Of a DNA stretch of 64,000 nucleotides, positions 1 through 64,000 are shown in pieces; within the stretch, counting starts at the first letter, position 1, and each line of letters opens with the position of its first letter. Both the position numbers and the translations under genes were made by a program. The stretch spans positions 1 through 64,000 of the forward strand of contig NZ_CBVI010000134.1 in the NCBI RefSeq assembly GCF_000513195.1. Reading direction: 5' to 3'. A model generated the notes under the pieces. That model saw nothing but the letters and a program-made list of their open reading frames with translations. It searched no databases and was not told the DNA's origin. The stretch is from Bacteroides timonensis (lineage in GTDB: Bacteria; Bacteroidota; Bacteroidia; Bacteroidales; Bacteroidaceae).

Positions 1-171
1 ACACATCTTTTCAAGTTCTCTCAGCACCTGCATCGCTTTTCCGCTATTACGCTTCGGCACTCTTTGTCCACGGGCTATTTTACCCACGTATTGCGTGCAT
101 ACGCCTACTTTTTCCGCCACCTCTTTATAAGGTGTCGTACGCTTTTCTTTCAGTTTTTCAGCTAATTCCAT
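1..171 (-). CDS. XRE-like helix-turn-helix protein, 3' end cut by window
   Basis: The minus strand from an ATG at 171 reads about 57 codons to the window edge without a stop. It starts MELAEKLKEKRTTPYKEVAE and continues with a VGVCTQYVGKIARGQRVPK stretch that fits a short XRE-type helix-turn-helix (helix 2 then recognition helix). The C-terminus lies outside the window, so length and partners are unknown. It is transcribed divergently from the S24 repressor at 241, the usual layout of phage or mobile-element switch regions. A cro-like or small DNA-binding role is inference. Confidence 0.6.
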   Translation of the reverse strand, partial: MELAEKLKEKRTTPYKEVAEKVGVCTQYVGKIARGQRVPKRNSGKAMQVLRELEKMC

Positions 172-192
172 AACTTTTCTCGTTTTAATTAT

Positions 193-230
193 TACTTTTG
201 TTCCGTTAACTGGGTACAAAATTACAAAAG
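193..230. promoter_or_regulatory. Overlapping divergent promoters with a CTTTTGT/ACAAAAG dyad
   Basis: TACTTTTG at 193-200 (plus) and TAATTTTG at 217-224 (minus) both match the Bacteroides -7 box TAnnTTTG and would fire the S24 gene and the XRE gene respectively. CTTTTGT (195-201) and ACAAAAG (224-230) form an inverted repeat spanning both boxes, a plausible operator for one or both regulators. No clear -33 boxes were seen. Confidence 0.5.
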
Positions 231-240
231 ATTTCGCCAA

Positions 241-1104
241 ATGCAAGGAATATTACAAAAAATTTCACCGATAAAGCAAAGGATTTTGCATTTTGTTGAT
301 ACTTTAGGTATTAGCAAGCGAGATTTTTATGCAGCTACAGGCATATCAAGAGGAACATTAGAAAGTTCTACAGGTATTACGGAAGATACTATTGCAAAAG
401 TTTTCGCCATTTATCCTAATTTGTCTCCAGCGTGGATTGTTCTTGGCAAGGGGGAAATGCTAAATAACCAAAATCTCAGCGAGAATAATTGTAACCTAAA
501 CTGTAACCCAAATTGTAACCAATCAGTAGAACATGATAAAAAAGATATTGTAGGGTTGGATTTAGGGGTTAGCTCTATAGGCTTAGGCATCGTTAGCGAC
601 TCTTCTGATATTAAGTATGGAAAAACAAAAAAGAAAGTATCTGTAAAGCTTCGTAGGGAACAAATACACATACCAGAATTGCTAACTGAACAAACCCGTA
701 CTTCAGTACCATTTTATAATCTCCCTGTAAGCGCCGGTCAGCTCGGTGTTCTTGAATCGGAAGTCTTCTCAAGTGCTACTCCAGATGGTTTTGTTGAATT
801 GGGTGTGTTCGAAGGTTGTGAGGCTGTGTTTCCCATTGTTGGTGTAAGCATGGAGCCAATCATTTCGAGTGGTGATTGGATTGGTATAAAATCAATTGAT
901 AATATTTCAAGTAGTTGGGAATTCCTGCAAACCGGTGCCATTTATCTCATTATTACCCGCGAAGACCGTATGATAAAATTCATAGAAAAAGCTACTGACG
1001 AAAATTTCATTGTATGTACAAGCCCCAATTATAGTCCTTTCAAAATATTCAAAGGTGACATACTCAAGTTGTATCGTGTGAGAGCTTGTTCTAAAAGATT
1101 ATAA
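241..1104 (+). CDS. S24/LexA-type phage repressor with N-terminal HTH
   Basis: 287 residues. The N-terminal ~75 residues (TLGISKRDFYAATGISRGTL, then SPAWIVLGKGEML) match the helix-turn-helix of Bacteroidota prophage-type repressors. A low-complexity Asn/Cys linker follows (about 78-92). The C-terminal half is an S24 peptidase fold: PIVGVSMEP holds the Ser of the Ser-Lys dyad (S in GVSMEP, about residue 203) and the RMIKFIE segment supplies the likely Lys. Such proteins repress phage or mobile-element genes and self-cleave after DNA damage. Divergent from an XRE gene with overlapping promoters. No integrase or structural phage gene is visible, so this may be an element edge or a domesticated regulator. 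Confidence 0.8.
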   Translation: MQGILQKISPIKQRILHFVDTLGISKRDFYAATGISRGTLESSTGITEDTIAKVFAIYPNLSPAWIVLGKGEMLNNQNLSENNCNLNCNPNCNQSVEHDKKDIVGLDLGVSSIGLGIVSDSSDIKYGKTKKKVSVKLRREQIHIPELLTEQTRTSVPFYNLPVSAGQLGVLESEVFSSATPDGFVELGVFEGCEAVFPIVGVSMEPIISSGDWIGIKSIDNISSSWEFLQTGAIYLIITREDRMIKFIEKATDENFIVCTSPNYSPFKIFKGDILKLYRVRACSKRL

Positions 1105-1123
1105 ACCATTAAATATTAATACT

Positions 1124-1384
1124 ATGTACGATTTTAGTTTACTAAAACCTATATCTAAGACAATAGGAATAATTGGTAAAATATTATTTTTTCTTGGCTT
1201 GGTAATTGGTATCATTACTCTTTTTAATAGCGATTTCAGTAGTGGTATTAGTTTTATATATAACATTGCTATAGGGCTAGCAATATTGCTTGGTGGTGGC
1301 ATTACTGGGCTTCTACTTATAGCATTTAGCCATCTCATAAATTTATTTCTTCAGATAGAAGAAAATACCCGTAAGCCATCTTAA
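1124..1384 (+). CDS. Small two-helix membrane protein, unknown function
   Basis: 86 residues, starting 19 bases after the S24 gene on the same strand. Two hydrophobic segments (about residues 13-33 and 45-70, the second Gly-rich: IAIGLAILLGGGITGLLLIAF) predict two membrane helices, with a charged C-terminal tail. Close spacing suggests cotranscription with the repressor. No family recognised. Confidence 0.55.
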   Translation: MYDFSLLKPISKTIGIIGKILFFLGLVIGIITLFNSDFSSGISFIYNIAIGLAILLGGGITGLLLIAFSHLINLFLQIEENTRKPS

Positions 1385-1521
1385 TAGTACATATAAACAA
1401 ACTCCTTCATTAACTATATTACTATGGTATTTTTTGTCTATTTCGCATTATTAATATTTTAATTTATTCCATATAATAAATATATAGTAGTTTTGCTGTA
1501 TAAAATAAACTATATAGCACA

Positions 1522-1740
1522 ATGACAAAAGTAATCCATGTACATCTAATTTTCGAGAAAAGAGATTATTATTTCGGTAGTATCTCTGCAATATACGATA
1601 CCTTAGACGAGGCCACAATTGGAATAAAGAAAAGCACTCTCGCTCATTCCGGTCTCTCCGATGGAAGTTCCTTACCAACAACCCGGGCTATCATAAAACA
1701 ATCCCATCTCATTCGCAGCGCTCAAACTTCCGAAAAGTAG
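1522..1740 (+). CDS. Small conserved-looking cytoplasmic protein, unknown function
   Basis: 72 residues, MTKVIHVHLIFEKRDYYFGS..., basic and soluble with no membrane segment. I have the impression of similar short proteins in Bacteroides genomes but cannot name a domain. It lies 137 bases after the membrane protein. The minus-strand ORF over the same bases is a shadow. Confidence 0.5.
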   Translation: MTKVIHVHLIFEKRDYYFGSISAIYDTLDEATIGIKKSTLAHSGLSDGSSLPTTRAIIKQSHLIRSAQTSEK

Positions 1741-1870
1741 AAGCAAGGTTTAACTACCACTTAAACCCTGTTTAACTTCACTTTAAACCATCATATTAAA
1801 CATCATTCAAATGTTTAACCCAAACTCACTCAAGTTTAACACACTTGCACGATTTGTTTCCATTCACCTT

Positions 1871-1917
1871 CACAAAACAAAAAAGGCTGAAACCCGCATC
1901 ACATCGACGTTTCAGCC
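1871..1917 (-). terminator. Intrinsic terminator of the propeller-sensor gene
   Basis: A 9-bp perfect stem (GGCTGAAAC 1885-1893 with GTTTCAGCC 1909-1917) is followed on the minus strand by a T-rich tract (TTTTTTGTTTT, 1884-1874). It lies 29 bases past the stop codon at 1946. Confidence 0.7.
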
Positions 1918-1945
1918 CTCTCGACTCTCCCCACCTCAATTTATA

Positions 1946-3628
1946 CTATTTGTATTGCCCCCTATATCCCTCTTTATCGTCACAAAACCATAGATTTTTA
2001 TGATTATCCTCATAAATATACCGTATGCTTTTTGTAAACGGTTCTATATGTTCAGGAAATACATCCGACTTGAAAGTACCGGTTGACATATCATACAAAA
2101 AAACAGCTCCATTCGCTCCGATCCAAATCCTATCCTTTGAATCAGCTTTTAAAGTAAATATTGAATTTATGGCAAGAGACGAATTTCTATTATTGTGATT
2201 TACATACTGACCGGTCAATTCATTATAGACATACACCCCATAAGAACTCCCTATCCAGTACTTGCCCTCTTTATCTCTTTCACATCCGGTAAATGAATTT
2301 TGCCTGAAGCAATCATCCGGTTTAAAGAAAGACAGTTTACCCGTCTCTGCATGCAGCAAATACATGCCACCACCATAAGTTCCTATCAAATAATCATCTC
2401 CCAAAGGTTTAACTGATAAAATAATATCCGAACGTAATATAGAAGATTTTATAGTGTAATGTTTCACTATATTCTCTTCTTCGGAAATATAATAAAGTCC
2501 GTCACGGGTACCTATTACTTTTCGCCCTTGTTTACCAATCCAGAACGCACGCACATTCAGATTATGGGAATCAAATTTATCCTTAAAAGAATAGATGGAA
2601 AAGGTATTCCCACGCGTAGGCGTATAACTCATTCCACCCATGTAAGTACCGATATAAAGGATATTTTTATCTTTCAGTAATGAATAAACAGCATTCGAAC
2701 AAATGACATCTTCCTGTATAGAATGTTCTATTGACGTTATTTCTTGTCCGGAGGATGCTTTTATAATTTTGACACCACTTCCATTGGTTCCTACATACAA
2801 TGTATCATTACCTACAGGTACCAAATCCTTAATACATCCATTACCTATTTGCGGATATATGGAGAAAACTTCCTGTCCAATATCAAACTTCAGCATACCC
2901 TGGTTTGCCGTACCTAAATAAATAGTATTTCCCATCAAAGCCAGACAGTTATAGTAATTTAATCCTCCTCTAATATTATTCTCAAACACTCGTGATCTTC
3001 CAGTTTCCATATTATAATGGATCAATCCTCCATTTGAAGCAATCCAAACACTATCATCCTCTCCATCTACAATATCCATTAGGCCATTCACAACAGACAA
3101 GGCATTGGAGTCCAGCAGAATCTTTCTGAATACACCACTTTCATACAGAAATAATCCACGTGAACTACCAAGTAGTAATTTCCCCTTCTTACTCACAAAA
3201 ACCACTTTTACAGACAAAGATTTGCCATCTAAAACAATCGGTTCAACCGTCTCTGTCTTACGATTAAACTTTATCAATCCTATATCTGTACCCACCCATA
3301 AATTTACAGAATCAGTCTCTGCTATCGAAAAAACAGTTCTCCCGGAAAATTGAGGATAAGTCGTCACATTTACCCCATCAAAACGATCCAATCCCATCTG
3401 TGTTCCTAACCATACGAAACCACGGGTATCTTTATATATAGCATTTATCGTATTATGGGATAAACCTTCAGATACAGTTACAGAGCGAAAAACAGGAGAC
3501 CGTTGAATTGAATACAGAGATAATGGCAACAACAGCATTATCGCCATAAACAAATAATGAATGGCAAATTGAGCAACTCTCCCTATATAATAATATGTGT
3601 CCTTCATACATTCATAAAAATCAATCAT
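1946..3628 (-). CDS. HTCS-like propeller sensor, truncated to the periplasmic half
   Basis: 560 residues. An N-terminal hydrophobic segment (about 22-41) is followed by repeated Reg_prop propeller blades (GLSHNTINAIYKDTRGFVWL, IWIASNGGLIHYN-like repeats). Hybrid two-component system regulators of Bacteroides polysaccharide loci begin exactly this way, but go on with a Y_Y_Y domain, membrane helix, kinase, receiver and AraC domain to about 1300 residues. Here the frame ends at WFCDDKEGYRGQYK, then TAG and a terminator; nothing downstream encodes the missing half. It could be a decayed regulator or a free-standing carbohydrate-binding sensor. Divergent from the lyase at 3858. Start at 3628 or the internal ATG at 3607. 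Confidence 0.7.
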   Translation of the reverse strand: MIDFYECMKDTYYYIGRVAQFAIHYLFMAIMLLLPLSLYSIQRSPVFRSVTVSEGLSHNTINAIYKDTRGFVWLGTQMGLDRFDGVNVTTYPQFSGRTVFSIAETDSVNLWVGTDIGLIKFNRKTETVEPIVLDGKSLSVKVVFVSKKGKLLLGSSRGLFLYESGVFRKILLDSNALSVVNGLMDIVDGEDDSVWIASNGGLIHYNMETGRSRVFENNIRGGLNYYNCLALMGNTIYLGTANQGMLKFDIGQEVFSIYPQIGNGCIKDLVPVGNDTLYVGTNGSGVKIIKASSGQEITSIEHSIQEDVICSNAVYSLLKDKNILYIGTYMGGMSYTPTRGNTFSIYSFKDKFDSHNLNVRAFWIGKQGRKVIGTRDGLYYISEEENIVKHYTIKSSILRSDIILSVKPLGDDYLIGTYGGGMYLLHAETGKLSFFKPDDCFRQNSFTGCERDKEGKYWIGSSYGVYVYNELTGQYVNHNNRNSSLAINSIFTLKADSKDRIWIGANGAVFLYDMSTGTFKSDVFPEHIEPFTKSIRYIYEDNHKNLWFCDDKEGYRGQYK

Positions 3629-3687
3629 TTTCCCCTTATTATTACTAAGAAGTCCGACAAACTTAATAATTTATTTGATAGAATGTA

Positions 3688-3741
3688 TAAGTTTTGTTCA
3701 CTAAAACTTAGTTTAATCTCATGATGCATTATACGTATAAT
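3688..3741. promoter_or_regulatory. Two dyads in the divergent sensor/lyase intergenic region
   Basis: TAAGTTTT (3688-3695) and AAAACTTA (3703-3710) form an 8-bp dyad with a 7-base spacer. ATTATACGTATAAT (3728-3741) is a perfect 14-bp palindrome. Both lie between the truncated sensor and the first lyase gene and are candidate regulator sites. The region is AT-rich, so chance is possible. Confidence 0.3.
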
Positions 3742-3857
3742 TGTTTTTCATAATTAAATTAAAAAATGCGATGCCGCTTTAGGTAAATCGGCTCGTAAAT
3801 ACGCTATACACATATTGACTTCTATCTAATATGTATTAACCTTATTATTTTAAGAAT

Positions 3858-5456
3858 ATGATGAAAAAGAAATTTATTCCATTATTCATTCTTCTCTTTT
3901 ATATGCTGAATATAAACAGTCAAGAGTTTACTCATCCGGGCTTACTTCATTCTGAGTCTTCATTAAAAAGAATCCGGGAACTTGTCAGAAATGAGGCACA
4001 ACCAGCTTACGGTTCATTCAACATAATGCGAGGAATGCCTGAGGGAAAAGCTGATTATTGTATAAAAGGACCTTTCGAAACTATCAGTCGTGCCGGTAGA
4101 TATGGTTATACCAAAGATCCTTGTGAACGAGATTTTAATGCAGCTTACTACAATGCCATTCTTTGGATAGTCACAGGAAAAGAGCCCCATGCAGACAAAG
4201 CAATGGAAATTATCAGAGCGTATGCAAGTACCCTAAAGAAAATAGAAGGTCCGGACGATCCGCTTTGTGCCGGCCTTCAAGGATTTATGCTGGTAAACGC
4301 AGCTGAAATCATGAGATATACATATACAGCAGATAAATATGCCAACGGATGGGATGCAAAAGATACCCCCAAAGTAGAAAATATGTTCCGAAATGTATTC
4401 CAGCCGATACTTACTACTTTCTACAATACCAAACCTTACACCAACGGTAACTGGGGAATTGCGGTAACTAAGGCACAAATGGCATTCGGAGTATTTCTGA
4501 ACGATAAAAAGTTGTATGAAGACGCTATAGAGTTTTTTCTGAAAGGCCATGACAATGGAACTCTTCCCAACTACGTAGCAGAATCCGGCCAGATACAGGA
4601 AAGTGGACGTGACCAGCAACATGCCATGTTAGGGTTAGGATGCCTCTCGGAAATTGCCGAAATAGCCTGGACACAAGGCAGAGACCTGTATAGCGCTTTG
4701 GATAATCGCCTTATGAAAGGTTATGAATACCTGGCCAAATCCAATCTGGGCTATGAAGTACCTTTCTTTACCTGGAAAGATATAACCGGAAAATATTCAA
4801 ACTGGACTACGTTAGGGGAAGAAGGAATGGGACGTTTCCGCTCATTATTTGAAATAGCCTACAATCACTATGTTGAACGCAAAGGGTTAGAAATGCCATA
4901 TACCCAAATTGTATTAGGCATGATACGCCCTGAAGGACCGGGATTTACTTGTGATAACCCAGGCTTCGGCAGCCTGCTGTTCTATTTGGGAAAGGACTTA
5001 AGTGAAAGGAAAGTCCCCGGACAAATAAATGAGGATCTTTCCCAACTGGAAGGATGGGCTTTCGCCAATTGCTCTTATAAACAGGTGGATAATCTAATGT
5101 CATTTGTATCATCCGGAGTAAATATGCAAAAGAAAAGGATTTCCTATCAGGCAGGAAACTATCCATATATTGCTGTAAAGGCACCCAAAATTCCAGCATC
5201 CGCAAATAAAGACTGGTTACAATTAAGCTATAGCGTTGCCAGTGCTCCGGAATTTTGGAAGTTAGATTCAGATAAGGCTAAAAAGATAGGAAAAGATATC
5301 TATGTATTCAAGATTACAGACTATCTGTCAAATAATGGAACGCACTTCACAGAAAGGCCAACAAACATTACTCTTATTCTCAATTTTGGGAATATCGGTA
5401 ATGAACCGGTAATTGTGGAATGGATTCGCTCATTTGAAAAGCTGGAAGATATTTGA
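3858..5456 (+). CDS. Alginate-lyase-family polysaccharide lyase (PL38-like)
   Basis: 532 residues with a signal peptide (MMKKKFIPLFILLFYMLNIN, cleavage near SQE). The body is an all-helical toroid of the alginate lyase family: GNWGIAVTKAQ (N198/W199 region), QIQESGRDQQHAMLGLG (E248, R251, H255) and GYEYLAKSN (Y289/Y291) fit the Asn, His, Arg and Tyr positions of such lyases. The pattern resembles PL38 enzymes, known to act on glucuronan or alginate; the family assignment is from memory of motifs. It would cleave uronic-acid polymers by beta-elimination outside the cytoplasm. First of six same-strand secreted enzymes; the next gene starts 55 bases later. Confidence 0.75.
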   Translation: MMKKKFIPLFILLFYMLNINSQEFTHPGLLHSESSLKRIRELVRNEAQPAYGSFNIMRGMPEGKADYCIKGPFETISRAGRYGYTKDPCERDFNAAYYNAILWIVTGKEPHADKAMEIIRAYASTLKKIEGPDDPLCAGLQGFMLVNAAEIMRYTYTADKYANGWDAKDTPKVENMFRNVFQPILTTFYNTKPYTNGNWGIAVTKAQMAFGVFLNDKKLYEDAIEFFLKGHDNGTLPNYVAESGQIQESGRDQQHAMLGLGCLSEIAEIAWTQGRDLYSALDNRLMKGYEYLAKSNLGYEVPFFTWKDITGKYSNWTTLGEEGMGRFRSLFEIAYNHYVERKGLEMPYTQIVLGMIRPEGPGFTCDNPGFGSLLFYLGKDLSERKVPGQINEDLSQLEGWAFANCSYKQVDNLMSFVSSGVNMQKKRISYQAGNYPYIAVKAPKIPASANKDWLQLSYSVASAPEFWKLDSDKAKKIGKDIYVFKITDYLSNNGTHFTERPTNITLILNFGNIGNEPVIVEWIRSFEKLEDI

Positions 5457-5525
5457 GTAATATATTTCTCTCCTTCGTATCTATACTAAAGAAAGAATTA
5501 ACAAAGAAATTATGAGAAATAAAAG
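5452..5525 (+). repeat. Duplicated leader, copy 1 (upstream of heparinase-like gene)
   Basis: The stretch from the stop codon of the preceding lyase through the first codons (MRNK) of the next gene is nearly identical to 8282-8353. Shared blocks are TTTGAGTAATATAT, CTTCGTAT, AAGAAAGAATTAA and TTATGAGAAATAA, with a few substitutions and one 2-base gap. It supplies the 5' leader and start codon in both places. Confidence 0.75.
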
Positions 5526-7656
5526 AAAACATGTGCTGACGCTCATTCTGTTTTGTTCCCTGGTTTTCTCAATCCGGGCGCAGCAACAACACCCCTATCT
5601 GTTCTTTACCCCCGATCGGATAGCGACACTGAAAGAACATCTCAAATCGGATAAAGAAGTCAAAGCCAATTACACCCAGGTAGAACAAGTAGCCAGGGAA
5701 GCCTTGAAAGAAAACAATCCTTACCGCAAGTTGGAATATCTGGCATTGGCATACCAGGTGACAGGCGAAAAAAGATATGCGGATAAGATCAAAGAATCAA
5801 TCCGGCAGACAGGTGGAAAAGAAACCCTCGAAGCAAAGGATATGCTGAATCGGGAGCCTGCCTGGACTTCATTGCTAAGCACCGCCCATGCCAATCATCA
5901 AATGGCTATCGGTTTCGATGCTATCTATAACGAACTCTCAGATAAAGAACGGAAAGAACTGGCACAAGCCATTTACAAAATAGGAATCCGTCCGACGCTG
6001 CACGATTGGCTATCACCGGCAACTCGCTTCCATGCAATCAATTCCATGGGGCACAACTATTGGGTATCCTGTATTGCCATGACCGGAATTGCTGCCATGG
6101 CCGTCAGCAACGAAATTCCCGAGGCTGCCGAATGGATTGATATGGTAAGTAGGGCAACAACAGACTGGGCTAATTTTCAAGGAGATATCTTACAAAACAA
6201 ACCGGCTAACTTCGATAATGGAGCTTATTACGAAAGTGTGAGTTACGCCAATTACGGGCTCACCCAATACCTGACCTTCCGCCTTGCCATGCAGAATTTC
6301 AATCCCCGGGCAGAATGGCCGGAAAGGAAGCTGTTTGAACGTGCAGCAGATTATTTTATGTATACCTGTTATCCTGCCGACGGTGATTATCTTCCTTCCC
6401 TTTATTTTGGCGACAGCAACATTGCCGCCAATGGTGAAGGAGTCTTGAAATTACTTTGGGAATTAGGTTTTCAGAAAACGGATATGTTATGGTATCTCAC
6501 ACAGGTACGGAAAAACCAGGCAAAAGAGAGTATGCCGACTGATACACCCATGGGGTTATTGTACACTCCCGATTTATCTGCGGCTCCACTGCAACCTTCC
6601 CTGTCGCTATCTACGGTATATGAAAGAATGGGTTGGAGTGTGATGCGTACTTCTTGGGAGAAAAATACAACTCTGTTAGGAGTGAAATGCGGACATACAT
6701 GGAATCACTCTCATGCAGACGCAGGTTCATTTATCCTTTTTCATAATGGACAGCAAGTAATTAAGGATGGCGGAAACTGTTGGTATCCCAATCCGTGGTA
6801 TCGTGAATATTTCTTCCACAGCCAGGCCCATAATGTACTGTTGTTTAATGGACAGGCCCAGCCTCAAGAGCAACAGTACAAAGGTTCGATGCTCGATGGT
6901 TCTTTGCATCATCTTACAAACGAAGGAAATATCAAATACATCCTGGCCAACGTGACCGGACCTACTTCCCGCTACTTTTCTAAAAACCACCGTAGTTTTT
7001 TGTGGATAGATGATGTTATACTGGTTATTGATGATGTCTGTTCGCATGAAGACGGTACATTCAGTCTGCTTTTTCACCCGGATGGAGTAAGCAGGAAAAA
7101 TGGTATTGATTTGAGTGTCGTCAACCAACAGGCCGCTGTGGATATACGCCCTTTATGGCCGGACTATCTGACAGAAAGCGACTTCGAACATGATTTCCCT
7201 TATAATCTGAAACTGAAAGCTCACCAGGGTCCCAAAGCAAAGAAGACCGACGAAATGGAAACGTATTATTCGATAACCTATCCGATAAAGGCACAAAGTG
7301 TCAAGTTTATAACGGCAATCATCTTGAAAGATTCTCCTGCAAGTAAAAATAGTCCTCAGGTAACCCGCCTGAAAGGAGACGATCTGCAAGGTGTCCGTAT
7401 TGCTAAAGGTGACAAAATAACTGATGTTTATTTAAACACACGGGCAGATGGGCATATTATGCACCGGAATTCCTGCACAAATGTGAACGGTTGGGATACA
7501 GACGCATATTTACTTGCTTTTTCTTATAAGAAAGGAACTGACCCCGCAGTTTCCAAAAACATATTGGAATGGTTCATCGGGTATGGGAGTTATGTGCGCA
7601 ATGCCAATGAATCCATTTTCGATTCTTACACTAAAAAATATAAAGTAATCCGTTGA
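5512..7656 (+). CDS. Heparinase II/III-family polysaccharide lyase
   Basis: 714 residues with a signal peptide (cleavage near IRAQ-QQ, residue 24). An alpha-helical toroid (about 30-370) carries INSMGHNYW (H181) and FDNGAYYESVSY (Y239-E241). The C-terminal beta domain starts at about 385 with the heparinase II/III signature GHTWNHSHADAGSF (H399, H401, D403). These enzymes depolymerise uronic-acid polysaccharides (GAGs, alginate and others), leaving unsaturated uronates, the substrate type of the GH88 enzyme at 15114. PL subfamily and substrate cannot be fixed by eye. Second gene of the enzyme cluster; 683 bases of repeat-rich DNA follow it. Confidence 0.82.
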   Translation: MRNKRKHVLTLILFCSLVFSIRAQQQHPYLFFTPDRIATLKEHLKSDKEVKANYTQVEQVAREALKENNPYRKLEYLALAYQVTGEKRYADKIKESIRQTGGKETLEAKDMLNREPAWTSLLSTAHANHQMAIGFDAIYNELSDKERKELAQAIYKIGIRPTLHDWLSPATRFHAINSMGHNYWVSCIAMTGIAAMAVSNEIPEAAEWIDMVSRATTDWANFQGDILQNKPANFDNGAYYESVSYANYGLTQYLTFRLAMQNFNPRAEWPERKLFERAADYFMYTCYPADGDYLPSLYFGDSNIAANGEGVLKLLWELGFQKTDMLWYLTQVRKNQAKESMPTDTPMGLLYTPDLSAAPLQPSLSLSTVYERMGWSVMRTSWEKNTTLLGVKCGHTWNHSHADAGSFILFHNGQQVIKDGGNCWYPNPWYREYFFHSQAHNVLLFNGQAQPQEQQYKGSMLDGSLHHLTNEGNIKYILANVTGPTSRYFSKNHRSFLWIDDVILVIDDVCSHEDGTFSLLFHPDGVSRKNGIDLSVVNQQAAVDIRPLWPDYLTESDFEHDFPYNLKLKAHQGPKAKKTDEMETYYSITYPIKAQSVKFITAIILKDSPASKNSPQVTRLKGDDLQGVRIAKGDKITDVYLNTRADGHIMHRNSCTNVNGWDTDAYLLAFSYKKGTDPAVSKNILEWFIGYGSYVRNANESIFDSYTKKYKVIR

Positions 7657-7695
7657 CGAGACTAGTTCATTTCTGTAGGGTTATGAGCTAAATTG

Positions 7696-7824
7696 ATACG
7701 CGGACGACGCGGACAAGGCGGACAAACGCGGATGAAAAGTTACTTACACACCGAAGGGAACCAACGGTCAGCGAAGCTAAATCTTACTCCGCGTTCGTCC
7801 GCTCTATCAGCGTCGTCCGCGTAC
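7696..7824. repeat. GC-rich long hairpin module (CGCGGACGACGCGGAC type)
   Basis: TACGCGGACGACGCGGAC near 7698 is answered by GTCGTCCGCGTA near 7812-7823, giving a long imperfect stem. The loop contains GGGAACCAACGGTCAGCGAAGC, also found (inverted) beside the hairpin next to core copy B near 25965-25991. Confidence 0.6.
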
Positions 7825-7832
7825 CCATTCTC

Positions 7833-8076
7833 AATATAAATAATAAATATTTATAAAACAAAACATTTGCGAGATCAGTCGCATACTTAGGGGGTCTCAG
7901 TATCATACTTAGGGTACCTCAGTATCATATTGAGATACCCTAAGTATCATACTGAGATAGCCTGATTATAACACACTTGATAATCAAGCATTTACAAAAC
8001 TAATCTTTGGTGGTTATAAATTAGAACAAATAAACTATTGAAATAATAAATTAATTCGTTTCTTTCCGGATATGAG
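7833..8076 (+). repeat. 244-bp intergenic core repeat, copy A
   Basis: Begins AATATAAATAATAAATATTT and ends TTCGTTTCTTTCCGGATATGA-like. The centre (7882-7969) is four consecutive 22-bp units, all opening CATA and closing TAT; units 1-2 (CATACTTAGGG...CTCAGTAT) are roughly the reverse complement of units 3-4 (CATA.TGAGATA..C...TAT). Copies B and C have the same length and order. No ORF, no transposase, no spacers. Confidence 0.85.
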
Positions 8077-8127
8077 CTATATAGAAGTGCAAAAGAAGCA
8101 TAACTATCTGTGTGACAATGCACTTGA

Positions 8128-8250
8128 TGTTCCACTAAGATCAGTTGTAGTGGAACACGAGTTCAGTCCTAGTGGGAAGTGCCTTCAGTCGTAGTGGGAA
8201 GTACCTTCAGTCCTAATGGGAACTATCCTCAGTCGTAATAGGAAAATAGC
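8128..8250 (+). repeat. 22-bp-period tandem array with leading hairpin
   Basis: Five units start at 8140, 8162, 8184, 8206 and 8229, with consensus TTCAGTCSTAGTGGGAA plus five variable bases; spacing is 22, 22, 22 and 23. A 10-bp perfect stem (TGTTCCACTA 8128-8137 with TAGTGGAACA 8148-8157) overlaps the first unit. One matching unit (TTCAGTCGTAGTGGGAA) also lies at 26502-26519 beside core copy B. Confidence 0.75.
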
Positions 8251-8281
8251 TCGCTATACAGTTTTAAATTCCCCTAACGGG

Positions 8282-8353
8282 TTTTGAGTAATATATCCCT
8301 CTACTTCGTATATATAAAGAAAGAATTAATAAAAAAGTTATGAGAAATAAGAG
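8282..8353 (+). repeat. Duplicated leader, copy 2 (upstream of GH127-type gene)
   Basis: Nearly identical to 5452-5525. It even keeps the TTTTGAG that in copy 1 holds the upstream gene's stop codon, although no gene ends here. This suggests segmental duplication with later loss or replacement of the preceding sequence by the repeat-rich spacer. Confidence 0.75.
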
Positions 8354-11300
8354 TTTAATCCTAATGACAATCTGTGCGGCTCTATCAACTGGTCTTTCCG
8401 CTCAATCCATTTATCCCGGACAGCATGCCGGAAAAATGAAAAAAGTGACAACAGCGCCGATACAGGTAGAGAGTTTCGATTTAAAAGACGTGCGTTTATT
8501 ACCAAGCCGTTTTCGCGACAATATGATGCGTGATTCTGTTTGGATGACTTCCATAGCAACCAATCGTTTGCTACACAGTTTCCGCAACAACGCCGGAGTA
8601 TTTGCCGGACGTGAAGGTGGGTATATGACCGTAAAGAAACTAGGCGGCTGGGAATCACTAGACTGCGAACTGCGCGGACATACAACAGGGCATTTACTAT
8701 CAGCCTATGCTCTCATGTACGCATCTACCGGAAGCGAAATATTCAAGCTGAAAGGTGACAGTCTTGTTACAGGTCTGGCAGAAGTACAAGCAGCTTTGGG
8801 AAACGGGTATCTCAGTGCATATCCGGAAGAATTGATCAATCGGAACATACGTAGGACAAGTGTATGGGCACCCTGGTATACATTACACAAGCTCTTCTCC
8901 GGATTGATCGACCAATATCTCTATACAGATAACAAACAGGCATTGGAAGTAGTTACCCGCATGGGCGACTGGGCTTATAATAAACTTAAACCGCTGGATG
9001 AACCCACCCGGAAAAGGATGATACGGAATGAATTCGGTGGTGTGAACGAATCTTTCTATAATCTTTATGCCATCACCGGCGACGAGCGTTATCAATGGCT
9101 TGCTGAATTTTTCTATCACAATGATGTTATCGATCCGCTGAAAGAACAACGCGATGATTTAGGAACCAAGCACACGAATACCTTTATCCCAAAAGTTCTT
9201 GCCGAAGCACGTAACTACGAGCTGACGCAGGATAATGACAGTCGGAAACTGACTGATTTTTTCTGGCATACCATGATAGACCATCATACCTTTACACCGG
9301 GATGCAGCAGTGATAAAGAGCATTATTTCGATCCACAACAATTATCCAAACATCTGACCGGATATACCGGTGAGACTTGTTGTACGTACAATATGCTGAA
9401 ACTCAGTCGCCACCTGTTTTGCTGGACAGGAGATGCCAAAGTTGCTGACTACTACGAACGTGCACTCTATAATCATATCCTTGGGCAACAAGATCCTGAA
9501 ACAGGAATGGTATCCTATTTCTTGCCTTTGCTCTCCGGCTCTCACAAAGTTTATAGTACCCGGGAGAACTCCTTCTGGTGTTGTGTAGGCAGTGGTTTCG
9601 AAAACCATGCTAAATATGGAGAAGCTATCTATTATCACAATGACCAGGGAATCTACGTAAACCTCTTTATCCCGTCAGAAGTAAACTGGAAAGCGAAAGG
9701 AATAACTCTGCACCAGGAAACAGCTTTTCCCGCAGAAGAGAACACTGCATTGACCATCCAAACGGACAAACTTGTCACCACTACGATTTATCTGCGCTAT
9801 CCATCATGGAGTAAAAATGTGAAAGTAAACGTCAATGGAAAAAAAGTATCGGTAAAACAGAAACCGGGATCATACATTGCCGTAACCCGCCAATGGAAAG
9901 ACGGTGATCGCATTGAAGCTAATTATCCGATGAGCCTACAACTGGAAACAACGCCAGACAATCCACAAAAGGGAGCCTTGCTATACGGACCGCTGGTATT
10001 GGCCGGTGAATCGGGAACAGAAGGTATGCAATCTCCGGCACCATTCTCTGATCCGGCATTATATAATGATTACTATACTTACAATTATCATATTCCGGCT
10101 GAGCTGAATACCACCTTACAAATAGACCGGAAACACCCCGGACACAGTTTACAGCGTACAGGCGAGGAACTGATATTTAAAACATCACAGGGCAATGTTT
10201 TAAAGCCACTGTATGACTTACATCACCAACGTTACGTTGTATACTGGGATTTGTCATTCACATCATGCCGTCCTGCCGATAACCGGCAGGCGGCTTATGA
10301 TTTTACGCCACTTGACTCCATTGTCACCTCATGGATGAATAAAGGATACTATCCGGGAGCCTCAATCTGTGTAGTCAGAGACGATAGCGTTATCTTTCAG
10401 AAAAACTACAAAGACGTTACCCCTGACACTAAAGTCTATGTAGCCTCTGCCGGAAAATGGGTAGCCGCCGCAGTAATCGGAGCAGTGGTAGACTGCACCG
10501 AACTGGACTGGAATGATAGTGTAAAGAAATGGATTCCTGAATTAAAAAACGACATAAAAGGAATGATTACTTTACGCCAGTTGCTTTCGCACACATCGGG
10601 CGTCCGCCCTTATCTGCCGGAACCACGCGTAGACAATTACAATCATCTGGATTCGGCAGTCACGGAGATTCTTCCGCTTGACACGGTTTTCACTCCCGGT
10701 ACCCGCTTTGAATATGGTGGACTTGCCATGCAGATAGCCGGCCGGATAGCAGAAGAAGCTATGAATAAAGAATTCGAAGAATTATTTCAGGAATTAATAG
10801 CCCGACCTTTAAGAATGAAAAACTCCCACTTCACGCCCGTGAATACAGATGGCGGACACGCTCCCATGTTGGGTGGAGGTCTCTGTACCACTTTGCACGA
10901 CTACATGCGTTTTCTTGATATGATCTACCACAATGGCGTATTTGAAGAAAAGCAAATACTGAAACCCGAAACCATACATGAAATGCAAGCAGACCAAGTG
11001 GGAAATGCAGAAGTTCACCCGGGTGAATATGTGGAACGTGCGCTGAAAAAACATCATACTGGCATATATGGTTTGGGAGAATGGCGGGAACTTATTGATA
11101 AAGCAACAGGAGAAGCCTATCAGATCAGTTCACCGGGTTGGGCCGGCGCCTATCCATGGATCAATAAACAGGACCGGGTATATGGATTCTTCATAGCCCA
11201 TGTGCAGGGAAGTTCACAAAAGGAAGATGGCTTCTCGTCATTTTTTGGAAGTCCTGTCATTTCACAAACTGTCTCGAACATTATTTCCCTAAAAAGATAG
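8340..11300 (+). CDS. Fusion: GH127-type beta-L-arabinofuranosidase + beta-lactamase-family serine hydrolase
   Basis: 986 residues with a signal peptide (cleavage near LSAQ, residue 22). Residues about 45-640 are a GH127/GH146-type (DUF1680) module: GGWESLDCELRGHTTGHLLSA, the TGETCCTYN segment (E345, C347) and FWCCVGSG (C414, C415) match the Glu-Cys-Cys-Cys zinc cluster of these enzymes, which release beta-L-arabinofuranose. Residues about 655-986 are a class C beta-lactamase/esterase-like domain with SxxK (S703-A-G-K706), a Y792-G-G in place of the YxN motif, and LLSHTSG. The second domain is more likely an esterase or peptidase-like hydrolase than an antibiotic-resistance enzyme. Continuous frame, no sign of assembly artefact. 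GH97 follows after 61 bases. Confidence 0.82.
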   Translation: MRNKSLILMTICAALSTGLSAQSIYPGQHAGKMKKVTTAPIQVESFDLKDVRLLPSRFRDNMMRDSVWMTSIATNRLLHSFRNNAGVFAGREGGYMTVKKLGGWESLDCELRGHTTGHLLSAYALMYASTGSEIFKLKGDSLVTGLAEVQAALGNGYLSAYPEELINRNIRRTSVWAPWYTLHKLFSGLIDQYLYTDNKQALEVVTRMGDWAYNKLKPLDEPTRKRMIRNEFGGVNESFYNLYAITGDERYQWLAEFFYHNDVIDPLKEQRDDLGTKHTNTFIPKVLAEARNYELTQDNDSRKLTDFFWHTMIDHHTFTPGCSSDKEHYFDPQQLSKHLTGYTGETCCTYNMLKLSRHLFCWTGDAKVADYYERALYNHILGQQDPETGMVSYFLPLLSGSHKVYSTRENSFWCCVGSGFENHAKYGEAIYYHNDQGIYVNLFIPSEVNWKAKGITLHQETAFPAEENTALTIQTDKLVTTTIYLRYPSWSKNVKVNVNGKKVSVKQKPGSYIAVTRQWKDGDRIEANYPMSLQLETTPDNPQKGALLYGPLVLAGESGTEGMQSPAPFSDPALYNDYYTYNYHIPAELNTTLQIDRKHPGHSLQRTGEELIFKTSQGNVLKPLYDLHHQRYVVYWDLSFTSCRPADNRQAAYDFTPLDSIVTSWMNKGYYPGASICVVRDDSVIFQKNYKDVTPDTKVYVASAGKWVAAAVIGAVVDCTELDWNDSVKKWIPELKNDIKGMITLRQLLSHTSGVRPYLPEPRVDNYNHLDSAVTEILPLDTVFTPGTRFEYGGLAMQIAGRIAEEAMNKEFEELFQELIARPLRMKNSHFTPVNTDGGHAPMLGGGLCTTLHDYMRFLDMIYHNGVFEEKQILKPETIHEMQADQVGNAEVHPGEYVERALKKHHTGIYGLGEWRELIDKATGEAYQISSPGWAGAYPWINKQDRVYGFFIAHVQGSSQKEDGFSSFFGSPVISQTVSNIISLKR

Positions 11301-11361
11301 AATACATTGAGTATCCTCATATTCCAAATCGTATTTATATAAAAACAATAAATACGAAGAT

Positions 11362-13305
11362 ATGAAGACTATCGGCTCAGTAATTATTATGTTAGTTCTC
11401 ACTCCTTCCCTCTTTGCAGACAATGGCAAGGAACTGAAGCTGACATCTCCTGACGGAACACATGAAATAGCATTTTACCAAAAGCAGGTTTCACCTGCGG
11501 TAAACGAACTTTGTTATCGGGTAGATTACAAATCACAACCTGTAGTCAATGAATCACGTGCCGGACTGGAACTGGACAACCGGATATGGGAAATGGCTCT
11601 GGGAGCACGAAACCTGAAACAGCCCGCCTGCTGGATGGACAATCTGGAAGTGGACTCTGTGACCTACCAACCCGAAACAGACATCACCTGGCAGCCACTT
11701 TACGGTGAACGTAGCAGTGTACGCGATCATTACCGGGCTGGCACCCTTTATCTCTCCAAGAAAGATAACTCCGGCTACCGGCTCAACATTGAGGTGCGTG
11801 CCTATAATGAAGGAGTAGCTTTCCGCTATTTCTTCCCGGAACACCCAAAGGCTATCTTTCATAAAGTAGTAGGTGATCTCACAGAATACGCCTTACCGGC
11901 AGGTACAAAAGCATGGACCGAACAATGGGCACAGGCTTTCTTTGAGTACCTGAACATTGATGATATCAAACATCCGGTAGAACGTGCCCTTACGCTGGAA
12001 CTCCCGAATGGTAAATGGGCGGCATTGGCAGATGCTGATGTAGACGACTGGTGTCTGACCAAATACCTTGCCTCCACAAACAAGAAGAACACACTGACTT
12101 CTGTAATGTATAGCCCCGTGGATGTGGTGACTTATTATGCCACTCCCTGGAAGATAGTCATGGCAGCCGACAAACCGGGTGAATTGCTGGAGCACAATGA
12201 TATCATCCAGAATCTGAATCCGCCGTGTGAAATTGCCGATGCCGCCGCATGGGTGAAACCAGGCAAGATCATGCGCGAAACAACTATCACAACCGAAGGA
12301 GCTATTGCAACCATCGACTTCTGTGCAGCACATAATATCCCGTATATGCTTTTCGACTGGCAATGGTATATGCCCTGTACTTCACATGACGGGGATGCCA
12401 CAAAAGTGGTTGCCAAACTGGATATGCCCCGTGTTATAGCTTATGGTAAAGAAAAAGGAGTTGGTATCTGGGGGTACGTAAACCAGCATGCACTCATGAA
12501 GCAAATGCGTGAACTTTTCCCACTGCTCCGCGAATGGGGAATTGTCGGAGTGAAATCCGGCTTCGTACAATACGCCAGCCATCGCTGGGCAACTTGGATG
12601 CACGACATGGTTCGCTTGGCGGCAGAGAATCATCTGCTGATGAATATCCATGATGAATATCGCCCTTCAGGCTTCAGCCGTACTTATCCGAATTTATTAA
12701 CTCAGGAAGGTATTTGCGGAAACGAAGAATTTCCCGATGCAACTCATAACGTCACGCTCCCCTTCACTCGTATGATAAACGGTGCAGCCGACTATACGAT
12801 CTGTTATTTCGACAAACGGCTGAAAACGACTCATGCTCACCAACTGGCAGCATCGCTCGTGTTCTACAGTCCGCTGCAAACTATCTTCTGGTATGACAAA
12901 CCATCGTTCTATCACGGAGAACCGGAAATGGAATGGTTTGAGAACTTGCAAACTGTATTCGACGATACGAAAGTATTGGATGGCACTCCCGGCAAAAACA
13001 TAACAATGGCACGCCGAAAAGGTCAGGAATGGTTTGTTGCAGCAATGACCAACAATGAAGGTTCCGAAGAAGAAATACCTCTCACGTTCCTTGATAAAGA
13101 AAAGAATTACCTCGCCTACATCTATACGGATGGAGGAGAAAATATAAAAACAAGTACACAGGTAAAATGTACTTATCTGCTTGTCAATGCTTCACAAACC
13201 ATGAAGTTCCAACTGAAACCCAGCGGTGGGACTGCCATAAGACTGGTTCCTATAGACAGGCAGGAAATGAAGAAGTATAAAAAGTACAAAGGAGAAAGAT
13301 TATAA
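11362..13305 (+). CDS. GH97 alpha-glycosidase, probably inverting type
   Basis: 647 residues with a signal peptide (to about residue 19). It has the GH97 order: N-terminal beta-supersandwich (to about 300), TIM barrel (about 305-560) and C-terminal beta domain. MNIHDEYRPSGFSRTYPNL (E432) and GICGNEEF (E455/E456) match the Glu residues used by inverting SusB-like members. At the position of the retaining nucleophile the sequence is GVKSGFV (G400) where retaining alpha-galactosidases have Asp. So an inverting alpha-glucosidase-like activity is inferred; substrate unknown. Sits in the same-strand enzyme cluster. Confidence 0.82.
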   Translation: MKTIGSVIIMLVLTPSLFADNGKELKLTSPDGTHEIAFYQKQVSPAVNELCYRVDYKSQPVVNESRAGLELDNRIWEMALGARNLKQPACWMDNLEVDSVTYQPETDITWQPLYGERSSVRDHYRAGTLYLSKKDNSGYRLNIEVRAYNEGVAFRYFFPEHPKAIFHKVVGDLTEYALPAGTKAWTEQWAQAFFEYLNIDDIKHPVERALTLELPNGKWAALADADVDDWCLTKYLASTNKKNTLTSVMYSPVDVVTYYATPWKIVMAADKPGELLEHNDIIQNLNPPCEIADAAAWVKPGKIMRETTITTEGAIATIDFCAAHNIPYMLFDWQWYMPCTSHDGDATKVVAKLDMPRVIAYGKEKGVGIWGYVNQHALMKQMRELFPLLREWGIVGVKSGFVQYASHRWATWMHDMVRLAAENHLLMNIHDEYRPSGFSRTYPNLLTQEGICGNEEFPDATHNVTLPFTRMINGAADYTICYFDKRLKTTHAHQLAASLVFYSPLQTIFWYDKPSFYHGEPEMEWFENLQTVFDDTKVLDGTPGKNITMARRKGQEWFVAAMTNNEGSEEEIPLTFLDKEKNYLAYIYTDGGENIKTSTQVKCTYLLVNASQTMKFQLKPSGGTAIRLVPIDRQEMKKYKKYKGERL

Positions 13306-13450
13306 AATATGATATTTCATTGAGTGAATAAACAGATTCGCTCGTATTAATAGGCAAATAACACATTAAGATTATTTTCAGTAGATAAAGGTAAGAGTTT
13401 GTTTAGGTAAAATCTTTGTTTTCAGGATATTTAAAAAGGTAAATAAAAAG

Positions 13451-15100
13451 ATGAAAAAGATATTTCTGCTTACTACATTGCTATGCGCTGCCTGTTGGCA
13501 GGCGGAAGCCCAATATGTATCCAAAGCCTGGGTATCTGATCAGAAGGATGGCACATACATCAATCCGGTGCTGCATGCCGATTACTCCGATCCGGATGTC
13601 TGCGCAGTAGGTGAAGATTTTTATATGACGGCTTCCAGCTTCGGATGTGCTCCCGGTTTACCCATTCTCCACTCCAAAGATCTGGTAAACTGGAAATACG
13701 CAGGCTATGCGCTGAAACAGATAGAACCCATCGAGTTCTTCAATGCTCCCCAGCATGGAAAAGGTGTTTGGGCACCATCCATCCGCCATCATAATGGAGA
13801 GTTTTATATCTATTGGGGAGATCCGGATCATGGCATCTTCATGGTAAAGACCAAAGACCCGGCCGGAGAATGGGAGAAACCGATATTGGTAAAAGCCGGT
13901 CGTGGCATGATAGACCCTGCTCCCCTGTGGGATGAAGATGGAAAAGTATATCTGGTACACGCATGGGCAGGAAGTCGTGCCGCACTGAACAGTGTTATCA
14001 CAATTTGTGAAATGAATGCAGAAGGCACGAAAGTGATCAGTGATCCGGTACTGGTCTTTGATGGTAATGATGGAATCAACCATACGGTTGAAGGCCCCAA
14101 ACTCTATAAGCGGAATGGCTACTACTATATTTTTGCCCCGGCAGGCGGAGTAGCAACCGGATGGCAGTTAGTATTGCGTTCGCGGAATATATACGGTCCT
14201 TATGAGAAGAAGATTGTCATGGCGCAAGGCTCTACCGGCATCAATGGTCCCCACCAAGGCGCATGGGTTGATACGCAGACAGGGGAATCCTGGTTCGTTC
14301 ACTTTCAGGATAAAGCCATGTATGGGCGTGTCGTTCACCTGAACCCGATGAAGTGGGTAAACGACTGGCCTGTAATTGGAGAAGATAAGGACGGCAATGG
14401 TTGTGGCGAACCAGTAACCCGTTATAAAAAGCCCAATGTAGGCAAGAATTACCCGGTAGAAACACCTGCGGACAGTGACGAGTTCAATACCCGTCAATTG
14501 GGAATGCAATGGGAATGGCATGCCAATTATCAGGATACATTCGGATATACTTCCGACTTGGGATTCATCCGTATTTACGGACATATTCTCTCCGAGAACT
14601 TTGTGAATTTCTGGGAAGTCCCTAACCTTTTATTGCAGAAGTTCATGGCAGAAGAGTTCACAGCAACTACCAAACTAAAAGTTTCCGCCAAAATGGACGG
14701 ACAGCAATCCGGATTGATTGTGATGGGCTGGGACTATTGCTACCTGGGAGTAGAGAAAGAAGGTGATAAATTTATATTGAAACAAGTGACCTGCAAGGAT
14801 GCAGAGCAAAAGACACCCGAAACAGTCAATCGCCTGGCAGAATTACCTGCCAGCAGAAAGTACGAAGCAGGTTTGTTTCCCAACTACGAAAGAGATATCT
14901 ATCTACAGGTAAAAATAGAGAAAGGCGGTATCTGCCACTTCTATTACAGCCTGAATGGTAAGAAATATAAAGCAATAGGTATGCCTTTCACAGCCCGTCA
15001 GGGAAAATGGATAGGTGCCAAAGTAGGGCTATTCAGTACCACTCCTTATGGTAAGGAACGGGGATGGGTAGATGCCGACTGGTTTCACATAGATAAATAA
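13451..15100 (+). CDS. GH43 beta-xylosidase/alpha-L-arabinofuranosidase-like enzyme
   Basis: 549 residues with a signal peptide (cleavage near AEAQ, residue 21). The five-bladed propeller has the three GH43 acids: ADYSDPDV (D47, base), GMIDPAPLW (D155, pKa modulator) and HTVEGPKL (E214, acid). The C-terminal region (about 340-549) is a concanavalin-like beta sandwich as in beta-xylosidase-type GH43. It removes xylose or arabinose side groups by inversion; exact sugar not decidable here. Only 13 bases separate it from the GH88 gene. Confidence 0.85.
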   Translation: MKKIFLLTTLLCAACWQAEAQYVSKAWVSDQKDGTYINPVLHADYSDPDVCAVGEDFYMTASSFGCAPGLPILHSKDLVNWKYAGYALKQIEPIEFFNAPQHGKGVWAPSIRHHNGEFYIYWGDPDHGIFMVKTKDPAGEWEKPILVKAGRGMIDPAPLWDEDGKVYLVHAWAGSRAALNSVITICEMNAEGTKVISDPVLVFDGNDGINHTVEGPKLYKRNGYYYIFAPAGGVATGWQLVLRSRNIYGPYEKKIVMAQGSTGINGPHQGAWVDTQTGESWFVHFQDKAMYGRVVHLNPMKWVNDWPVIGEDKDGNGCGEPVTRYKKPNVGKNYPVETPADSDEFNTRQLGMQWEWHANYQDTFGYTSDLGFIRIYGHILSENFVNFWEVPNLLLQKFMAEEFTATTKLKVSAKMDGQQSGLIVMGWDYCYLGVEKEGDKFILKQVTCKDAEQKTPETVNRLAELPASRKYEAGLFPNYERDIYLQVKIEKGGICHFYYSLNGKKYKAIGMPFTARQGKWIGAKVGLFSTTPYGKERGWVDADWFHIDK

Positions 15101-15113
15101 AAAGACTGATTAT

Positions 15114-16337
15114 ATGAAAACAAAAGAACTACTGTTCGGTGCATGCTTGTGCATGTTTACAGCTTGCAACATGCCCGAGAAAGGAATGGATGTAGATGTA
15201 TATGAGGCGCTGGATTACTGTGACGCCCAGGTACAACGCACTTTAACAGAACTAAAAGCGGCAGAAGGTACTATCGATTACTCGATGATGCCGCGTAATA
15301 TCATGGACAGCCTCAACACCTGGCATTGCCGAAAAGCAACAAAGGATGAATGGTGCAGTGGTTTCTGGCCAGGAGTTTTATGGTATGATTACGAATATAC
15401 CGGTAAAGCAACCATAAAGGAAGAAGCTGAGAAATTCACCGAACCGTTGAAGTTCCTGTCACAAATTCCGGCATACGACCATGACCTGGGTTTTCTGATC
15501 TTTTGCAGCTACGGTAATGGATATCGGTTGACACATAATCCGGAATACAAACAAGTGATTCTGGATACAGCAGATTCACTGGCAACCTTGTTCAGACCTC
15601 GTGTAGGCACCATACTTTCATGGCCACGCAATATAGAAATGTTCGGTGGACACAATACGATCATGGATAATATGATAAACCTGGAAATGCTTTTCTGGGC
15701 TGCCAAGAACGGAGGAAACCCATATCTGGCAGATATAGCCGTGTCGCACGCCGATAAGACTATGAAATATCAGTTCCGTCCCGACTACACTTCCTATCAC
15801 GTAGCGGTTTATGATACTTTGACGGGCGACTTCATAAAAGGAGTTACACATCAGGGATATGCAGACAATACCATGTGGGCACGCGGACAGGCGTGGGCTA
15901 TCTATGGATATACAGTAGTCTACAGGGAAACATTAGATCCACGATATCTGGATTTTGTACAGAAAGTAACAGATGTATATTTGGAAAGATTGCCGGAAGA
16001 CTATGTGCCTTACTGGGATTTTGATGACCCCAATATCCCGAATGTCCCACGTGATGCCTCCGCTGCAAGTGTAACCGCATCGGCTTTACTGGAACTCTCC
16101 ACTTACCTGCCCGGCAAAAAAGGAGAAGAATATAAGAATGCAGCTATAAAAATGTTGGCAATCCTGAGTTCGGATAAGTATCAATGCGGCAAAAGCAAGC
16201 CGGCATTCCTCCTCCACTCCACCGGACACTTGCCGAATAATTCAGAAATAGATGCCGCCATCATTTATGCAGACTATTATTATATCGAAGCCTTGGTTCG
16301 ATTGAAGAACTTAATTGAAAATAAAGCTGTCATATAG
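15114..16337 (+). CDS. GH88 unsaturated glucuronyl hydrolase, lipoprotein
   Basis: 407 residues. The signal ends in a lipobox (MFTAC, lipidated C18). The alpha6/alpha6 barrel carries AYDHDLGF (D124) and NTIMDNMINL (D185), the two catalytic Asp of unsaturated glucuronyl hydrolases, plus GQAWAIYGY. It hydrates the unsaturated uronic acid left at the non-reducing end by polysaccharide lyases, so it should work downstream of the two lyases at 3858 and 5512. Last gene of the enzyme run. Confidence 0.87.
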   Translation: MKTKELLFGACLCMFTACNMPEKGMDVDVYEALDYCDAQVQRTLTELKAAEGTIDYSMMPRNIMDSLNTWHCRKATKDEWCSGFWPGVLWYDYEYTGKATIKEEAEKFTEPLKFLSQIPAYDHDLGFLIFCSYGNGYRLTHNPEYKQVILDTADSLATLFRPRVGTILSWPRNIEMFGGHNTIMDNMINLEMLFWAAKNGGNPYLADIAVSHADKTMKYQFRPDYTSYHVAVYDTLTGDFIKGVTHQGYADNTMWARGQAWAIYGYTVVYRETLDPRYLDFVQKVTDVYLERLPEDYVPYWDFDDPNIPNVPRDASAASVTASALLELSTYLPGKKGEEYKNAAIKMLAILSSDKYQCGKSKPAFLLHSTGHLPNNSEIDAAIIYADYYYIEALVRLKNLIENKAVI

Positions 16338-16348
16338 AAGCAACGCTA

Positions 16349-16377
16349 TCCCCTCTTACTGTTTTGGTTTGAGGGGA
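16349..16377. terminator. Hairpin between convergent GH88 and sensor-kinase genes
   Basis: TCCCCTC (16349-16355) pairs with GAGGGGA (16371-16377). It overlaps the 3' end of the kinase gene and lies 11 bases after the GH88 stop. No strong T-run, so it is a weak call. Confidence 0.35.
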
Positions 16378-18680
16378 AGCGTAAACCAAAATGTAGAACC
16401 TTCTCCCAATTTAGAATTCACTCCGATTTCGCCTCCCATATTCTGAATAATGAGCTGGCAAATAGGCAAACCTAAACCGGTGCCCTGCTTAAAGCTATCC
16501 AACTTGATGAAACGTTCGAATATAAGATGGAGTTTATCTTCCGGAATACCAGTTCCCGTATCAGTTACATAATAATAGATGTCTTTTTCACGCACTTCAT
16601 AGCCATAGCGGATACTGCCGGTTGATGTAAATTTACAGGCATTAGTCAGGAAGTTCAAAACCAATTGTTGAAGTCTGTTTTTCTCTGAATAAACAACATA
16701 ATCATCCGGCATCCCCGGCTCAAAAATCAGATCAACCGCATCCTGCAAACGAGACTCAACAACTCCCTTCAAGGTTGCTAGCACTCCATTTAATCCAAAT
16801 TCCGAATAATACAAATCAAGAACTCCAGCCTCAATCTTGGATAAGTCCAGAACATCATTGATAAGTTGCAGCAAGATTCCATTATTCTTCTCTATGATGC
16901 TGACATACTCCTTCTTCTCTTCTTCATCTTCAGTCATAGCCAATATACCGGAGAAGCCAATAATTGCATTCAACGGAGTGCGGATTTCATGACTGATATT
17001 AGCAAGGAAGGCGGATTTCAGACGGTTGGACTCTTCCGCACGCTCTTTGGCAGCAATCAGTTCACGCTCTGCCGCCTTACGCTCCGTAATAAACAATGAT
17101 GAACCCACCACAACCAAAGGTTTTCCCTCTTCATCATATTGTTCTACAAAGGCACGCACCTCCATCCAGTCCTCTGAGCCATCTGATTTATCAGGTCGAT
17201 GAACACGGTACTCTTCTTTTATTTTATCAATTTTATTAGCATGCACATCCTCAAAAACCTGCTGAATACGCTCTCTATCCTCTTCACAAACAAAGGTAAG
17301 ATAGTCATCTATATTGGTGGTATAAGTCATTTCTGAGACTTCTTCTTTTCCCGGCTCTATCGGCTTATAGGAGCTATATGTAATTTCATCTGTCCGCAAA
17401 TCCCATTGCCACGGCAGCAAATCAACCACCTCTAATGCCATAGCCATCTTAGAATGAGTAAAACGCTGATTCTGCTCTACTTGCTGAAGCCGTTCCAGAA
17501 TCTTATTCCTACGAAGCTGGAAAAAGAGAACAACTACTAATAAAGTAATACTACCTATTACTAAAGCAGACTGATACTTGTCAAAGAAAGTAGGAGGAGC
17601 ATTCAAATAAACCGTTCCCGGAGGACAGTTTTTAGGAGACAAGCCAAAATCCACCATGTAAGGATAGTTAAAAAGAACCATGGGCTTCGGATTATAATAT
17701 GGAATATCCCGCGCTTGCTTGCCATCAGCTACAGCATTAATCATCTTCACAATTTCCTCACAGTACAGGTTCATATCATATACACACCCTCCTATTATAG
17801 TCCCATCTTCTTCAATACTTGAAATAGAAGAAGATAATGCAAAAAGCGGACAAGGCAATGTAGAGTTGGCAATCACTTTATAAGAGTTTGCCATCATAAG
17901 CATATTACCCGCAAACATGCGTTTGTGGAACCATGAAGCAAATAGAATACCTGTTTCCTCCGGAACCACTTGTCGCAATGTATCCAACAACTGGTCCGGA
18001 CTCCAAGCACCTGCTGATAAAAACTTATAATTAATATCTGTATATTCAGTGTTAATCAACTCTGAGAGTTGCTGGTCATAATCAATGTCACGGTCAGTCT
18101 GATCACCTATTAACAGTAAATTCTTCAGATTCGGAATCATACGACGCAGCAACTGGACACTTTCCGGTATAAAAGCACGTGCAGCAAGAAAAGTCATATT
18201 ATACTCATTACGCAGATCTTTCAAGTAGATACGATCTTTATATGGAATAATCTGATTGTACATATAGGTAGAATCCGGCCCTATATATCTACTTTCAGCA
18301 CATACTATCAAAGGTATATCTCCCCAGTGTCTACGCATATCATCACGTAATATCAAAGGAGCATTTCCCAACATCAACACTGCTTTAGGCGGGTTGTTAC
18401 CATAAGTTGAAAAAAGATTTTCTTTATATTGGTTCAGTATCTCAGGAGTTTCTATCGTCAGGATATTCATGTACTCCACATTCATACTCACATCCTTCCG
18501 GTCATACTCTTTCTGCATGATATGTGAAATGATAGTCTGACTCCATGGAGCACCCGATACATAACTGCTGATAATCAATAAATCCGTATCGGAATTCTCT
18601 TTCTTATCACCGGCAGATACCAAACAAGAAAAAGATAAAAGAAAAAGAAGTAAAAGATATCTTATATGTAGTATTCTCAT
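16356..18680 (-). CDS. Sensor histidine kinase with ABC-substrate-binding-like sensor domain
   Basis: 774 residues from the ATG at 18680; an upstream in-frame ATG (18722) would only add 14 residues before the natural signal MRILHIRYLLLLFLLSF. A periplasmic region (about 25-365) resembles ABC-type substrate-binding sensor domains, with paired lobes and LLIGDQTDRDIDY. Then one membrane helix (about 380-398), a PAS region (about 420-540), HisKA with the intact H-box ISHEIRTPLNAI, and a HATPase with NACKFT and DTGTGIPED/GTGLGL boxes. It lacks a receiver domain and no response regulator lies nearby. Divergent from the small lipoprotein at 18822. Confidence 0.8.
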   Translation of the reverse strand: MRILHIRYLLLLFLLSFSCLVSAGDKKENSDTDLLIISSYVSGAPWSQTIISHIMQKEYDRKDVSMNVEYMNILTIETPEILNQYKENLFSTYGNNPPKAVLMLGNAPLILRDDMRRHWGDIPLIVCAESRYIGPDSTYMYNQIIPYKDRIYLKDLRNEYNMTFLAARAFIPESVQLLRRMIPNLKNLLLIGDQTDRDIDYDQQLSELINTEYTDINYKFLSAGAWSPDQLLDTLRQVVPEETGILFASWFHKRMFAGNMLMMANSYKVIANSTLPCPLFALSSSISSIEEDGTIIGGCVYDMNLYCEEIVKMINAVADGKQARDIPYYNPKPMVLFNYPYMVDFGLSPKNCPPGTVYLNAPPTFFDKYQSALVIGSITLLVVVLFFQLRRNKILERLQQVEQNQRFTHSKMAMALEVVDLLPWQWDLRTDEITYSSYKPIEPGKEEVSEMTYTTNIDDYLTFVCEEDRERIQQVFEDVHANKIDKIKEEYRVHRPDKSDGSEDWMEVRAFVEQYDEEGKPLVVVGSSLFITERKAAERELIAAKERAEESNRLKSAFLANISHEIRTPLNAIIGFSGILAMTEDEEEKKEYVSIIEKNNGILLQLINDVLDLSKIEAGVLDLYYSEFGLNGVLATLKGVVESRLQDAVDLIFEPGMPDDYVVYSEKNRLQQLVLNFLTNACKFTSTGSIRYGYEVREKDIYYYVTDTGTGIPEDKLHLIFERFIKLDSFKQGTGLGLPICQLIIQNMGGEIGVNSKLGEGSTFWFTLPLKPKQ

Positions 18681-18781
18681 GATTGCATAACTTGACTGTA
18701 TTAAAACACAGAGAAGCAGCATTTAGTTCATGAACAGAAAGATTTTCCTTGTGATTATCAATATTTTCTTAGAAATAGTCT

Positions 18782-18789
18782 TATATTTG
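18782..18789 (+). promoter_or_regulatory. -7 box of the small lipoprotein gene
   Basis: TATATTTG matches TAnnTTTG and lies 33 bases before the ATG at 18822. No clear -33 box. Confidence 0.5.
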
Positions 18790-18821
18790 CATTCAACAAT
18801 TATCACGAAAAGCTATTATAT

Positions 18822-19115
18822 ATGAAAAACTTAATTTATCTCTCCGTTCTTGCTTTCTTTGCGGGAAGTATCAGTTCTTGTAAACAAGAGAATCGTCCTC
18901 AAGTACTCAATGGAATAGTTTATGATGCTACAATGAATAATATCACCCTGATTACGGGAAATGGTGATACAATAAACATCAGCACTATGGACGCAAATCC
19001 GGATAAAGTTCCTGGAGTATTACTGGAGGACAGTGTAGAAGTAACATGTATCAAAGAAAAGATTGAAAGTGGGGAAATCCTGAAAGCTACCGAACTGGTA
19101 ATAATCAAGAAGTGA
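18822..19115 (+). CDS. Small lipoprotein, unknown function
   Basis: 97 residues. The signal MKNLIYLSVLAFFAGSISSC ends in a lipobox (SISSC, C20). The remaining ~75 residues are beta-rich (VLNGIVYDATMNNITLIT, VEVTCIKEKI), suggesting a small beta-barrel or OB-like fold as in NlpE-type proteins, but no family is certain. It stands alone with its own promoter, between the sensor kinase and the queuosine operon. Confidence 0.7.
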   Translation: MKNLIYLSVLAFFAGSISSCKQENRPQVLNGIVYDATMNNITLITGNGDTINISTMDANPDKVPGVLLEDSVEVTCIKEKIESGEILKATELVIIKK

Positions 19116-19161
19116 TATTCATATAAATAAGGGGTGTTCCGAAAACCACCCCTATCTCTTT

Positions 19162-19617
19162 TTATTCTCTATTCATTAATCGTTGTTCAGCTATGCCCTC
19201 ATACTTCGTACCCGGGCGTCCATAGTTAGCGTAAGGATAAATGGATATGCCACCACGCGGAGTAAAAAGTCCTGTTACCTCAATATATTTAGGATTCATC
19301 AGGTGAATAAGATCCTTCATTATAATATTCACACAGTCTTCATGAAAAGCGCCATGATTACGGAAACTAAACAGATAAAGTTTCAAGCTTTTACTTTCCA
19401 CCATCTTTATATCAGGAATATAACTAATACGGATTTCCGCAAAGTCCGGCTGCCCGGTTATAGGACATAGGCTGGTAAATTCCGGGCAATTAAAACGTAC
19501 CCAATAATCATTCTCGGGATGCTTATTATCAAAAGCTTCCAGCACTTCAGGAGCATAATCCTGCTTATATTCTGTTTTTCTCCCCAAAAGGGACAGTTGA
19601 TCTTTTAATTCGGTCAT
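19162..19617 (-). CDS. queF: NADPH-dependent 7-cyano-7-deazaguanine reductase
   Basis: 151 residues, normal for the short (unimodular) Que[14 protein letters not shown] holds the thioimide-forming Cys (C51) and the Asp (D58); [22 protein letters not shown] is split as VESKSLK (the QueF signature) and FHED (H92-E93). The enzyme reduces preQ0 to preQ1 for queuosine-tRNA. Third gene of the yhhQ-queC-queF minus-strand operon. Confidence 0.93.
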
Positions 19618-19637
19618 AACTATTTGTTTTTAATGTA

Positions 19638-19743
19638 AATCAGGAGTTAAAGCCAATACTCTCATTTATATCACAGTGGGAAAAATACGATACGTACTAT
19701 TCTCTAACTCCTATAACTCCTAAGCGAAGCGATAATTCCTTTA
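19638..19743. repeat. GGAGTTAA palindromic element, partial copy (queC-queF spacer)
   Basis: AATCAGGAGTTAAAG (19638-19652) is answered by CTAACTCCTATAACTCC and a GCGAAGCGATAA stretch (19703-19735). The same words make up the fuller element at 20418-20586, so this is a shorter relative within the operon. Confidence 0.55.
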
Positions 19744-19752
19744 AATACTTAA

Positions 19753-20400
19753 CTACTTTAAATATTTCTCTAATCCCTCACGACGTAACTTACATGCCGG
19801 ACAATGCCCGCAGCCATCACCCTGAATCCCGTTATAACAAGTCAACGTTTCGTTCCGTATCAGATCGAGCACTCCCAGTTCATCTGCTAATCCCCAGGTT
19901 TCCGCTTTGTCGATCCACATCAATGGAGTATGAATTACGAACTGCTCGTCCATAGCCAGGTTCAATGTAACATTGAGCGACTTGATAAAGGTGTCCCGAC
20001 AATCAGGGTATCCGCTGAAATCAGTCTGCGACACTCCTGTCACGATATGATTGATACCATGTTCACGGGCATATACAGCAGCAATGCTTAGAAAGAAGAG
20101 ATTACGTCCCGGCACAAATGTATTGGGATAACTACCGGCTGGCTTTTCCTGATCCATAAGCATCGTTGTATCCGTCAGTGAGTTGTGCCCCAACTTACCG
20201 ATAAAAGACACATCCATTGCTTCAAACTCCACACCAGCTTTACCGGCTATTTCCCGTGCCAGTTCCACCTCTTTCTCATGCTTCTGTCCGTACAGGAAGC
20301 TCAAAGCAACTACTCTCTTAAACTCTCGTTTTGCCCAAAACAGGCAAGTGGTAGAATCTTGTCCACCACTGAATACGACTAATGCAACTTCTTTATTCAC
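19753..20400 (-). CDS. queC: 7-cyano-7-deazaguanine synthase
   Basis: 215 residues. The PP-loop [13 protein letters not shown] sits at residues 9-20 and the C-terminal zinc site is C188 with CGHCPAC (C197, C200, C203). Converts 7-carboxy-7-deazaguanine to preQ0 with ATP and ammonia. Flanked on both sides, within the operon, by related palindromic repeats, which may set differential expression or mRNA stability. Confidence 0.94.
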
Positions 20401-20417
20401 AACTATTCATTATTAAT

Positions 20418-20586
20418 GCGAATCAGGAGTTAAAGGGAGTTATCGCTTCGTTTAGGAGTTAAAGGAGTAAACGCCGATACTCCTCGAAGCGATTTTATCA
20501 TATATATAAAACGGAAGTATCAGCTTTAACTCCGAAGTCTGCTTGCAGACTGATAACTCCTTCAAATTCCTTAACTCCTGATTTGC
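20418..20586. repeat. Nested palindromic element between yhhQ and queC
   Basis: Outer arms AATCAGGAGTTAA (20421-20433) and TTAACTCCTGATT (20571-20583); next GAGTTATC (20437-20444) and GATAACTC (20552-20559); inside, ATCGCTTCG (20442-20450) and CGAAGCGAT (20485-20493); and AGTCTGC/GCAGACT (20536-20551). All arms are perfect. The transcript would fold into a large branched hairpin. Confidence 0.7.
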
Positions 20587-20602
20587 AGTATTTATCATTA
20601 TT

Positions 20603-21283
20603 TCAAATATCTTTGACTTTCAATATATTGTAAGAGATATCCTGATCATATACATCACTACCGTCAATACGTTTAATAGCTGCCACAACACGGATAGTGA
20701 CCGGAAGAATCAACACCTCATACAGGGATTTCAATACAATCTGAATACACATCATCACCAGTAATTCAGGCCAAGCAATAATTCCTCCGAAAGCAACAGG
20801 AAAGAATATCAGAGAGTCTGCCGTCTCCCCCACTACAGTCGACCAGATGGCACGAGCCGAGAAATGCCGTCCGCCACTTGCCACTTTCATACGACTCATG
20901 ACATAAGCGTTGAGAAACGAACCAACCAGAAAAGCCGTCAGACTCGCCACTACAATACGAGGTGCCATTCCAAAAACAAAGTTGAAGTGAGCCTCCCCCT
21001 CCCAAAATGGCGCAGCCGGTAATGCTACGGCTATCAATCCAAGCATCACCACAAAGAAATTCATAACAAAGCCACTCCAGATAATGAGACGTGCCTTACG
21101 AAAGCCCCACACCTCAGCAATGCAATCATTGATAATATAAGAAATAGGGAAAACCAGTAACCCTGCGGTAACGGTAATACCGAAAACCTGGATAACTTTA
21201 GTTTCAAGAAGATTAGCTGCAATCAGACAAACATTAAATAGAATACCCAGCAGCATAAAGGGTACAGATACTTTTTGCTTCAT
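20603..21283 (-). CDS. yhhQ: Queuosine precursor transporter (YhhQ/VUT family)
   Basis: 226 residues with about six hydrophobic segments. VFPISYIINDCIAEVWGF and GETADSLIFFPVAF are the hallmark stretches of the vitamin-uptake-like (VUT/ECF-related) YhhQ family, which imports preQ0/preQ1. It is the first gene of the yhhQ-queC-queF operon, directly behind the preQ1-type riboswitch, so import and synthesis are likely controlled together. Confidence 0.9.
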   Translation of the reverse strand: MKQKVSVPFMLLGILFNVCLIAANLLETKVIQVFGITVTAGLLVFPISYIINDCIAEVWGFRKARLIIWSGFVMNFFVVMLGLIAVALPAAPFWEGEAHFNFVFGMAPRIVVASLTAFLVGSFLNAYVMSRMKVASGGRHFSARAIWSTVVGETADSLIFFPVAFGGIIAWPELLVMMCIQIVLKSLYEVLILPVTIRVVAAIKRIDGSDVYDQDISYNILKVKDI

Positions 21284-21286
21284 AAA

Positions 21287-21322
21287 TCCTGTTTTTTACG
21301 TGGTGTTCTAGAATACACGACC
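21287..21322 (-). ncRNA. preQ1-I riboswitch upstream of yhhQ
   Basis: On the minus strand a short stem CGTG (21319-21316) with CACG (21302-21299) encloses a 13-base loop TATTCTAGAACAC, followed by the A-rich tail TAAAAAACAGGA (21298-21287) just before the ATG at 21283. This matches the preQ1-I layout: small hairpin, C-rich 3' loop side, and AAAAAAC tail that docks in the minor groove. The AGGA of the tail is the likely ribosome site, so ligand binding would block translation. Gene context (queuosine transporter and biosynthesis) supports it strongly. Confidence 0.75.
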
Positions 21323-21358
21323 GCTATTCACGGCATCATAAGATCGTTAAATCGGCTA

Positions 21359-21390
21359 CAAAGATACGTTTTCTTCTATTGACCGCAAAA
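21359..21390 (-). promoter_or_regulatory. Promoter of the queuosine operon
   Basis: TATCTTTG (-7; plus coordinates 21359-21366) is preceded by TTTTG (-33; 21386-21390) with a 19-base spacer, a full Bacteroides-type promoter. Transcription would start near 21352, about 30 bases before the riboswitch. Confidence 0.7.
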
Positions 21391-21442
21391 CCATTTCTAA
21401 TTTAAGTTGTTCAAAGGGCATTCACCAAAACCTAACTTAATA

Positions 21443-22723
21443 ATGAAGACAATCTTAAAAGTAATGTTTCTGTTGTGCGGCATCGGTCTCATTCCGTCCG
21501 TGGCTAAAGCACAAGAAAAAGTGATTATTGATGACGAGGCATCTAACGGCATCGTCATGGTTACCATCGACAAGGCAGGCGACGAGATCGTCCGTATCAT
21601 GAACGAATCACAGTTCAGGTACATCCACGATCCACAGGCGCCTCGCTTCCTGTTGATGGATAAAAAAGGAAAGTTCGCCCTTGGTATCGGCGGATATGTG
21701 CGTGCCACTGCCGAATATGACTTTGGCGGCATTGTGGACAACATGGACTTCATCCCTGCCTACATTCCGAATGCCAGCAAAGTAAAGAACCAGTTCCAGA
21801 TGGATGCTAGTACTTCCACCATCTTCCTGAAACTGGTAGGGCATACTAAATTGCTGGGTGATTTCGTTGTGTACACTGCCGGTAACTTCCGTGGCGGCGA
21901 TAAGGTATTCCAGTTGCGAAATGCTTATATGTCGTTCCGTAATGTAACGGTGGGTTATACTTATGGTGGGTTCATGGATTTGGCTGCATTGCCGTCCACT
22001 ATCGACTTCCAGGGTCCCAATGGTGCAACTTTCTACCGTGCCACTCAACTTGCCTACACTTACAAAGGTCTGAAGAACTGGCGTTTCCATGCATCTATCG
22101 AAGTGCCAAGCGTAGATGGCGCCACGAATGACGAACTCAGCGTAGCCCAACAACGTATGCCGGACTTTACCGCTTACGCCCAATATGGCTGGGGAGCTAA
22201 CAGCCATCTTCGTGTGGGTGGTATCGTGCGCAGCATGACGTATACCAGCACGCTCAGTAATCATGCATCCGATGTTACCGGATGGGGCGTACAGGCATCT
22301 ACCTCGTTCAATCTCAGTAAGAAATGGGAAATCTTCGGACAGGCTACTTACGGAAAAGGTATCGGACAATATTTGAATGATATAAGCAATCTGAATGTGG
22401 ACATCGTTCCCAATCCAGAAAAAGAAGGCAAGATGCAGGCATTGCCTATGCTGGGCTGGTTTGCCGGGGCACAGTATAATATCTGTCCGAAAATATTCGT
22501 ATCCGGCACATACAGTATGTCCAGATTATATTCTGAGAATGGTTATCCCAACGATCAACCAAACAGTTATCGCTACGGACAGTATCTCGTAGCCAATGTA
22601 TTCTGGAATGTCACTCCAAACATGCAGGTAGGAGCCGAATACCTCCGTGGCTGGCGTACAGATTTCAGCAATTCAACACACCATGCCAACCGAATGAATT
22701 TGTTGGTACAATATTCATTCTAA
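21443..22723 (+). CDS. DcaP-like outer membrane porin
   Basis: 426 residues from the ATG at 21443; an earlier in-frame ATG (21407) would put 12 odd residues before the signal MKTILKVMFLLCGIGLIPSV. After the signal (cleavage near AKAQ) comes a short region with alternating charges, then beta strands with aromatic girdles (GGYVRATAEYDFGG, YGGFMDLAALPSTIDFQGP) and a terminal YSF, typical of a 16-strand porin. It resembles the DcaP-like porins. Substrate unknown. Convergent or same-strand neighbours do not clarify the role. Confidence 0.75.
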   Translation: MKTILKVMFLLCGIGLIPSVAKAQEKVIIDDEASNGIVMVTIDKAGDEIVRIMNESQFRYIHDPQAPRFLLMDKKGKFALGIGGYVRATAEYDFGGIVDNMDFIPAYIPNASKVKNQFQMDASTSTIFLKLVGHTKLLGDFVVYTAGNFRGGDKVFQLRNAYMSFRNVTVGYTYGGFMDLAALPSTIDFQGPNGATFYRATQLAYTYKGLKNWRFHASIEVPSVDGATNDELSVAQQRMPDFTAYAQYGWGANSHLRVGGIVRSMTYTSTLSNHASDVTGWGVQASTSFNLSKKWEIFGQATYGKGIGQYLNDISNLNVDIVPNPEKEGKMQALPMLGWFAGAQYNICPKIFVSGTYSMSRLYSENGYPNDQPNSYRYGQYLVANVFWNVTPNMQVGAEYLRGWRTDFSNSTHHANRMNLLVQYSF

Positions 22724-22749
22724 AGGCTAGGAGACTGTTTTTAGCAAAT

Positions 22750-22797
22750 AATAGACTGCCTGAAACGCACAGTAAAGTTTGTTTCAGGCAGTCTATT
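22750..22797 (+). terminator. 17-bp perfect hairpin after the porin gene
   Basis: AATAGACTGCCTGAAAC (22750-22766) pairs fully with GTTTCAGGCAGTCTATT (22781-22797), loop 14 bases. It lies 27 bases after the porin stop. Confidence 0.7.
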
Positions 22798-22805
22798 TCA
22801 TTATT

Positions 22806-22841
22806 TATCGGTAAATATACCGATATTTATATATACCTTTG
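22806..22841 (+). promoter_or_regulatory. Palindromic operator over the cyclase-like regulator promoter
   Basis: TATCGGTA-AATA-TACCGATA (22806-22825) is a perfect dyad placed where the -33 box should be. TACCTTTG (22834-22841) is the -7 box, 36 bases before the ATG at 22877. Similar TATCGG/CCGATA words recur in the hairpin after the operon (24294-24346). Confidence 0.6.
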
Positions 22842-22876
22842 TCACAACTATAATTCAATATACAAAGAATTCAGAT

Positions 22877-23578
22877 ATGAAACAGCACTCCGTTATTTCA
22901 GCAGATATAGTGGCCTCAACATCATTATCACCGGAAGAGCTCAGTGAATTGCGAAATAGAATCATCCGGTTCATTGATTATATGGAGCAGGAGTACAACG
23001 GATATGGACGAATCATTAAAGGAGATTATATCGAATGTTATTGTCCATCTCCGGAAAAAGCCCTCCGTCTAGCTATTGCACTAAAATGCTGTATAAAGTC
23101 CTATATACTTCTCCCGGAAAACGTAAGAGATAATACAGAAGTTAAACGGCGTAAATTATTCAAGGATTATGCTGTAAGGGTTTCTGTTGGTATCGGAGAT
23201 ATGAAGACAGTGGATATACGGAACGGAATTTTAGACGGTGACGCCATCTACCGGGCAGGCCGAAATCTCAAAGATCAAAATACCAGCCAGAAAGAGAAAG
23301 TAATCATAAAGAAAAGTTTCTTTTGGACAGGAGATGACAAGGATAAAGATATGCTTTGCAATGCAATAGGTGAACTCATAGATAACCAGTTGAACCGTTC
23401 TACAGCCAAACAATGCGAAGTACTATACTATAAACTGATTGGAAAAAGCGAGAATGAGATTTCTCTCATCACCCAGCTTAGTCAGTCTACCGTCAACCAA
23501 CACTCTACTTCTATTGGCAGCAATGCCATTATCCAGGCTATAAACTACATAGAAAACAACACTAAACTATGGAAATAA
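22877..23578 (+). CDS. SatD-like protein: nucleotidyl-cyclase-like fold plus HTH
   Basis: 233 residues. SADIVASTSLS (7-17), GRIIKGDYIECYCPSPEKAL (about 44-63) and VRVSVGIGDMKTVDIRNG with GDAIYRAGRNL (about 100-133) track the class III nucleotide-cyclase fold, with D10 and D51 at the metal-Asp positions. The C-terminal ~60 residues (KSENEISLITQLSQSTVNQ) look like a sigma-4/LuxR-type helix-turn-helix. This combination fits the SatD family. It overlaps the next gene by 10 bases. The palindrome at its promoter suggests autoregulation. Whether it makes a cyclic nucleotide is unknown. Confidence 0.65.
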   Translation: MKQHSVISADIVASTSLSPEELSELRNRIIRFIDYMEQEYNGYGRIIKGDYIECYCPSPEKALRLAIALKCCIKSYILLPENVRDNTEVKRRKLFKDYAVRVSVGIGDMKTVDIRNGILDGDAIYRAGRNLKDQNTSQKEKVIIKKSFFWTGDDKDKDMLCNAIGELIDNQLNRSTAKQCEVLYYKLIGKSENEISLITQLSQSTVNQHSTSIGSNAIIQAINYIENNTKLWK

Positions 23579-24291
23579 CAAAGCTATTCTTACTATTGCT
23601 TATTCTCCACATCATCGGAGATTTTTATCTGCAATCGCAGCAGATGTGTGACAACAAAAGGAAGAAAGGCATCAGAAGCAAGGAACTTTATACACATATC
23701 CTCATCATATCCCTCTTGTTTATCCCGGTCGCCATTTGTCATGGTGCATTTAAATGGTTTATTCTGATTGTTTTGTCTCACACCGCAATTGACATCTTTA
23801 AATCTTATCTCGAAAAGAAATATCCTCGATGGGTACTCCATTATTTTTTCGGGGACCAGTTGCTCCATTGGAGTGTCTTAGCATTTTGTGCAGTGAAAAT
23901 ATCCCCACTCTCTCAGCCGTTCCCACTGAATGAAGAACTGATACTACTGATACTCGGCTTTTTACTATTGTTCAAACCTACCAACATACTGATCACCCTT
24001 GTTCTCAGGCAGTTTAATGTAACCCCTCGCACTGAAAAAACATTGCCCAGTGCCGGGCACCTGATTGGAAACATGGAGCGAATACTAACCTTTATATTAA
24101 TCTTGCTCAATCAATACAGTGCCGTCGGTTTTCTCATTGCTGCCAAGGGGCTTCTTCGCCTTCGAGATAATAAGCAAACCACTATCTCTACGGAATACGT
24201 ACTTTGTGGTACTCTCCTCAGCATTGGATGTGCTTTTATCATCAGTATATGTATCAGGCATTTCAGCTCAATATTACGATTACTCACTTAA
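23569..24291 (+). CDS. DUF3307 polytopic membrane protein
   Basis: 240 residues with about seven hydrophobic segments. LHIIGDFYLQSQQMCDNKRK and VLSHTAIDIFKSYLEKK with FFGDQLLHW are the DUF3307 signature (conserved D, H, D and H residues at the membrane face). Function is unknown in the family. It starts inside the last codons of the SatD-like gene, so translation is probably coupled, implying that the two proteins act together. Confidence 0.75.
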   Translation: MEITKLFLLLLILHIIGDFYLQSQQMCDNKRKKGIRSKELYTHILIISLLFIPVAICHGAFKWFILIVLSHTAIDIFKSYLEKKYPRWVLHYFFGDQLLHWSVLAFCAVKISPLSQPFPLNEELILLILGFLLLFKPTNILITLVLRQFNVTPRTEKTLPSAGHLIGNMERILTFILILLNQYSAVGFLIAAKGLLRLRDNKQTTISTEYVLCGTLLSIGCAFIISICIRHFSSILRLLT

Positions 24292-24293
24292 TA

Positions 24294-24346
24294 TTTACCG
24301 GTATCTAAGCCGATAAGTACTATTTATCGGCTTAAATACCGATAAA
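24294..24346 (+). terminator. Hairpin after the SatD-like/DUF3307 pair, with TATCGG words
   Basis: TAAGCCGATAA (24306-24316) pairs perfectly with TTATCGGCTTA (24324-24334), loop 7. Outer arms TTTACCGGTAT and ATACCGATAAA extend it imperfectly. The same CCGATA/TATCGG half-sites form the operator at the operon's promoter. Confidence 0.6.
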
Positions 24347-24359
24347 TACAGCATAAAGA

Positions 24360-24393
24360 AAGGGCATGCCGGCTCTTCCCGCCGCATGCCCTT
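24360..24393 (-). terminator. Terminator of the OmpP1-like gene
   Basis: AAGGGCATGC (24360-24369) pairs with GCATGCCCTT (24384-24393). On the minus strand the hairpin is followed by TCTTTATG. It lies 28 bases past the stop at 24421. Confidence 0.65.
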
Positions 24394-24420
24394 CCTTGAT
24401 ATATAAAAGAATTATAAAAA

Positions 24421-25752
24421 TCAGAAGCTATAATCAATGCTAAGACCGAACACCTTGTTAGTGCGGCTATATACATTGGTACCAGTCAATCCGGTATTGT
24501 TATAGTTTTGAGAAGTTTTAGTGTAATCCTCATAGGTAGTCCACATATAACCAACATTCAGATTAGCTTTTTCACTCAACTTCAACTTTGCTCCAAGACC
24601 CAAAGTATAAGAATCGCAAGAGAAGCTGGTATCACTCTGATAGTCGTTGGACAATCCATAGTCTGTAATCTGACCACCGCAGCTCACTGTCAGATGCTTG
24701 GTTACATCCCATTCAATACCGGCCAGATATTCGTTTGTTCCCTTTGTCAGAAACTTCTGCTTGCCATTGGCCATTCCTGCATTCTTGTCATCAAAGAAGT
24801 GATATTCCACAGATGCGCGCAATACCGGTATGAACTCATAGGCAACAGCCACGGATAGCATGGAAGGGATATCATTCGGAGTATTCACACCATGCTTATA
24901 ATCCGCCAATTCACTTTCGGCGGTACCAATCATACGAAGCGAGTTCTCTTTAGTGGAATTTTCAATGTTCAAATTAGTCATGAACTCATACTTTGCGCCA
25001 ATGTTCAGCTTGCCCAACTTGGCATCCAAGCCGATAACCGGAGTAAATCCCCATCCGGTCTGACTACAATCCAAGTCGATGCCGATAAGCTCCGTGCCGG
25101 CAGGTATCGTTCCTCCGGTAGGCAAAGGCAAATTAGTGGCGGCACTGGCATTCAATGCACCCTGATAGCCACCGGTAAAGTAATTCATGCGACCACCTGC
25201 AAAGACAGAAAGCCAGTCCGTCGCCTTATAAGTCAAGCCCAACTGTACAGAATAGATGTACTGTTTGCCATCCATGTAGCTTTTCAGCGAATAGGCATTA
25301 CTCGGAATGCCTTTGGCTCCCAATCCGCCTATCACCATAGCATCGAACATGGGAAGACCATCATCAAACGAAGCCTTTCCACCGCCACCGGTGATGCCGA
25401 AGAAACCGGAAAGCGTCCAGTCACTCGCCTTATAAGCGGCAAACACACTGGGAATAACAGGCGCGGACGCCTTACCTTCATAATACTTATTCAGCCCCAA
25501 TCCTTCGCACGAAGCATCGATATTTCTTGTTTGGAAAGCGCTCTGAATGCTCAAAGACATATGAAAACCGTCATTGGGCAAAAAGGCCAGACCGGCCGGA
25601 TTGGACAAAGCACCGTCTATTTCAGTTGTAGCACCACGGGATAGCATACGAAGAAAGGCGGCATGCTGATTTGTATTTGTCAGCAGTCCTCCTGCAAAAG
25701 TTGAAGTTGAAACGATTAGCAGCATAAGGCTAATCAACGAAAATTTTCTCAT
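24421..25752 (-). CDS. OmpP1/FadL-family outer membrane transport protein
   Basis: 443 residues with a signal peptide (MRKFSLISLMLLIVSTSTFA). The mature start GGLLTNTNQHAAFLRMLSRG and then TEIDGALSNPAGLAFLPNDG match the N-terminal plug segment (NPAG motif) of the FadL/TodX/OmpP1 family; beta strands follow, ending LSIDYSF. Family members take up hydrophobic molecules across the outer membrane; the natural substrate in Bacteroides is not known. Own promoter at 25781. Confidence 0.8.
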   Translation of the reverse strand: MRKFSLISLMLLIVSTSTFAGGLLTNTNQHAAFLRMLSRGATTEIDGALSNPAGLAFLPNDGFHMSLSIQSAFQTRNIDASCEGLGLNKYYEGKASAPVIPSVFAAYKASDWTLSGFFGITGGGGKASFDDGLPMFDAMVIGGLGAKGIPSNAYSLKSYMDGKQYIYSVQLGLTYKATDWLSVFAGGRMNYFTGGYQGALNASAATNLPLPTGGTIPAGTELIGIDLDCSQTGWGFTPVIGLDAKLGKLNIGAKYEFMTNLNIENSTKENSLRMIGTAESELADYKHGVNTPNDIPSMLSVAVAYEFIPVLRASVEYHFFDDKNAGMANGKQKFLTKGTNEYLAGIEWDVTKHLTVSCGGQITDYGLSNDYQSDTSFSCDSYTLGLGAKLKLSEKANLNVGYMWTTYEDYTKTSQNYNNTGLTGTNVYSRTNKVFGLSIDYSF

Positions 25753-25780
25753 CTAAATCTTTTTTAATTGTTAGCGGGCG

Positions 25781-25788
25781 CAAAGGTA
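25781..25788 (-). promoter_or_regulatory. -7 box of the OmpP1-like gene
   Basis: TACCTTTG on the minus strand, 28 bases before the ATG at 25752. A TTTTTTG lies upstream but at non-ideal (16-base) spacing. Confidence 0.55.
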
Positions 25789-26003
25789 CAACAATATTGC
25801 ACATCAAAAAACGTTTTGTGCAGAAAGATACATTACAGGCAAAAATTAATTGAAAAACAAACTGTTTCTAATGAAACTTATTAAAGAAAAGAAGATATGG
25901 ATAATGCATAACCGGAAAGTAATGAATTAAATGATAATTTAGGGGCGTAGCGCCCCGGCAAAGTTTAGCTTCGCTGACCGTTGGTTCCCTGCGGCGTATA
26001 AGC

Positions 26004-26112
26004 AATTTTTCAGACGCGGATAACGCGGATGACGCGGATTCTTTTTTTCATTCGAAATGATAGCGCAGCTTTTAAAATCCGCGTCATCCGCGTTATCCGC
26101 GTCTGAAAAATT
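26004..26112. repeat. 37-bp perfect inverted repeat (GACGCGGATAACGCGGATGA type)
   Basis: Arms 26004-26040 and 26076-26112 are exact reverse complements and carry three GCGGAT words each; the loop is 35 bases. Related in sequence to the hairpin module at 7696-7824. It sits next to the GGGTTATGA end of core copy B. Confidence 0.85.
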
Positions 26113-26140
26113 AAAAACACACCGATAAATTCCCATTTAA

Positions 26141-26384
26141 CTCATAACCCGACAGAAACGAATTAATTCATTATTTCAATAGTTTATTTGTTCTAATTTA
26201 TAACCACCAAAGATTAGTTTTGTAAATACTTGATTATCAAGCGTGTTATAATCAGGCTATCTCAGTATCATACTTAGGGTACCTCAATATGATACTGAGG
26301 TACCCTAAGTATCATACTGAGACCCCCTAAGTATGCGACTGATCTCGCAAATGTTTTGTTTTATAAATATTTATTATTTATATT
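26141..26384 (-). repeat. 244-bp intergenic core repeat, copy B (inverted)
   Basis: Read on the minus strand it has the same start, four 22-bp units and CGTTTCTGTCGGGTTATGAG end as copies A and C. Beyond its left end (26385-26426, plus strand) a further segment with GATAATCCGATATGATAA is shared with copy C only. Confidence 0.85.
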
Positions 26385-26689
26385 AGAGGTGCTTATCATA
26401 TCGGATTATCGTTTTGTTCATAACCGGAAAGAAAAGAAGGAAATTCAGACATGAAGAAGTACGTAAGTTGCTGACTGTATGAATAATTGGTGTTCCACCT
26501 TGTTCAGTCGTAGTGGGAATATACCCGACTTCCAGACCAATCCTGTAACCTCCCCATATCCGGTCCGTATCTTCTCCGTACCAAGTCCGTAGCAAATTCG
26601 GTTCTATAGGATACGGAGTCGCCTATGAACCTTATCAGCCATCCGTGTGTTATATAACATACAATAAATTCTAAAAACTTCAATAAACT

Positions 26690-27691
26690 ATGGCATATAC
26701 AATTGCTTTCTTCGGTACGAAGCTCTATGACGAGGATTCGTTCAATGACAAGAACAAAGAGTACGGTTTTGAACTCCGCTATTACAAAGGTCATCTGAAT
26801 AAACACAACGTGATACTGACACAGGGTGTAGATGCCGTCTGCATATTTGTAAACGACACCGCAGACGCGGAAGTGCTTCGCATAATGGCGGACAATGGCG
26901 TAAAGTTGCTGGCATTGCGCTGTGCCGGATATAACAATGTAGACCTGAAAGCAGCCGCTGATTGTGGCATCACGGTAGTACGCGTACCCGCCTACTCGCC
27001 CTATGCCGTAGCAGAATTTACGGTGGCCCTCATGCTGTCGCTGAACCGGAAAATTCCCCGTGCCACCTGGCGTACACGAGACGGTAATTTCTCTCTGCAC
27101 GGACTGCTGGGTTTCGATATGTACGGCAAAACGGTCGGCATCATCGGTACGGGAAAGATTGCCAAGAAACTGATTATGATTCTGCGCGGTTTCGGCATGA
27201 ACATACTGGCTTATGACCTATACCCCGACTATAACTTTGCCCGCGAGCATCAGGTGGTGTACACCACGCTGGATGAGCTTTACCACAGTTCGGACATCAT
27301 CTCCCTGCACTGCCCGCTCACCGAGCAAACCAAATATCTCATTAACGACTACTCCATCAGCAAGATGAAGGAGAGCGTAATGATTATCAATACCGGACGC
27401 GGACAACTGATCCAGACCAACGCACTGATAGAAGGATTGAAGAACAAGAAGATCGGTTCTGCCGGACTGGACGTGTACGAGGAAGAAGGCGAATACTTCT
27501 ATGAAGACCAGTCGGACCGCATCATCGACGATGATGTACTGGCACGTCTGCTTTCCTTCAACAATGTCATCGTCACCTCACACCAGGCGTTCTTCACCTG
27601 TGAAGCATTGGAGAATATCGCCACTACCACACTTCAGAATATCAAAGACTTTGCAAGCGGAAAAGCCTTGGAAAATGAAGTCAAGATATAA
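26690..27691 (+). CDS. D-2-hydroxyacid dehydrogenase (D-lactate dehydrogenase-like)
   Basis: 333 residues. N-terminal catalytic lobe with LALRCAGYNNVDL; Rossmann motif VGIIGTGKIAKK (about 148-159); NTGRGQLI (catalytic Arg), LDVYEEEGEYF (Glu) and VTSHQAFFT (catalytic His). This pattern is that of fermentative D-lactate dehydrogenases, reducing pyruvate to D-lactate with NADH in the cytoplasm. The downstream pirin gene starts 110 bases later on the same strand. Confidence 0.85.
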   Translation: MAYTIAFFGTKLYDEDSFNDKNKEYGFELRYYKGHLNKHNVILTQGVDAVCIFVNDTADAEVLRIMADNGVKLLALRCAGYNNVDLKAAADCGITVVRVPAYSPYAVAEFTVALMLSLNRKIPRATWRTRDGNFSLHGLLGFDMYGKTVGIIGTGKIAKKLIMILRGFGMNILAYDLYPDYNFAREHQVVYTTLDELYHSSDIISLHCPLTEQTKYLINDYSISKMKESVMIINTGRGQLIQTNALIEGLKNKKIGSAGLDVYEEEGEYFYEDQSDRIIDDDVLARLLSFNNVIVTSHQAFFTCEALENIATTTLQNIKDFASGKALENEVKI

Positions 27692-27801
27692 AATTAACAA
27701 TAAAAATCTGCTATAAGCAGAGGATAACATCTGACCATAAACTTTTTCAAAACCAGTTTGTTATCTAAACATATCAACCATTTAAAAGAAAGGAATTAAT
27801 T

Positions 27802-28506
27802 ATGAAAAAAGTAATAGACAAAGCGGAAAGCCGTGGACGTGCTCTATATGATTGGCTCGACAGTCACCATACATTCAGTTTCGACACCTACTACAACCCG
27901 CGCCGTATGAACTTCGGTGCCCTGCGCGTACTGAACGACGACCGTGTAGAACCAGGTAAAGGCTTCGGCACCCACCCGCATAAAAACATGGAAATTATCT
28001 CCATCCCCTTGAAAGGAAAGCTGAAACATGGTGATAGCCAGAAGAACAGCCGCTCCATCACGCCGGGTGACATACAGACCATGAGTGCCGGTACCGGTAT
28101 TTATCACAGCGAAATGAACGGCAGTGACACCGAACCGGTAGAGTTCCTGCAAATCTGGGTAATGCCGGAGAAGCTGAATACACCACCTGCCTATCAGGAT
28201 TATGACATCCGCCCATTGCTGCGCAAGAACGAACTGACGTTGATTGTTTCACCGGACGGTGACGCTCCTGCCAAGATGCTGCAACAGGCATGGTTCTCCA
28301 TCGGAGAGATAGAAGCAGGCAAAAAGATCGGCTACCACATGCACCAGTCGCATGCAGGGGTATACATCTTCGTGATCGAAGGTGAAGTGAAGGTGGACGA
28401 CACTGTACTCTCACGCCGTGACGGCATGGGTGTATATGACACTCACAGCTTTGAGCTGGAAACACTGAAAGACTCGCATATCCTGCTGATGGAAGTGCCC
28501 ATGTAA
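27802..28506 (+). CDS. Pirin-family protein
   Basis: 234 residues forming two cupin domains. FGTHPHKNMEII (two His) and GTGIYHSEMN (His, Glu) supply the four metal ligands of pirins. Bacterial pirins are iron-binding; some act as quercetinase-like dioxygenases, others as regulators. The role here is not known. The upstream stretch is without a clear promoter. Confidence 0.88.
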   Translation: MKKVIDKAESRGRALYDWLDSHHTFSFDTYYNPRRMNFGALRVLNDDRVEPGKGFGTHPHKNMEIISIPLKGKLKHGDSQKNSRSITPGDIQTMSAGTGIYHSEMNGSDTEPVEFLQIWVMPEKLNTPPAYQDYDIRPLLRKNELTLIVSPDGDAPAKMLQQAWFSIGEIEAGKKIGYHMHQSHAGVYIFVIEGEVKVDDTVLSRRDGMGVYDTHSFELETLKDSHILLMEVPM

Positions 28507-28587
28507 GTCTTTTAGATAAAAATAACAGCTAAAAGCCAAGGTTTGTGTAGCGTTTTTCGTAATATTGCGCTATAAATTGACCCTTGC

Positions 28588-29319
28588 ATGAAACTTGATT
28601 ACATTTACCATAGCGGCTTCGCGATTGAAGCGGACGGAGTGACAGTCATTATCGATTACTACAAAGATTCCTCTGAAACGGAATATAATAAAGGTATCGT
28701 TCATGACTATCTGTTGGGAAGCCCCGGAGAACTATATGTGCTCTCTTCCCATTTTCACCCCGACCACTTTAATCGCGAAGTTCTTTTATGGAAGGCCGAG
28801 CGTCCGGATATTCACTACATCTTCTCTAAAGACATTCTGAAACATCGTCGCGCCACACGTGAGGATGCCACCTATATAAATAAAGGTGATGTGTACGAAG
28901 ACCCGAATATCCGTATCGAAGCATTCGGCTCCACGGACGTGGGCATCTCTTTTCTGATCGACCTGCAAGGCATCCGGCTGTTCCATGCCGGAGACCTGAA
29001 TAACTGGCATTGGAGTGAAGAGTCCACCCCACAGGAAATCCGAAAAGCGGAAGGCGACTTCCTTGCCGAGGTGAAGTACCTCCAGCAGACCGCCCCTTCG
29101 GTAGACGTAGCCATGTTTCCAGTGGACAACCGTATCGGGAAAGACTATATGAAAGGTGCGGAACAATTCGTGGAACGAATAAAAACCGCTATCTTTGTTC
29201 CTATGCACTTCAGCGAGGAATACAAGGGCGGAAATGCTTTCCGGGAGTTTGCCGAAAGCAAAGGTTGTCGTTTCCTGTCCATCACCCGCAGGGGCGAAAG
29301 TTTCGATATTACTCAATAA
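28588..29319 (+). CDS. MBL-fold metallo-hydrolase
   Basis: 243 residues. SSHFHPDHFN is the HxHxDH zinc motif, LFHAGDLNNWHW gives the bridging Asp, and PMHFSEEY a late His. The fold is a compact UlaG/RomA-like beta-lactamase-fold hydrolase with no added domain. Substrate unknown. The DUF4468 gene starts 12 bases later. Confidence 0.8.
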   Translation: MKLDYIYHSGFAIEADGVTVIIDYYKDSSETEYNKGIVHDYLLGSPGELYVLSSHFHPDHFNREVLLWKAERPDIHYIFSKDILKHRRATREDATYINKGDVYEDPNIRIEAFGSTDVGISFLIDLQGIRLFHAGDLNNWHWSEESTPQEIRKAEGDFLAEVKYLQQTAPSVDVAMFPVDNRIGKDYMKGAEQFVERIKTAIFVPMHFSEEYKGGNAFREFAESKGCRFLSITRRGESFDITQ

Positions 29320-29331
29320 AACATACGCATT

Positions 29332-30462
29332 ATGAAAAATTTGACACAGTTTCTTTTTATGCTGTTATGCATCTGTCTGCCGGCCACAGCGTTTGCAGAC
29401 GCCAATAAAGATAAAGATGACGACAGCAAGTATCTGGCAGGTGCAGTACCCGAAGTAGATGGAAAAGTGGTATTCACCAAAGAATTCAGCATTCCCGGCA
29501 TGTCGCAGGAAGAAATCTTCAAACGCATGCAGAACTGGATGGAAGCACGGCTGAAAAAGAATGAAAACACCAGTCGCGTAGTCTACACCAATCCGGAAGA
29601 AGGACAAATCGTAGGTACGGGAGACGAATGGATCGTGTTCAGTTCGAGTGCGCTTTCTTTGGATCGCACAAAAATACTCTACCAGATTTCAGTAGTCTGC
29701 GCACCTGCGAAGTGTACGATGGAAGTAGAGAAAATCCGTTTCAACTATCGCGAAGGCAAAGAGAAATATACGGCAGAAGAATGGATTGTAGACAAGTACG
29801 CACTGAATAAAGCCAAAACCAAATTGGTGCGCGGACTTGCCAAATGGCGTAGAAAAACAGTAGACTTTGTAGACGACCTGGCCCTTGGAGCAGCCGAAGC
29901 CCTCAGTGCAAGCACTGCTAAGAAAGCAGCCGAAGCAGCTGAGCAGAAGGAAGCTAAGAAAGAGGAAAAGAGTGTTATCAACTCTGGCCCGATAGTAATT
30001 GCCCCAAAAGCAGAAGTTGAAGTGAAGACTCCGGCAGAAACCAGCAAAGTCACAGTAATCCCTGCCACTCCGCTCACCCCGGCTACTCCTGCAACGTCAG
30101 GTACAGTACCCGGTTACAAAGAAGTAGCTCCAGATCAATTACCGGCAAATGCCATCCAAATGGGTGCGGGCAAGTTAGTGCTTGTAATCGGCTCGGATGC
30201 TTTCAACATGACCATGATGACAGCAAATGCAGGTGGTTCATTGGGCAAATCATCAGGCAAGCCTGTTATTTTCAGCTTCCTTTCTCCCGACCAGCCTTAC
30301 GAACAGATGGAAACGGCAGAAACTTACACTGTTCGTTTCTATCCGGCAAACCAAACCGAACCGTCAGTTGTTTTGGAATGTAAGAAGATGCCTTCACAGG
30401 CTCCGATGGAAGGTCAGCCACGCATGTATGTGGGTGAAATTCTGAAAGCATTCGTAAAATAA
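29332..30462 (+). CDS. DUF4468 exported protein with Ala/Pro-rich linker
   Basis: 376 residues with a signal peptide (cleavage near TAFAD). Residues about 40-160 match the DUF4468 (TBP-like fold) domain: VFTKEFSIPGMSQEEIF, then YQISVVCAPAKCTMEVEKIR. A charged, Ala-rich helix (about 185-215) and a Thr/Pro-rich linker (TPLTPATPATSG) follow, then a C-terminal domain (about 265-376). Common in Bacteroides, function not known. Confidence 0.75.
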   Translation: MKNLTQFLFMLLCICLPATAFADANKDKDDDSKYLAGAVPEVDGKVVFTKEFSIPGMSQEEIFKRMQNWMEARLKKNENTSRVVYTNPEEGQIVGTGDEWIVFSSSALSLDRTKILYQISVVCAPAKCTMEVEKIRFNYREGKEKYTAEEWIVDKYALNKAKTKLVRGLAKWRRKTVDFVDDLALGAAEALSASTAKKAAEAAEQKEAKKEEKSVINSGPIVIAPKAEVEVKTPAETSKVTVIPATPLTPATPATSGTVPGYKEVAPDQLPANAIQMGAGKLVLVIGSDAFNMTMMTANAGGSLGKSSGKPVIFSFLSPDQPYEQMETAETYTVRFYPANQTEPSVVLECKKMPSQAPMEGQPRMYVGEILKAFVK

Positions 30463-30487
30463 TCACTAACAACTAATCACTAATTAC

Positions 30488-30865
30488 GTGGAAATAAAAG
30501 CTAAATTCGATCATTTTAATATCAACGTTACCAACTTGGAACGTAGTATTGCTTTCTATGACAAAGCATTGGGATTGAAAGAACATCATCGTAAAGAAGC
30601 CTCAAACGGCTCCTTCACATTGGTTTACCTGACAGACAACAGCACAGGTTTCCTTCTGGAACTGACTTGTCTGAAAGATCATCCGCAAGCTTATGAACTT
30701 GGAGAAAACGAAAGCCATTTATGCTTCCGTGTTACCGGTGATTATGAAGCTATTCACCAATACCATAAAGAAATGGGTTGGGTATGCTTTGAAAATACAG
30801 CTATGGGATTGTACTTCATCCATGATCCGGATGATTACTGGATAGAGGTGCTTCCGGCAAAATGA
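30488..30865 (+). CDS. Glyoxalase/VOC-family protein with GTG start
   Basis: 125 residues starting at a GTG. The two beta-alpha-beta-beta-beta modules carry FDHFNINVTNLERSIAFY, GFLLELTC, ESHLCFRV and the terminal DYWIEVLP: the His/Glu/His/Glu metal ligands of lactoylglutathione lyase-like proteins are all present. Glyoxalase I activity (methylglyoxal detoxification) is possible but unproven. 25 bases after the DUF4468 gene. Confidence 0.82.
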   Translation: MEIKAKFDHFNINVTNLERSIAFYDKALGLKEHHRKEASNGSFTLVYLTDNSTGFLLELTCLKDHPQAYELGENESHLCFRVTGDYEAIHQYHKEMGWVCFENTAMGLYFIHDPDDYWIEVLPAK

Positions 30866-30872
30866 TGAAAGA

Positions 30873-30941
30873 ATGGTAAAATGATAAATGGTAAGATGAT
30901 AGGATTACATTTCCTCATCTTACCATTTATCATTTTACCAT
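30873..30941. terminator. 27-bp perfect hairpin between convergent genes
   Basis: Arms 30873-30899 (ATGGTAAAATGATAAATGG...) and 30915-30941 are exact reverse complements, loop 15 bases. It lies between the stops of the glyoxalase (30865) and the small basic protein (30943) and can end transcription from both sides. Internally it is a near-repeat of ATGGTAA.ATGA. Confidence 0.7.
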
Positions 30942-30942
30942 C

Positions 30943-31125
30943 TTATTTATGACGACCTGCCCTTTTCTTTCGTATATCCGCCTTCATCTTGGCAGCACCG
31001 GAACCATGTTTCCCAGTAATATACGATTTCTTCTTGGCTTTAGTTTTCACCTTTCCATCTTCTTTGGGTTTGTCTTTCTTTCCTTTAAAGACGATACCGC
31101 CCATTATTGCATCTTCTATACTCAT
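30943..31125 (-). CDS. Small lysine-rich protein
   Basis: 60 residues, about one third Lys/Arg (KGKKDKPKEDGKVKTKAKKK, then AAKMKADIRKKRAGRHK). It has a TATCTTTG promoter box of its own 37 bases upstream, which argues that the ORF is real. Nucleic-acid binding is plausible from composition only. Confidence 0.6.
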   Translation of the reverse strand: MSIEDAIMGGIVFKGKKDKPKEDGKVKTKAKKKSYITGKHGSGAAKMKADIRKKRAGRHK

Positions 31126-31162
31126 ATTCGGTTTCTATTACTATTACATTTATAAGCCGACA

Positions 31163-31209
31163 CAAAGATAGTTTTTTTCTACCAATAGCCTGCATTTTTC
31201 GTATCTTTG
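31163..31209. promoter_or_regulatory. Divergent promoter pair
   Basis: TATCTTTG on the minus strand (plus coordinates 31163-31170) faces the small basic protein gene; TATCTTTG on the plus strand (31202-31209) faces the methyltransferase gene. Both match TAnnTTTG exactly. Confidence 0.6.
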
Positions 31210-31235
31210 CGGACAACTTTTAAAGATTGAATAGA

Positions 31236-31967
31236 ATGAACACTACACTGCTTTCTGCTGATAAGGACCCGATGGGTGCTGCTATTGCCGATTATTATAA
31301 ACAAAACAAGGCCGAACGGCTACGGGTCTTCTCCTCACAATTCGACGAGGATGAAATTCCGGTAAAGGAACTTTTTCGCATGGAAAAGCAGATGCCTCTT
31401 CTGGAACGTACCGCCCTGCAACTGGCTACGGGAAAGATTCTGGATGTGGGAGCCGGAAGCGGTTGTCATAGTCTTGCCTTGCAGGAAGCAGGCAAAGATG
31501 TACATGCCATTGATATTTCACCGCTTTCAGTAGAAGTAATGCAACAACGCGGTATACGGCATGCCACATTACTCAATCTGTTCGATGAGCATTTCCAAGA
31601 GACATACGACACAATATTAATGTTGATGAACGGTTCTGGAATCATCGGTAAGTTGGAGAACCTGCCTGCCTTCTTCAAAAGAATGAAGCAACTGCTACAA
31701 CCCAGCGGCTGCATCTTTATGGACTCCAGTGATCTGCGCTATCTGTTTGAGGAAGAAGACGGAAGTTTTGTGATTGATCTGGCAGGTGACTATTATGGAG
31801 AAATAGACTTCCAGATGCAATATAAGGATATTCTGGGAGAGTCATTCGACTGGCTTTACATTGATTTCCAGACACTCAGTCTTTATGCAGCCGAAAATGG
31901 TTTCCAAGCGGAGTTGGTAAAAGAGGGAAAGCACTACGATTATTTAGCCAAGTTGACCTTGAAATAA
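31236..31967 (+). CDS. Class I SAM-dependent methyltransferase
   Basis: 243 residues from the ATG at 31236 (an in-frame TTG at 31227 is less likely). ILDVGAGSGCHSLALQ is motif I, VHAIDISPLSVEVM motif II, and YDTILMLMNGSGIIG motif IV-like. Substrate unknown. Its last codons form a small hairpin with the bases after the stop. Confidence 0.8.
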   Translation: MNTTLLSADKDPMGAAIADYYKQNKAERLRVFSSQFDEDEIPVKELFRMEKQMPLLERTALQLATGKILDVGAGSGCHSLALQEAGKDVHAIDISPLSVEVMQQRGIRHATLLNLFDEHFQETYDTILMLMNGSGIIGKLENLPAFFKRMKQLLQPSGCIFMDSSDLRYLFEEEDGSFVIDLAGDYYGEIDFQMQYKDILGESFDWLYIDFQTLSLYAAENGFQAELVKEGKHYDYLAKLTLK

Positions 31968-31974
31968 GGTCAAC
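31952..31974 (+). terminator. Short hairpin over the methyltransferase stop codon
   Basis: GTTGACCTT (31952-31960) pairs with AAGGTCAAC (31966-31974), loop 5, spanning the TAA. No strong T-run follows. Confidence 0.4.
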
Positions 31975-31990
31975 CCGGACTTTCTGTTTA

Positions 31991-32530
31991 TTATTTCTTT
32001 GACAGCATTTCGTCAATCTTCTTCGTCAATGCGGCAAATTCCTTCTCATTGTACAAGCGGGTCAGCATCACAATGCGTCCGTCTTTATCAATCAGTACAT
32101 TGCGGGTAATGCCGGCATTACGAAGTGCATATTTGGCAAAGATATCCGCACCGGGATCCAATCCCAAAGGATAAGTAACGCCAGTCGACTTGCCGAATGC
32201 AATCACTTTGTCCAACGGCTCATCACGATCTATACCAATAAGAGCAAATGCAGAATTATCTTTGTGTTTCAGCCAGATATCCTTTTCGATAAAAGGCATT
32301 TCCTTGCGGCATACACCACACCAACTGGCGGTGAACTGTAACATCACTACCTTTCCACGAAGTTCGGAAAGGGTAACTTTCTTACCGTCTGTCAGGGTAA
32401 TGGTAAAGTTGGGAGCCATCTCCCCTACTCTTACAATGTAGCCGGTGCTATCGGCAGCTGCTTCCTGTGCTTTGCCCGATAAACAGCAAAGGGCAAACAG
32501 GATAAAAATCAAACTATTTACTACTTTCAT
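31991..32530 (-). CDS. TlpA-like thiol-disulfide oxidoreductase
   Basis: 179 residues with a signal peptide (cleavage near GKAQ). Thioredoxin fold with FTASWCGVCRKEMPF (redox CxxC) and the AhpC/TSA-like start GEMAPNFTITLTDGKKV. Probably a periplasmic disulfide reductase. It follows the SLC13 permease gene by 21 bases and is likely cotranscribed with it. Confidence 0.85.
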   Translation of the reverse strand: MKVVNSLIFILFALCCLSGKAQEAAADSTGYIVRVGEMAPNFTITLTDGKKVTLSELRGKVVMLQFTASWCGVCRKEMPFIEKDIWLKHKDNSAFALIGIDRDEPLDKVIAFGKSTGVTYPLGLDPGADIFAKYALRNAGITRNVLIDKDGRIVMLTRLYNEKEFAALTKKIDEMLSKK

Positions 32531-32551
32531 CGATCTTATACTTTAGTTATT

Positions 32552-34417
32552 TTAAAACGGGAACAATAACGGGAGCACAAAGATCATCACAATTCCCATA
32601 ATTATCTGTAAAGGCAAACCTACTTTAACATAATCCATGAATGTATAACGTCCTGCAGGCATCACCAATGCATTGGGCGGAGTTGAGAACGGAGAAGCAA
32701 AACACATACTGGCTGCCACGGTTACGGCAAATAGGAATGGATACGGACTCAAATCCAACTGTATGGCAGACTGAAGCGCAATCGGTGCAAGAAGTACTGC
32801 CGTAGCCGTATTGCTAATAAACATAGTCATCAGCGAAGTGGTGAAATAAATACCAGCTAATAACACATAAGGTCCGTAACTACCTAGCCCGTTTACCAGC
32901 GATTGGGACACCAATTCGGAAGCTCCGGTCTTTTCCAGCGCCAACGACATAGGTAACATAGCGGCAATCAGAACAATACTTTCCCAGTTAATAGTTTTAT
33001 ATGCCGCTTCCACATTTCGGAAACAGCCGGTAAGCACCATCAGCAAACCTGCAATCATTACTGCCGTTACCGGAGCGACAGGGATGAAATCGAACATCAT
33101 CATTACCACCATTCCCAACATGATAATGGCGGCAACAGGTGCTTTATGATTCAAGGTTACTTTGGCAGCCTCAGCAAGCGGTTGTCCGAGTACTACCCAA
33201 TCAGAGGGATCTTCACTCAAACGCGCTATATTCTCCCATGTCCCTTGCACCAACAGCACATCCCCCGAATGCATCTTTTCATCCTTCAGATTCTTCAGGA
33301 TATACTGACGTTTGCGTTGGATACCCAGAATATTCACCCCATATTTCTCTCTGAAACCAGAATCCTTTACCGGCTTATTGACCAGGTTAGAAGCAGGCAT
33401 CAATACAATTTCAGCAATACCGATTTCTGTGAATTCAAGTTCATCACTCTTTGATTCTACGGTGCCTTCTGCATCATGCGTATCCAGTAACTTCAATGTA
33501 TTTTCTTCTGCAAAGCGCTCCACATTCGCAAAATCGCCCAGTACATACAGAATATCATTCTCCTGGATAATGGTATCAGCAGCGGCCATTTCCTGACTCA
33601 TCGTCTTAAAGAAATGACGGCGCGAAGAAGATGACTGACGGCGAACCTCCATTATACCCACATTATAACGTTGTGGAATACCCAGTTCCTGTATGGTCTT
33701 TCCAGTTAAAGGAGATCTACTCTCCACTCGTACCCGACACAAGTTCTGGAACAGTTGGTACTCTCCTGCCAGCTCTTTCAGTGATTTATTCTTTTTGCCC
33801 TTACGATCCTTATCGCCTTTCTTAGTCAGGAAAATTTTGCTCAATGGAATCAGTATCACCAATCCAACAGCTACACAAACCAATCCGACAGGAGTAAATG
33901 AGAAAAAAGTAAGGGGCGCATATCCAGCAGAAGTCAGTGCTTCCTGAATTACAAGGTTCGGTGGTGTACCGATAAGTGTCATCATACCTCCCATACTACT
34001 GGCAAATGCAAGCGGCATCAGCAGGCGACTGACATTAATCTGTGTTCCCATAGCCATACTGACAACAATAGGAAGCATCAAAGCTACCGTTCCGGTATTG
34101 CTGACAAAAGCGCCGATGAAGGCAGTCACCAGTACAATAAGAATAAAAAGCTTTAATTCGCTATCACCGGCTAATTTTAGGATACGACTACTGATCATCT
34201 TCGCCAAACCCGTCTGAAAAATGGCACCGCCCACAACGAACAATCCTATCATCATGATCACGACGGAATTGGAGAAACCGGTCAATGCTTCCTCCGGAGT
34301 TAGAATACCGAATATAATTAGTAACACCAAAGCACAAAGCGCCACCAAATCCGAACGCACTTTGCCACTCATAAAGAATATCGCAGAAAGGAATAAAACA
34401 ATGAGAGTAATATACAT
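32552..34417 (-). CDS. SLC13-type anion permease with RCK-C domains
   Basis: 621 residues from the ATG at 34417; the frame is open 12 codons further (34453), but MYITLIVLFLSAIFFMSG is the natural first helix. Two membrane halves (about 1-190 and 400-620) flank two cytoplasmic TrkA-C/RCK_C domains (about 205-370; RSPLTGKTIQELGIPQRYNV and VNKPVKDSGFREKYGVNI). FVSNTGTVALMLPI and FISNTATAVLLAPI are the SNT motifs of Na+/dicarboxylate or sulfate symporters of the DASS family. Substrate unknown. Confidence 0.85.
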   Translation of the reverse strand: MYITLIVLFLSAIFFMSGKVRSDLVALCALVLLIIFGILTPEEALTGFSNSVVIMMIGLFVVGGAIFQTGLAKMISSRILKLAGDSELKLFILIVLVTAFIGAFVSNTGTVALMLPIVVSMAMGTQINVSRLLMPLAFASSMGGMMTLIGTPPNLVIQEALTSAGYAPLTFFSFTPVGLVCVAVGLVILIPLSKIFLTKKGDKDRKGKKNKSLKELAGEYQLFQNLCRVRVESRSPLTGKTIQELGIPQRYNVGIMEVRRQSSSSRRHFFKTMSQEMAAADTIIQENDILYVLGDFANVERFAEENTLKLLDTHDAEGTVESKSDELEFTEIGIAEIVLMPASNLVNKPVKDSGFREKYGVNILGIQRKRQYILKNLKDEKMHSGDVLLVQGTWENIARLSEDPSDWVVLGQPLAEAAKVTLNHKAPVAAIIMLGMVVMMMFDFIPVAPVTAVMIAGLLMVLTGCFRNVEAAYKTINWESIVLIAAMLPMSLALEKTGASELVSQSLVNGLGSYGPYVLLAGIYFTTSLMTMFISNTATAVLLAPIALQSAIQLDLSPYPFLFAVTVAASMCFASPFSTPPNALVMPAGRYTFMDYVKVGLPLQIIMGIVMIFVLPLLFPF

Positions 34418-34593
34418 ATAGATATAAAATTTGTCAGTTATTAAACAATTCAACAGTGATTTTTGTTCTAAAGCGTTGCAAATATTACAAAAATCAGCAC
34501 AATGGACAATAGGGTGAATCCTTTTTGAACTAAATAGGCGACAAATATCTCACTAAATTATAAATAAAGTATAGATTATTAGCATTATATTTA

Positions 34594-34601
34594 TAACTTT
34601 G
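34594..34601 (+). promoter_or_regulatory. -7 box of the giant helicase gene
   Basis: TAACTTTG. It overlaps the first possible start (TTG at 34599), so translation must begin later; the ATG at 34659 fits. Confidence 0.5.
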
Positions 34602-34658
34602 AATCCGGGAATGATATTATGGGATCACCTCTTTTATCAGTTAAATTCTATAACAACA

Positions 34659-36902
34659 ATGGGAAACGACAACACAATTACAGGCACCTTCAATGGAACA
34701 ATCCACCTGGAATACCTGCCATGCATCAATTATGCAATGATGCACAACCATGTGCCTTCATGCAATTTCTGCGAACTAATGAACAGTGATGAAGTCGATT
34801 GGAACAATATCAAAGTTTCGATAGATGGAGAACTTATTAAGCACTCAGAGAGTATTCTCGAAGTTATTCCGCACGGACAGAACATTCAAATCAACAACCT
34901 GGAAATATCACCTGAAAGTGAAAAATTAATCGAATTGACAGAAGGCATCGATACTATCTTTCATCTGGTTATTATGATTTCCGGTGAGATAGCCCATCAG
35001 CAAACATTTCCCATCAAACTAATGGCATACGATCAGTGGACCGGTTCCAGGATTATGCCCGAACTCTTAGCTACATTTGTTACTCCCAATCATCCCATAC
35101 TTTCAAGAATAAGCGTAAAAGCCTCACAATTCCTCGAAAAGTGGACCGGAAACTCTGCCTTAGACGAGTATCAGACACAGGACCCCAACCGAGTACGTGC
35201 ACAGATAGCTGCTATTTATGAAGCTCTCCGGTCTGAATCTTTAATATATTCTACGGTTCCAGCTAGCTTTGAAACTTCGGGGCAGCGTATCCGCTTGGTA
35301 GATAATGTACTCACCAGCAAACTAGGTACATGTATAGACCTGACTTTACTCTATGCTTCCTGTCTGGAAGCCAATGGCATTCATCCTCTTTTAGTCTTGT
35401 TGAAAGGACATATATTGGTAGGTGCATGGCTTACAGAAGATATTTATCATCAAACCGTAGGCGATGATGCTTCCTTTCTACTCAAAGGGAGTGCAAATGG
35501 CATCAGCGACATTGTATTAGTAGAGACAACCGCACTGGCATCTTCCCAAAACATTTCATTTGAAGAAGCTGCTACAATGGCTCAGAGAGAACTCAAAGAA
35601 GAAAACAGATTCGAGCTGTTTATTGATGTATATAGGTGCAGACTGGATAAAATCCGTCCATTGCCACAACGCATAAATCATAACGGTGAATGGCAAATAG
35701 AAAACAGTGGAATAGAACATGAGAATGTAACCCAAAGAATACACCAACTGGACCGGTATGAAATAAAACTGGAGGACAGCAAAGATGAAATAACCAAGCA
35801 AATCATTTGGGAAAGAAAACTACTGGACTTTTCTCTACGCAATAATCTGATCAACATCCGGCTTGGCAGAAGAGTTATACCATTCATATCTTTCGAAATT
35901 GATCATCTGGAAGATCATCTGCAAGCCGGAGAAAACTACCAGATATTATCCAGTCCCGCTAAAAGTAAAATAGAACCGGGTGAGACAGGACTCTATGATT
36001 CTTCTTTATGGAAAGAGAATTTGGAAGAATTAGTAATCAGCGAGCTGAGAAACAAAAAACTCCGTTCTTATCTGACAGAAAGCGAACTACAGAATTCACT
36101 CAAATTTGTATACCGTACATCGCGAACCGCCATTGAAGAAAATGGTGCCAATTCATTATTCCTCGTTTTAGGAATCTTGAAGTGGTACGAGTCTCCTAAG
36201 AGTGTGAAACCACGCTTTGCTCCTATCTTGCTATTACCGGTAGATATTGTGCGTCGTGGAGGCTCAAGTGGATATATCATTCGCACCAGAGATGAAGAAA
36301 TTATATTGAATATAACGCTCGTCGAACTATTGAAACAACAGTTTAGCGTTAATCTTTCTGGGCTGAATCCGTTGCCGAAAGACGACAGCGGCGTAGACGT
36401 GAAAAAGATATTCGCTACAATTCGCACCTGCATCCGCAATATGAAAGGTTGGGATGTAGTGGAAGAATCCATGTTGGGGCTATTCTCATTCAACAAGTTT
36501 GTCATGTGGAACGATATTCATACCAATGCAGACAAATTGAAAGAAAATGCCATTATAGCCAGTCTGATGGAAAATCGTATTCAATGGCAGGATACGACTC
36601 CGGAGATTGACGCCAGAGAAATAGATAGAAATCTTGAACCTATCCATTTTGCCATTCCTGTTGATGTTGATTCTTCGCAGCTGGAAGCTGTCATTGAATC
36701 AGGAGAAGGAAAGAGCTTCATATTGCATGGCCCTCCGGGAACCGGCAAATCGCAGACCATTACTAATATGATAGCCAATGCCCTGTACAAAGGAAAGCGT
36801 GTGCTGTTTGTAGCAGAAAAAAATGGCGGCACTTTCTGTTGTACAAAACCGTCTGACCAAGATAGGATTAGATCCGTTCTGCCTGGAACTACATTCCAAT
36901 AA
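34659..36902 (+). CDS. DUF4011 SF1 helicase, 5' part (ends early by frameshift)
   Basis: 747 codons from the ATG at 34659. Order: N-terminal domain; transglutaminase-like segment LGTCIDLTLLYASCLEANG (about 222-240) with a His-containing LLVLLKGHILVGAW; DUF4011 (WERKLLDFSLRNNLIN from about 383); then helicase motif I HGPPGTGKSQTITN (about 688). After RVLFVAEK the frame turns to unrelated residues and stops. The expected continuation (MAALSVVQNRLTK) is in the +1 frame from 36823, so this and the next ORF are one gene of about 1930 residues. Confidence 0.8.
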   Translation: MGNDNTITGTFNGTIHLEYLPCINYAMMHNHVPSCNFCELMNSDEVDWNNIKVSIDGELIKHSESILEVIPHGQNIQINNLEISPESEKLIELTEGIDTIFHLVIMISGEIAHQQTFPIKLMAYDQWTGSRIMPELLATFVTPNHPILSRISVKASQFLEKWTGNSALDEYQTQDPNRVRAQIAAIYEALRSESLIYSTVPASFETSGQRIRLVDNVLTSKLGTCIDLTLLYASCLEANGIHPLLVLLKGHILVGAWLTEDIYHQTVGDDASFLLKGSANGISDIVLVETTALASSQNISFEEAATMAQRELKEENRFELFIDVYRCRLDKIRPLPQRINHNGEWQIENSGIEHENVTQRIHQLDRYEIKLEDSKDEITKQIIWERKLLDFSLRNNLINIRLGRRVIPFISFEIDHLEDHLQAGENYQILSSPAKSKIEPGETGLYDSSLWKENLEELVISELRNKKLRSYLTESELQNSLKFVYRTSRTAIEENGANSLFLVLGILKWYESPKSVKPRFAPILLLPVDIVRRGGSSGYIIRTRDEEIILNITLVELLKQQFSVNLSGLNPLPKDDSGVDVKKIFATIRTCIRNMKGWDVVEESMLGLFSFNKFVMWNDIHTNADKLKENAIIASLMENRIQWQDTTPEIDAREIDRNLEPIHFAIPVDVDSSQLEAVIESGEGKSFILHGPPGTGKSQTITNMIANALYKGKRVLFVAEKNGGTFCCTKPSDQDRIRSVLPGTTFQ
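36817..36823 (+). other. A7 run at the helicase frameshift
   Basis: GCAG followed by seven A then TGGCGG. With six A the frame would read through (GAA AAA ATG GCG GCA). With seven it breaks. The run could mark replication slippage (phase variation), RNA polymerase slippage, a mutation or a sequencing error. Confidence 0.85.
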
Positions 36903-39900
36903 AGTCACTAAATCCCATTTTCTAGCTCAGCTTCAGAAAGCCATAGAAGTCATTCACATTCAGTCTCCAGTCGAGTTTGAAAGCACTTCAATGCAATTAT
37001 TTGAGCGTAGAAAGAAATTAATCGATTATATGGAAGCATTGCATCACCCCCATGCTTCCGGTTTCTCTCTCTACGATTGCATTACAAACTATTTATCAAT
37101 ACAGGGAGATGAATTGTCTATCGACTTTTCTCTGTTGCCCTCCATCACCAAGAATCAACTGACAGACTTTTACGAAAAGATCCAAGAACTGGATACAGTT
37201 TTTCAGATAACAGGGCATCCGCAAGACCACCCGTTAAAGGGACTGGAACCATACGATACTTCCATAGAAAGCTCTCAGAAACTACAGGCCGGAATCAGGC
37301 GCTTTATAAATTTATTCACTTCGATTACCGCTAACAGAAAGTTGCTTTCAAATAGTCTGGGAATCTCAATACCTGATAATTGGGATGGGATCAATTGGAT
37401 GGGCAAGATGTGTACCCAGCTTCTATCCATCCCATATCTGAATAAAACGTTATTGGAAATGGGTGGTAATACCGACTTGATAGAAGAATGGAAAAACGTT
37501 GTCCTGTCCGGTCGTAAACGAGATCAGTTACAAACCGAACTAGGCAAAGACTATGCACCCCAAATTCTAGAAGAAAATGCATTTGCCCTTCAGCAAGAGT
37601 GGAAAGCTATCGAACTGAAATGGTTCTTACCCAAATTCTTTGCCAAACGTTCTTATTTGAAAAAACTCAAACTTTACAATACGAGTTTGCAAGCGGTACA
37701 AATACCAAGCCTGTTAGAAAAGCTAAATGCTTATCAAAAGAATAATAAAATCATTCAGGAACAATCTTCCGAATTATCATCTTCTTTCGGCTTCTTAGGA
37801 AGAAAGAGCAAAGAGAAATGGGATGATATTGATTCTATACTTAAGAGTCTTCCGACGATTTACAATACTTTATCGGAATATGCAGTAATCGTCCAACAAC
37901 CATTTGCAGAAGTTCTGAATCAATTTGCAAATAAAATCAGCATTGACTGGAACGCATTCCAGCAGTCTAATGAAAATACATTCAAGCAACTAATCGATAC
38001 ATCCAACGAGTTGAATACGGTCCTCAATGAAATAAAAGGTTTATGCAACATACAACTGCCGGATAATAATCTTGAAATGAAACTACCGGTTCTACTGAAT
38101 ACTTGGTTAACTCACTTCAATAAGATTAAAGATTGGGGACAATGGTGCATCCGTAAGAGAGAATTGGAATCCCTGCATTTAACCGTAATTATCAACTATA
38201 TAACAAATAAGCATAAAAGCGGATCGGAAGCTTCTGATGCGTATATGAAGGGTGTTTATCACCAATTAGCTCTAAAGACCGTTGATGCAGACGAAACTTT
38301 ACGTCTTTTCAACGGGTTGCTATTTGAGGAAATGATCAGTAAATACAAACAGTTGACCGTAGATTTTCAGGAGTTGAGTAAAAAGGAACTATATTGTAGA
38401 TTAGCAGCCAAAATACCATCACTGACAATGGAAGCCGCCTCCAGTTCCGAAATAGGAATTCTAAAAAGGAACATTTCAAACGGAGGACGCGGCACATCTA
38501 TCCGGAGAATTATAGACCAGATACCAACTCTGCTGCCCAAGTTATGTCCATGCATGTTGATGAGTCCGATATCAGTGGCTCAGTATATCGATCTGAATAC
38601 AGAGAAGTTCGACCTTGTTATTTTCGATGAAGCATCACAGATGCCTACCAGCGAGGCAGTCGGTGCAATAGCCCGCGGTAACGCATTAGTCGTAGTAGGC
38701 GATCCCAAGCAAATGCCTCCGACAAGTTTCTTCTCCTCTTCACAAGTAGACGAGGAAGAAGCTGAATTTGATGATATGGAAAGCATTCTGGATGATTGCA
38801 TCTCGTTATCCATTCCATCCCGTTATCTGACCTGGCACTATCGGAGCAAACACGAAAGTCTGATTGCTTTCAGTAATTCTCAGTATTACAATGGAAAGCT
38901 ATATACTTTTCCTTCTGTGGATGACAGAATTTCAAAAGTACGTTTAGTTCAGGTAGACGGCTCATACGATAAAGGACGTACACGCAGCAATCATGCCGAA
39001 GCGGAAGCCATTGTGAAAGAAATACTGAACCGGCTACGTACATCTGAAGTTCCCCAAAAAAGTATAGGTGTCGTATCTTTCAGCCAGGTACAGCAAAACC
39101 TGATAGAAGATATGCTCATTGAGGAACTGAACAAATATCCTGAGTTGGAAGAAAAAGCTTTCCAAAGTAATGAACCTATTTTCATCAAGAATCTGGAGAA
39201 TGTACAAGGTGATGAACGGGATATTATTCTTTTCTCTATAGGATACGGTCCGGACAGGAATGGCAATGTATCTATGAATTTCGGACCATTGAATAATCAA
39301 GGTGGCGAGCGTCGTCTGAATGTAGCCGTATCGCGTGCACGTTATGAGATGATTATCTTCTCAACCTTACGCTCCGAACAAATAGATTTGAAACGTACAA
39401 AGTCCAAAGGTGTGGAAGGCCTAAAGAGGTTCCTTGAATTTGCAGAACGCGGTACCTCACCTATTCCGGCCATCCAACTACAGAACCTGCAACAAAGTAA
39501 TCTTATTACTTTAATTGCACAGGAACTTACTCAGCGCGGTTATAAAGTGGACACTCTGGTAGGGCGGTCAAACTTTAAGGTGGATTTAGCGATTGTCAAT
39601 CCGTTGCAACCGGATACATATATTCTGGGAATATTGTGTGACGGCAGGAACTATTATGAAACTAAGACTACAAGGGACCGTGAAATAGTACAACCGAATG
39701 TTTTGCAGATGCTCCACTGGAATGTAATGCGTGTATGGTCCGTCGACTGGTTTGAACATAAGGAGAACGTCGTGGAGCGCATTATCAAAAAGCTGGAAGA
39801 TTTAAAAAACACAAAAGTAGAAGAACAGCCTCCTCTTCCGACAGAGAATAATGTTCTGAAAACATTCAGTATAGAGAATGAACCTGTTGTAGAGTTAGTG

Positions 39901-40452
39901 AACAATCGAGAAAGAGAGTATATATTTGCTGACTTGCCCAATATAGGCTACAGTACAGATATCGATACCGTAATGGCTTCCTCCTATCAGGTTAAAAAAC
40001 AACTTCAACAAATAGTCAAGATTGAACAACCTATAACAAATACTCTGCTATATAAAAGGATATTACGAATTTGGAATCTAACAAGAGTTACCACCCGTCT
40101 ACAGGTATTTATCGACAGTCTTCTTGAAGATGCATATAAAGACCCCTTATCAGGAGATACTATAATTTACTGGGAGGATAAAGAGAAAGCTAAAGACTGC
40201 GACTTTTACCGCATCAACTCCAAACGCGACATTCTGGATATTCCGATCCTGGAAGTAATGAGTGCCGCCCGCTATGCCATAGAACAACAGATATCCATGC
40301 CGACAGAAGATCTGAAACGGCTGACTTCCCAACTTCTTGGTTTCAGTAGGAAAGGAAACAATTTAGATATGGTAACGGAACATACTATACAATTGCTGAT
40401 TGATAAAGGAATATTCAGCCACGCGAACGGAATGGTATCCATGAACAATTAG
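36823..40452 (+). CDS. DUF4011 SF1 helicase, 3' part: helicase core, MTES_1575-type nuclease, DUF3320
   Basis: 1209 codons. Continues the helicase from motif I: a long helical insert (about 60-560); Walker B FDLVIFDEASQMPTSEA and GDPKQMPPTSFF (about 600-625); NVQGDERDIILFS (motif V, about 790); RRLNVAVSRARYE (motif VI, about 830). A REase_MTES_1575-like nuclease domain follows (about 895-985: GYKVDTLVGRSNFKVDLAI and YILGILCDG), then a DUF3320-like region (PITNTLLYKRILRIWNLTR, about 1065-1085). This helicase plus endonuclease-fold design is found in large predicted defence or DNA-processing proteins; the role here is inference. Its own ATG at 36823 is created by the frameshift and lacks support as a start. 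Confidence 0.8.
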   Translation: MAALSVVQNRLTKIGLDPFCLELHSNKVTKSHFLAQLQKAIEVIHIQSPVEFESTSMQLFERRKKLIDYMEALHHPHASGFSLYDCITNYLSIQGDELSIDFSLLPSITKNQLTDFYEKIQELDTVFQITGHPQDHPLKGLEPYDTSIESSQKLQAGIRRFINLFTSITANRKLLSNSLGISIPDNWDGINWMGKMCTQLLSIPYLNKTLLEMGGNTDLIEEWKNVVLSGRKRDQLQTELGKDYAPQILEENAFALQQEWKAIELKWFLPKFFAKRSYLKKLKLYNTSLQAVQIPSLLEKLNAYQKNNKIIQEQSSELSSSFGFLGRKSKEKWDDIDSILKSLPTIYNTLSEYAVIVQQPFAEVLNQFANKISIDWNAFQQSNENTFKQLIDTSNELNTVLNEIKGLCNIQLPDNNLEMKLPVLLNTWLTHFNKIKDWGQWCIRKRELESLHLTVIINYITNKHKSGSEASDAYMKGVYHQLALKTVDADETLRLFNGLLFEEMISKYKQLTVDFQELSKKELYCRLAAKIPSLTMEAASSSEIGILKRNISNGGRGTSIRRIIDQIPTLLPKLCPCMLMSPISVAQYIDLNTEKFDLVIFDEASQMPTSEAVGAIARGNALVVVGDPKQMPPTSFFSSSQVDEEEAEFDDMESILDDCISLSIPSRYLTWHYRSKHESLIAFSNSQYYNGKLYTFPSVDDRISKVRLVQVDGSYDKGRTRSNHAEAEAIVKEILNRLRTSEVPQKSIGVVSFSQVQQNLIEDMLIEELNKYPELEEKAFQSNEPIFIKNLENVQGDERDIILFSIGYGPDRNGNVSMNFGPLNNQGGERRLNVAVSRARYEMIIFSTLRSEQIDLKRTKSKGVEGLKRFLEFAERGTSPIPAIQLQNLQQSNLITLIAQELTQRGYKVDTLVGRSNFKVDLAIVNPLQPDTYILGILCDGRNYYETKTTRDREIVQPNVLQMLHWNVMRVWSVDWFEHKENVVERIIKKLEDLKNTKVEEQPPLPTENNVLKTFSIENEPVVELVNNREREYIFADLPNIGYSTDIDTVMASSYQVKKQLQQIVKIEQPITNTLLYKRILRIWNLTRVTTRLQVFIDSLLEDAYKDPLSGDTIIYWEDKEKAKDCDFYRINSKRDILDIPILEVMSAARYAIEQQISMPTEDLKRLTSQLLGFSRKGNNLDMVTEHTIQLLIDKGIFSHANGMVSMNN

Positions 40453-40472
40453 GGTTCATGGATACTTTTTTC
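40435..40472 (+). terminator. Terminator overlapping the end of the helicase gene
   Basis: GTATCCATGAAC (40435-40446) pairs perfectly with GTTCATGGATAC (40454-40465), loop 7 containing the stop codon, then a T7 run (40466-40472). A textbook intrinsic terminator built from the last codons. Confidence 0.85.
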
Positions 40473-40506
40473 CGAAAGGGAAAACAGGATGAAAAAGAAT
40501 GTCTAC

Positions 40507-40980
40507 CTAATAGTCTTCGATAGTGGAATTTCCGAATATATCCTTTTTGATAATCTGCCTGTGCCCTTTACTGTCTTCAATAATGGTATTGCCGAAGATA
40601 TCTTTTTTGATTGTTTTCTTATTGCCATTATTATCCTCAATAATAGTATTGCCAAAAATATCTTCTTTGATCGTTTTTCTATAACCATTATTATCCTCGA
40701 TAATAGTATTGCCAAAGATATCTTTTTTAATCGTTTTCTTATGGCCGTTATTGTCTTCGATAATAGTATTTCCCAAAATATCTTTTTTAATCGTAATCTT
40801 ATTACCATTATCATCTTCAATAATCGTATTATCCCAAATGTCTTTTTTGACTGTTTTCTTTCCCTGATTGACTATCGAATATTCGTAACTATCCTCGATA
40901 GAATTAACACTATAGCTCTTCATTATATGGGGAGCTAAAACAAACTGAACTGTAAATAGGATAAATAGAATCTTTTTCAT
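40507..40980 (-). CDS. Exported 20-residue tandem-repeat protein
   Basis: 157 residues with a signal peptide (MKKILFILFTVQFVLAPHI). From about residue 46 it is six tandem copies of a 20-residue unit with consensus DIFGNTIIEDNNGxKKTIKK, the last truncated (DIFGNSTIEDY). The unit alternates beta strands and Asn-Gly turns, fitting a beta-solenoid or YD/RHS-like strip. The 60-bp DNA repeat also leaves long ORFs open in other frames; the signal peptide and the promoter box at 41004 identify this frame. Convergent with the helicase gene. Function unknown. Confidence 0.75.
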   Translation of the reverse strand: MKKILFILFTVQFVLAPHIMKSYSVNSIEDSYEYSIVNQGKKTVKKDIWDNTIIEDDNGNKITIKKDILGNTIIEDNNGHKKTIKKDIFGNTIIEDNNGYRKTIKEDIFGNTIIEDNNGNKKTIKKDIFGNTIIEDSKGHRQIIKKDIFGNSTIEDY

Positions 40981-41003
40981 GGCGTATTTCTTTTGGTTTG
41001 TAA

Positions 41004-41011
41004 CAAAAGTA
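41004..41011 (-). promoter_or_regulatory. -7 box of the repeat-protein gene
   Basis: TACTTTTG on the minus strand, 23 bases before the ATG at 40980. Confidence 0.5.
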
Positions 41012-41195
41012 ATATGGGAAAATGATAACTAACTGGTGAATTCTATAATTATTGATAGGGAAAAACCTAAAATTAATACTTTTCATGTGCTACAATCGTA
41101 TCGTTTTAGGAGGCTCGGACTACATGCGGTCTACATTCGCACGATTTTCCACCCAAATGGCAGGGTAGCTAAGTTACTGAAGGTCAATAAACAAC

Positions 41196-41227
41196 AAATG
41201 CCCCGAGTATTTCTACTCAGGGCATTT
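41196..41227 (-). terminator. Terminator of tRNA-Cys
   Basis: AAATGCCC (41196-41203) with GGGCATTT (41220-41227) and, inside, GAGTA/TACTC with a 4-base loop. On the minus strand it ends in TTTGTTGTTTATT, 12 bases past the tRNA. Confidence 0.7.
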
Positions 41228-41238
41228 TGTTCGTTTTG

Positions 41239-41310
41239 AGGTTCCTGGCGGATTCGAACCGCCGTACACGGTTTTGCAGACCGCTGACTAAGCCACTCAT
41301 CCAAGGAACC
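41239..41310 (-). tRNA. tRNA-Cys (GCA)
   Basis: Minus strand: acceptor GGTTCCT pairs with AGGAACC, discriminator U73, anticodon loop CTGCAAA (anticodon GCA), T loop GGTTCGAATCC. CCA is not encoded. U73 is the usual cysteine identity base. Confidence 0.95.
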
Positions 41311-41332
41311 AATCTTTTCTCATTTGCGGTTG

Positions 41333-41362
41333 CAAAGGTAGTACATTTTTTGGAAATTCCAA
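41333..41362 (-). promoter_or_regulatory. Promoter of tRNA-Cys
   Basis: TACCTTTG (-7; plus coordinates 41333-41340) with TTG (-33; 41360-41362) and a 19-base spacer. The -33 lies just inside the end of the Cys-rich protein gene. Confidence 0.6.
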
Positions 41363-41578
41363 CTATCCGCAGCAATTTTTCTTCTTTTCTTTTTTTGTCA
41401 CACTACACTCTGCACGCTTCTCATCCATCAATCGCTTTAAGTCACAACCGGTTACGCAATTTGCACATGGATTACCATTTTCTTTTGTCCGGCGAAAAAA
41501 TGCATAAATTCCCCATCCGATCCGGACAATACACAACAGTAACAGGATTGCAACTACCCATTGTTGCCAATTCATCAT
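41363..41578 (-). CDS. FeoB-associated Cys-rich small membrane protein
   Basis: 71 residues. One membrane helix (about 7-28, WVVAILLLLCIVRIGWGIYAFF) then a Cys-rich tail: PCANCVTGCDLK, CSV and the final NCCG. Its start codon overlaps the feoB stop (ATGA). Such proteins accompany Bacteroidota FeoAB and probably bind or hand over Fe2+ at the inner side of the transporter. Confidence 0.88.
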   Translation of the reverse strand: MMNWQQWVVAILLLLCIVRIGWGIYAFFRRTKENGNPCANCVTGCDLKRLMDEKRAECSVTKKEKKKNCCG

Positions 41579-44046
41579 ACAAATAATCCTCCTATTCTAT
41601 AAATGACAAATGCCATTATCCACGCAAGCAACGTGGTATACACTGCCGTAAATAACGCCCATTTCCAACTACCGGATTCTTGCTTGATTGCTACAATCGT
41701 AGCTATACATGGGAAATAGATCAATACAAACACCATATAACAGAAAGCTACCAATGGCGTAATCGGAATACGTTCGGCAAGACTTACGGCATCTGCTTCA
41801 GCATCATTCGTATAAAGCACGCCCAGTGTACTTACCACTAATTCCTTAGCGCCCACACCTGAAAGTATACCGATACCAAGTTTCCAGTCAAAACCCAAAG
41901 GTACAATCACCGGCTCCATAGCCTTTCCTATCTGTCCGATGTAGGAATTCTCCTGTTGTTCGGCAACCGTTTCATACGCATCATGGTCAGGATAATATCC
42001 CAATGCCCATATTACGATGGAAGCTATCATGATAATACCTCCCATTTTACGAAGATATTGTGCACCCTTCTCCCACGTGTGACGGAAAATGGCTTTTGCT
42101 GTCGGTAAACGGTAAGGCGGAAGCTCCATTACGAACGGAGTATCATCCCCCTTCACCAGAAAACGGCTGAATAAACGCGCCAGCAATACCGCCAACAGGA
42201 TACCTATTGAATATATTAATAACAGTATCAAACTACCATTGTTCGGAAAAAATGCACCTACCAGCAACAAATAAATAGGCAGGCGGGCACTACATGACAT
42301 CAACGGATTGACGAGCATGGTAATAAGTCGGCTTTTACGGTTCTCAATAGTGCGCGAAGCCATAATAGCAGGTACATTACATCCGAAACCCATAATCAGA
42401 GGAATGAAGGATTTACCATGCAACCCCATCTTATGCATAATCTTATCCATGATAAATGCAGCACGCGCCATATAACCGGAGTCTTCCATCAACGATATAC
42501 AAAAATAAAGAATAAGAATGTTCGGCAGGAAGACAATCACACCACCAACACCACCTACAATACCATCTACCAATAGATCTTTCAACGGTCCGTCCGCCAT
42601 ATTGGCATGTATAAAGTTGCCGAGGGTTTCTACCAGCCATTCGATACCCATCATCGGGTATTCGCCAAGCACGAACGTCCCTTCGAACATGAGATACATG
42701 AACAGGAAGAAAATGGGGAATCCCCACACACGATGTGTTACAATGGAATCTATCACGCGTGTAGTATGTTCTTTATCCAAGTGATTATCCACAAAGGTTT
42801 CTTTCAGTGCACCGGATATAAAACCATATTTTGCATCGGTGATAGCCTGATCGCAATCCTCATTCAGCACGTCTCGGATACGGCGGCTTTCCTGATCACG
42901 GACATCTATGATTTCTTTGCCGTTGGGTAAAGTTTTAATCAGTGTTTCCAAATCCGTATCATTCTCCAGAAGCTTGATGGCAAGAAAGCGGGTAGAATAC
43001 TTATGACGGATACCCTCATTCTCACTAATCACCCGCTTCACCTCTTCAATGCTGCGTTCCAGTTCAGGACCGTGGTTAATGTGAATATGACGATAGAATC
43101 CATGATGACGTACTTCTTCTTCTTTATGAGCCCCACCGGTATAGCCGGGCACATACTCCCGATGCCATTCACGCAGGTCATTCAACACTTCTGCACGTAC
43201 CTTGCCTTTCTGATCGAGGAAGTCGGCACCTTCGTAAATACTGATAACAACATGAAAAAGATCTTCGATGCCTTTGCCCGTACGCGAAACGGTAGGAACC
43301 ATAGGAACACCAAAGAGTTCACTCAGTTTCATGTAATCCAGCGTGTTGCCGCTGGCTTCCAGTTCATCGTACATATTGAGAGCCATCACCATACGCACGT
43401 TCATGTCAATCAACTGGGTAGTGAGGTACAGATTACGTTCCAGATTGGACGAATCTACCACATTGATAACAATGTCCGGTGTTTCATCAATAATATGATG
43501 ACGGACATACATTTCTTCAGGACTATATGCTGATAGCGAATATGTACCGGGCAAATCGACTATGCGGAAATGATAACCTTGAAAATTAAAGTAGCCTTCC
43601 TTGGCATCCACTGTAACCCCGCTGTAGTTACCAACGTGTTCGTGTGAACCGGAAGCAATATTAAACAGAGAAGTTTTCCCACAGTTTGGATTACCCACTA
43701 ATGCAACATTAATGGTACGACGTTTACCGAGAGCGATACGTTTCAGTTCTTCTTCCCCCGGATAAATATCTTCACTCATTCCCGGATGATAATTCGGTTT
43801 TGTCACTTGCTCTTTCGCCTCATGTTCGCTGAGTATTTCAATCATCCCTGCCTCCTGTCGGCGCAAAGAGATTTCATACCCCATTACTTTGTATTTTATT
43901 GGATCTTTCAGCGGTGCATTCAGCAAAACCTCTACAGTCTTGCCTTTAATAAAGCCCATTTCTACAATTCGTTTGCGGAAACCGCCATGCCCCAGTACTT
44001 TAACGATTACACCTTTTTCTCCAGTTTTTAATTCGGATAAACGCAT
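41575..44046 (-). CDS. feoB: Ferrous iron transporter, FeoA-FeoB fusion
   Basis: 823 residues. Residues 1-75 are a FeoA (SH3-like) domain (LKTGEKGVIVKVLGHGGFRK); the G domain starts near 112 (ALVGNPNCGKTSLFN, DLPGTYSL, NMYDELE), followed by the FeoB membrane part with two Gate regions (FLPNILILYFCISLMEDSGY; MSCSARLPIYLLL) and a C-terminal hydrophobic region. It imports Fe2+ in a GTP-dependent way across the inner membrane. The FeoA-FeoB fusion is usual in Bacteroidota. First gene of a two-gene operon with its own complete promoter. Confidence 0.95.
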   Translation of the reverse strand: MRLSELKTGEKGVIVKVLGHGGFRKRIVEMGFIKGKTVEVLLNAPLKDPIKYKVMGYEISLRRQEAGMIEILSEHEAKEQVTKPNYHPGMSEDIYPGEEELKRIALGKRRTINVALVGNPNCGKTSLFNIASGSHEHVGNYSGVTVDAKEGYFNFQGYHFRIVDLPGTYSLSAYSPEEMYVRHHIIDETPDIVINVVDSSNLERNLYLTTQLIDMNVRMVMALNMYDELEASGNTLDYMKLSELFGVPMVPTVSRTGKGIEDLFHVVISIYEGADFLDQKGKVRAEVLNDLREWHREYVPGYTGGAHKEEEVRHHGFYRHIHINHGPELERSIEEVKRVISENEGIRHKYSTRFLAIKLLENDTDLETLIKTLPNGKEIIDVRDQESRRIRDVLNEDCDQAITDAKYGFISGALKETFVDNHLDKEHTTRVIDSIVTHRVWGFPIFFLFMYLMFEGTFVLGEYPMMGIEWLVETLGNFIHANMADGPLKDLLVDGIVGGVGGVIVFLPNILILYFCISLMEDSGYMARAAFIMDKIMHKMGLHGKSFIPLIMGFGCNVPAIMASRTIENRKSRLITMLVNPLMSCSARLPIYLLLVGAFFPNNGSLILLLIYSIGILLAVLLARLFSRFLVKGDDTPFVMELPPYRLPTAKAIFRHTWEKGAQYLRKMGGIIMIASIVIWALGYYPDHDAYETVAEQQENSYIGQIGKAMEPVIVPLGFDWKLGIGILSGVGAKELVVSTLGVLYTNDAEADAVSLAERIPITPLVAFCYMVFVLIYFPCIATIVAIKQESGSWKWALFTAVYTTLLAWIMAFVIYRIGGLFV

Positions 44047-44074
44047 AGTCTTCTCTCTTTCTTTAATTTGGATG

Positions 44075-44106
44075 CAAAGATAAATGATTTGTATTTAGCC
44101 TACAAA
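44075..44106 (-). promoter_or_regulatory. Promoter of feoAB
   Basis: TATCTTTG (-7; plus coordinates 44075-44082) and TTTG (-33; 44103-44106) separated by 20 bases, a full match to the Bacteroides consensus. No Fur box recognised. Confidence 0.7.
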
Positions 44107-44193
44107 TTATTTAGATTGTTTTTAAATAAGGAGAAATATTCTCCATTCTCCACTTTGTTCCGAAGAATTAGAAAGAATTCAATTCGTTAATAT

Positions 44194-44201
44194 TATCTTT
44201 G
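44194..44201 (+). promoter_or_regulatory. -7 box of tilS, very short leader
   Basis: TATCTTTG ends only 7 bases before the ATG at 44209, so the predicted start of transcription is within a few bases of the start codon. Confidence 0.5.
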
Positions 44202-44208
44202 CACCATT

Positions 44209-45516
44209 ATGAATATAAAGAAAATAGCGCAATACATTGATCAGGAGAAGCTTTTCACACGAGAAGACAAAATACTGATAACATTGAGCGGTGGAGCGGA
44301 CTCAGTAGCTTTGTTGCGTCTACTTCTTGATATGGGGTACACTTGTGAGGCGGCACATTGCAATTTCCATCTGCGGGGCGATGAGTCGGTTCGAGATGAA
44401 ATGTTTGTCCGCGAACTATGCTTACAATTGAAAGTTCCATTACACATTCAACATTTCCAAACCACGGAAGAAGCGGAAAAGCGCCACATATCCATTGAAA
44501 TGGCAGCACGGGAATTACGTTATGCCTGGTTTGAGCAGCTCCGTCTACAACAAGGGGCCGACGTCATCGCCGTGGCCCATCATAAAGATGATAGTGTAGA
44601 AACTCTCCTGCTCAACCTTATTCGTGGAACAGGCATCAACGGATTATTGGGTATCCGCCCCAAAAACGGAAACATTGTTCGCCCCTTGTTATGCCTCGAC
44701 CGGAAAGAAATAACCGAATACCTACAAAAAATCGGACAATCTTACGTAACGGACAGCACCAACCTGCAAGACGAATATACACGCAACAAGATACGCCTCA
44801 ACCTTTTGCCCCTTATGCAGGAGATCAATCCCTCTGTAAAAGAAAGCCTTCTCCGCACCGCAGAACATCTGAATGATGCAGCTCTCTTATATAAGAAAGG
44901 TATAGAAGAAGGTAAGCAGAAAGTGCAAACCGAACAAGGTATCCTAATCAGTGCTTTGTTCCAAGAACCTGCACCGGAAACTTTATTATTTGAGATCTTA
45001 TCTCCATTAGGATTCAACGGTGCACAGATCAAAGATATTTTCACCTCCCTGAATGGGCAACCGGGAAAGATATTCCTTAGCGGAGAATGGCGCGTGATTA
45101 AAGATCGGGAGCTTCTACTGTTAGAACCGGTCTGTTCAGAAGATGTTTCAACAGTCTTTTCTCCAGATGATCCTGCCCTGCCCTTTCGTCTGACAATGGA
45201 AGAACTAAAAATCACGGATGATTTCGTCATTCCACGCGACCGAAACACTGCCTGCTTTGATGCGGACAAACTAAAACAACCTCTCACTGTCAGACGTTGC
45301 CGACAAGGCGACACATTCGTTCCTTTTGGTATGACCGGACGAAAAAAGGTCAGTGATTACCTTACTGATCGAAAATTCTCCCTTTCCCGCAAAGAGCAAC
45401 AATGGGTGCTTTGCAGTGGTTCCCACATCATTTGGTTGATAGGCGAACGTACTGATAATCGTTTCAGAATAGACGCCCAAACACGGAAAGTTGTTATTCT
45501 GAAGTTTATTCCTTGA
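44209..45516 (+). CDS. tilS: tRNA(Ile)-lysidine synthase
   Basis: 435 residues. PP-loop [17 protein letters not shown] (22-38), [17 protein letters not shown] and [11 protein letters not shown] in the N-terminal ATP pyrophosphatase domain; the C-terminal TilS domain ([31 protein letters not shown]) is present. It modifies C34 of the AUA-reading tRNA-Ile to lysidine, an essential step. Confidence 0.95.
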
Positions 45517-45535
45517 TTGTAGGGTTATGAATTCA

Positions 45536-45629
45536 TTCACCACAGAGTAACACAGAGTTTCACAGAGTTTAATCAATTTGAAATCAAAAGAATAGAACTC
45601 CGTGAAACTCTGTGTTACTCTGTGGTGAA
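45536..45629. repeat. CACCACAGAGTAACACAGAG hairpin module, left
   Basis: Arms 45536-45567 and 45598-45629 (32 bases, one mismatch), loop of 30 bases with AAATCAAAAGAAT. Similar CACAGAG hairpins are widespread in bacterial genomes. Confidence 0.85.
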
Positions 45630-45686
45630 AAACTCATTACCGGACGGTTATGAACAAAACGATAATCCGATATGATAAACGCCTTC

Positions 45687-45930
45687 AATATGAATAATAA
45701 ATATTTATAAAACAAAACATTTGCGAGATCAGTCGCATACTTAGGGGGGTCTCAGTATGATACTTAGGGTATCTCAGTATCATATTGAGGTACCCTAAGT
45801 ATGATACTGAGATACCCTGATTATAACATACCTGATAATCAAGCATTTATAAATCCCTTTTTTAGTGATTATAAATTAGGACAAACAAACTATTAAAACA
45901 ATGAATTAATTCGTTTCTGTCGGGCTATGA
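45687..45930 (+). repeat. 244-bp intergenic core repeat, copy C
   Basis: Same start, central 22-bp units (the first has one extra G) and CGTTTCTGTCGGGCTATGA end as copies A and B. Flanked on both sides by CACAGAG hairpins rather than the GCGGA hairpins seen at A and B. Confidence 0.85.
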
Positions 45931-45936
45931 ATTCAT

Positions 45937-46018
45937 TCACCACAGAGTAACACAGAGCGACACAGAGTTTAATTAATTTAAAATCAAAAGAATTAAACCC
46001 TGTGTTACTCTGTGGTGA
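45937..46018. repeat. CACCACAGAGTAACACAGAG hairpin module, right
   Basis: Arms 45937-45955 and 46000-46018 are perfect (19 bp). The loop shares the AAATCAAAAGAAT word with the left module. It ends 7 bases before the stop codon of the convergent ferredoxin gene. Confidence 0.8.
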
Positions 46019-46024
46019 TTAAAA

Positions 46025-46855
46025 CTATAAAATAATCCGGTCCTCTTTCTGCCGCACAAAGCAGTCTGAAAGCAATGAAGCAAACGGAGTATCATACGTC
46101 CGCGCCTTGAACGAACATCCTTTGACGCATGCGCAACACTTTATGCACTTTTCGGCAATCGTATTACATTCGTCACCTTTCAGAATAGCTCCCGAAGGAC
46201 AATGTACAGCGCAAACGCCACAATGCGTGCAAAGTTCCGCATTCACTTCCGGTACACGCGGCAAAGGAATACCACTTTTACGCAACTTTATCACCCGGCG
46301 CAGAAACTTGAACAAAGGCAGAAAAGGCTGGCGCGGGCGCTGAATACGGTTCACATCCACCGGATACAGGTGCTCCATATCAACGGCGGCATTTATTTTC
46401 GTCCGTATCTTCGCACCAAATTCCTCCGCATATTGCAAATCATTTGCATCCGGACGCCCTGGGGCTATTGGGTTTTGTTCCGTACTATACGAATGTTCTC
46501 CCACAAAAGTAGCCCCGGCAATAACTTTGAAGCCCTGAGCAGAAGCAAATGCGTCCAATTCTATCAAAGCCTTTTCATACGCGCGGTTACCATAGACTAC
46601 TACCAGCACAACCGGAGATCCCGATGCACGAATACCCTGCAAACGCTCCATAGCCAAAGGAGCTACCTTGCCGCCATACACCGGCACAGCAATAACAGTC
46701 AGTGTATTCTCCGGAATATCTACCTCAGCAGCATGCAGTGTTAAATTAGTAGTAACAACATTTGTTAGTCCTGTTCCGCGAACAATTGCCTCGCCAACTT
46801 GTTTAGAAGTACGAGTAGGCGAAAAATAGATGAAATGAACTTCGTTTATATCCAT
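46025..46855 (-). CDS. EFR1-type ferredoxin: flavodoxin-like domain plus two 4Fe-4S clusters
   Basis: 276 residues from the ATG at 46855; the open frame runs further upstream across the rho leader but the start MDINEVHFIYFSPTRTSKQV is clearly the domain start and follows a promoter box. A flavodoxin-like fold (FSPTRTSKQ, FMN-phosphate loop; VPVYGGKVAPLA) is joined to a C-terminal ferredoxin domain with CTHCGVCAVHCP and CIKCCACVKGC. Probably a cytoplasmic electron carrier; partner unknown. Confidence 0.85.
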   Translation of the reverse strand: MDINEVHFIYFSPTRTSKQVGEAIVRGTGLTNVVTTNLTLHAAEVDIPENTLTVIAVPVYGGKVAPLAMERLQGIRASGSPVVLVVVYGNRAYEKALIELDAFASAQGFKVIAGATFVGEHSYSTEQNPIAPGRPDANDLQYAEEFGAKIRTKINAAVDMEHLYPVDVNRIQRPRQPFLPLFKFLRRVIKLRKSGIPLPRVPEVNAELCTHCGVCAVHCPSGAILKGDECNTIAEKCIKCCACVKGCSFKARTYDTPFASLLSDCFVRQKEDRIIL

Positions 46856-46886
46856 AAATATATGCGTTTTTTCTTGGTTTATCAAG

Positions 46887-46894
46887 CAAAGATA
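46887..46894 (-). promoter_or_regulatory. -7 box of the EFR1-type ferredoxin gene
   Basis: TATCTTTG on the minus strand, 31 bases before the ATG at 46855. Divergent from the rho promoter box at 46948. Confidence 0.55.
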
Positions 46895-46947
46895 AAGTTT
46901 TAAAATTAAAAAAAAGACGAATTGTTTATGAAACCAAAAATATTTAT

Positions 46948-47058
46948 TACCTTTGCACCGTTGAAACATTCTGTAAACTCCTAAGTGCGGGTAGCTAACA
47001 GTTTTCCGGTTCAATAATAAATATCCCATAATCATTATATTAAATAAAGGTATATTTG
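46948..47058 (+). promoter_or_regulatory. Two candidate rho promoters and long leader
   Basis: TACCTTTG (46948-46955) would give a leader of about 185 bases; TATATTTG (47051-47058) a second, shorter one of about 80. Rho is often autoregulated, and a long leader would allow that, but no clear structure was seen. Confidence 0.45.
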
Positions 47059-47145
47059 CCACGTTGCTTGTGACGACAACCGCAGCCGTGTGAACATATC
47101 TGTCCAATAACAAAAGAAATTTTAAACCATTCACATATATACTGT

Positions 47146-49215
47146 ATGTATAATATCATTCAATTGAACGACAAAAATTTGTCGGAACTTCAATCTATTG
47201 CCCAAGAACTGGGTATTAAAAAGACAGACTCACTAAAAAAAGAAGAACTTGTTTACAAGATACTTGATGAACAAGCCATCGCAGGTGCTACCAAAAAGGT
47301 TGCCGCTGAAAAGCTGAAAGAAGAGCGTAAAGTGGACAGACAACAGAAACGCACCCGCGTGACCGTAAAAAAAGAGAGTACTGACAAAGTCTTCACCGCC
47401 AACAAAAATGGTGACCTCACTAAGGCAAAAGCGGAAGCCACTGTTGCAGCAGCCAAGGTACAACCTGTAGCAGAGGCAGCAAAAGCCCCGGTAGCAGAGA
47501 AAGCTCCTGAAATAGTTGCAACCACCACCGTAGCCACTCCCGAAAAAGCTGAAGACTCTACCTCCCCGAAACGTAAACCGGGACGTCCTCGCAAAGTCAA
47601 GACGGAAGAAAAAGCTCCCATACCTGCACCTGTGCCTGTCGCAAAAAAGGAAGAGCCTAAAAAAGCTGAACCGGAATTGAGTTTTGAGCCCGAAACACCT
47701 AAAGTAGTTAAGAAAGTCGTAATAGAGGACAGCCCTATCTTATCAGAACCCGAAGATGACTTCATTCCCATCGAAGATCTCCCGACTGAGAAAATAGAAC
47801 TCCCTTCAGAACTGCTGGGCAAATTCGAAGCTACCAAAGCCGAGACTCCCGTAACACCCGTAACAGAACCCACACCTGCTATTGCACAACGCCCACGCCT
47901 TCGTCCTCGCGACAATAATAACACTCCTTATAACAATAACAATAACAATAACAATAACAACAACAACAATAATAATCGTAACAACAACCCGCGTCCTGTT
48001 CAGCAGCAACGTCCCGCACAACAAAATGCCGGTGATAACTATGCTCCTGTGCAAGAACGCAGACCGGTAATTGAGCGTGAAAAAGTATACGAATTCGACG
48101 ATATCCTGACCGGTACCGGCGTACTGGAAATCATGCAGGATGGTTACGGATTCCTTCGTTCTTCCGACTATAATTACCTTTCTTCACCGGATGATATTTA
48201 TGTATCGCAATCTCAAATCAAGCTGTTTGGTCTGAAAACCGGTGATGTTGTAGAAGGTGTAATCCGTCCTCCCAAAGAAGGTGAGAAATATTTCCCATTA
48301 GTAAAAGTGGAACAAATCAATGGACGTGACCCGGCTTTCGTACGTGATCGCGTACCATTTGAGCACCTCACGCCATTATTCCCCGACGAAAAATTCAGAT
48401 TGTGCAAAGGTGGCTATTCAGACTCTATGTCAGCTCGTGTAGTAGACCTTTTTGCTCCTATCGGTAAAGGCCAGCGTGCATTGATCGTGGCACAACCTAA
48501 AACCGGTAAGACCATATTGATGAAAGATATAGCCAATGCTATCGCAGCAAATCATCCGGAAGTCTACATGATCATGTTGCTTATCGACGAACGCCCGGAA
48601 GAAGTAACCGACATGGCACGTACCGTAAATGCCGAAGTGATTGCCTCAACTTTTGATGAACCGGCCGAACGCCACGTAAAGATTGCAGGTATCGTACTGG
48701 AGAAAGCAAAGAGACTTGTAGAATGTGGCCATGATGTCGTTATCTTCCTGGATTCTATCACCCGTCTGGCACGTGCTTACAATACGGTATCCCCGGCTTC
48801 CGGCAAAGTTCTTTCAGGTGGTGTGGACGCCAATGCACTACACAAGCCCAAACGTTTCTTCGGTGCCGCCCGTAATATTGAAAATGGTGGCTCACTCACT
48901 ATCCTGGCTACTGCATTGATTGATACCGGTTCTAAAATGGACGAAGTTATCTTCGAAGAATTCAAAGGTACAGGTAACATGGAGTTGCAACTCGACCGCA
49001 ACCTGTCCAACAAACGTATTTTCCCTGCAGTCAATATTGTTGCTTCCAGCACTCGTCGCGATGATCTGTTGCAGGATAAGCAAACATTGGATCGCATGTG
49101 GATACTCCGCAAATATCTGGCTGATATGAACCCGATAGAAGCTATGGATTTCGTAAAAGATCGTATGGAAAAAACCAAAGACAACGACGAATTCCTAATG
49201 AGTATGAACAGCTAA
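47146..49215 (+). CDS. rho: Transcription termination factor Rho with disordered N-rich insert
   Basis: 689 residues against about 420 in E. coli. Rho_N domain (1-45, [20 protein letters not shown]), then a ~240-residue insert rich in Lys, Ala, Pro and Glu, with an AT-hook-like KRKPGRPRK and a 15-residue poly-Asn tract (about 262-276), before the cold-shock-like RNA-binding domain (about 310) and the RecA-like ATPase with Walker [16 protein letters not shown]. The insert is typical of Bacteroides; that of B. thetaiotaomicron Rho was reported to drive phase separation. The hexamer ends transcription. Confidence 0.95.
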
Positions 49216-49262
49216 AACTGAAGTCAAAGGATATAATCAACAAGAAATAGGATTAAATATAC

Positions 49263-49300
49263 AAAAAGGACGAGACATTTTCGGATATCTCGTCCTTTTT
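49263..49300 (+). terminator. Terminator of rho
   Basis: AAAAAGGACGAGA (49263-49275) pairs with TCTCGTCCTTTTT (49288-49300), 13 bp, loop 12, with a T-run in the 3' arm and beyond. Confidence 0.85.
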
Positions 49301-49303
49301 AGT

Positions 49304-49311
49304 TATTTTTG
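49304..49311 (+). promoter_or_regulatory. -7 box of the TPR kinase pair
   Basis: TATTTTTG matches TAnnTTTG, 47 bases before the GTG at 49358. It starts right after the rho terminator. Confidence 0.45.
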
Positions 49312-49357
49312 TCGCAATTAGTCATATGCCATTGTATAAAACGTATTAGTTAATAAA

Positions 49358-51205
49358 GTGAAGCTCAGTAAAACGTTCATGCTATCATTGTTGATGCTAT
49401 TTTACGGCGCTTCCTATATCCTGTCTGCAAGCAAGGATTCGGAAGATGAACGTATACATCTTATAGAATACCTGATGGATAACAACTTAGGTTATTCCCA
49501 GGAAGTCAGATTAAGCGATATCGTCCAATGGGAGGACGAACTTGTAGAAGTATTCCGCAGCAGGAAGGACTATAAATACATGTTCCTTATGCGTCAGATG
49601 TCCGCCTATGCCCTTGCTTCAGGCGGGCATATCAACGATGCATTGGAAAAAGCGAATGCCATGCTGAAACAGGCCACTCAAATGAAATGCGATATCGGCA
49701 TAGCCATAGCCCATTGCTCAATAGGCGATACTTATCTGAATGCCCACATGAACAACGAGGCTATCGAAGAATACCAAATAGCCATGCAGAAGTTGCATAA
49801 AGTTTCCGGCTCCGAAAAATTACAGGAAAAAGTCTTGATTCAACTAATTCCAGCCCTCATCAGAAAAGGAAGGATGGATGAAGCTAAAGCCCATTTGGAT
49901 CAGATGGAACAAATGAATGATAACCAGCACAGCCGTTTCATAGAAAATATCTTCCAAGCATATTATTACCTCTATAATAATGATATGGATAAAGTCCGGA
50001 AATATATTCAGGAAGCAGAAGAATGGTATGAATACTATCCGTTTTATTTTCATAGTTCTATCTTGAAATATATACAAGCTGAATATGCCAAAAGAATTGG
50101 AGATGACGAACTAGCTATCAAATTATATAATGAGCTGACCATCAATACTAGCAATGCCAATGTCTATAACAGATATCTGAAAATGAAGAATTCACTGGCG
50201 TACTTGTATACCAAACAAAGCAGACCCAGAGAGGCATGCGCCATTTTTCAGGACATCAACATTGCACGAGATTCTATCAATGCCCGTAATTATTCCACCC
50301 AGATAAACCTGTTGCGAACCATATATCAGGTGGACCGTCTTGAGATGGATAATCAAAGTGAGCGAAGCCGTCTGCTTTTTTATTCAATTATAGGTTGTAT
50401 CCTCATTTTAGGCATATCTATTGCATCCGTACTTTATATTCGTAAAATCAATGCACGCTTGATTGCATCTCAACATAAATTGGAAAAAGCCCGGCAAAGT
50501 GCTGAGAACTCCATTCGTACCAAAAGTCTTTTTCTGTCGAATATGAGTCATGAAATACGCACTCCACTAAATGCCTTGTCCGGTTTCTCATCTATTCTGA
50601 CCGATGCTAATATTGACATCGGAACCCGACAACAATGCAATGAAATCATTCAGCAAAATTCAGACTTACTTTTGAAGCTGATAGACGATGTTGTTGACCT
50701 TTCCTGTTTGGAAATCGGGAAAATGCAATTCCAGTTTAGAAACAGCGATGCAGTAGCTATTTGTCGCAATGTAGTGGATACGGTAGAGAAGATAAAGCAA
50801 ACATCCGCCGCAGTCCTATTCCAAACGTCTCAGGAAAAAATGGAAATCTATACGGATGAAGCACGTCTCCAGCAGTTACTCATCAACTTGCTGATTAATG
50901 CAACCAAATTTACCACAGAAGGTAGTATAACCTTATTATTGGAGAAAGAATCAGAAGAAATGGCTGTGTTTTCAGTTACAGATACCGGTTGTGGGATTGC
51001 CCCGGAAAAACAGGGACAGATATTTAATCGTTTTGAAAAGCTGAATGAAAATGCCCAAGGCAGCGGATTGGGACTCTCTATCTGTCAATTGATTGTAGAA
51101 CGTTTTGGTGGAAGAATATGGATAGATCCTGAATATAAGGATGGTTCCCGATTCTTGTTTACTCACCCGATTCACTCTGTCAACAGAAAGGAGGCAGCGC
51201 AATGA
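49358..51205 (+). CDS. TPR-containing sensor histidine kinase (GTG start)
   Basis: 615 residues from a GTG; no in-frame ATG fits before the signal KLSKTFMLSLLMLFYGASY. The periplasmic part is TPR-like helical repeats (about 25-320), then a membrane helix (about 343-363). HisKA has the intact H-box MSHEIRTPLNAL (H398), and HATPase the N-box NLLINATKFT, DTGCGIAPEK and GSGLGLSIC. No receiver domain. The last bases overlap the next kinase-like gene (ATGA), so the two are translationally coupled. Confidence 0.82.
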   Translation: MKLSKTFMLSLLMLFYGASYILSASKDSEDERIHLIEYLMDNNLGYSQEVRLSDIVQWEDELVEVFRSRKDYKYMFLMRQMSAYALASGGHINDALEKANAMLKQATQMKCDIGIAIAHCSIGDTYLNAHMNNEAIEEYQIAMQKLHKVSGSEKLQEKVLIQLIPALIRKGRMDEAKAHLDQMEQMNDNQHSRFIENIFQAYYYLYNNDMDKVRKYIQEAEEWYEYYPFYFHSSILKYIQAEYAKRIGDDELAIKLYNELTINTSNANVYNRYLKMKNSLAYLYTKQSRPREACAIFQDINIARDSINARNYSTQINLLRTIYQVDRLEMDNQSERSRLLFYSIIGCILILGISIASVLYIRKINARLIASQHKLEKARQSAENSIRTKSLFLSNMSHEIRTPLNALSGFSSILTDANIDIGTRQQCNEIIQQNSDLLLKLIDDVVDLSCLEIGKMQFQFRNSDAVAICRNVVDTVEKIKQTSAAVLFQTSQEKMEIYTDEARLQQLLINLLINATKFTTEGSITLLLEKESEEMAVFSVTDTGCGIAPEKQGQIFNRFEKLNENAQGSGLGLSICQLIVERFGGRIWIDPEYKDGSRFLFTHPIHSVNRKEAAQ

Positions 51206-53166
51206 AACAAACCTTGTTAATACTCGCTCTTTTCCTGCAAAGCTTCCTCGCATTCGCAGAGAATACAACAGAAAAATCAGCTGTTGCAGACAGCCTGTTA
51301 ATTGAGCTGCGTACACTTCCGCATGACACCACAAGATTAAAATTGCTTGAAAAACTCGTGCTTACCGAACAAAACTCTCCGCATTATATAGAATATGCTG
51401 AAGAAATGTTCAACGAAGCACAGCGCCAAAAAAATCCTAAATATATATGTAGCAGTACATATTTCAAAATATTGTACTACTATAATAAAAATGAAGTCGA
51501 TAGTGTCAGTAAACTGGTGAACTACGTGAAACCCATTGCCGAACGCATGGAGTTTTTCAGGTTGTACTTCAATGCACAAAAATTGCTTATTTATACTTAT
51601 ACATATAAGGAGAAATATGAATATGCCATCAATGAATCATTAAAAATGCTTGAGAAAGCAGAAGAACTGAATAACACAGACGGCCGTATAGCTGCTTATT
51701 CATGTCTGGCAAGTGCATACCATGAAACCAACCGTACAAAAGAAGAAGGAGAAGCGCTTCGAAAAGCTCACAAATATGTTTCGGAACAAACAACCAGCAG
51801 TACACAGTTTAATGTTCTGAATCAACTAATTGTATTCAGTAAAGACCAGAAAGACTATTCAAGCCTGAAGATGTATCTGAAAGAAAACAAACAGCTATTG
51901 CAAGAAATGCTTAGTTTAGATCCGGATATGTATGAATCATATTTCAATCTTTATTTATTCTCAGAAATATTTCAAACTTACTATTATATAGGGATAGGAA
52001 AGATAGACTCGGCTAAATATCATATAGAAGAAGCTCAAGGCTTCATAACTCCGCAGAGTTATATTCCTTATATGGCCCTGTATTATGATGCAAGTGCGGA
52101 GTATTACCGGCATACAAAAGATTATCAGGCTGCACTTCTCTATATAGATTCTGCTCTGATAAAGATGAAACAATTTGAATCTGCCCAAATGGAGTATGCC
52201 AAACAATTATCGCGGAAAGCTGACATTCTGCAAGAAATGGGTAAATATGCAGAAGCCCTGCCACTGTACGAAAGTTCCAATCATATTCAGGATTCACTGA
52301 CTGCTACCATATCAGCTAAACAACTGGAGGAAATCAAAGAAATACATCATCTGAACCAATTGGTATGGGAACGTGGAAAACTAAGAAATCGTGTACAAAC
52401 CAGTATTCTTTTGAGTCTCGGAATCATCCTGATCTTATGTATCGGCTATATGTTCCGCATCAATCTGATACGAAAAGCACTAAAGATATCAGAAAAAGAA
52501 ACTCATAAAGCCACACGACAGACAGAAGAAGCCAATGAAATGAAGAATCGTTTCCTCTCCAATATGAGTCACGCCATCCGTGTTCCCCTGAACGGGGTAT
52601 TGGGGTTCTCACAAATCATAGCAAACGAAGCGGAAATAGACGATCAAACCCGCAAAGAATATGCGGAAATTATTCAGCAAAACACGGATCAGCTAATGCG
52701 TTTAGTCAACAATGTCCTTGATTTGTCGCGCCTGGAAGCCGGTATGATGAAATTCCAAATGAGTAATTATGACATCGTACAGCTCTGCAACGATGCTGTA
52801 GGAATGGCACATATGCAGAATTCTACCTTGCATACTCATTTCATCAGTAACATTGACGAATATATCATCCATACAGACACAAACCGGTTCATGCAATTCG
52901 TTGTCAGTATTCTAACTTGTCCATTCGCTTCTTTCAAAGAAGAACGCGATCTCAACTTCACTCTGAACAAGAACGGAGAAATATTACGTTTTAAAATCAC
53001 CAACTGCCCCCTCGCAGACCTCAAATATGCCAATCAAGACTCTGCTTTGCGTAATGATGTCAACCGTCTGTTTATAAAACACTTTGGCGGTACATATCAG
53101 GTAATCCCCGATAGCAAAGAAGGTCCAACTATTCTTTTCACTTATCCCGCTACCTCGGTTGAATAA
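51202..53166 (+). CDS. TPR sensor kinase homologue with degenerate catalytic domain
   Basis: 654 residues with a signal peptide (MKQTLLILALFLQSFLAFA), TPR-like repeats (about 30-390) and a membrane helix (about 395-417). The phospho-acceptor segment reads MSHAIRVPLNGV (H457 kept, the HEIRTP motif altered). The ATPase part has lost the N-box (FMQFVVSILTCPFASF where N and K are expected), the DxGxG loop and the GLGL box, and is shorter. So it probably cannot bind ATP and may serve as a phospho-acceptor or allosteric partner of the preceding kinase. It could still be active in an unrecognised way. Confidence 0.75.
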   Translation: MKQTLLILALFLQSFLAFAENTTEKSAVADSLLIELRTLPHDTTRLKLLEKLVLTEQNSPHYIEYAEEMFNEAQRQKNPKYICSSTYFKILYYYNKNEVDSVSKLVNYVKPIAERMEFFRLYFNAQKLLIYTYTYKEKYEYAINESLKMLEKAEELNNTDGRIAAYSCLASAYHETNRTKEEGEALRKAHKYVSEQTTSSTQFNVLNQLIVFSKDQKDYSSLKMYLKENKQLLQEMLSLDPDMYESYFNLYLFSEIFQTYYYIGIGKIDSAKYHIEEAQGFITPQSYIPYMALYYDASAEYYRHTKDYQAALLYIDSALIKMKQFESAQMEYAKQLSRKADILQEMGKYAEALPLYESSNHIQDSLTATISAKQLEEIKEIHHLNQLVWERGKLRNRVQTSILLSLGIILILCIGYMFRINLIRKALKISEKETHKATRQTEEANEMKNRFLSNMSHAIRVPLNGVLGFSQIIANEAEIDDQTRKEYAEIIQQNTDQLMRLVNNVLDLSRLEAGMMKFQMSNYDIVQLCNDAVGMAHMQNSTLHTHFISNIDEYIIHTDTNRFMQFVVSILTCPFASFKEERDLNFTLNKNGEILRFKITNCPLADLKYANQDSALRNDVNRLFIKHFGGTYQVIPDSKEGPTILFTYPATSVE

Positions 53167-53206
53167 TATTATTGCCTTAAATGAAGGTAGATACGTGGAT
53201 TTTTTG

Positions 53207-53214
53207 TACTTTTG
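53207..53214 (+). promoter_or_regulatory. -7 box of ffh
   Basis: TACTTTTG, 48 bases before the ATG at 53262. Confidence 0.55.
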
Positions 53215-53261
53215 CGCCTCAATAAGAGTAATTTGTAATTTATAAATAGAATTATATCATC

Positions 53262-54581
53262 ATGTTCGATAATTTAAGCGAAAGACTGGAAAGGTCGTTT
53301 AAAATTCTGAAAGGTGAAGGAAAGATCACCGAAATCAATGTTGCGGAAACCCTGAAAGATGTGCGCAAAGCACTGTTGGACGCTGACGTAAACTACAAAG
53401 TAGCCAAAACTTTCACTGATACCGTTAAGGAAAAAGCATTAGGACAAAACGTGTTGACAGCTGTAAAGCCCAGTCAGTTGATGGTAAAAATCGTGCACGA
53501 TGAACTGACTCAATTGATGGGTGGCGAAACAGCAGAGATTGATTTGGAAGGAAAGCCGGCAGTTATTTTGATGTCCGGCCTGCAAGGTTCCGGTAAGACA
53601 ACTTTCTCAGGTAAGCTGGCACGAATGCTGAAAACGAAAAAGAACAAGAAGCCGTTATTGGTGGCTTGTGACGTATACCGCCCTGCCGCTATTGAACAGT
53701 TGCGCGTATTAGCTGAACAAATTGGAGTTCCAATATACTCTGAACTTGATAGCAAGAATCCGGTGAAAATTGCCGAAAACGCCATTCAAGAGGCTAAAGC
53801 CAAAGGATACGATGTAGTCATTGTCGATACAGCCGGACGTCTGGCAGTAGACGAAGAGATGATGAACGAGATTGCCGCTATTAAAAAAGTAATCAATCCA
53901 AACGAAATCTTGTTTGTAGTAGACTCCATGACTGGTCAGGACGCTGTAAACACAGCAAAAGAGTTTAACGAACGACTTGACTTCAACGGTGTTGTACTGA
54001 CTAAATTAGATGGTGACACCCGTGGTGGTGCCGCTCTTTCCATTCGTTCGGTGGTGAACAAGCCGATCAAGTTTGTGGGTACAGGTGAAAAACTAGATGC
54101 CATTGACCAGTTCCATCCCTCACGTATGTCAGACCGTATTCTTGGTATGGGTGATATCGTTTCATTGGTGGAACGTGCCCAGGAGCAGTACGATGAAGAA
54201 GAAGCAAAACGCCTGCAAAAGAAGATTGCCAAGAATCAATTCGATTTCAACGATTTCTTGAGTCAGATTGCACAGATCAAAAAGATGGGCAACCTGAAAG
54301 ACCTAGCTTCTATGATACCGGGTGTAGGTAAAGCTATTAAGGACATTGATATTGATGATAATGCATTTAAAAGTATTGAGGCTATCATCTATTCGATGAC
54401 CCCGGCAGAACGCAGTAACCCAGCTCTTCTGAACGGTTCGCGTCGTCAACGTATTGCCAAAGGTAGTGGTACGAATATTCAGGAAGTAAACCGCCTGTTG
54501 AAACAATTTGACCAAACCCGCAAGATGATGAAGATGGTAACGGGTAGCAAGATGGGCAAAATGATGCCGAAGATAAAATAA
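53262..54581 (+). CDS. ffh: Signal recognition particle protein Ffh
   Basis: 439 residues. N domain (FDNLSERLERSFKILKGEGK); G domain with MSGLQGSGKTTFSGKLA, DVYRPAAIEQL, DTAGRLAVDEEM, TKLDGDTRGGAALS; C-terminal Met-rich M domain ending KMVTGSKMGKMMPKIK, which binds SRP RNA and signal sequences. Targets inner-membrane proteins with FtsY. Confidence 0.96.
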   Translation: MFDNLSERLERSFKILKGEGKITEINVAETLKDVRKALLDADVNYKVAKTFTDTVKEKALGQNVLTAVKPSQLMVKIVHDELTQLMGGETAEIDLEGKPAVILMSGLQGSGKTTFSGKLARMLKTKKNKKPLLVACDVYRPAAIEQLRVLAEQIGVPIYSELDSKNPVKIAENAIQEAKAKGYDVVIVDTAGRLAVDEEMMNEIAAIKKVINPNEILFVVDSMTGQDAVNTAKEFNERLDFNGVVLTKLDGDTRGGAALSIRSVVNKPIKFVGTGEKLDAIDQFHPSRMSDRILGMGDIVSLVERAQEQYDEEEAKRLQKKIAKNQFDFNDFLSQIAQIKKMGNLKDLASMIPGVGKAIKDIDIDDNAFKSIEAIIYSMTPAERSNPALLNGSRRQRIAKGSGTNIQEVNRLLKQFDQTRKMMKMVTGSKMGKMMPKIK

Positions 54582-54603
54582 TAAAGATAAACTGCAAGTA
54601 TAC

Positions 54604-54646
54604 CAATCCCGCTAATTTCATATTTTAAATGAAGTCAGCGGGATTG
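54604..54646 (+). terminator. Terminator of ffh
   Basis: CAATCCCGCT (54604-54613) pairs with AGCGGGATTG (54637-54646); inner TTTCAT/ATGAA extends it. Followed by TTGTTATATT. Confidence 0.75.
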
Positions 54647-54669
54647 TTGTTATATTCGGTTATTTGCTC

Positions 54670-54677
54670 TATATTTG
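54670..54677 (+). promoter_or_regulatory. -7 box of folD
   Basis: TATATTTG, 60 bases before the ATG at 54737. Confidence 0.5.
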
Positions 54678-54736
54678 CGATACTCTTTTAGGTCCCCAAT
54701 GCAAGATAAATTATAATCAAAACAAAAAATATTTAT

Positions 54737-55618
54737 ATGACATTAATTGATGGAAAAGCAATCTCTGAACAAGTAAAACAGGAGATTGCTGCAGAAGTAG
54801 CAGAAATTGTAGCAAAAGGTGGCAAATGCCCTCACCTTGCTGCAATTCTTGTAGGCCACGATGGTGGCAGCGAAACGTATGTTGCTGCCAAAGTGAAAGC
54901 ATGCGAAGTTTGTGGATTCAAATCCAGCCTCATCCGTTATGAAGCGGATGTTACGGAAGAAGAGCTCCTTGCTAAAGTACGTGAATTAAATGAAGATGCA
55001 GATGTTGACGGATTTATCGTACAGCTCCCATTACCCAAGCATATCTCTGAGCAAAAAGTGATTGAAACTATCGATTATCGTAAAGATGTAGACGGGTTTC
55101 ATCCCATCAATGTAGGTCGCATGTCCATAGGATTGCCTTGCTATGTATCAGCAACTCCTAACGGTATTCTTGAACTACTGAAACGCTATCAAATAGAAAC
55201 TTCGGGCAAGAAGTGTGTAGTATTGGGACGCAGTAATATCGTCGGTAAACCAATGGCTGCACTGATGATGCAGAAAGCCTATCCGGGAGATGCTACTGTA
55301 ACCGTATGCCATAGCCGGAGTAAAGATCTTGTAAAAGAATGCCAGGAAGCCGATATCATCATCGCTGCATTGGGACAACCCAATTTTGTGAAAGCTGAAA
55401 TGGTAAAAGAAGGTGCCGTGGTTATTGATGTAGGTACTACACGTGTACCGGATTCTACAAAAAAATCAGGCTTCAAACTGACTGGAGATGTTAAGTTTGA
55501 CGAGGTTGCTCCGAAATGTTCATTTATCACTCCTGTACCGGGTGGTGTAGGACCGATGACCATCGTTTCTTTGATGAAGAATACATTGCTGGCTGGTAAG
55601 AAAGCAATATATCAATAA
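54737..55618 (+). CDS. folD: Methylenetetrahydrofolate dehydrogenase/cyclohydrolase
   Basis: 293 residues. [20 protein letters not shown] carries the catalytic Lys; [14 protein letters not shown] and [12 protein letters not shown] form the folate site; [17 protein letters not shown] is the NADP-binding loop; [12 protein letters not shown] the C-terminal signature. Interconverts methylene-, methenyl- and formyl-tetrahydrofolate. Confidence 0.96.
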
Positions 55619-55630
55619 TAAAAATACCGA

Positions 55631-55680
55631 ATACCGGAAGGAGCCTCTTGTGACAACTCGACTCCTTTCGGTATTTATTT
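55631..55680 (+). terminator. Terminator of folD
   Basis: ATACCGGAAGGAG (55631-55643) pairs with CTCCTTTCGGTAT (55662-55674), one mismatch, followed by TTATTTTAT. Confidence 0.75.
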
Positions 55681-55711
55681 TATCCAGTGGAACCTTAATC
55701 CACTCAAAGTC

Positions 55712-56848
55712 ATGAAACAGACAATCCCTCTTGCATTACTTTTCTTCTTTATATCGTGTTGTAGCACAGCACAGGAACAAGTAGTACCGGAATCCATTGA
55801 TACAATCCCCCCTGCAAAAATCACTCTATTATTTGTAGGTGATTTGATGCAACACAAAGCCCAGCTTGACGCCGCACATACAGATAAAGGGACTTATGAC
55901 TACTCTCCCTGCTTCTCTCTCGTAAAAGAGCAAATCAGTGGGGCGGACATCGCTATCGGCAATTTAGAAGTACCTATCGGTGGAAAACCTTATAGTGGTT
56001 ATCCGGCTTTCTGCGCACCTGATGAATATTTATATGCCATTAAAGAGGCCGGTTTCAATGTTCTGTTAACTGCTAACAATCACTGTCTCGACCGCGGTAA
56101 AAAAGGTTTGGAACGTACAATCCTAATGTTAGATTCCTTATGTATCCCCTACACCGGAACTTATAGAAATGAAGAAGAACGCTGTCAACGATACCCATTA
56201 TTCATTCACAAAAACGGTTTTCGAATTGCCCTTCTTAACTATACCTATGATACCAATGGAGTTAAGCCATCCTCTCCCAACATAGTGAACTATATTGATA
56301 AGAAAATCATGTTACAGGATATCAATACAGCACGAACATGGCAACCTGATGTTATCATTGCCTGTATGCATTGGGGAAACGAATACCAATCGCTACCTAG
56401 TCGCGAACAACGACAGTTGGCTGATTGGCTATTGAAACAGGGCGTTACCCATATCATCGGTAGCCATCCTCATGTTATACAACCTATGGAACTACGCACC
56501 GATAGCATTACCGGAGCACAACACGCTGTAGTATATTCTTTAGGGAATTTCATCTCCAACATGAGCAAAGTAAATACTGACGGAGGACTTATTTTCACAT
56601 TAGAATTAGAAAAAGACACCACAATATCTGCCTCCCCGCAAGTTCGAGTACAACGTCGTGGATATAATTTGGTATGGACAGCACGTCCCAATCTCACCAA
56701 AGAAAAAAATTATGTGCTTTATCCTACAGATTCCGCATCTATTTCAAAGCTCCCGGAAGCTGCACGTAACCATCTGAATATCTTCGTCAAAAATGCCCGA
56801 AAGCTCCTCCAACAGCACAATGTAGGAATTAAGGAGAATAAAAAATAA
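55712..56848 (+). CDS. CapA-family metallophosphatase-like lipoprotein
   Basis: 378 residues. The signal ends in a probable lipobox (FFISC). Calcineurin-like fold of the PGA_cap/CapA family: LFVGDLMQHK, IAIGNLEVPIGG, LLTANNHCLDRGKKG, ACMHWGNEYQS and IIGSHPHVIQPM. Family members take part in poly-gamma-glutamate or other envelope polymer handling; no pgs/cap partners lie nearby, so the role is open. Confidence 0.85.
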   Translation: MKQTIPLALLFFFISCCSTAQEQVVPESIDTIPPAKITLLFVGDLMQHKAQLDAAHTDKGTYDYSPCFSLVKEQISGADIAIGNLEVPIGGKPYSGYPAFCAPDEYLYAIKEAGFNVLLTANNHCLDRGKKGLERTILMLDSLCIPYTGTYRNEEERCQRYPLFIHKNGFRIALLNYTYDTNGVKPSSPNIVNYIDKKIMLQDINTARTWQPDVIIACMHWGNEYQSLPSREQRQLADWLLKQGVTHIIGSHPHVIQPMELRTDSITGAQHAVVYSLGNFISNMSKVNTDGGLIFTLELEKDTTISASPQVRVQRRGYNLVWTARPNLTKEKNYVLYPTDSASISKLPEAARNHLNIFVKNARKLLQQHNVGIKENKK

Positions 56849-56902
56849 TGCATATTTCAATAAAATATTTCGCCAAATATTTGCAGTATCAAAGATAATA
56901 CC

Positions 56903-56910
56903 TATCTTTG
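56903..56910 (+). promoter_or_regulatory. -7 box of tRNA-His
   Basis: TATCTTTG, 28 bases before the tRNA. Confidence 0.6.
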
Positions 56911-56938
56911 CACCGCGTTTGAGAAATGACGCAAACAT

Positions 56939-57013
56939 GGTGACTGTAGTTCAGTTGGTTAGAGCGTCAGATTGTGGTTCTGAATGTCGTGGGTTCGAGT
57001 CCCATCAGTCACC
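56939..57013 (+). tRNA. tRNA-His (GTG)
   Basis: Acceptor GTGACTG (56940-56946) pairs with CAGTCAC (57006-57012); the extra G-1 (56939) opposes C73 (57013), the histidine identity pair. Anticodon GTG lies in CAGATTGTGGTTCTG and the T loop is GGTTCGAGTCC. CCA is not fully encoded. Confidence 0.95.
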
Positions 57014-57015
57014 CA

Positions 57016-57053
57016 AAGAAAGAGGAATTTCAGTAATGATATTCCTCTTTCTT
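57016..57053 (+). terminator. Terminator of tRNA-His
   Basis: AAGAAAGAGGAAT (57016-57028) pairs perfectly with ATTCCTCTTTCTT (57041-57053), loop 12, then GTTATAT. It may also act on the convergent efflux operon. Confidence 0.75.
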
Positions 57054-57083
57054 GTTATATATCAGGCTTTTGGGAAGATTGTT

Positions 57084-57950
57084 TCACTTCCTCCGATACT
57101 GCTGCGGAGACTCCCCCGTCTGTTTCCTGAAAAACGTGCCAAAGTAGGAAGCATTAGGGAAGTTGAAGTAATCAGATATTTCCTGTATGCTCTTTTGCGT
57201 GTTCTTAAGCAATGAAATGCTCTTGCGGATAATGGCTTTGAACACCAGTTCCTGTACCGTATATCCACAAATAGACTTGGACAATACGGAAAGGTACTTA
57301 GGTGACAAACAAAGTTTATCTGCATAAAACTCCACGCCTCGCTGCTCCATATAATGCTTTTCAATCAACTGAATCAACCGTATGAAAATATCATGCTTAT
57401 GCCCTACCGATGCTCTTTGCGTGATAAGTTTACGGTTATAGATAGAACAGAGCCGGTACGTCAGCCCCAGCAAAAGTAACTTCTGCTCATAATGATTGAA
57501 TGTATTTTCCTCTATCCGTAAAGTGTTGTCCAAAAGAGACATGTACTTCAGGACTTCATTCTCTTCACCTGTACTCCATACGTAACATGGCTCCGTGGCA
57601 AGCTGTGAGTAGAGATGCATCGAAGTCACACAATTGCCTATGATGTCACGTATTGGCTCTGTCTGGTAAACAAGGATGAATACTTCCGCATCTTCCGACT
57701 GCCGGGATACCTGAAAGACAGAACCACCGGGAATAAAAAGAGTCTCATTCACTTTGGCCGAGAAACTATTCTGATTAAGAGTAAACATAAAACTTCCCTG
57801 ACGGCAAACCACCACCCCCACTCCATTCACTTGAAACGGTTTCTTCAATGACTCCGGAAAATCATGAAGCATACCTTCCGAACTACAAACATCTTTTCCA
57901 CTTAATAATGCATGGTTAAGACGATACAAACGTTCCTGCTGAGTATCCAT
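57084..57950 (-). CDS. AraC-family transcriptional regulator
   Basis: 288 residues. A cupin-like sensor half (about 30-170) and a C-terminal double helix-turn-helix: FYADKLCLSPKYLSVLSKSI and SIQEISDYFNFPNASYFGTF, then GESPQQYRRK. It is the last gene of the efflux operon, 30 bases after the MFS gene, and is the obvious candidate to control it, perhaps in response to a pump substrate. Confidence 0.87.
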   Translation of the reverse strand: MDTQQERLYRLNHALLSGKDVCSSEGMLHDFPESLKKPFQVNGVGVVVCRQGSFMFTLNQNSFSAKVNETLFIPGGSVFQVSRQSEDAEVFILVYQTEPIRDIIGNCVTSMHLYSQLATEPCYVWSTGEENEVLKYMSLLDNTLRIEENTFNHYEQKLLLLGLTYRLCSIYNRKLITQRASVGHKHDIFIRLIQLIEKHYMEQRGVEFYADKLCLSPKYLSVLSKSICGYTVQELVFKAIIRKSISLLKNTQKSIQEISDYFNFPNASYFGTFFRKQTGESPQQYRRK

Positions 57951-57979
57951 AATATCACAAGCTATATAAAAAAACAGTG

Positions 57980-59620
57980 CTAAGTTACTAATTTCCGCTT
58001 AGGATAAGGAATAATCAGTACGAATATCATACAAATAAGGCAACCGTATATAGTCCAGCCCGCCATTTCTTTTACGGCAGACAGGGTGGCCTGCACCTGA
58101 ATCCGCCCTTTGGTAGACATTGCCGCCATATTGATTGCGTCCTGCTTGCTCTTTCCCTGATATTGCATGCCTTGAACAGTCTGGGTAAACGAGGCGGAAG
58201 CCTCGGGATGAAGCATATCCACATTTTGCGCATAGCGGGTGACATAATGCTGCTGACGCTCCTGCAATATATTTGAGTAAAGAGCGCCTCCGACGCCAGG
58301 TCCCAACACCATGCGCACGGTAAGCATGACGCAAATCCAAGTAGAAAGGTACTTATAGGGCATGCGTTGCGTGGCATAAGCAGCCGTCAGGGCATAAAGG
58401 AACATCATACCTGTGGCACGGATAATGACCGGATACTTCACCCGCTCGTATAATCCGGCACTCTGCACTTCGAAGTACATGAATACTGCCGACAATCCGA
58501 GAAACAGGAAGCCGGCCGCAAACAGATACTTGAAATGTACTCCCTTGGAGCCCAATATCATAGAAGAGATAGCACCAATGGCGTAACCCGCCATACACCA
58601 GTTGCCCAATGTCGCATTCTGATAATTATCCAATTTCATACCGACACCCGTAAACACATTGACAAACATGGCACTCGAATTGAATATCATCAGTAACAGA
58701 TAAAGCAAAATGCCCATACGAATGGTGCGTAACTTAAAGACATCCAACAGGAGGTAATGTGAATGGCGGTTCTTCTCCATATAGAAAAAGAGACAGGCGA
58801 AGACAACCGCAACCAGGGTGGCGGTGCGGATGGACGCATCATCGTACCAATCCAAGACTTTACCATAAACCAGCACATAAGTGATGCAAACCAATGTAAT
58901 GCAGAACACCGCCACATTGCCAAACTGCCTGAAGTTAATAGGAAAGCGGCGCGTAGTAAACTTATGATAAGGCATTGTGATAAAGATAACCAAGATGGAA
59001 AGCAACACCGTACCCATCATAAAATAATACACATACCGCCATTCATACTCAAAAGCCAGCCACGCCGTAAGCGACGTGCCCAATTGCCCTAAAATCATGA
59101 AGAACAGATAAATGCCCGGTTGGCTGACGCACCTGTCAATGTCCAGTTTGTTCCAACCCTTATCATCATCAGGCTCCAATCCCGGAGTGATGTTGCGGGT
59201 AGCTTCCATTCCGGCGGCGTATTTGATAAGCGTAAACAGATTGACCATCATCAGTACCATCCGCAAGAAGCCCATGAGCAGGCTGCAAAGCGCCAGAATA
59301 AATATACTGTCCGTCTCCGCACAGATATAGCTAAAGACATACATGAGCGAGAACCCTGCCAGGCACATCATCTTCTCCCGGCGGATACACATCAGGCGAT
59401 ACAGGAAAGGAGCAAAAGCCGCCATTCCGATGGACGTGACGAAATTAGTGAACTGAATATGTTCGGAGATGATGCCCAGTCCACTCATCATTTCGGTGCT
59501 GTTCACAGAGTAAACGCCACCCACCGTAAGGATAGGAATAAAGAGTAACAACATAATGATGATGCCTATCGGTTTAGGCACCCAGTTGTAGAAAGGATAG
59601 TTTTTAGGGTACGAGGGCAT
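57980..59620 (-). CDS. MFS efflux pump (DHA2/EmrB-like)
   Basis: 546 residues with about 14 hydrophobic segments; VKYPVIIRATGMMFLYALTA and TVRMVLGPGVGGALYSN resemble the motif-C region of drug:H+ antiporter-2 transporters. With the upstream HlyD and TolC genes (5-base and 25-base gaps) it should form a three-part pump moving toxic compounds straight out of the cell. The long loop before the last helix (about 440-510) is usual for Bacteroidota members. Confidence 0.85.
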   Translation of the reverse strand: MPSYPKNYPFYNWVPKPIGIIIMLLLFIPILTVGGVYSVNSTEMMSGLGIISEHIQFTNFVTSIGMAAFAPFLYRLMCIRREKMMCLAGFSLMYVFSYICAETDSIFILALCSLLMGFLRMVLMMVNLFTLIKYAAGMEATRNITPGLEPDDDKGWNKLDIDRCVSQPGIYLFFMILGQLGTSLTAWLAFEYEWRYVYYFMMGTVLLSILVIFITMPYHKFTTRRFPINFRQFGNVAVFCITLVCITYVLVYGKVLDWYDDASIRTATLVAVVFACLFFYMEKNRHSHYLLLDVFKLRTIRMGILLYLLLMIFNSSAMFVNVFTGVGMKLDNYQNATLGNWCMAGYAIGAISSMILGSKGVHFKYLFAAGFLFLGLSAVFMYFEVQSAGLYERVKYPVIIRATGMMFLYALTAAYATQRMPYKYLSTWICVMLTVRMVLGPGVGGALYSNILQERQQHYVTRYAQNVDMLHPEASASFTQTVQGMQYQGKSKQDAINMAAMSTKGRIQVQATLSAVKEMAGWTIYGCLICMIFVLIIPYPKRKLVT

Positions 59621-59624
59621 GGCG

Positions 59625-60716
59625 TCAGAGTTTAGCTTTCACAACTACCATCATACCTGCCGCCAGTCTCCCATTATCTTCTTTGGAGAGATTGGTGAAA
59701 TCGATACGAACCGGTATGCGTTGCTGTATCTTCACGAAGTTTCCGGCAGAATTATCGGTGGGAACCAACGAATATTTAGAGCCCGTAGCTCCCGAAATAG
59801 CCGTAACAATTCCTGTGAATTCTCTGTCGCTGATGGCATCCACCGTGATAATCACCTCCTGCCCAAGACACAGATTCTCAATCTGGGTTTCTTTATAATT
59901 GGCAACAATCCACTTCTGCGTATCGGGCAAGATATAAGTGATGGTCTGCCCTGCTGAGATGAATTGTCCTTCCTCCAGGGCACGGCGTCCCAACTTTCCG
60001 TCACAAGGGGCTACGACTACTGTATAAGACAGATTCAGCTTAGCCATTTCCACCGCAGCCGTTGCCCGCTGAATGGCCGCCTCGGTACTCTCACGGCGAT
60101 GAGACACTTCGTTCACTCCCGAAAGAGCCGCCTTCCGCTGACGCTTCACGGCTTCCAGTTTCTTGTGTGTAGCCTCGTATTCCGTTTCTATCTGCTCCAA
60201 CTGAATGGGGGTTGCAGCGTTCCGTTTCACCAGATTCTCATAACGCTGGCGGTCTTTCTCCAGTTTGGCCAAACGGATTTCTATTTCAGAGATGGAAGCA
60301 TCGTAAACGGATGCAGTGGTTTGCGTGGTCTGCAAGGTGGCTCCAATGACGGTGGCGCCTGCCTGCGCATCCTTGAGGGCGGCTTCCGCTTCCATAACGC
60401 GGATTTTATATTCACGGTCATCCAGTACAAGCAAGGTGTCTCCTTTGCGAACTTCCTGATGTTCGGTAAAATAAATCTTCCTGATATACCCTGAGGCACG
60501 CAGGTTGACGGGAGATATATACTGTTCTATCTGGGCGTCGTTGCTGGTTTCGGTCTGCTTGTAATCCAGGAAGAGACAGACCACTTGAATCATCCCCCAA
60601 ATCATGACGCCTACTCCCAACAGGCTGATTACGATTTGCCAACGGCGTAATTTTCTCAACTTCCTTGCTTTCTCCTGATGCGTATTGGATGCGCTATTGT
60701 TTTCTACAGTTTCCAT
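59625..60716 (-). CDS. HlyD/EmrA-type membrane fusion protein
   Basis: 363 residues. N-terminal anchor helix (about 27-50), lipoyl-like halves (SPVNLRASGYIRKIYFTEHQ; VVAPCDGKLGRRALEEGQF) around a long coiled-coil hairpin (about 105-215), and the beta-barrel end (IPVRIDFTNLSKEDNGRLAA). Links the MFS pump to the TolC channel in the periplasm. Confidence 0.9.
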   Translation of the reverse strand: METVENNSASNTHQEKARKLRKLRRWQIVISLLGVGVMIWGMIQVVCLFLDYKQTETSNDAQIEQYISPVNLRASGYIRKIYFTEHQEVRKGDTLLVLDDREYKIRVMEAEAALKDAQAGATVIGATLQTTQTTASVYDASISEIEIRLAKLEKDRQRYENLVKRNAATPIQLEQIETEYEATHKKLEAVKRQRKAALSGVNEVSHRRESTEAAIQRATAAVEMAKLNLSYTVVVAPCDGKLGRRALEEGQFISAGQTITYILPDTQKWIVANYKETQIENLCLGQEVIITVDAISDREFTGIVTAISGATGSKYSLVPTDNSAGNFVKIQQRIPVRIDFTNLSKEDNGRLAAGMMVVVKAKL

Positions 60717-60740
60717 ATTTAGATGTTATTGATTAACGTG

Positions 60741-62066
60741 TTATTCGACTAATGATTCTATTTGCCCGGTCAGTTTCAGCAACATGAGGTTAGTCACCCG
60801 ATAGTTGTAGTGGGCGCTGATGTAATTGTTCTGGGCTTCGCTCATCCGCATTTCGTCTTGCAGCACTTCGGTCATTGAGGTGATGCCTTCGCGGTAGCGG
60901 TCCATAGTGACGGTATATACATCTTCGGCGAGCAAATAATTATCTTTCTGTTTCCTGAAATTCCGTTGGTTGTTCATCAGATCGTTGGTAGCATTCAGGT
61001 ATTGGGTCTGCAAATTCTTGCGGGTGTTCTCCTGTGCCAGTTTGATGTTTTCGATATCAATGACCGCCTTTCTGGTTTTATAGCGTTTGTCCAGACCGTC
61101 GAAGATGGGGACACGCAGCGAGAGCCCTAAGCCATAGGAACGATACCAATGACCGGAAGGACCGGAATGAAACCAGTGGTAAGCCTTATCGGTGTAAGCG
61201 GAAAACATCCAGTTGCCCGTCAGATTCAGGGAAGGGATGTATCCGTAACCAATCATCTTCTTTTGCTGCTCCGCCAGTTGGCGTTGCGATTGCAGCAGTT
61301 GGAGTTCGTATAGACTCTCCGAAAGTCCGGTCAACGCTACGGGGGTGATGGTTTCGGTATCCACCGGCACTAAGGCTATTTGTTTTTCTGCGGGATAATC
61401 GATGATGTATTTCAGCAGGTTCAATTGCTGTTCCAGCATGGCTTGTGCATTGTCATACTGCACTTTCAGGTTTTCGAGATTGATGTTCACCCGTTTTACA
61501 TCGACTTCCATTGCCATTCCGTTGTCATAGAAGGCCTGCGTGATGTTCTGCAATTCTTCAAGACGGGTGATATTGGTTTTTATCAGTGCGATTTGCTCGG
61601 CGGTGACTTGTCCCAGGTAATACATCTTACAGACTTGCAAGATGAGGTCTTCTCTCGCCTTTTCGTAGGTGAGGCGGTTCATCTCGTCCATTGTCTGCGC
61701 AATGGAGATACCGGTATAGAGGGTTTGGTTATAGAGCGGCATCTGGAGCTGCAAACCTGCGCTGGCATTGTATTGCAAGGTATGGGTTACATTGTAGGGT
61801 GTGCCGTAAGCGGAGCCGTCAGTGACGGATACGGGCGGGTCGATATTGTCATTATAATTGGCAAAACCATTGATTTGGGGCAACAACCGTGCACGGTTCT
61901 CGGAGATGCCATACCTTCCCTTTTGTATCTCTTTCCGTTTACTTTGCAGGGACAGGTTGTTCTCGATACCTATCTTCAGGCAGTCTTCCAATGCCAGAGT
62001 ATCTTGTGCGCCTGCACTCACAACGGGCAGGCAGAAAAAGGAAAAAATGAACAGTAGCCTTCTCAT
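60741..62066 (-). CDS. TolC-family outer membrane channel
   Basis: 441 residues from the ATG at 62066 (another at 62075 adds three residues). Signal peptide MRRLLFIFSFFCLPVVSAGA. Two OEP repeats with long helices (LEDCLKIGIENNLSLQSKRK; YEKAREDLILQVCKMYYLGQ) and beta-strand stretches (GLGLSLRVPIFDGL). First gene of the operon, giving the outer membrane duct. Confidence 0.9.
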   Translation of the reverse strand: MRRLLFIFSFFCLPVVSAGAQDTLALEDCLKIGIENNLSLQSKRKEIQKGRYGISENRARLLPQINGFANYNDNIDPPVSVTDGSAYGTPYNVTHTLQYNASAGLQLQMPLYNQTLYTGISIAQTMDEMNRLTYEKAREDLILQVCKMYYLGQVTAEQIALIKTNITRLEELQNITQAFYDNGMAMEVDVKRVNINLENLKVQYDNAQAMLEQQLNLLKYIIDYPAEKQIALVPVDTETITPVALTGLSESLYELQLLQSQRQLAEQQKKMIGYGYIPSLNLTGNWMFSAYTDKAYHWFHSGPSGHWYRSYGLGLSLRVPIFDGLDKRYKTRKAVIDIENIKLAQENTRKNLQTQYLNATNDLMNNQRNFRKQKDNYLLAEDVYTVTMDRYREGITSMTEVLQDEMRMSEAQNNYISAHYNYRVTNLMLLKLTGQIESLVE

Positions 62067-62075
62067 AACAATCAT

Positions 62076-62516
62076 TTGATATTTGGAGGCAAAGTTAGCG
62101 GGTTAGCACATAAGATGCTGTCTATATATCGACTGTTTATGTTCACATTTTCCCTTTTTGCATGATTACTTCTGATTCATCCCACAACCATAACATGCAC
62201 AAATGTTCCCCACCCTATAAATCAGATCTTGCCAATAGCCATATATAACGTTGCAAACATTAGTAAATTCCCAAGCTATTCATAAGAATATATGCAAAAA
62301 AAGTGAATGGCTAAAAACATAAAAAAAGCACAGTTGTTATTTTTTCATCCAGAATCTGCAAAGCAGGCATCGACGGTATCTTTAAGATTAAATAGTCTGA
62401 AAATAAATAATACAACGTTTATTTCCAAGATACTGGCATCCGGTTTGCGAGTAGTATTATGGAATGTTTATTCCTCTATTAGTAACATGACAACGTTATA
62501 ATTAAAATAAATGATT
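62076..62516. other. Spacer between the efflux operon and a small ORF
   Basis: About 440 bases. It holds the efflux promoter (62090-62097). A 64-codon ORF (62307-62501) has no recognisable features and no promoter box. Nothing else is seen. Confidence 0.5.
62090..62097 (-). promoter_or_regulatory. -7 box of the efflux operon
   Basis: TAACTTTG on the minus strand, 23 bases before the ATG at 62066. No -33 box, consistent with a need for an activator such as the AraC protein. Confidence 0.5.
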
Positions 62517-62816
62517 ATGGAAACAAGCAAAAAATTAATTGCAGTCGTAGAAATCAGTGGTGACAAATCAACACAATTCTGGGCAAGAGCCGATGATTTA
62601 GCGCAAGAGTACAATGAAAAGTCAACGGATATTACTTATATCGTAACAAAACTTCCCGATTCAGATGACTTGTTCAACTTTTATGCAACCTCTCAGGGAG
62701 AAATGAAGCAGGAGACACTGATCGAATGCAGTCGTGAATTCATCGACGGACTGATGAAACTGGTTCCAAGTGAGTGCGTTAAAATCAAAGTCATCGGAGA
62801 TTCTGAAGAAAAATAA
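62517..62816 (+). CDS. Small soluble protein, unknown function
   Basis: 99 residues from the ATG at 62517 (one at 62511 adds two). METSKKLIAVVEISGDKSTQ; mixed alpha/beta, acidic, with no signal peptide or membrane helix. No family recognised. Confidence 0.6.
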   Translation: METSKKLIAVVEISGDKSTQFWARADDLAQEYNEKSTDITYIVTKLPDSDDLFNFYATSQGEMKQETLIECSREFIDGLMKLVPSECVKIKVIGDSEEK

Positions 62817-62840
62817 CTCAGAAAAATCAGATAACCACAA

Positions 62841-62873
62841 TGCCTCCATTGCATTATTATTACAATGGAGGCA
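62841..62873. terminator. Hairpin between convergent genes
   Basis: TGCCTCCATTG (62841-62851) pairs perfectly with CAATGGAGGCA (62863-62873), loop 11. It lies between the stops at 62816 and 62885 and may serve both. Confidence 0.65.
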
Positions 62874-62884
62874 CTATTATGCTG

Positions 62885-64000
62885 TCAAGGTCGTATAAAA
62901 GCCAGTCTCTTATCCTCTTCCGCAAACAAGATCGCCGTATTCACCAATGCCAGATGAGAATACGCTTGCGGAAAGTTGCCCAATTGCTCTTTCGTGTCAA
63001 AATCAATATCTTCGCTGAAAAGTCCCAAATGATTGGCATATTTCAGTACTTCATCGAAAAGACATCTTGCCTCTTCGCGTCTGCCCGTGACGAACAATCC
63101 CCGTATCAGCCAAAAGGTACAAATTGTAAAGGCGGAAGAGGGCATACCGAAATCATCCTCATTCTTATAACGGTACATCAATCCTTTATGGAAAAGAGCT
63201 TTCCTGACTGCCTCCACTGTCTTATGGTAACGGACATCATCAGCCTGAATAAACCCGTAAGGTTCCATCAGCAGCAAGGACGAATCTAAGGCTTGATTAT
63301 CATAAGCCTGGGAGAAACTCTGCATATCCTCTTTCCAACCATGTTTCATGACGTCTTCCCGAATATCCTCCGCCTCCTTCTGCCAACGCTCGGCATCCTC
63401 ATACTTGCCCAGCATACGGGCTATCTTCACACCACGATCCAAGGCTACCCAGCACATCACCTTTGAGGACACGAAATGCTGTCCTTCACCCCTGATCTCC
63501 CAAATACCCTTATCCGGTTCCCGCCAATCTTCCACAACCGTGACCAGAATGCTTTTCACCATTTCCCACATATCCTCTATCTCGTCCAGTGTGCCCGGCA
63601 TCAGGCGATAATACTGATAGATCAAATCCATCAGATAACCGAAAGAGTCGTTCTGTCTCTGATGATAGGCATCATTCCCTATCCTGACAGGTTTCGAATG
63701 CTTATATCCGGAAAGATGATCCAGAATAACCTCAGTCAATTTGCGTTCACCACGTATTCCATACATGATCTGATATGACTTGCGACTGGCCACGAAGGTG
63801 GACTGGATAAATTTCATGAAACGGCGGGCAGCACCGGCATGCCCCACCCGGAACATCGTCTCGATAGACATGGAAGCGTCACGCAGCCAACAGAACCGGT
63901 AATCCCAGTTACGTACCTCGCCAATAGTTTCCGGCAAACTAGTAGTCAAAGCTGCCAAAACGGCACCATTATAATAAGACATCAGCTTCAGCACTAGCAG
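62885..64000 (-). CDS. GH15 glucoamylase/trehalase-like enzyme, N-terminus cut by window
   Basis: At least 371 residues of the C-terminal part; the frame is open to the window edge (LLVLKLMSYYNGAVLAALTT). (alpha/alpha)6-barrel motifs: TSLPETIGEVRNWDYRFCWL and RDAS (GH15 substrate-binding region), GIWEIRG (first catalytic Glu region), and EQLGNFPQAYSHLALVN, the second catalytic Glu region of GH15. Such Bacteroides proteins lack a signal in many cases and act on trehalose or alpha-glucans; the missing N-terminus prevents a decision. Confidence 0.85.
   Translation of the reverse strand: MLVLKLMSYYNGAVLAALTTSLPETIGEVRNWDYRFCWLRDASMSIETMFRVGHAGAARRFMKFIQSTFVASRKSYQIMYGIRGERKLTEVILDHLSGYKHSKPVRIGNDAYHQRQNDSFGYLMDLIYQYYRLMPGTLDEIEDMWEMVKSILVTVVEDWREPDKGIWEIRGEGQHFVSSKVMCWVALDRGVKIARMLGKYEDAERWQKEAEDIREDVMKHGWKEDMQSFSQAYDNQALDSSLLLMEPYGFIQADDVRYHKTVEAVRKALFHKGLMYRYKNEDDFGMPSSAFTICTFWLIRGLFVTGRREEARCLFDEVLKYANHLGLFSEDIDFDTKEQLGNFPQAYSHLALVNTAILFAEEDKRLAFIRP

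Follow-up and report, generated by a model that had tools for sequence, protein, structure and literature searches.

The window analyzed here, a stretch of 64,000 nucleotides, carries one noncoding intergenic sequence three times, which raises the question of what kind of element it is, how it spreads and what its repeated core does. A first-pass annotation had offered three possibilities: a non-autonomous element, a protein-binding array or a structured RNA. The three copies, referred to as A, B and C, were found where that annotation had placed them (7833–8076, 26141–26384 in inverted orientation, and 45687–45930). Copies A and B are 96% complementary over 250 nt, and identity to copy C is 91% for B and 90% for A. 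The common length of 244 bp claimed for all three applies to A and B, whereas the matching span in C is 245 bp owing to the reported single-G insertion, which is present inside unit 1. As a measure of the element itself, 244 bp is too short: B and C share 40-odd further base pairs leftward that are missing from copy A, and alignment of the copies places the true block at 272–273 bp in B and C. The homologous block defined by alignment of 11 genome copies, GGTTATGAAC...ATTCGTTTCT, is organized as a leader, repeats and a tail. No ORF of at least 100 aa lies inside the window copies, in agreement with the annotation, and neither the element nor its unit pattern was matched in plasmid and phage collections or in viral contigs.

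Each of the three copies contains four consecutive 22-bp units, with units 3 and 4 roughly the inverse of units 1 and 2, as the annotation had described, and every unit of the window copies is itself near-palindromic. Period-22 lag identity is at least 62% at all three places, a threshold that any other period between 10 and 40 reaches no more than once across the window. Neighboring unit starts are separated by exactly 22 bp in all 94 detected pairs from 53 loci, a count that leaves out six loci repeating others on the opposite strand, as well as the 23-bp step of copy C, whose first unit was missed by unit detection. Fifty-nine of these pairs have the same orientation and 35 the opposite one, although orientation rests on few bases in such near-palindromes and an “inversion” may equal few substitutions. 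Since some loci in named records duplicate loci elsewhere in the set, the pairs were recounted without identical or contained arrays; 76 of 76 neighbors at 40 loci are 22 bp apart, 29 of them in opposite orientation. The third unit is direct in the homologues of one related genome (G066) and in one homologue of another (G097), and inverted in a second G097 homologue. A search pattern of two units was present in 19 of 149 genomes of the genus, our own included, and in 1 of 119 genomes of an order-wide sample (117 from other genera), this one being our own; the reversed control gave 0 in both. Among named genomes, a near-identical two-unit pattern occurs in 28 stretches, all from Bacteroides except one from Prevotella.

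The genome that contains the window (G000; 7,017,222 bases in 211 contigs) is close to Bacteroides cellulosilyticus. Rather than being confined to three copies with no 22-bp spacing elsewhere, the element is present 12 times in the 7.02 Mb, 11 times as a single alignment and once divided between two, and the spacing recurs, so the expectation of many copies per genome was right in kind. Nine copies, C included, match copy C at 90% identity or more, and two others at 73% and 77%. This ∼90% family was not found in the 65 other genomes searched (60 relatives and five close ones); in the first sample, matches occurred in 3 of 60 relatives and, with no more than 12 candidates scored per genome, none was near 90% beyond short pieces. 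The closer relatives were picked from 99 genomes of the genus by a 3-kb search. At the four sites of contig C134, those flanking pieces that exceed 400 bp are 92–98% identical in G066, 86–99% in G097 and 89–99% in G081, apart from a single piece at 80%, which is a second G081 match at site A. In contrast, the longest alignments of the element in G097 and G066 are 72–77% identical, and the sister genome G081, whose flanking genes are 89–99% identical, gave no match to it; thus, the ∼90% family is seen in our own genome only. The copy at C1:315k has the same flanks in G097 and is older. At site B, G066 holds a diverged element (74%) between genes 92–94% identical, for which a shared position or a replacement is also possible.

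The window copies each lie in a chain of noncoding modules (Table 1), and between modules sits a dyad junction, J, with the form TTCRTTWCT-NNNS-GGTTATGA. Searched as TTCRTTWCT-N4-GGTTATGA with at most one mismatch, J was found at 50 sites in our own genome, 14 in G081, 24 in G097, 15 in G066, 9 in G067 and 22 in G071, and at none in G035 and G031. The reversed pattern yielded 0 sites in every genome except G035 (one); with 50 sites in G000 against 0 for its reverse, J is not a product of chance. The wider consensus of 88 distinct sites, whose core is fixed by the search pattern and whose outer bases are free, is an imperfect dyad, AWTTRATTCRTTWCT-NNNS-GGTTATGARYTAAWT, with half-sites forming imperfect inverted repeats (AWTTRATTCRT and AWTTARYTCAT). 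The ends that the element shares with other noncoding modules are the two halves of J. At least 9 of the 50 sites in our own genome are close to a contig end (less than 700 bp away), so the count of 12 copies may be low. The left J of the copy at L010 is degenerate and that at C1:315k is indistinct. Patterns with other spacing between the arms were dropped, being little above their controls (12 versus 8.1 expected; 19 versus 13 reversed).

Table 1. Element copies, units, junctions and neighboring modules in the window.
Feature	Position	Strand	Basis
J, left end of site A, TTCATTTCT-GTAG-GGTTATGA	7666..7686	+	J pattern
Hairpin module, GCGGACGACGCGGA arms, fused to copy A	7687..7830	+	inverted-repeat analysis
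Copy A, lacking first ∼40 bp, left side fused to hairpin module	7831..8063	+	alignment; same fusion point at C1:281116 (L012)
Copy A units, starts 7883, 7905, 7927, 7949	7883..7969	+	repeat and lag-identity analysis
J, right end of copy A, TTCGTTTCT-TTCC-GGATATGA	8055..8075	+	J pattern
Second period-22 array, unit TTCAGTCGTAGTGGGAAGTACC, next module at site A	8122..8272	+	lag identity
J at site B, TTCATTACT-TTCC-GGTTATGC	25906..25926	-	J pattern
Hairpin module, GACGCGGATAACGCGG arms, site B	25927..26141	-	inverted-repeat analysis
J, right end of copy B, TTCGTTTCT-GTCG-GGTTATGA	26142..26162	-	J pattern
Copy B, full length, 272 bp	26154..26425	-	alignment of genome copies
Copy B, four 22-bp units	26248..26334	-	repeat and lag-identity analysis
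J, left end of copy B, TTCTTTTCT-TTCC-GGTTATGA	26418..26438	-	J pattern
Degenerate J at site C, TTCCTTGAT-TGTAG-GGTTATGA	45509..45530	+	junction reading
CACCACAGAG hairpin module, left of copy C	45531..45632	+	inverted and direct repeats
J, left end of copy C, CTCATTACC-GGAC-GGTTATGA	45633..45653	+	junction reading
Copy C, full length, 273 bp, extra G in unit 1	45646..45918	+	alignment of genome copies
Copy C, four units; unit 1–unit 2 spacing 23 (extra G)	45737..45824	+	repeat analysis; unit detection caught units 2–4 only
J, right end of copy C, TTCGTTTCT-GTCG-GGCTATGA	45910..45930	+	J pattern
Second CACCACAGAG hairpin module, right of copy C	45931..46014	+	direct and inverted repeats

Even where chromosomal flanks are shared, the modules next to them differ among close relatives. 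At site A, our own genome has a hairpin and a truncated element, G097 has a GTTACGAGCTACAGGC hairpin, and G066 reads N. At site L008, our own genome has the element, G097 and G081 have the CACCACAGAG (CACAGAG) hairpin, and G066 has a GACGCGG hairpin followed, past a run of N, by a diverged element; the J centers at this site (GTCG, GTAG, ATAC and TTTTC) are all different in the four genomes behind a nearly constant left flank. Site L012 likewise has three centers (GAGC, ATCG and GCACG) in three genomes. The unrelated sites A and L012 carry the same composite, a hairpin plus 5′-truncated element fused at one base and ending in J, and this shared fusion base points to the J-to-J segment as what moves or is copied. 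No J module was found at site B in G081 and G097, nor at L004 and L010 in relatives. The closest approach to an empty site is L007 in G066, which lacks the element, but 11 bp are replaced there and the site is not simply split; no clean, base-exact example was found. In G081 and G097 the same site has a hairpin without clear J sites. The TTCAGTCGTAGTGGGAAGTACC array beside copy A has counterparts in G066 and G097.

The reading that we favor, and to which we give about an even chance, is that the element is a non-autonomous mobile intergenic cassette of ∼272 bp in which J-to-J movement would be combined with a core of phased double-stranded DNA sites. The moving unit would be the segment from one J to the next, exchanged by site-specific recombination acting in trans. 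Such recombination would be tyrosine-recombinase-like, with inverted arms flanking a short variable crossover region, and would leave variable 4-nt centers and no target duplication. Inverted arms around a variable region are present in the J consensus, with centers that vary behind orthologous flanks, and PF00589 matches number 26–36 per genome; no recombinase or integrase gene linked to J was found. The core sites of Tn916 and CTnDOT likewise have inverted arms around a short variable coupling sequence and produce no target duplication; these elements are far larger than the noncoding modules described here. The first-pass proposal of a non-autonomous element is supported by the 12 copies, a ∼90% family found in none of the 65 other genomes searched, the other modules at the same sites and the recurring composite, from which we infer movement. 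If correct, this reading would describe an unrecognised intergenic cassette-exchange system in these Bacteroides, and it would provide a handle on how these species rewire their intergenic regions, whose modules differ even between close relatives.

Movement could also have been of the transposon type, the element being a MITE moved by a DDE-type IS transposase, with the J half-sites as its ends and the 4-nt center as a decayed target duplication. The element is short (272 bp), noncoding, intergenic and present in 12 copies, the J halves could serve as imperfect inverted repeats, copy C38 has TTCC on either side, and BrickBuilt, a MITE of the same order, has IS5-like ends according to the available text of its description (PMC4596501). 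We nevertheless consider this origin unlikely: the left and right 4-mers agree in one of nine copies, below the 1.9 expected, and no target-site duplication is evident (4-mers were read by hand, with two 5-nt centers trimmed to 4 and three copies omitted because one side was missing or unclear). Moreover, no transposase gene with J ends was found among the loci examined. The segments between paired J sites at these loci repeatedly contain rpn genes, and otherwise ordinary genes (L312, L314) or an IS110 gene; the sole IS110 gene between two J sites sits inside a hairpin module, having been inserted within the CACAGAG hairpin of G097 (L184:16468-18130), and IS110 was rejected as the mobiliser.

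Several known repeat systems resemble the element in part. BOX elements of pneumococcus have fixed left and right parts and central units variable in number, with a unit length that differs from that of the element, and REP/BIME sequences are short intergenic palindromic modules arranged in mosaics, many per genome. The REP/BIME system works with RAYT, whereas our own genome has no linked RAYT gene carrying the element's repeat, and the REP tags GTAG and CGTC given in the available text of PMC3733652 do not head the element. A RAYT transposase was set aside as a candidate mobiliser, the single PF01797 match of the genome (C165:15465) being flanked by other repeats.

The closest known system is the BrickBuilt MITE of Porphyromonas gingivalis, a species that belongs to the same order of bacteria as Bacteroides. 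In the available text of its description (PMC4596501), BrickBuilt has 19 intergenic, noncoding copies predicted to form long stem-loops, and, like the present element, it places tandem near-identical short units, variable in number, between a leader and a tail. Its unit is 23 nt, compared to 22 here (94 of 94 pairs, with one step of 23 in copy C), and its ends are GAGACCTTTGCA, resembling the IS5 family, compared to GGTTATGA and TTCGTTTCT here; no junction motif or module exchange appears in the same available text, in contrast to J (PMC4596501). Nucleotide searches with BrickBuilt at default settings are reported there to have matched no species but P. gingivalis; homologues in P. gulae are described as well (PMC4596501). 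That text also mentions 22-, 23- and 41-nt tandem repeats in P. gingivalis W83, with exact locations not identified, which makes W83 a member of the order that likewise has 22-nt tandem units (PMC4596501).

The core consists of near-palindromic units that hold a 22-bp register whatever the unit direction, and two interpretations of this arrangement were compared. In the favored cassette, the core would act as double-stranded DNA: a dimeric DNA-binding protein would occupy each dyad, and with dyads two turns apart, neighboring dimers would lie along a single face of the helix and could touch. In the other interpretation, transcription of the inverted units would produce a long hairpin that serves as a terminator, processing site or sRNA. 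The RNA of copy A does fold well (z = −7.5, with none of 200 shuffles folding as well), as does the core of copy C (z = −8.7). However, 0 of the 38 hairpin pairs have changed on both sides across 11 copies, and 500 of 500 shuffles are at least as covarying, a weak test given that 23 of these 38 are invariant. At other loci, seven cores selected for their mainly direct units fold with z values of −3.4 to −0.3, and Rfam 15 at gathering score recognized two tRNAs alone in the window and no family matching the element. With the 22-bp register kept, no compensatory change in the long hairpin, and weakly folding homologues with direct units, the comparison favors putative phased DNA sites over RNA; the structured RNA of the first-pass annotation is disfavored, and we judge it very improbable. 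The proposed protein-binding array gains indirect support from a register that persists through changes of orientation and across species, and its units are best described as candidate sites.

We then asked how common such arrays are, by scoring lag identity of at least 62% over 66 nt at periods 8–60 in 1.59 Mb comprising eight stretches from our own genome and five relatives of the genus. This sample is non-random, in that it includes the window, orthologous stretches chosen for the finding, and our own contig C1, known to hold copies. Period 22 was represented by 48 intergenic arrays, partly dependent in that orthologous stretches are included and two matches overlap; 17 of them come from 400 kb of sequence of our own genome. 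Every other period, multiples of 22 aside, gave three arrays or fewer. In the seven stretches classified for both, period-22 arrays numbered 0 in coding and 31 in intergenic DNA. The 48 arrays form 25 sequence clusters when joined at a similarity of 0.68, the chance maximum being 0.56 in 300 comparisons. Dyad symmetry exceeds that of column shuffles in 21 of 34 arrays (p of 0.03 or less) and fails to do so in 13 of 34, so not all units are palindromes. A 50-kb stretch of E. coli, too small for a control, contained no period-22 array. The three intergenic arrays of period 21 all come from G111, the first 200 kb of which hold these three and one array of period 22; period 21 is possibly a lineage-specific period in that genome.

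These data also bear on whether the core is a neutral minisatellite within an old repeat, a functionless array that grows and shrinks by slippage. Unit number does vary, from one to four detectable units at related loci, and the copy at L010 lacks about two units in the alignment of copies. Slippage, however, leaves unexplained both the recurrence of period 22 in 25 unlike clusters, when other periods reach at most three arrays (multiples aside), and the register between oppositely oriented units, and we regard a minisatellite as quite unlikely. We know of no process that gives unrelated sequences one exact period, and no published description of exact 22-bp spacing across unlike repeat families was found in the literature. 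We infer that a common binding geometry, two helical turns in length, lies behind the shared period. A broader proposal, which we advance tentatively and rate somewhat short of an even chance, is that Bacteroides genomes contain a large class of intergenic arrays (at least 100 per big genome, by extrapolation) made up of dozens of unrelated families in which a motif, dyad-like or a half-site, recurs at 22-bp steps. A single architectural DNA-binding scaffold whose paralogues differ in specificity, or a single array-building enzyme, would set the spacing, and in the B. cellulosilyticus group some arrays would be J-bounded cassettes swapped at fixed sites. A class of this size would imply a binding protein or array-making enzyme yet to be named, and it would pose a testable question, namely what reads a motif every 22 bp across sequence families.

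The rpn genes that recur between J sites suggest a candidate mobiliser for the cassettes. Rpn proteins (PD-(D/E)XK, Pfam PF12784) might mobilise the modules or co-travel with them, rpn genes then being gene-bearing members of the J-bounded cassette family. The comparison drew on loci available for 30 of the 36 rpn and 30 of the 89 integrase matches; from either set of 30, three loci shorter than 3,300 bases were discarded. J-like sites (score of at least 22 of 32) within 600 bp on both sides were present at 5 of 27 rpn loci, which are partly orthologous among the three genomes tested, as opposed to 1 of 235 ORFs of 200–450 aa (p = 4.5e-5) and 0 of 27 integrase loci (p = 0.051, marginal). A period-22 array is present at 13 of 27 rpn loci, and 23 of 213 ORFs have one within 1.5 kb; one rpn gene of our own genome (L349/L295, G000:C52:16514-17716) sits between two J and adjoins a module whose period-22 array is likewise flanked by J on both sides. 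The association weakens against integrases: stricter J scores retain 4 and 3 of 27 rpn loci (p = 0.11 and 0.24), J at score 22 on at least one side is found at 9 versus 5 of 27 loci (p = 0.35), and the array association is not significant (13 of 27 versus 7 of 27, p = 0.16). A J score of 22 also arises in shuffled sequence (2, versus 9 in the window). Transposase activity of Rpn is called “highly unlikely” by the authors in the available text of PMC10327210, according to which rpn genes are gained and lost singly, with variable ends and no identifiable terminal repeats or target duplications. A role for Rpn is improbable in our estimation, and because the integrase control weakens the association, the proteins are kept as a lead only. 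PADLOC gave no match for five proteins. In stretches taken as orthologous to the surroundings of the window, the rpn genes at L333 (G097) and L331 (G081) stand beside period-22 arrays with differing units.

Two further repeats were seen in the window. A direct repeat with a 60-bp period runs for five steps at 40514–40873, inside the ORF at 40489–40938. A run of period 11 (GNTACGGANNN), equal to one helical turn, was seen by eye at about 26540–26600, and a scan detected a similar array in G097 at about C1 position 169038.
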